18,596 bases of DNA from a bacterium. GTDB lineage: Bacteria > Blakebacterota > Blakebacteria > Blakebacterales > Blakebacteraceae. The translations under genes and the position numbers were made by a program. The DNA is taken from the NCBI GenBank assembly GCA_025774615.1, contig JALGVQ010000064.1:1-18596 (forward strand), written 5' to 3'. This document shows, piece after piece, positions 1 to 18,596 of this stretch (its first letter is position 1; every line of letters begins with the position of its first letter). The notes below the pieces were generated by a model. That model ran no database searches, was not told the DNA's origin, and worked only from the letters and a program-made list of their open reading frames with translations.

Positions 1-1
1 C

Positions 2-1063
2 AATCAGACCCGTCTCGATTATGCGCTCATGTCCGCGGCCTGGCGTTATTCGGGGCAGGGCGATCCATATGCATGGACAGGTGCGTCGGGTCGTATGGCA
101 GGGCCGGGACTGACCGGTGGTGGCGTGTGGGATCCGGGTGATCTCGATATGAACTGGGAGGACACCACAATCGCGGTCAAGCACGCCGCGCTCTTCTTCG
201 GAGCATCTCTGGCCGGTGTGGCCGAGGCCAATCCCCTCTGGATCTACGGCACCAGCTACTCACCTTCACGTGCTGACCGCCAACGCACCATCCCCGTCCA
301 CTATGAGGGGGAGCGGTTGGAACGCACCGCCGAAGCGTGGTATGTGCCTGAATCGATGAACCGCTTCATCTCTCTGGCCTTTGAAGAGGATTTCTGGGCC
401 ATCGCCAATTCCCCGGGGCGCCTCGCCTCCGCTGCCACGGGAAACGGCTACTCCCGTATGGCGATCACTGCTTCCACGCTCGCCGAGTTCATCCGGAGTC
501 TTGGTTACCGGGCGATCCCCGCCGGGAACGGATTCGGTCTGAGCATCCCCATCGCGGTGGATGCCGGCCTCGGTGAGGTGGGCAGGCTCGGTCTCCTGGT
601 CACACCCCGCTACGGTCCGCGGGTTCGGCTGGCGAAGGTGCTGACCGACATGCCGCTCGTGCCTGACACCCCGATCAGCTTCGGTGTTACCGAATTCTGT
701 GAGAAGTGCATGTTGTGCGCCGATCAGTGTCCGAGTGGAGCGATAACCGAAGGAACCCGTACCTGGGAGGGTACTTCCCGGTCCAACAGCGCGGGGACCC
801 TCAAGTGGTATGTGGATGGGGCGAAGTGTAATGACTTCAACGGCTTCAGTTGCTCCAACTGCAAGCGGTGCTGCCCCTTCAACAAGCCGAATAATTCATG
901 GCTCCACCGGCTGACCCGCTCGGTCGTCAAGGGCCGCATCAAGCCGCTCGACAACATGATGGTCACCCTCGATCAGGGGAGCGGCTACGGTCGACAGGTC
1001 GAGGACACCGATTTCTGGAAAATGGATGGCAGCGCGAGCATCACCGCTCGTGAGAAGATGTGA
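2..1063 (+). CDS. rdhA: Reductive dehalogenase catalytic subunit, 5'-truncated by window edge
   Basis: The reading frame is open to the left edge, so the ATG at 29 is probably internal and the true start, with any Tat signal, lies outside the window. The protein carries the C-terminal half of the RdhA fold. It shows a GLGEVGR-type segment typical of the corrinoid-binding domain, then a first 4Fe-4S motif CEKCMLCADQCP (codons from about 698), then a second cluster CNDFNGFSCSNCKRCCP near 830-880. RdhA proteins are corrinoid/Fe-S enzymes that reductively remove halogens, usually on the outer face of the cytoplasmic membrane. The stop is followed by 92 bases without a gene before the second rdhA. 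The family assignment is firm. The substrate is unknown, and many environmental RdhA homologues have no proven dehalogenating activity. Confidence 0.88.
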   Translation, partial: NQTRLDYALMSAAWRYSGQGDPYAWTGASGRMAGPGLTGGGVWDPGDLDMNWEDTTIAVKHAALFFGASLAGVAEANPLWIYGTSYSPSRADRQRTIPVHYEGERLERTAEAWYVPESMNRFISLAFEEDFWAIANSPGRLASAATGNGYSRMAITASTLAEFIRSLGYRAIPAGNGFGLSIPIAVDAGLGEVGRLGLLVTPRYGPRVRLAKVLTDMPLVPDTPISFGVTEFCEKCMLCADQCPSGAITEGTRTWEGTSRSNSAGTLKWYVDGAKCNDFNGFSCSNCKRCCPFNKPNNSWLHRLTRSVVKGRIKPLDNMMVTLDQGSGYGRQVEDTDFWKMDGSASITAREKM

Positions 1064-1155
1064 TCTCTGGATCATCACGTGGGACTCCCGAGAGAGTGGG
1101 TGTCGAATGGTGAACAAGGACAACCGCTCAGGGATCGATTGAAGGGAATATCTCA

Positions 1156-2715
1156 ATGAGTGATTCGAAACCGGCGTTCAATGTGGACCGGAGGAAGTTC
1201 CTCAAGGTGGGCGGCGCGACCGGCGCTGCTGTTGGAGGGCTCGGGATGGGGCTGTTCGGCTACGCGGCCGGAAAGGACCCGAATTCCTACCTCGGCTGGC
1301 AGACCTACGAGGGAGTGAACCAGTTCTTCAACCGGAAAAGATATGAGGTCGATAAGCCGACCTATATCAGTTCGGGTACACCACGCCGGGTCGACCCGAG
1401 GGTCGACCAGATATTCGAGCGCCGGGGCCGGTTCATGATGCAGTATATGAGAGGACGTCAACAGGGATTGAGTGGGCCTGACATGTTCGAGGAACCCCTC
1501 CGCTCGTACTACCGGGAGAATCCCGAGGTGCTCGAACTCGACATCCTGAATGTTGAAGAGATCCAGCCGAAGCAACGGGTCGATTCCCGGATCTACGGGC
1601 AACAGTTCCTGCTGGCCGAAGCGTGGGCCAACGCGATGGGCGCGGTCGGACCGCGTGGGCCACAGGGCCCGCCGGCAGAGAATGACTTCCCTCGTCAGCG
1701 CCGGATGATGGGCAGTCGGATGCCTGGGGGAGATCAGCCACAGGGAGATATGCCGACGCCTCCCACCGTACGGAACGAGAGCGGTCAGGTAGATCTGAAA
1801 GATCCGGTTCAGACCGCGAGACTGATCAAGAAGATCGCTCACGAACTCGGTTCGACCCTTGTCGGCATCACGAAGCTGAATCCCGACTGGGTCTACGGCT
1901 ATCCGATCCGTGGCAGGGGCTTCGAGAATCTCGATGAACCGCTCGAGATCCCCGAGCACTGGGAATACGCGATCGTGGTCGGTACGCCGATGTCGTGGGA
2001 TCCGATGTATGCCAATCCCACCTACGGCACTTCGAGCGATGCCTATTCCCGCAGCAGGATCGTCGCTGCGAGGCTGGAAGCCTTCATCAAGACACTCGGT
2101 TTCCCTGCCCGGACCCATGTGCCGGGGACCAGCTATGATCTGATGGTCCCGCCGATTGCGATCGATGCCGGACTGGGGGAACAGGGGCGCCACTCGGTCA
2201 TGATCACGCCGGAACTGGGGAGCAATATCCGGCCTGCGGTGATCACCACGAATATTCCGATGGCGGTTGATAAACCGATCGATTTCGGCGTGCAGGACTT
2301 CTGCAAGCACTGCAAGGTGTGCGCTGAGAACTGCCCGAGTGGAGCGATCCCGATGGGGGATAAGGTGGAGATCAACGGTTACCTGCGCTACGAACTCAAT
2401 CAGGAGAAATGCCAGAACTTCTGGAATTCGTGCCTCGGAAGCATGGGGTGCCGGATCTGCATAGCGTGTTGTCCCTACACGCGCAAGGCGAACTGGCTGC
2501 ATCGGACTGCCCTCAATGTTACCGCGAACGACCCCACGAATATCTCCGACAAGGTACTGACAAGCCTCCAGAAGAGCTTCTACCCGGGACCCGATCCGCT
2601 GGAGTATTTCATGCCTTCGATGGGGGGCAGTAACGCTTCCTACCGCGAACCTCCGTGGTGGCTCAAAGCCGAGGACTTCATACACTTCACCCCGGGGACG
2701 GGGGTGGGGCCATGA
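1156..2715 (+). CDS. rdhA: Reductive dehalogenase with Tat signal
   Basis: This is a complete 519-residue RdhA. The start at 1156 follows a GAAGGGA ribosome-binding site. Residues 11-17 (DRRKFLK) plus the hydrophobic stretch to about 38 form a twin-arginine signal, so the folded cofactor-loaded enzyme is exported. Residues about 161-203 are an unusual linker rich in Gly, Pro, Met and Gln. The corrinoid domain follows and ends in a GLGEQGR segment. Cluster 1 is Cys383, 386, 389 and 393 followed by PSGAI. Cluster 2 draws on Cys419, 426, 432, 435, 438 and 439 in a looser arrangement than the first. It is a diverged paralogue of the preceding rdhA, not a recent duplicate. The last bases overlap rdhB (ATGA), which implies translational coupling. 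Expected role: terminal reductase receiving electrons through the RdhB/RdhC membrane proteins. The substrate cannot be read from the sequence. Confidence 0.92.
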   Translation: MSDSKPAFNVDRRKFLKVGGATGAAVGGLGMGLFGYAAGKDPNSYLGWQTYEGVNQFFNRKRYEVDKPTYISSGTPRRVDPRVDQIFERRGRFMMQYMRGRQQGLSGPDMFEEPLRSYYRENPEVLELDILNVEEIQPKQRVDSRIYGQQFLLAEAWANAMGAVGPRGPQGPPAENDFPRQRRMMGSRMPGGDQPQGDMPTPPTVRNESGQVDLKDPVQTARLIKKIAHELGSTLVGITKLNPDWVYGYPIRGRGFENLDEPLEIPEHWEYAIVVGTPMSWDPMYANPTYGTSSDAYSRSRIVAARLEAFIKTLGFPARTHVPGTSYDLMVPPIAIDAGLGEQGRHSVMITPELGSNIRPAVITTNIPMAVDKPIDFGVQDFCKHCKVCAENCPSGAIPMGDKVEINGYLRYELNQEKCQNFWNSCLGSMGCRICIACCPYTRKANWLHRTALNVTANDPTNISDKVLTSLQKSFYPGPDPLEYFMPSMGGSNASYREPPWWLKAEDFIHFTPGTGVGP

Positions 2716-3038
2716 GTTTCTTCATGAGCGGTTTCTTCTGGTTCCTCGAGGGCGCACTCTTCTGCATATTCATCCTTGCCGTCAGGGCATGGGCCGAGGA
2801 TCGATCGATCCCCATGCCGTACTGGAAGTGGATCTCTCTGATCGTGTGGGTCTTCTTTGTCGGGTTCACACTCGCGTTCATCGGCACCAGTTTCGGTGAA
2901 GGCGAACCGGCAGCGGCCATCAGGGGAGGGATCCTCTTCGGAGTGATCGCCATTATCTCCGGCGTCGGATTGTGGCGACTGTTGAAGATCGGAAACATCC
3001 CGGGTGAAGAAGAGTTTGCGACAGCGACCGAAGAGTAA
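2712..3038 (+). CDS. rdhB: Reductive dehalogenase membrane anchor RdhB
   Basis: This 108-residue protein has three predicted membrane helices, roughly residues 5-24, 38-58 and 71-90. That is the usual size and topology of RdhB/PceB anchors. I chose the ATG at 2712 because it overlaps the rdhA stop as ATGA. An in-frame codon further upstream at 2655 would add a stretch buried inside rdhA and is not credible. RdhB proteins are thought to tether the exported RdhA to the membrane. The assignment rests on size, helix pattern and position directly after rdhA, because this family is poorly conserved. The 3' end overlaps the start of rdhC by about 35 bases. Confidence 0.8.
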   Translation: MSFFMSGFFWFLEGALFCIFILAVRAWAEDRSIPMPYWKWISLIVWVFFVGFTLAFIGTSFGEGEPAAAIRGGILFGVIAIISGVGLWRLLKIGNIPGEEEFATATEE

Positions 3039-4176
3039 CCTTCTCCTCTACCTGTTTGTCATAACCGCTCTCGTCCTGTCTGCCTGGTACGGCAGGACGA
3101 GAAGTGGTCCCGATATCTGGCCTCATCTCCAGAAGATCTTTCCGGAAGCCGCCTCCTTCAGCGTGTCGGATGGTGTGTTTGTCGTGCAGGATGAGAGGGG
3201 AGGTCTGCTCGGATGGGCCGCGAACGGGAGCGCAAATGGTTACGCCGGGCCGCTTCAACTCCTGGTAGGGATCGACTCCACCGGGACCGTTTCCGGAACG
3301 AGTGTCATCGAGCACCGGGAGACTCCGGTGTTCTGGCGGATGGTCAGATTTCCCGTATTCTTCTCCGAGATCGCCGGTAGTTCCTTTGAAGAGATCAACT
3401 ACCGTTATGAGGAGGTGGTAGGGGTCACGGGAGCTACGCGCTCATCGGACGCCATTGTAGCGAGTGTCCGGAAGGCGGTGGCGAGAGTGGCCGGCGAGCA
3501 GTTCGATGTGACGATCCCGCTCCCTCTTCCTCCCTGGGAATTCGGATTCTTCGAGATCGCGATCATGGTGCTCCTGGCCGGGGCTGTCGCGTCACTCTAT
3601 CTGCGACGGCCGGTGCAGAAGGCCTGGCGCTGGGCCTCGCAGGCGTTTGCTCTCATCGTGGTGGGATTCTGGGAGAATTCACCGATCACCCTGACCAAAC
3701 TCACCGGATTCCTGGCCGGCTACTTTCCGGAGATACGCGCCAATCTGGCGATCTACCTGCTGGTGGTCGGATTCGTACTGACCGTACTCCTGTTCGGCCG
3801 GAGCCTCTATTGTTCCCACCTCTGTCCGTTCGGGGCGATCCAGCGGTTCATCAACCTCATCGGCGGAAAACGGATCAGGCTCCCGGTATGGTCACTGAAC
3901 CTGATGCCGAGAATGCGCGATCTCATCGTCTTCTGTGCGGTCGTGACAGCGCTCGCCATCGCTCAGCCGGGTCTGGCGCACTATGAGCCTTTCGCGGCGC
4001 TCTTCGCACTCAAGGGAGGCATGCTCCAGTGGTTCCTCCTCCTGATCGTGCTCCTCCTCTCACTGGTCCTCGATCGACCATGGTGCCACTACATGTGCCC
4101 GATGAGGACGGGGGAGCGGGTCCTGCAGGATATCAGGGGCACGATCACCGGACCGAAAGGGGAACAGCATGCGTAG
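3004..4176 (+). CDS. rdhC: NosR/RdhC-like FMN-binding membrane protein
   Basis: This 390-residue protein begins with a membrane helix (about 13-29). A periplasmic FMN-binding domain follows and contains VTGATRSS, where Thr145 is the expected site of covalent flavin attachment by an ApbE-type transferase. Several helices lie between about 180 and 360. Two CxxxCP motifs, CSHLCP (Cys270, 274) and CHYMCP (Cys361, 365), match those of PceC/RdhC and NosR. Unlike NosR, it has no C-terminal ferredoxin domain, so its length and layout fit RdhC. Likely role: moving electrons from the quinone pool across the membrane to exported RdhA, or acting in its maturation. The annotated start is GTG at 3004, inside rdhB. 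A TTG at 3016, preceded by a purine-rich AAGAAGAG, is an alternative. Confidence 0.85.
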   Translation: MKKSLRQRPKSNLLLYLFVITALVLSAWYGRTRSGPDIWPHLQKIFPEAASFSVSDGVFVVQDERGGLLGWAANGSANGYAGPLQLLVGIDSTGTVSGTSVIEHRETPVFWRMVRFPVFFSEIAGSSFEEINYRYEEVVGVTGATRSSDAIVASVRKAVARVAGEQFDVTIPLPLPPWEFGFFEIAIMVLLAGAVASLYLRRPVQKAWRWASQAFALIVVGFWENSPITLTKLTGFLAGYFPEIRANLAIYLLVVGFVLTVLLFGRSLYCSHLCPFGAIQRFINLIGGKRIRLPVWSLNLMPRMRDLIVFCAVVTALAIAQPGLAHYEPFAALFALKGGMLQWFLLLIVLLLSLVLDRPWCHYMCPMRTGERVLQDIRGTITGPKGEQHA

Positions 4177-4324
4177 CGGGAGTGGTCTGGAGAGTGGAGA
4201 CGGAATGGAACAGGGTGGCCGGAGGAAGGTGACTCTCCGCGACATGGTGGTCGCGTTCTTCATCCTGCTCACCACTGGTCTGATTGTCGGTATACTGCTG
4301 CAGGGGTTTCTGACAGGACATTAG
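4169..4324 (+). CDS. Small single-helix membrane protein of the rdh operon
   Basis: A 51-codon frame starts with the ATG at 4169, overlapping the end of rdhC by 8 bases, and stops with TAG at 4322-4324. The purine-rich GAAAGGGGAA just upstream, inside rdhC, can serve as ribosome-binding site. The N-terminal half is polar and Gly/Arg-rich. Residues about 26-48 form one strongly hydrophobic helix (MVVAFFILLTTGLIVGILLQ). It has no Cys and no recognisable domain. The overlap with rdhC, the clean helix and the immediate AT-rich spacer beyond its stop argue that it is the real last gene of the operon. A role as a small subunit or assembly factor of the RdhB/RdhC membrane complex is inference only. 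Confidence 0.6.
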   Translation: MRSGSGLESGDGMEQGGRRKVTLRDMVVAFFILLTTGLIVGILLQGFLTGH

Positions 4325-4378
4325 TACAATCGTAAATAAATAATAGGTAACAAAATAACCAGATAATATAAAGTAATA

Positions 4379-5041
4379 CTATAGCGTTGCTGTTTGTCGG
4401 GTCTGATCGGCGACCCAGTCGACCCATGCCCCGATACCTTCACCTGTCTGACAGGAGAGGGGGAATGTCACGACTCCCCTGTTCAGTGCTTCCACACCTT
4501 CTCTGAAACGATCCATATCGAATATCACGTAGGGTAGAAGGTCGATCTTGTTGATCACCAGCACATCCACCCCACGGTACATGGCAGGGTACTTGAACGG
4601 CTTGTCATCTCCTTCAGGTACCGAAGCGATGAGGACCCGCAGATGAGTCCCCAGGTCCCAGCTGGCCGGACAGACCAGGTTCCCTACATTTTCGACGATG
4701 ATGATGTCAAGCGACGGGAGGTCGAGCTGGTCGAGTCCCTGACTGACCATAGGAGCGTCGAGGTGGCAGGAAGCGGCATTGATCTGAACGCTCGTTGCTC
4801 CGGCTGCTTCGGTTCTGTCGGCGTCGAGAGAGGTGGCGATATCACCCTCGATGACACCCAGACGGAAACGGTCGGCCAGCAGGGGGATGCTCTTCTCGAT
4901 CAGTGATGTCTTCCCTGCGCCGGGTGAGGCCATCAGGTTGAGCGAGAAAATGTCGTGTTCATCGAATCGCGTCCGGTTCATGGCTGCGATCTGATCGTTC
5001 GCCTTGGTGATCTTCTCGACAACAGGAATGGTTTTCCCCAT
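4379..5041 (-). CDS. hypB: Hydrogenase nickel-incorporation GTPase HypB
   Basis: This 220-residue SIMIBI GTPase supplies energy for inserting nickel into [NiFe] hydrogenase large subunits. The P-loop is GAGKTS at 41-46. The metal-site motif CHLDA gives Cys92 and His93, and ENVGNLVCP gives Cys124. NKIDL at 164-168 provides guanine specificity. All G-domain metal ligands of the family are present. The N-terminal CxxCGC motif of E. coli HypB and the His-rich stretch of other HypB proteins are both absent. The start at 5041 is supported by GGAAGGAT seven bases upstream, which lies inside the end of hypA. Only 6 bases separate the two genes. The remaining hyp genes and any [NiFe] hydrogenase must lie elsewhere. 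Confidence 0.95.
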   Translation of the reverse strand: MGKTIPVVEKITKANDQIAAMNRTRFDEHDIFSLNLMASPGAGKTSLIEKSIPLLADRFRLGVIEGDIATSLDADRTEAAGATSVQINAASCHLDAPMVSQGLDQLDLPSLDIIIVENVGNLVCPASWDLGTHLRVLIASVPEGDDKPFKYPAMYRGVDVLVINKIDLLPYVIFDMDRFREGVEALNRGVVTFPLSCQTGEGIGAWVDWVADQTRQTATL

Positions 5042-5047
5042 GGTTCG

Positions 5048-5416
5048 CTATCCTTCCGACATGGTCGAGTCGTCCTGTTCAAGATCGATCGACACCAGAT
5101 GGAACTGTTCGCCGTCAACCACCTGCACCTCTGTCGAGGAACAGGCTGTGCAGGCATAATCATCACCTTCAGGATTGAAGACCGCGCCGCATCCCAGGCA
5201 TTCCATCTCCAGCTCGATATGCTTGAAGTGGAGCAGGGCGCCTTCAGCCGGAGTGCCTTCGGTCACGATATCCCAGTAGAACTGCACAAACCGGTTAATA
5301 ACCCCTGACAATCGACCCACCTCGAGATGGAGGTCGGTGATCCGGCCTCCGCCGGCTGCTTCAGCATGGCGGATCGCAAGGTCGAGCAGGCTCCTGGTGA
5401 TGGGGAGTTCATGCAT
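5048..5416 (-). CDS. hypA: Hydrogenase nickel metallochaperone HypA
   Basis: This 122-residue HypA binds nickel through its N-terminal MHE and a structural zinc through two CxxC pairs, here Cys73/76 (CLGC) and Cys89/92 (CTAC). I chose the ATG at 5416 and not the in-frame ATG at 5422, because the family needs Met-His-Glu at the extreme N-terminus. The longer version would add Met-Pro and bury His2. No Shine-Dalgarno sequence precedes either codon, and a TATAAT lies immediately upstream, so the transcript may be leaderless. HypA works with HypB, encoded 6 bases downstream, to deliver nickel to hydrogenase precursors in the cytoplasm. The C-terminus has an acidic tail rich in Asp and Glu. Confidence 0.93.
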   Translation of the reverse strand: MHELPITRSLLDLAIRHAEAAGGGRITDLHLEVGRLSGVINRFVQFYWDIVTEGTPAEGALLHFKHIELEMECLGCGAVFNPEGDDYACTACSSTEVQVVDGEQFHLVSIDLEQDDSTMSEG

Positions 5417-5423
5417 GGGCATA

Positions 5424-5429
5424 ATTATA
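5424..5429 (-). promoter_or_regulatory. Candidate -10 element of hypAB
   Basis: On the minus strand the hexamer reads TATAAT, a perfect sigma-70 -10 consensus. It ends 7 bases before the ATG at 5416, which would place transcription start at or next to that start codon. No convincing -35 hexamer is seen at the usual distance. An exact TATAAT is rare by chance in this GC-rich context, but one hexamer is weak evidence. Confidence 0.35.
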
Positions 5430-5506
5430 GAGACGGATGTCTTCGGGGGGCAGTAGTCTCTTTTCCGTCAGCTCCGAGCCAATACTGTCTGAACCGGGAG
5501 GCACCC

Positions 5507-6973
5507 ATGACCTCGTTCCATCCACCGCGTCCACTTCTGTATTCTCTCATCTCGCTGTTTCTGCTGACCGCATTCACATCTGGAACAGATGCCCAGAACA
5601 TCGACCGGCTCAGACAGAACGCCTGGTCTTCGGTCGAGCAGCACAGCCAGGAACTGATCGATCTGAGTGATGAGATCTGGGAGTATGCCGAGCTGGCGCT
5701 TCGGGAGACGCAATCGGCGGCTGCGCTTGCCGACTATCTGGAGGGCCAGGGATTCACCGTCGAGCGGGGTGTCGCGGACATGCCGACGGCGTTCGTTGCG
5801 ACGTGGGGATCGGGCAGCCCGGTCATTGGTATCCTCGGTGAATACGACGCACTGCCGGGGATAAGCAACACGCGTGAACCGAGGCAGCTCCCGATCACTG
5901 AAGGTGATCCGGGCCATGGGTGCGGGCATAATCTCTTCGGGGTCGCCAGCGTGGGCGCGGCGGTAGCGGCAAAGGAAGTGATGCAGCGACGCCGCCTCAG
6001 CGGCACTATCAGGTTCTTCGGCTGTCCGGCCGAGGAGACCGTGGTGGGCAAGACCTACATGGCCAGGGAGGGTGTCTTCGACGGCCTTGATGTCTGTCTC
6101 GACTGGCATCCCGGTTCAACGACCGGGGTCGGGTTCGCCAGCAGTCGGGCGCTGAACAACTTCACCGTCGAGTTCTTCGGCAAGACCGCCCACGGTGCGG
6201 GGGATCCCTGGAACGGCCGTAGCGCACTCGATGCGGTCGAACTGATGAACCATGCTGTGAATATGCTGCGGGAGCATGTCCGGCCCTCGACCCGGATCCA
6301 CTATGTGATAGATAACGGAGGAGGCGCTCCCAACGTGGTACCCGGATACGCGAGCGTATGGTATTACGTCCGCGATCTCGAACGGTCAGGAGTGGAATCC
6401 ACCTACGCGTGGGTCCTGAAATGCGCCGAGGCCGCTGCGCTCGCCACCGAGACCACCCACAAGGTCACCCTCACGACCGGAGTACATTCCTACCTGCTGA
6501 ACCGCCCGCTCACCGACCTGCTCGACGCCAATCTGCACGCAGTCGGAGCGCCGGAGTGGACCGATGAAGAGCAGGAGTTCGCCCGCATCATCCAGCGGGA
6601 ACTGGGCCGGCCCGAGAAGGGAATGGCTGACGGGATAACCGAGATGCCCGCCGAGGAACAGCCGGCCGGTGGGGGCTCGACCGATGTCGCCGAGGTGAGC
6701 CGGATCACACCGACCGCCAAGATCAGCGTGGCCTGCTGGCCGATCGGTTCGCCCGGCCATGCCTGGCCGGTCGTGGTGTGTTCGGGGACGGAGATAGGAC
6801 AGAAGGGGATGCTCACGGCGGCCCGGGTCCTGGGCGCATCGATGGTGGAACTGCTGGTCTCACCCGATGTGATCACTGCCGCGCAGGAAGAGTTCAAAGG
6901 GAAGATGGGTGACACCATCTACGTGAGTCCCATCCCGCCGGGACAGAAGCCGCCGATACCTCCGGCGCCCTGA
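5507..6973 (+). CDS. Exported M20 metallohydrolase, AbgB-like
   Basis: This 488-residue member of the M20 peptidase/amidohydrolase family is closest in layout to AbgB, the aminobenzoyl-glutamate hydrolase subunit. The start at 5507 has GGGAGG five bases upstream. Residues about 8-30 form a Sec signal peptide with a likely cut after a Thr-Asp-Ala-Gln region, so the enzyme is exported, whereas E. coli AbgB is cytoplasmic. Metal-site motifs include GEYDALPG (111-118), GHGCGHN (136-142), GCPAEE (172-177) and DWHPG (199-203). The lid domain begins near GKTAHGAGDPWNGRSA. The C-terminus ends in a short Pro-rich tail. It probably cleaves an amide or peptide bond in a small substrate outside the cytoplasm. 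A solute-binding protein follows 51 bases downstream, which suggests uptake of the product. Confidence 0.85.
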   Translation: MTSFHPPRPLLYSLISLFLLTAFTSGTDAQNIDRLRQNAWSSVEQHSQELIDLSDEIWEYAELALRETQSAAALADYLEGQGFTVERGVADMPTAFVATWGSGSPVIGILGEYDALPGISNTREPRQLPITEGDPGHGCGHNLFGVASVGAAVAAKEVMQRRRLSGTIRFFGCPAEETVVGKTYMAREGVFDGLDVCLDWHPGSTTGVGFASSRALNNFTVEFFGKTAHGAGDPWNGRSALDAVELMNHAVNMLREHVRPSTRIHYVIDNGGGAPNVVPGYASVWYYVRDLERSGVESTYAWVLKCAEAAALATETTHKVTLTTGVHSYLLNRPLTDLLDANLHAVGAPEWTDEEQEFARIIQRELGRPEKGMADGITEMPAEEQPAGGGSTDVAEVSRITPTAKISVACWPIGSPGHAWPVVVCSGTEIGQKGMLTAARVLGASMVELLVSPDVITAAQEEFKGKMGDTIYVSPIPPGQKPPIPPAP

Positions 6974-7024
6974 AACGGGCAGCGTACCGGAGGACAGTGC
7001 CGCACCTGTTTGAAAGGAATCGTC

Positions 7025-8554
7025 ATGAATCACCGGATCCCGGGGGTAGCGCGATATCTTCTCCTTCTCTCCATTCTCATCCTCATTACGGTATCGGTCA
7101 TGGGCTGCGCGGCTGATTCCGGCTCCATCGACCGGCGGGATATCCTGACGGTCATGCAGTCCTCTGTCTCACTCGGGGATCCCCACATCTGCAGCGATTC
7201 AGTGAACCGGCTGAGCCTGGTTTTTTCGGTCTATGATGCCCTGGTGGCGAGGGACCATGACGGGCGCTACCAGCCCTCGCTTGCGGAGAGCTGGGTCGTT
7301 TCGGGTGACGGTCTCTCCTGGACCTTCACCCTGAGAGAGGGTGTCACCTTTCACAACGGAGAGGTCCTCGAGGCGGAGGATGTGGTCGCCACGCTTGAAA
7401 GGGTTCTCGATCCTTCGATCGGCGGATCGTTCGGCACCCAGGGCGTCTATCTCAGTTACCTGGAGGGTGCCGAGATCTCGGCCAGCGACGCGAGGACGGT
7501 CACGATCGTCACCGCGGAGCCGATGGCAGACCTCTTCGATCTCCTGGTGGCCATGCCGATCAGTCCCGCCAGCGAGTTGGGGCGGCTGCCCGATGAGTAT
7601 ATCGGCAGCGGTCCCTGGCGGATCAGGGAACAGACCGATGGCCGGACGATCATGGAGGCCCATGACGACTGGTGGGGCGGTGTACCGGCCTGGAGTGAGA
7701 TCCACTGGATCGCTGAGTCCGATCCGGGTCGGCGGGTCGAAGCGCTCCTGGCTGGGGAGGTGGATGTAATCGCCGATATCGGCCTCGCGGAGAAGGAACG
7801 TATCGATGAGGCGGGGAGCGCCCTTACCCATGAACTGGACAGCGGTCTGTGCATCATCTTCATGTGCAATGCCCTCCAGGGGGCATGCACCGATCGCCGG
7901 GTGAGGCAGGCCCTGAATTACGCCCTCGACGTCGATGCCATCATCCGGGAAGTGAAGGGGGGCGCGGCGACCCGGCTGAACGGATACCTGACCCCGCATC
8001 ACTTCGGCTATGACCCGGGGACGCCGGCCTATCCCTATAATCCCGAGTGGGCCCGGTCACTCCTTGCAGAGGCCGGGTACGCTGACGGACTCGACCTCGT
8101 CCTCGACATCCCGGCAGGAATGCCCAATGAGGCACCCGACCTGGCGCGGCTGATGGCTGAACAGTACCGCCAGGTGGGGATCTCTGTGGAGATCGTCGTG
8201 CACTATGATCGGGCGGCATACTCTGAAATGGTCCGCGAAAAACAGATCAATGATGCCTGCTGTTTCGACTCGAGTCCAAGGAGTACCTGGCGAGTGTTGA
8301 GGGAGAAGATCTCATCGAACCTCCGCGGCCCCTGGTGGGAGGGCTATGAAAACCTGCGGGTGAACGAGTTGATAGGGGAAGCGGAGACTACCTTCGACGA
8401 TCGGGAACGGCAGAGGATCTACCGGGAGATCTTCGAGCTGATCACCGACGACGCACCATGGATTTTCCTCTATAGCCCCACACGGTTCTGGGGGGTCAGC
8501 AGCATCACCATGAAGGACTGGCAGCCAAGAGCGGACCAGCTTCTGATATTCTAA
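7025..8554 (+). CDS. Family 5 extracellular solute-binding lipoprotein
   Basis: This 509-residue periplasmic binding protein of the SBP_bac_5 (DppA/OppA-like) family binds peptides or other small ligands for an ABC transporter. The start at 7025 is preceded by GAAAGGA; an in-frame TTG at 7010 is less likely. Residues 11-27 are hydrophobic and end in the lipobox VMGC with Cys28 as the lipidated residue. The stretch from LAESWVVSGDGLSWTFTLRE through VTFHNGEVLEAEDVV is the classic N-terminal signature of the family. RQALNYALDVDAI marks the middle hinge region. No permease or ATPase gene is nearby, so it either serves a transporter encoded elsewhere or acts alone. The gene upstream is an exported hydrolase, a plausible functional partner. 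Confidence 0.9.
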   Translation: MNHRIPGVARYLLLLSILILITVSVMGCAADSGSIDRRDILTVMQSSVSLGDPHICSDSVNRLSLVFSVYDALVARDHDGRYQPSLAESWVVSGDGLSWTFTLREGVTFHNGEVLEAEDVVATLERVLDPSIGGSFGTQGVYLSYLEGAEISASDARTVTIVTAEPMADLFDLLVAMPISPASELGRLPDEYIGSGPWRIREQTDGRTIMEAHDDWWGGVPAWSEIHWIAESDPGRRVEALLAGEVDVIADIGLAEKERIDEAGSALTHELDSGLCIIFMCNALQGACTDRRVRQALNYALDVDAIIREVKGGAATRLNGYLTPHHFGYDPGTPAYPYNPEWARSLLAEAGYADGLDLVLDIPAGMPNEAPDLARLMAEQYRQVGISVEIVVHYDRAAYSEMVREKQINDACCFDSSPRSTWRVLREKISSNLRGPWWEGYENLRVNELIGEAETTFDDRERQRIYREIFELITDDAPWIFLYSPTRFWGVSSITMKDWQPRADQLLIF

Positions 8555-8562
8555 CCACAATA

Positions 8563-8577
8563 AGGTGGAGTCCACCT
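8563..8577. repeat. Short perfect palindrome after the binding-protein gene
   Basis: AGGTGGAGTCCACCT is a 7-base inverted repeat around one central base, 8 bases after the stop at 8554. It could act as a weak hairpin ending transcription, but no T-run follows. It could equally be an operator for the arsenosugar operon that starts at 8710. I cannot choose between these from the sequence. Confidence 0.3.
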
Positions 8578-8709
8578 CACCAGGCCTTCTCGAGCCGATG
8601 ACGGACCTGCAGAATTGAACGGTTTTTCGGTAAGGTATCGGACTCGCCCTGCACAAACAGTTGGCAATCCGAATGATCGAATCGGACACTCAGAGAAGAA
8701 CAGGATCAC

Positions 8710-9663
8710 ATGAATGCATTCGTGACCAGGATACAGGAAGAATGTGACCTGGAGTTGACAGCAGGTCGGATGGACACCCTGCAGGTCAACATCGGCCTGA
8801 AGTGCAACATGAGCTGTATCCATTGCCATCTTGCCTGCGGTCCCGACCGTGAGGAAGAGATGGTGTGGGATACGATGCTGGCGGTCGTTGACGCAGCGAA
8901 CCTCATCCATCCCGATCTGGTCGACATCACCGGCGGCGCTCCGGAGATCAATCCGCATTTCAGGGCATTCATTGCCGAGTTAAGACGGCATGGGCACGCG
9001 GTTCAGGTAAGAACGAACCTTACTGCCATGTTGGATATGGGGCTGGACGAGACAACAGCATTCCTGAGAGACCATCAGGTGCATCTGGTGGCATCCATGC
9101 CCTGCTATCTGGAGGAGAACGTCTGCCGCCAGAGAGGGAAGGGAACCTACGAGAAGAGTGTGGAAGTACTGCAGAAACTCAATTCTCTGGGGTATGGCAT
9201 AGACCCTGAGTTGTCACTGAGTCTGGTTTTCAACCCCGGCGGACCTTTCCTGCCGCCTGACCAGGTACAACTCGAAGTGGATTACAGAAGAGAGTTGAAG
9301 GAGAGATTCGGTATCGATTTCACGAAGCTGTACACTATCACGAATATGCCGATAGGTCGTTTCTGGCGGGACCTCGATCGCGACGAGAAGGCCGACGAAT
9401 ACATGAAGCTTCTCGTGGATGGATTCAATTGTCACACGGTGGACGGCCTGATGTGCCGCCACCAGATCAGTATTGGCTGGGATGGAACTATCTACGACTG
9501 CGATTTCAACTTGGCCCTGGGCCTTCCGGTCGGAGATGAAGACACAGACTCGATTCTGGATTTCAAACCGGCATTACTGGAAGGCCGCGCGATAGCGAGC
9601 GGCATGCACTGCTTCGGATGTACCGCAGGGTCGGGATCTTCCTGCGCTGGAGCCCTCCTCTGA
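8710..9663 (+). CDS. arsS: Arsenosugar biosynthesis radical SAM protein ArsS
   Basis: This 317-residue radical SAM enzyme has the family opening TLQVNIGLKCN. The cluster-binding motif CxxxCxxC is Cys32, 36 and 39. Near the C-terminus it has the characteristic CFGCTAGSGSSCAGALL segment of the radical SAM/Cys-rich family. ArsS is credited with transferring the deoxyadenosyl group to dimethylated arsenic on the way to arsenosugars. The ATG at 8710 has AGGA four bases upstream. It is the first gene of a run of five co-directional genes. The partner methyltransferase ArsM, which normally makes the dimethylarsenic substrate, is not in this window. Confidence 0.88.
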   Translation: MNAFVTRIQEECDLELTAGRMDTLQVNIGLKCNMSCIHCHLACGPDREEEMVWDTMLAVVDAANLIHPDLVDITGGAPEINPHFRAFIAELRRHGHAVQVRTNLTAMLDMGLDETTAFLRDHQVHLVASMPCYLEENVCRQRGKGTYEKSVEVLQKLNSLGYGIDPELSLSLVFNPGGPFLPPDQVQLEVDYRRELKERFGIDFTKLYTITNMPIGRFWRDLDRDEKADEYMKLLVDGFNCHTVDGLMCRHQISIGWDGTIYDCDFNLALGLPVGDEDTDSILDFKPALLEGRAIASGMHCFGCTAGSGSSCAGALL

Positions 9664-9704
9664 GAGCTCATTCCTGACGGTAAAACCACCTTGGAAGGGA
9701 GTCG

Positions 9705-10547
9705 ATGATGGGACGCGTTCTCGTGGTGTTCTCTGTCATCATGTTTTCAATGGGAACCATGGCCGACCGCGCTCGCGCAGAGGCTGGTCTCTCCCTTGAC
9801 GGATACAGACAGGTACTCGCAGAGCATGTGAATGATGAGGGTGAAGTGGATTACCGGGCCCTGAAGGACGATAGCGGCCGACTGGAATCCTTCATCACGC
9901 AGCTGGCCCTTCTGCAGGAGACCGAGTACCGGAACTGGAACGAGGACGACCAGATCGCCTTCTGGATCAACACCTATAACGCGCTGACACTGAAGAGTGT
10001 CATCGATAATTATCCGATCAGAGCTTCCCGCCTGAGAGCACTCCGTTATCCGGAGAACAGCATCAGGCAGATACCGGGTGTCTGGACCAGGAGCACCTTC
10101 CTGGTGATGGGCCGCGAGCTGACACTCGATGAGATAGAGCATGAGATATTGAGGAAGGATTTTTCCGCTCCGGGTATCCATATGGCACTGGTCTGTGCGG
10201 CCGTGAGCTGTCCCAACCTGCGCCGCGAACCGTATGAGGGTGAGAGGCTGGACGAGCAGTTGAGAGACCAGACCGTTCGGTTCCTGAGCAGCTCGAAGCA
10301 CTTCCTCATCGACCGGGAAAAGGAACAGGTCTTCATCTCCTCGATCTTCAAGTGGTTCGGAGATGATTTCAGGGAGAGCTACATCCCGGCAGACAGCTTC
10401 AGCGGGTACAGGTCCTCTGAGAGGGCAGTTCTCAACTTCATTTCGCAATATCTGGACGATGGCAGCAGTACCTGGCTCAGGGATGGTTCCTACCAGGTGA
10501 AATACCTCGATTATGACTGGAATCTCAATGAACAGAAGAGGCGGTGA
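9705..10547 (+). CDS. Exported DUF547 protein
   Basis: This 280-residue protein has a Sec signal peptide (about residues 4-25, ending ADRARA) and a DUF547 domain. Typical segments are DEGEVDYRALKDD, FWINTYNALTLKSV and HMALVCAAVSCPNLRREPY, the last containing the conserved Cys pair. Strong GGAAGGGAG lies before tandem ATG codons at 9705 and 9708. The biochemical role of DUF547 is not established. The gene sits 41 bases after arsS and 4 bases before the TVP38-type gene. To my knowledge DUF547, TVP38/TMEM64, a MerA-like flavoprotein and the TIGR04282/TIGR04283 glycosyltransferases often occur together, which supports a shared arsenosugar or envelope function. Confidence 0.82.
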   Translation: MMGRVLVVFSVIMFSMGTMADRARAEAGLSLDGYRQVLAEHVNDEGEVDYRALKDDSGRLESFITQLALLQETEYRNWNEDDQIAFWINTYNALTLKSVIDNYPIRASRLRALRYPENSIRQIPGVWTRSTFLVMGRELTLDEIEHEILRKDFSAPGIHMALVCAAVSCPNLRREPYEGERLDEQLRDQTVRFLSSSKHFLIDREKEQVFISSIFKWFGDDFRESYIPADSFSGYRSSERAVLNFISQYLDDGSSTWLRDGSYQVKYLDYDWNLNEQKRR

Positions 10548-10551
10548 AGTG

Positions 10552-11283
10552 ATGGATGGGGTAGAATCGAACGTCGGTGAGCTCAATGCTCCTGTGCCTG
10601 TGACCAGGCAGAGTCTCTGGAAGCCGATAGCTCTGGGATTGCTGCTGATCACCTTCATGGTGTTGGCCAGAGTTCTCCATATCGGTGACCATCTGGGTGA
10701 TCTGAGAGAATGGATCCTCTCTCTGGGAGCGCTCGGCCCGGTCGTATACATCCTCATCTACATCACGGCTGTGATCTTTGCGGTTCCCGGATCGGTGATC
10801 ACGATCATGGGCGGGCTGCTCTTCGGCTCTCTCATCGGCGTGGCGTCGGTGAGTGTGGGTTCGACCATCGGAGCCGGTCTGGCGTTCCTCATCGCGCGAT
10901 ATGTGGCGCGCGAATCGATAGCCGGAAGACTGGCCGATAACAGCAAGTTCCAGAAACTCGACCACCTGACCGAACAGCACGGCGCGATCATTGTAGCCAT
11001 TACGCGACTGGTACCGCTCTTCCCGTTCAATCTTCTCAATTACGGGTTCGGCCTGACCCGGGTGCCGTTCTGGACCTATGTGCTCTGGTCATGGATCTGC
11101 ATGTTGCCCGGCACGGTTCTCTACGTGGTCGGTACCGACGCGGTGGCAAGCACTCTCTCGGAGGGACGGATACCTTTTGGTCTGATCGCGGTGCTGGTAC
11201 TCATGATGGGGCTGATCACCGTTCTGGTCGCTCAGGCGCGAAAGAAGCTGAAATCAGGAGAGGAAGCGATATCTGATGGTTGA
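10552..11283 (+). CDS. TVP38/TMEM64 (VTT/DedA-like) membrane protein
   Basis: This 243-residue integral membrane protein of the TVP38/TMEM64 family has about five helices. The family core runs from FAVPGSVITIMGGLLFGSL to VGSTIGAGLAFLIARY, with the conserved Arg segment ITRLVPLFPFNLLNYGFGLT. The start at 10552 lies 4 bases after the DUF547 stop, with GGTGA and AGAGG just upstream. Two in-frame ATGs at 10513 and 10528 would overlap the previous gene and add residues unlike the family. VTT proteins are linked to lipid scrambling or membrane homeostasis, and in gene clusters like this one their cargo is unknown. The 3' end overlaps the next gene by 8 bases, so the two are probably translationally coupled. 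Confidence 0.85.
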   Translation: MDGVESNVGELNAPVPVTRQSLWKPIALGLLLITFMVLARVLHIGDHLGDLREWILSLGALGPVVYILIYITAVIFAVPGSVITIMGGLLFGSLIGVASVSVGSTIGAGLAFLIARYVARESIAGRLADNSKFQKLDHLTEQHGAIIVAITRLVPLFPFNLLNYGFGLTRVPFWTYVLWSWICMLPGTVLYVVGTDAVASTLSEGRIPFGLIAVLVLMMGLITVLVAQARKKLKSGEEAISDG

Positions 11284-12793
11284 TCGTGTGACCGTATTAC
11301 CGGAGGACGAGTTCAACAGGGAACTGGTCGGACACACACATCCTCCCGACTGGGTGAATCCCGAACCTGCTGATTCATACAATATGGTCGTCATCGGCGG
11401 CGGCACCGCCGGTCTGGTGACGGCAGTCGGGGCAGCGACGGTGGGAGCCCGGGTGGCCCTGGTGGAGAATTATCTCATGGGAGGGGACTGCCTGAATTTC
11501 GGATGTGTCCCATCGAAGGCACTCATCCAATCCTCCCGTGTCGTGGCCGATATCAGGAGTGCTCCCGAGTTCGGGATACGGGTAGCTGGTGATCCGGAAG
11601 TCGATTTTGCCGCGGTCATGGAGCGGATGCGTCGTCTGCGGGCCGGAATCAGTCACCACGATTCCGCCGAACGGTTCCGATCCCTCGGTGTGGATGTCTT
11701 CCTGGGGACCGGCAGGTTCGATGGACCCGATGTCGTAGATGTCGACGGATCAGCTCTCCATTTCAAAAAAGCAGTGATCGCTACCGGAACATCCCCGGTG
11801 ATTCCCGACATCGAGGGACTGGAGGAGGCAGGATACCTCACCAACGAGACAGTCTTTTCGCTAACCGATCTGCCGGGATCTCTTCTGGTGGTGGGTGGTG
11901 GTCCGATCGGAAGCGAACTCGCCCAGACATTTGTTCGACTGGGTTCACAGGTCACGATACTCGAGAAGAGTTCACAGCTTCTGCCTAGAGAGGACAGGGA
12001 CGCCGCCGATATCCTTGGTTCCGCCTTTGAACGGGAAGGTATCCGCTGTCTGTTCGATGCCGTGATTACCCGGGTGACCGCTGAGAACGGTCGCAAAACC
12101 GTCAGGCTCACCTCTGACCAGGGTGAAGAGACGTTCGTCGTGGATGAGATACTCATCGGCGCGGGCCGGGTTCCGAATGTGGACCGGCTGAATCTCGAAT
12201 CCGCCGGCGTCGAGTTCGACAGACATGGTGTGAAGGTGAACGACTACCTCCAGACCACCAACCGCCGGATCTACGCCGCCGGGGACGTGAGTTTCCCCTG
12301 GAAATTCACTCATATGGCCGAGGCGACCTCACGCATCGTGATCCAGAACGCTCTCTTCCTGAGAAGCAGAAAATGGAAATCACTCATCGTGCCGTGGGTC
12401 ACCTACACCGATCCCGAGATCGCGCATGTCGGCATGTACGAGAAGGATGCAATGGCGCAGGGTATCGCGACAGATACCTATACCCAGCAGTTCAGTGAGG
12501 TCGACCGGGCCATCCTGGATGGTGAGACCGAAGGCTTTATCAAGGTGCACACGAAGAAGGGTAAGGATACGATCGTGGGTGCCACGATAGTGGCACGGCA
12601 CGCGGGGGAGATGATCAGCGAGATCAGCACAGCCATGTATGCCGGAAAGGGCCTGAAAACGATTGCCAATGTGATCCATCCATATCCGACCCAGGCACTT
12701 GGACTCAAGCAGGTCGCCGGTCAGGTCTATGCCGGCATGCTGACTGACCGCCGCAAGCGCCTGCTGGAGAGATTCTTCGCGTTCAAGCGATGA
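11276..12793 (+). CDS. MerA/lipoamide dehydrogenase-like flavoprotein
   Basis: This 505-residue class I pyridine nucleotide-disulfide oxidoreductase carries an FAD site GGGTAG (41-46) and a redox disulfide GGDCLNFGCVPSK with Cys72 and Cys77. The NAD(P) motif is GGGPIGSE, and AAGDV marks the second FAD contact. It lacks the N-terminal metal-binding domain and the C-terminal Cys pair of true mercuric reductase, so calling it mercuric reductase would be misleading. The C-terminal interface motif that should supply the His-Glu base reads HPYPTQAL (468-475). The position of the catalytic His is Tyr470 and that of the Glu is Leu475. The likely role is thiol-disulfide or electron transfer for the operon, possibly with the preceding TVP38-type membrane protein. 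Confidence 0.85.
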   Translation: MVDRVTVLPEDEFNRELVGHTHPPDWVNPEPADSYNMVVIGGGTAGLVTAVGAATVGARVALVENYLMGGDCLNFGCVPSKALIQSSRVVADIRSAPEFGIRVAGDPEVDFAAVMERMRRLRAGISHHDSAERFRSLGVDVFLGTGRFDGPDVVDVDGSALHFKKAVIATGTSPVIPDIEGLEEAGYLTNETVFSLTDLPGSLLVVGGGPIGSELAQTFVRLGSQVTILEKSSQLLPREDRDAADILGSAFEREGIRCLFDAVITRVTAENGRKTVRLTSDQGEETFVVDEILIGAGRVPNVDRLNLESAGVEFDRHGVKVNDYLQTTNRRIYAAGDVSFPWKFTHMAEATSRIVIQNALFLRSRKWKSLIVPWVTYTDPEIAHVGMYEKDAMAQGIATDTYTQQFSEVDRAILDGETEGFIKVHTKKGKDTIVGATIVARHAGEMISEISTAMYAGKGLKTIANVIHPYPTQALGLKQVAGQVYAGMLTDRRKRLLERFFAFKR

Positions 12794-12811
12794 GCAGATA
12801 ACGATGAGAAG

Positions 12812-14008
12812 ATGTTGATGAGCGGAAGCCGGCTTATCGTCATAACGAAGTATCCGGTACCAGGCCGGGTGAAGACCCGGTTGAAGGTCGCGCTTGGAGA
12901 TGAGAGGGCGGCCTTTTTACACAGGGAGATGGTCGAGCATACCCTGGAATGGGCATCAGCCTGGTCCGGGAAGACTCGCGTTGCCCTTGAAGTCAGAATC
13001 GACGGCGCGACAGAGGAGCAGTTCAGGGAATGGCTTGGAAGTGCTCCTGAATACATCACTCAGGGATCGGGTGATCTCGGGACGCGGATGTCGAGGAGCT
13101 TTGACGATGGATTCAGAAGAGGTGATAACCGGATCGTCCTGATCGGAACCGACTCGCCACAACTCACTCCCGCCCACATTCAGCTCGCATTCGAGAGACT
13201 CCTCCATCACGATCTTGTCCTTCTGCCTGCCACCGACGGCGGCTACGGCCTGATCGGGCTGAGATCTGTCGCTCCGGAACTCTTCAGGGATATTGCATGG
13301 GGCACCGGGGAAGTTCTCGGAGCAACTATCGAAAGAGCTGCTGGTATGGGTCTGTCAGTCAGCATGCTGAAACCTCTGGGTGATGTGGACACCCCGGAGG
13401 ACCTCTCCCTGTGGGACAGGACTTCCACTCAGTTTATCTCGATGATCATCCCCACCCTCAACGAAGAGGGGAACATCCTGCAGACCCTGGAACGGGTGGG
13501 GGATATTCCCGATGGTGAAGTGATCGTCGTTGATGGGGGGAGCAGAGATGGCACAGTCGAGATGGCTAAAGAGTGGGGGGCCAGAGTAGTCCGGTCCGAA
13601 CCGGGGCGGGGCAGGCAGATGGACCGGGGAGCTTCGGAGGCAGATGGGGACATCCTGCTCTTTCTGCACGCCGATACCCTGCTGCCTGACTGGCGGACCC
13701 GTCTCTTCCGGCTGCCGTTTGGAGACCAGGCCATCTTCGTGAAAGCGTCACTCTTCAGGGAACTGGATGGTTACGCCTCGATCCCCCTGATGGAGGATGT
13801 GGATATGGTACGCCGGCTCAGAAAATATGGAGATATTGCCTGCCTCGATGCTCCGGTGACCACTTCGGCCCGGCGTTATGAACGATTCGGACCGGTCCGC
13901 ACGACTCTCAGGAACAAAGTGATCTTCTTCGGCTATTATCTCGGGATACGACCCGACCGGCTCGCGCGGTGGTATTACGGTCGTTCTCAGGACCCCGAGG
14001 CTGATTGA
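12812..14008 (+). CDS. Fused arsenosugar-type glycosyltransferase (TIGR04282-TIGR04283), second domain shortened
   Basis: This 398-residue protein has two domains. Residues about 7-205 are the DUF2064/TIGR04282 nucleotidyl/glycosyltransferase-like domain, with TKYPVPGRVKTRL, GTDSPQL, TDGGYGLIGL and GDVDTPEDL. Residues about 208-390 are a GT2 enzyme of the TIGR04283 family, with IIPTLNEEGNI, VVDGGSRDGT, LHADTLLP, GDQAIF, PLMEDVDMVRRL and TSARRYERFG. Between LHADTLLP and the GDQAIF segment only about 11 residues remain, at Asp293-Trp294. To my knowledge family members have roughly 40-50 more here, so an in-frame internal deletion is likely. The frame is otherwise intact. The gene starts 18 bases after the flavoprotein, at ATG 12812 or 12818. 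Predicted role: attaching the sugar in arsenosugar synthesis. Confidence 0.83.
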   Translation: MLMSGSRLIVITKYPVPGRVKTRLKVALGDERAAFLHREMVEHTLEWASAWSGKTRVALEVRIDGATEEQFREWLGSAPEYITQGSGDLGTRMSRSFDDGFRRGDNRIVLIGTDSPQLTPAHIQLAFERLLHHDLVLLPATDGGYGLIGLRSVAPELFRDIAWGTGEVLGATIERAAGMGLSVSMLKPLGDVDTPEDLSLWDRTSTQFISMIIPTLNEEGNILQTLERVGDIPDGEVIVVDGGSRDGTVEMAKEWGARVVRSEPGRGRQMDRGASEADGDILLFLHADTLLPDWRTRLFRLPFGDQAIFVKASLFRELDGYASIPLMEDVDMVRRLRKYGDIACLDAPVTTSARRYERFGPVRTTLRNKVIFFGYYLGIRPDRLARWYYGRSQDPEAD

Positions 14009-14046
14009 TCAGCCATACTTGGTTCAGCTACGTTTTCTATAGAACG

Positions 14047-14739
14047 TCAAACGTTGGAGCGAATATCGAGGATGCTGTTCCTGGGGATAATATAATCGCG
14101 GTCGACGAGCGTGGTCAGATGCCTGGTGCGCGCATCCTGAAAATTGTGAGCCGTCATCATATCTTCACAGCTCACGATTTCCGCCTTGATGAATCCCCGG
14201 GCCAGATCGGTATGGATCTTACCGGCACACGTCGCGGCATCGGTATCCTTCTCAACCAGCCACGCGTGAACCTCCTGTTTACCCACGGTGTAGAAAAACA
14301 TCTTACCGGCTTTTTCCATCCCTTCGCGGCACAGATTATTCGCGTCCGGTGACGCGTCCTTGTAAACCAGCGTGGGGGTGGAACTCAGCAGTCCGAGCGC
14401 TTTGACAACAGCCTGTTCGGCCGTGTCCAGCGTGAGATCACAGACCGGCTTCTCATCCTCGAGTTGCAGCAGGCATTTTTCGAGTACCTTCTTCTCGAAC
14501 GGGTCCTCTGTTCTCGACAGCCTGCCCTCGATCTTCTCCATATCGAGAATGAGCAGATCCAGAACATGGTCATCCACGATTGCGATGACGTCAGCCGCCT
14601 CGTAATCGTCCGGCAGGAACTCGAAGTAGTACGGTGATACCTTGTCAGGCTTAAACTTCTCGGCAAGATCCACGAAGATCCCGTCATTATATTTTATCTT
14701 GCCCTCAGGCAGATCAAGATTTGAGTATGCTATTTTCAT
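14047..14739 (-). CDS. YchF/Obg-like protein without P-loop, TGS-like C-terminus
   Basis: This 230-residue protein, counted from the ATG at 14739, has a C-terminal half that clearly matches the YchF C-terminal TGS/DUF933 domain. The matching segments are FFYTVGKQEVHAWLV, IHTDLARGFIKAEIVS, a DYIIP stretch, and an ending in NV. The middle (LDLLILDMEKIEGRLSR onward) matches the helical insert of YchF. The N-terminus retains what looks like the switch region (DLAEKFKPDKVSPYYFEF). However, the Walker A motif is missing, and no DxxG or NKxD motif is visible. At about 230 residues against roughly 360 for YchF, it cannot bind GTP or ATP in the usual way. An in-frame TTG at 14751 is an alternative start. 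It converges on the glycosyltransferase gene with a 38-base spacer. Confidence 0.7.
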   Translation of the reverse strand: MKIAYSNLDLPEGKIKYNDGIFVDLAEKFKPDKVSPYYFEFLPDDYEAADVIAIVDDHVLDLLILDMEKIEGRLSRTEDPFEKKVLEKCLLQLEDEKPVCDLTLDTAEQAVVKALGLLSSTPTLVYKDASPDANNLCREGMEKAGKMFFYTVGKQEVHAWLVEKDTDAATCAGKIHTDLARGFIKAEIVSCEDMMTAHNFQDARTRHLTTLVDRDYIIPRNSILDIRSNV

Positions 14740-14952
14740 GCCGCAGAACAACCTTCTGCTGAAATGGGAATGTATGACCTGGCTGATTAACTTCTAGGCA
14801 GGTAACGTGTCGCGGAACGGCGGCAGCGTGATAGCGCAGACCGCTGGAACCGCCTGATAGATACTCAACTGTTCTCTGCTGTCCAGACAGTTCTCAGTCG
14901 ATTGTAAAATATCCCTGTGTCACTGGACATCAGGGGCCGGTGAAACGAGTAG

Positions 14953-15501
14953 TCAGGCGGTGAGGTTTTCAATCTGTAGCGACTGAACGAGCTTGCTGAG
15001 ACGGGCAATGAACTGGTCCCTGACCTTTTGTACTCGAAGCGCCTCTGGATGACCGATAATGACCTGGTCTTTGTTTGCGAACCGGACAGGTTCGACCTGT
15101 AGCGCGAAGGAATTCAGGTGACGCTCCCAGAACCAGTCTGGGGAGCCGAACTGCACATACTCAGGATCGATGGAAGGGATTTCTGCCAGGCTGGAGAGAA
15201 GGCGCCTTCCCGGTGCATTATCCTGAAGGCAAAGGGCGATATACGCGATCCGCCAGGTGACACTACCAACGTCTTGTTCAGGGAGAGGATCAAGGTTGTC
15301 GAGTGCCGGCTGCTCGCCATGGACGAAATGACCGAAGCAGCATTGCAGGGTGAAGCAGTATGGAAGTTCCACAAAGCCCGTAACAATCTCCCGGATGGGT
15401 ACATCAATGCTCTCCAGAGAGAGATTTCTGAGTTCGCGGTTCCGCTCGATTTCGTACCGCGGGTTGTCGACGAACTCTCTTGGTTTCGTGAAGGTCTCCA
15501 T
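14953..15501 (-). CDS. Conserved hypothetical protein
   Basis: This 182-residue soluble protein has no domain I can name. Visible features are an aromatic and Cys-rich stretch (FVELPYCFTLQCCFGHFV), a run WRIAYIALCLQDNAPGRRLL, and a segment around EYVQFGSPDWFWERHLNSFALQVEP. It ends in a helix rich in Leu and Gln. The well-structured sequence and the Cys/His content suggest a folded and possibly metal-binding protein, but no function follows. The ATG at 15501 is one base after the stop of the DUF1579 gene. It is thus the third gene of a tag-DUF1579-hypothetical unit. Long open frames on the opposite strand here look like shadows. Confidence 0.6.
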   Translation of the reverse strand: METFTKPREFVDNPRYEIERNRELRNLSLESIDVPIREIVTGFVELPYCFTLQCCFGHFVHGEQPALDNLDPLPEQDVGSVTWRIAYIALCLQDNAPGRRLLSSLAEIPSIDPEYVQFGSPDWFWERHLNSFALQVEPVRFANKDQVIIGHPEALRVQKVRDQFIARLSKLVQSLQIENLTA

Positions 15502-15502
15502 C

Positions 15503-15916
15503 TCAGTGCCGCTCGGTCGCTTCGCCCTCTGAGAACATGATCCCGTAATTCATGTGAAAATCGTCCACCCAGGAGATTTGAAACCGGTTTGTCACCGAAT
15601 TGAACGCGATGGTCTCGTCCCCGTGTCGTGGTTGCCCCTGAATCGTGCTTTCATACTCGTGGCGAAAGAATCGTCCGTCGAGAACTGGACGAATTGTGCC
15701 CTTGATCTTTGATTCATCGGCAAGCTTGTCAGGCTCAAACCAGGTACGGCACGTGCCCTCCCAGGACCCCACAAGCGATTCCAGCAATTCTTGTGACATG
15801 GAATACATGCCCTTCGTGGATGGTGACTCGTCCTTTGCGGAGTCTTGCACTTGACCCGCGATCTCAGGTGCAAGGACCAACCACATGGCTATGGGAACAA
15901 GTCCAATTGCCTTCAT
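15503..15916 (-). CDS. Exported DUF1579 protein, C-terminally truncated
   Basis: This 137-residue protein has an N-terminal signal peptide (about residues 1-21) and a DUF1579 domain starting at LVGSWEGTCRTWFEPDKLAD, with IRPVLDGRFFRHEYES and WVDDFHMNYGIMFSEGEA. DUF1579 domains normally continue for about 50 more residues, forming the rest of a lipocalin-like barrel. Here the frame stops just after SEGEATERH, and the next gene begins immediately. I see no continuation in another frame. Its ATG overlaps the tag stop by 4 bases (ATGA). The protein may be non-functional, or the gene may have been cut by recombination. The function of DUF1579 is unknown. Confidence 0.7.
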   Translation of the reverse strand: MKAIGLVPIAMWLVLAPEIAGQVQDSAKDESPSTKGMYSMSQELLESLVGSWEGTCRTWFEPDKLADESKIKGTIRPVLDGRFFRHEYESTIQGQPRHGDETIAFNSVTNRFQISWVDDFHMNYGIMFSEGEATERH

Positions 15917-16530
15917 TGGGCACTCGTTTCATTATCGGGTTTTGTGCTGCGTGCCTGGAGGGCAGCAATTGCGATCTCTTCGTATCTAAAACAGCTTGTA
16001 GTGTGATCGTTCACCATGCCGATTGCCTGCATAAATGCATAGCAAATTGTCGATCCCACGAAATTGAAACCTCGTTGTTTTAGATCTTTGCTTAAAGCGT
16101 CTGACTGTTCCGTTTTCGGAGGTATCTCCGACACATCTTTCCACTTGTTCTGAATTGGGATGCCGTCAACATATCGCCAGACAAACGTGCTTATAGATCC
16201 GAATTCCTCTATTACTGACAAGGCAGCGCGGGCGTTCTTGATAGCTGATTCTATTTTCAGGCGGTTGCGTACAATACCAGGATCGCCGAGCAGGCGCTTG
16301 ATGTCCCGCGATGTATACCTGGCGATTCTCTCATAGTCAAACTCATGGAAAGCTGTCCGGTAATTCTCTCTTTTCTTCAAGATTGTCAGCCAGCTCAGAC
16401 CTGCTTGCGCTCCCTCGATAATCAGCATTTCAAAAAGGTGTTGATCGTTATGAACGGGAACACCCCATTCGACATCGTGGTATGCTACATACAGAGGATT
16501 ATCTCCACACCACTCGCATCTCAATTTCAT
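15913..16530 (-). CDS. tag: DNA-3-methyladenine glycosylase I
   Basis: This 205-residue Tag removes 3-methyladenine from alkylated DNA as the first step of base excision repair. The family-specific zinc site is complete: Cys5, His18, His176 and Cys180, one position offset from the E. coli enzyme. The signature YHDVEWGVPVHNDQHLFEML is present, and EGAQAGLSW contains the conserved Glu39. The ATG at 16530 lies 21 bases downstream of GTTAGAT, which reads like the recombination core at the front of an integron cassette. A weak purine-rich ribosome-binding site precedes it. The gene is more AT-rich than the genes at the left of the window, in line with acquisition by transfer. Confidence 0.95.
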   Translation of the reverse strand: MKLRCEWCGDNPLYVAYHDVEWGVPVHNDQHLFEMLIIEGAQAGLSWLTILKKRENYRTAFHEFDYERIARYTSRDIKRLLGDPGIVRNRLKIESAIKNARAALSVIEEFGSISTFVWRYVDGIPIQNKWKDVSEIPPKTEQSDALSKDLKQRGFNFVGSTICYAFMQAIGMVNDHTTSCFRYEEIAIAALQARSTKPDNETSAQ

Positions 16531-16551
16531 TCTTCACACTTTCACGTGTCT

Positions 16552-16684
16552 ATCTAACGTCATGCACGTAAGAAAAGGAGCTATCCTCGACCACGATGGG
16601 ACTATGTCCCGAAGACCGAAACTGTAACCCATCAGTGTTGAGTAAGTGTTACCGATCAGGGTTACTGTTCACCAGGAGTTAGAA
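16552..16684 (-). other. Candidate attC site between methyltransferase and tag
   Basis: On the minus strand this 133-base spacer starts with TTCTAAC (16684-16678) and ends with GTTAGAT (16558-16552). These fit R'' (six of seven positions) and R' (all seven) of integron attC sites, and they pair at six of seven positions. Inside are GTAACCC/GGGTTAC arms (16624-16630 and 16659-16665) and a GGGAC-ATA-GTCCC hairpin, so the single strand would fold strongly. The L''/L' pairing is only moderate. The length is at the upper end for attC sites. Confidence 0.35.
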
Positions 16685-16762
16685 CGATGACTCATCCCTG
16701 GCGCTGCTTCCAGCTCAGTCCCAACAACAAGTTGATCCTTGCTGGCAGGGCGAGACATTCAC

Positions 16763-17494
16763 TCAGTTGCGCATTACGAAGAATGCGTAGCTGAAGTAGT
16801 CAGAGTGACTGCGGAAGATTGAGATCTCGTTTCTCGCCTTTTTCAGGACGGCCTCTGCCTCTGGTATGCCTCTCCACTCTGCCGTTTTCTCAGCGATGCG
16901 CTCCTCCATTGGGTTGTAGTAGTGCTCAGTCCATGCTGTGGCTGGAAATATGAAATGCCCGACGGACTCGTACCCAATGCGCTTGATGACTTCAAGTTTC
17001 GCAGCCACGGTGTCAATCTCGGGATACTCTTTCCAGAATTCAACAACCTCAGGTGGAGGGTTGGGCTTCAACCACACTGCTTCGCTTACCACTACGTAGC
17101 CACCTGGCTCAACGAAATCCTTGACCTTCTTCAGGCCAGCTTCGAATCCCAGGAAATAGATCGCTCCCTCAGACCAAACAACATCGAAGCTCGACTCTGG
17201 GAAAACCATCTCCGTCATGTCCTGCTCTAACGTTTCGAGGCGATCGGAGACTCCAGCACTTACCGCTCTGGCCCTTACCCGGGTAATCATCTCCGGGATG
17301 AGGTCAAGTGCTACGACTGTACCAGATGTGATCCTCAAGAGTTCGACCGTCTGCATGCCAGGGCCGCAGCCGACGTCAAGGATTCGTGGTGACTCAGGGA
17401 CATCCGACATTATTTCGAATGCTCTCCGGGTCAGCTCGTTCGAGCCGGGGCCAGCTCGCGGCAAGGTTCCATAGATCTGGAGAAAGTGGTCCAT
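16763..17494 (-). CDS. Class I SAM-dependent methyltransferase
   Basis: This 243-residue protein has a Rossmann-type methyltransferase domain. Motif I is ILDVGCGPG at 38-46, the acidic residue after strand 2 is Asp64, and a motif II-like stretch is FDVVWSEGAIYFL. The C-terminal region (about 150-243) contains a WTEHYYNPMEERI segment of the kind seen in small-molecule methyltransferases. It lacks the set of conserved Cys residues expected of ArsM, so it is unlikely to supply the arsenic-methylation step missing from the arsS operon. The ATG at 17494 has GAGGAA five bases upstream. Candidate attC sites lie on both sides, so it may be the payload of one integron cassette. The substrate is unknown. 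Confidence 0.82.
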   Translation of the reverse strand: MDHFLQIYGTLPRAGPGSNELTRRAFEIMSDVPESPRILDVGCGPGMQTVELLRITSGTVVALDLIPEMITRVRARAVSAGVSDRLETLEQDMTEMVFPESSFDVVWSEGAIYFLGFEAGLKKVKDFVEPGGYVVVSEAVWLKPNPPPEVVEFWKEYPEIDTVAAKLEVIKRIGYESVGHFIFPATAWTEHYYNPMEERIAEKTAEWRGIPEAEAVLKKARNEISIFRSHSDYFSYAFFVMRN

Positions 17495-17657
17495 AGGATT
17501 CCTCGTTTATCTTCTCAGTTCACGCTCTCGTCAAATGTTGGGTTAGCACCTACCAGTCCGTAGGCAGAGATGTTCTGGGCGTTCCGTTTGTTTCAGAGGC
17601 TATGGCTATCATTCAGCTTTGCAAGCGTTGCTTCCGCGACCTGGGTCACAACAGCAA

Positions 17658-17753
17658 GCCTGACGTCCTGCGCGTCTGATGCAGAGGCAGAGTGTACCGT
17701 ACCTGGTGAGGGGTGTCATTGACCGCCGATGCCAGCTGCATGCGCTGTTAGAC
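17658..17753 (-). other. Candidate attC site after higA
   Basis: Read on the minus strand, this 96-base element begins with GTCTAAC, a perfect R'' core, 6 bases after the higA stop. It ends with GTCAGGC, a one-mismatch R' core that pairs with it apart from one mismatch and one wobble. Inner arms GCGC...GCAG and CTGC...GCGC can pair with unpaired bases between them, which is the attC folding pattern. The inner L' arm is closely repeated at 18425-18446 beside higB. Similar sites repeated next to successive genes are what a cassette array should show. The remaining 163 bases to the methyltransferase start show no gene. Confidence 0.5.
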
Positions 17754-17759
17754 CTCGAA

Positions 17760-18047
17760 TTATACAGCCTTTGCATGAAGTTTCAGGCCGAGTGCACGTA
17801 CGACTTTCAGGACCGTGGCGAATTCGGGATTGCCTTCAGGAGATAGTGCTTTATACAGACTCTCCCGGCCAAGACCGGCTTCACGTGCAATCTCTGTCAT
17901 ACCCTTGGCACGAGCGATATCACCTAGCGCAGCCGCAACGAGAGAGGCGTCGCTTGACTCGAGAGCAGCCTCGAGATAAAGGACCATGTCCTCATCAGTT
18001 TCCAGATGCTCAGCTGCATCCCAGGGTCGAGTGGGGGTCTTTGCCAT
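17760..18047 (-). CDS. higA: HigA-type antitoxin
   Basis: This 95-residue antitoxin belongs to the 'addiction module antidote' HigA group. Residues about 45-90 are an Xre-type helix-turn-helix, with DIARAKGMTEIAREAGLGRE as the DNA-binding core and LYKALSPEGNPEFATVLKVV after it. The N-terminal part (KTPTRPWDAAEHL, LETDEDMVLYLEAALE) matches the family's toxin-binding arm. It follows the toxin gene by 9 bases, the toxin-first order usual for higBA. It should neutralise HigB and repress the shared promoter. Toxin-antitoxin pairs are frequent residents of integron cassette arrays, where they stabilise the array. Confidence 0.88.
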   Translation of the reverse strand: MAKTPTRPWDAAEHLETDEDMVLYLEAALESSDASLVAAALGDIARAKGMTEIAREAGLGRESLYKALSPEGNPEFATVLKVVRALGLKLHAKAV

Positions 18048-18056
18048 TATTGTCTC

Positions 18057-18365
18057 CTAAAGCCCACGGGCAAGCTCCTGCGCCTTCTTGATGTCCCGCT
18101 TCTGAGTTTTCTTATCTCCACCTGCAAGCAAGACCACCAGAGTCTTACCTCGATGCTTGAAGTAGACGCGGTAACCTGGACCGTAGTCAATTTTCAATTC
18201 AGAGACACCTTCACCGACAGGTTCCACATCACCCGGGTTGCCGAGTGACAAGCGGCGGATTCGGGCAAGGATGCGTGCTCGCGCCTGGCGATTACGCAGC
18301 TTTTTGAACCAGCTGGAATATTCCTCGGTTTGGCGAATCTCTATCACACCGACAATGTATCCCAT
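18057..18365 (-). CDS. higB: HigB/RelE-type toxin
   Basis: This 102-residue toxin is of the RelE/ParE superfamily, HigB 'addiction module killer' subgroup. Recognisable parts are IEIRQTEEYSSWFKKLRN, RARILARIRRLSLGNPGDVEPVGEGVSEL and the strand GPGYRVYFKHRG, followed by LLAGGDKKTQKRDI. Such toxins usually cleave mRNA on the ribosome. The annotated ATG at 18365 gives a short N-terminal extension. A GTG at 18347 begins exactly where the family homology starts and is a good alternative. No strong ribosome-binding site decides between them. About 50 bases upstream lies ATTAGAC, a near-match to an attC R' core. Confidence 0.88.
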   Translation of the reverse strand: MGYIVGVIEIRQTEEYSSWFKKLRNRQARARILARIRRLSLGNPGDVEPVGEGVSELKIDYGPGYRVYFKHRGKTLVVLLAGGDKKTQKRDIKKAQELARGL

Positions 18366-18417
18366 GGGATACGATTTATCAAGTGAAATATTCGGGAAAT
18401 TCAGGCTTTCATCGTGG

Positions 18418-18446
18418 GTCTAATGTCCTGCGCGTCAGCTGCAGAG
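18418..18446 (-). other. Half of a candidate attC site, interrupted
   Basis: On the minus strand the segment ends in ATTAGAC (18424-18418), one base off the R' core. Before it comes an L' arm (CTGCAGCTGACGCGCAGGAC) that is nearly the same as the one in the 17658-17753 site. The expected R'' half should lie further right. Instead the leader of an IS110-type transposase begins, so the site looks split by the insertion. Confidence 0.4.
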
Positions 18447-18458
18447 ATGGTATGAGAA

Positions 18459-18538
18459 GGCCGGTCTCTGTCGCGCAGTACCGCTAGGGTCTGCAGTAGA
18501 AACCACGGGCTCAGAGGCCCTCAACAAGGAGACCGGCC
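18459..18538 (+). ncRNA. Structured leader of the IS110 element, possible bridge RNA or translation-control hairpin
   Basis: GGCCGGTCTC at 18459-18468 is perfectly complementary to GAGACCGGCC at 18529-18538 and encloses 60 bases. Inside is a GGGC-TCAGAG-GCCC hairpin (18507-18520). The 3' arm covers the AAGGAGA ribosome-binding site and ends directly before the ATG. In the IS110 subgroup, the leader between the left end and the transposase can encode the bridge RNA that recognises donor and target. The structure is seen in the sequence. Its role as bridge RNA is inference, and it may instead only hide the ribosome-binding site. Confidence 0.4.
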
Positions 18539-18596
18539 ATGAAGGATCTTACTACAACCACTACGAGTGTGACTATTGGAATAGATCTGGGCGATC
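18539..18596 (+). CDS. IS110-family transposase, N-terminus only
   Basis: The frame runs off the right edge after 19 complete codons. It starts with ATG at 18539 after AAGGAGA, then a Thr-rich stretch and VTIGIDLGD. The GIDLGD motif carries the first Asp of the DEDD catalytic site in the RuvC-like domain of IS110-family transposases. The typical Thr-rich start and the structured leader strengthen the call. ASKHA or other RuvC-like proteins share GIDLG motifs, so the assignment is likely but not certain from this fragment. Confidence 0.65.
   Translation, partial: MKDLTTTTTSVTIGIDLGD

Follow-up and report, generated by a model that had tools for sequence, protein, structure and literature searches.

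In the PceA2B2 complex of Desulfitobacterium hafniense (PDB 8q4h), a menaquinol:organohalide oxidoreductase, menaquinone lies between PceA (K489, H495, R499, D515 and Y520) and helices 2 and 3 of PceB, and the loop joining these two helices carries E61 and E63 (PMC10624902). The catalytic roles of the RdhA Tyr and Arg are reviewed in the same work. Proteins of the PceC/RdhC family share an FMN domain, the motif [S/T]G[A/S]TX[S/T] and two CX3CP motifs (PMC5928378). The function of RdhC in known systems is unsettled, and the protein is missing from many organohalide respirers. Other described forms include NpRdhA of Nitratireductor pacificus (4ras), which is cytoplasmic and has neither a Tat signal nor an RdhB, and hybrid RdhA proteins with N-terminal transmembrane helices (Atashgahi 2019, PMC6797604).

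The window analysed here is the whole of contig C60 (18,596 bases) of a metagenome-assembled genome (G000; 3.3 Mb, 82% complete), one of four genomes (G000-G003, 63-85% complete) by which its phylum was sampled. Its first genes probably belong to a single composite operon for two reductive dehalogenases of the corrinoid/[4Fe-4S] type, each exported by Tat and anchored in the membrane, with a single RdhC between them. RdhA1 resembles D. hafniense PceA in its Tyr and Arg, its clusters and five quinone-pocket residues, although the two are 40% identical over 278 aligned columns, and unlike pceAB the operon holds two catalytic subunits and, counting the missing start, two anchors.

Layout of the operon

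The features identified are listed in Table 1. The first-pass annotation had described the rdh set as complete. It is not, because the contig begins within rdhA1; the 5' part of this gene lies outside the window, as does a second anchor gene, rdhB1, which encodes three helices and is found upstream of rdhA1 in all three relatives (G001, G002 and G003), where the same operon occurs on fragments. With the start supplied from these relatives the full order is rdhB1-rdhA1-rdhA2-rdhB2-rdhC-orf51. Statements on RdhB1 and on the Tat signal of RdhA1 are drawn from the relatives only. The genes are tightly packed: rdhA2 and rdhB2 overlap by ATGA, rdhB2 and rdhC by 35 bases, and rdhC and orf51 by 8 bases.

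Table 1. Features at the start of the window, with the evidence for each.
Feature	Position	Strand	Evidence
rdhA1, 3' part, 353 codons	2..1063	+	TIGR02486 210 bits; best PDB match PceA 4uqu, E=3.9e-61; Tat in full-length relatives
rdhA2, 519 aa, Tat RRKFLK	1156..2715	+	TIGR02486 173 bits; 23 named orthologues; tree and AU test
Gly/Pro/Met-rich low-complexity insertion, RdhA2 residues 161-203	1636..1764	+	Alignments; not conserved
rdhB2, 108 aa, predicted three-helix membrane anchor, GExE motif E63/E65	2712..3038	+	Orthologue synteny, profile, fold
rdhC, 390 aa, membrane flavoprotein	3004..4176	+	FMN_bind domain, TGATRS, two CX3CP
orf51, small predicted single-helix membrane protein gene	4169..4324	+	Homologues after rdhC in relatives; dN/dS
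hypB, nickel incorporation GTPase, convergent neighbour	4379..5041	-	TIGR00073 232 bits
hypA, nickel metallochaperone, convergent neighbour	5048..5422	-	TIGR00100 88.1 bits, at cut-off

The convergent hypB is probably outside the operon. A scan for terminators downstream of the operon gave results at chance level. A tie to a hydrogenase through the adjacent hyp genes is unsupported, as PF00374 had no match in any of the four genomes of the phylum.

RdhC agrees with the published signature of its family and with the motifs reported at first reading, its two CX3CP motifs being CSHLCP and CHYMCP. A hydropathy scan indicated about five strong helices, compared with six in the RdhC definition, and there is one RdhC for two catalytic subunits here, a departure from the described family. 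Identity to the RdhC proteins of most other phyla is 28-34%, rising to 47-49% for those of two further loci, L026 and L028. In a tree of RdhC the window protein falls with G002, G003, L026 and L028, apart from the rest, with support too weak to name the module from which rdhC came.

The 51-codon gene overlapping rdhC, first noticed from its reading frame, has homologues that also overlap the end of rdhC in G002 and G003, with weaker ones in L026 and L028. These share a similar hydrophobic core and the ending Q.FL. Values of dN (0.15-0.39) are below those of dS (0.52-1.39), with dN/dS of about 0.28-0.35, and in three comparisons 20 of 39, 18 of 32 and 11 of 20 differences fell at third codon positions. 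Judged by this conservation orf51 is a real gene, predicted to encode a single-helix membrane protein, and its position suggests translational coupling to rdhC.

Active sites and placement of the two RdhA proteins

Both RdhA proteins score above the cut-off of TIGR02486 (160 bits) and they are different from one another, as first described, with about 31% mutual identity over 260 columns. TIGR02486 was the suitable model for this family, the Pfam dehalogenase model PF13486 having no match in the genome. When active-site positions were mapped onto PceA of Sulfurospirillum multivorans (4uqu), the equivalents of Tyr246 and Arg305 were present in nine of nine RdhA1 and 24 of 24 RdhA2 sequences, the latter corresponding to Y297 and R359 of the window protein. 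All eight Fe-S cluster Cys are likewise kept in every RdhA1 and RdhA2 aligned. Both proteins would thus be expected to bind a corrinoid and to act as dehalogenases.

The S. multivorans enzyme is the best PDB match of RdhA1 (39%), which keeps Y246, N272 and R305 but differs in a second-cluster loop shorter by about three residues and in the absence of the residue aligned to W376. In RdhA2 the position of Asn272 is occupied by Ser, Asp or Glu, local alignment being less certain here; certain catabolic-clade enzymes also have this Asn substituted. Immediately ahead of the catalytic Tyr, the RdhA2 sequences share an invariant PMSWDPM region. The second cluster of RdhA2, originally considered odd, retains its four canonical Cys (C-x12-CxxCxxxCP) and carries in addition two Cys that are absent from its closest relatives; of the two proteins it is RdhA1 that has the unusual loop at this cluster. 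The Gly/Pro/Met-rich linker pointed out in the window RdhA2 does exist as an insertion; it is variable, almost none of the 24 orthologues has it, and the alignments rule it out as a conserved element. The AlphaFold model of RdhA2 is weak (mean pLDDT 59) and was left out of active-site geometry; its Foldseek matches agree with RdhA.

A tree was built from 71 sequences, the characterised enzymes being represented by three PDB proteins, entered as partial sequences read out of HMMER alignments, and five sequences carried on plasmids. The window RdhA2 entered this tree as 459 residues (to the locus end) and the data set for the approximately unbiased (AU) test in full. RdhA1 groups (support 91) with the PceA enzymes of Desulfitobacterium and Sulfurospirillum and with an enzyme from Dehalococcoides. 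RdhA2 forms a clade of its own (support 99), and its placement within the respiratory clade was rejected (AU test, p=0.0046). The position of the root is uncertain because QueG sits on a long branch. The phylogeny, with its few characterised enzymes, therefore divides the proposal of a respiratory or related exported system: the export machinery and RdhA1 fit it (Tat signals, two RdhB, RdhC and the Tyr/Arg pair), and RdhA2 lies outside the respiratory clade. From its sequence the term respiratory would suit RdhA1; for RdhA2 it is unproven.

A cluster of QueG-like or cytoplasmic catabolic reductases that are not exported would be a very improbable reading of these genes. It could appeal to the AU test, in which RdhA2 as sister to the NpRdhA/BhbA clade was not rejected (p=0.11), and to NpRdhA as the best PDB match of RdhA2 (35%), the two sharing a short inter-cluster loop. 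Set against this are the Tat signals (RRKFLK in the window RdhA2, DRRNF at the start of RdhA1 in G001-G003), an RdhB at 24 of 24 loci and the RdhC, together with scores of only 44 and 60 bits against the QueG model TIGR00276, for which the cut-off is 200. At the position of PceA R305, moreover, RdhA2 has Arg, in contrast to the Lys (K488 position) of six of six catabolic-clade sequences. As RdhA1 falls with PceA and the Tyr is intact in both proteins, the outcomes that the first-pass annotation had named as fatal to its reading, namely both proteins among cytoplasmic or QueG-like enzymes or loss of the Tyr, were not observed. The genes are thus better read as encoding exported, membrane-anchored dehalogenases, and since RdhA is Tat-exported and RdhB separate they also differ from the hybrid RdhA proteins.

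Membrane anchors and electron entry

The three helices attributed to RdhB2 at first reading were recovered in its AlphaFold model (pLDDT 81) at residues 7-30, 37-62 and 66-92. The GExE motif is invariant in 24 of 24 orthologues and, as in PceB, the EXE lies in the loop between helices 2 and 3. A search of the PDB with an RdhB2 profile gave PceB (8q4h_C) as its sole match (E=0.04, aligned through the EXE), and the same chain was the best Foldseek match of the model (TM 0.74 by target length, rmsd 2.2). Profile and fold agree in pointing to a PceB-like anchor, either E-value being weak by itself.

All five menaquinone-pocket residues of PceA are kept in nine of nine RdhA1 sequences, and on alignment RdhA1 appears to possess each anatomical feature tested. 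RdhA2, unlike D. hafniense PceA, lacks K489, R499 and D515: Arg, Leu (mostly) and Gln replace the Lys, Arg and Asp, the His is kept, and the Tyr is invariant and displaced by one in the alignment. The catalytic part of the enzyme thus seems to be in place in RdhA2 and the quinone part altered.

On this basis RdhA1 with RdhB1 would constitute a PceA-type quinol:organohalide oxidoreductase, and RdhA2 with RdhB2 a machine of the same type whose catalytic subunit comes from another RdhA clade, alike in its Tyr/Arg chemistry and altered in the electron-entry site next to the anchor. Tat would export both RdhA proteins, and RdhB would hold them at the membrane facing the periplasm. Electrons from the membrane pool would enter at the RdhA/RdhB interface and pass through two [4Fe-4S] clusters to the corrinoid, which would cleave the carbon-halogen bond, the Tyr donating the proton and the Arg assisting. 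RdhC may supply electrons or aid maturation. Different substrates for the two RdhA proteins are plausible, that of RdhA2 being probably another and rather constant one.

Two observations weigh against this scheme, the first being that RdhA2 lacks Asn272 and has three of five pocket residues replaced. The second concerns the genomes: CobS, MqnA/D, COX1 and NiFe hydrogenase were not found in the four genomes of the phylum, and MenD gave sub-cut-off matches only, in searches whose controls were positive in known genomes. NuoH is present in genomes of the phylum. Given the lack of CobS and COX1 across four incomplete genomes, the corrinoid is probably imported and oxygen respiration is unlikely. 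The genome encodes two further RdhA proteins: C234, which groups with NpRdhA and has no obvious Tat signal, and C309, which clusters with C236 of G002 and whose N-terminus bears a single strong helix, a feature reminiscent of the hybrid RdhA proteins.

Distribution of the two modules

A search of genome contigs with a profile made from the RdhA2 alignment identified 23 loci besides the window, two of which, L025 and L030, may be identical with the G003 and G002 fragments of the operon; counts of 24 include the window. The RdhA2 orthologues at these loci showed 50-79% identity in the contig search and 58-82% to the window protein in the alignment, across several phyla. Hosts comprise Aminicenantes, Acidobacteriota, Latescibacterota, Zixibacteria, Gemmatimonadota (including Longimicrobiales), Phycisphaerae/Planctomycetota and Desulfobacterales genomes. 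Many of the isolate names of these hosts point to marine sediments. The gene rdhB2 lies directly 3' of rdhA2 at every one of the 24 loci, followed by rdhC at 14 (one partial) and not at the other ten; beyond these two genes no neighbour family is widely shared among the 24. The patchy occurrence of rdhC fits its absence from many organohalide respirers.

Orthologues of RdhA1 occur elsewhere at four loci (L048, L051, L052 and L069; 54-71% identity), with rdhB1 upstream in each and rdhC following in all except L069. About 20 loci carry rdhA2-rdhB2 without the rdhA1 module. Both modules stand side by side in all four home-phylum genomes and in L026, a Longimicrobiales genome that is the only organism found outside the phylum with the full order. 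The operon therefore appears to combine two modules that other organisms carry separately. The two RdhA proteins had initially been taken for paralogues, and as adjacent genes of one operon and one domain family they could be imagined to descend from a local duplication followed by divergence toward different substrates. This is hardly credible: the AU test rejected a sister relationship between the two (p=0.00025), so they do not form a duplicated pair; each has, in addition, its own type of RdhB and occurs alone in other phyla. Tandem duplication is refuted by the test together with the separate distributions.

RdhA2 is the sole protein above the TIGR02486 threshold in nine of 21 host genomes searched. 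This finding, together with the position of RdhA2 outside the respiratory clade, the missing Asn272 and the unusual constancy of the protein across phyla, including the invariant PMSWDPM, could also be accommodated if RdhA2-RdhB2 were a membrane-anchored corrinoid reductase acting on a substrate other than an organohalide, such as a natural metabolite or a compound with a different leaving group, and RdhA1 were the only dehalogenase. Such a function is rather unlikely, the Tyr and Arg being invariant, the clusters all present, the family cut-off passed and Asn272 replaced in some catabolic-clade enzymes as well. Two dehalogenases in one operon is the reading preferred here.

Within the part of the literature covered, rdhA genes in Aminicenantes genomes and other marine RdhA clades have been reported, and a description of this pair or of the RdhA2 clade could not be found. 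RdhA2 would accordingly be a member of a widespread, apparently undescribed RdhA-RdhB family of marine-sediment bacteria and not the sister paralogue of RdhA1; this is what the analysis chiefly adds to the first reading. On a bolder and less likely view, RdhA2-RdhB2 might represent an uncharacterised family, spread across phyla in anoxic marine sediments, of corrinoid reductases that face the periplasm, with one fixed natural substrate and an electron entry without PceAB-style menaquinone, merged in this phylum with a PceA-type module under one RdhC. The double operon allows two RdhA lineages on one membrane to be compared directly, and the altered pocket of RdhA2 makes electron entry without the canonical site a testable question. 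Marine sediments hold abundant dehalogenase-like genes without a known substrate, and the RdhA2-RdhB2 family, whose RdhA is often the only one in its genome, stands out as a concrete candidate for a part in the natural cycling of halogens in seabed deposits.

Genes neighbouring the rdh operon

The rdh operon is adjoined by hydrogenase maturation genes in two genera, with hypB and hypA in the window and hypE and hypD in the related genome G003. Despite these adjoining hyp genes, a search of the four home-phylum genomes for the NiFe hydrogenase large subunit (PF00374) gave no match. Upstream of rdhB1, the relatives G001 and G002 carry a gene for a CsgG-like outer-membrane lipoprotein; in G001 the interval between this gene and rdhB1 holds a small ORF and a gene for an ECF sigma factor. 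Elsewhere in the window lies a radical SAM gene whose product matches ArsS, a protein of arsenosugar biosynthesis.

Coordinates of neighbouring and related features
Feature	Location	Strand	Remark
hypB + hypA	window 4379-5422	(-)	adjoins rdh operon
hypE + hypD	L020 4036-5693 (G003)	(-)	adjoins rdh operon
CsgG-like lipoprotein gene	L017 955-1998 and L019 2064-3158		upstream of rdhB1
Radical SAM gene	window 8710-9663	(+)	ArsS match, TIGR04167, 397 bits
RdhA, C234	L022 1251-2495	(-)	NpRdhA type, without obvious Tat signal
RdhA, C309	L023 2369-3577	(-)	N-terminal membrane helix
rdhC with overlapping small ORF	L048 112-1368 and bases directly after	(-)	Phycisphaerae MAG

Further RdhA proteins

Two RdhA proteins additional to RdhA1 and RdhA2 are encoded by the same MAG, on contigs C234 and C309. 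In the phylum of the Longimicrobiales MAG that shares the operon order, RdhA1-like matches (E<=1e-30) were obtained in 44 of 298 genomes sampled (loci L079-L097), mostly forming one separate clade of proteins of ~380-490 aa.

A possible counterpart of orf51

In a Phycisphaerae MAG, too, rdhC is overlapped at its end by a small one-helix ORF (KVDFIIKAVIILFILLGALLAWAEL), which may represent a distant counterpart of orf51.
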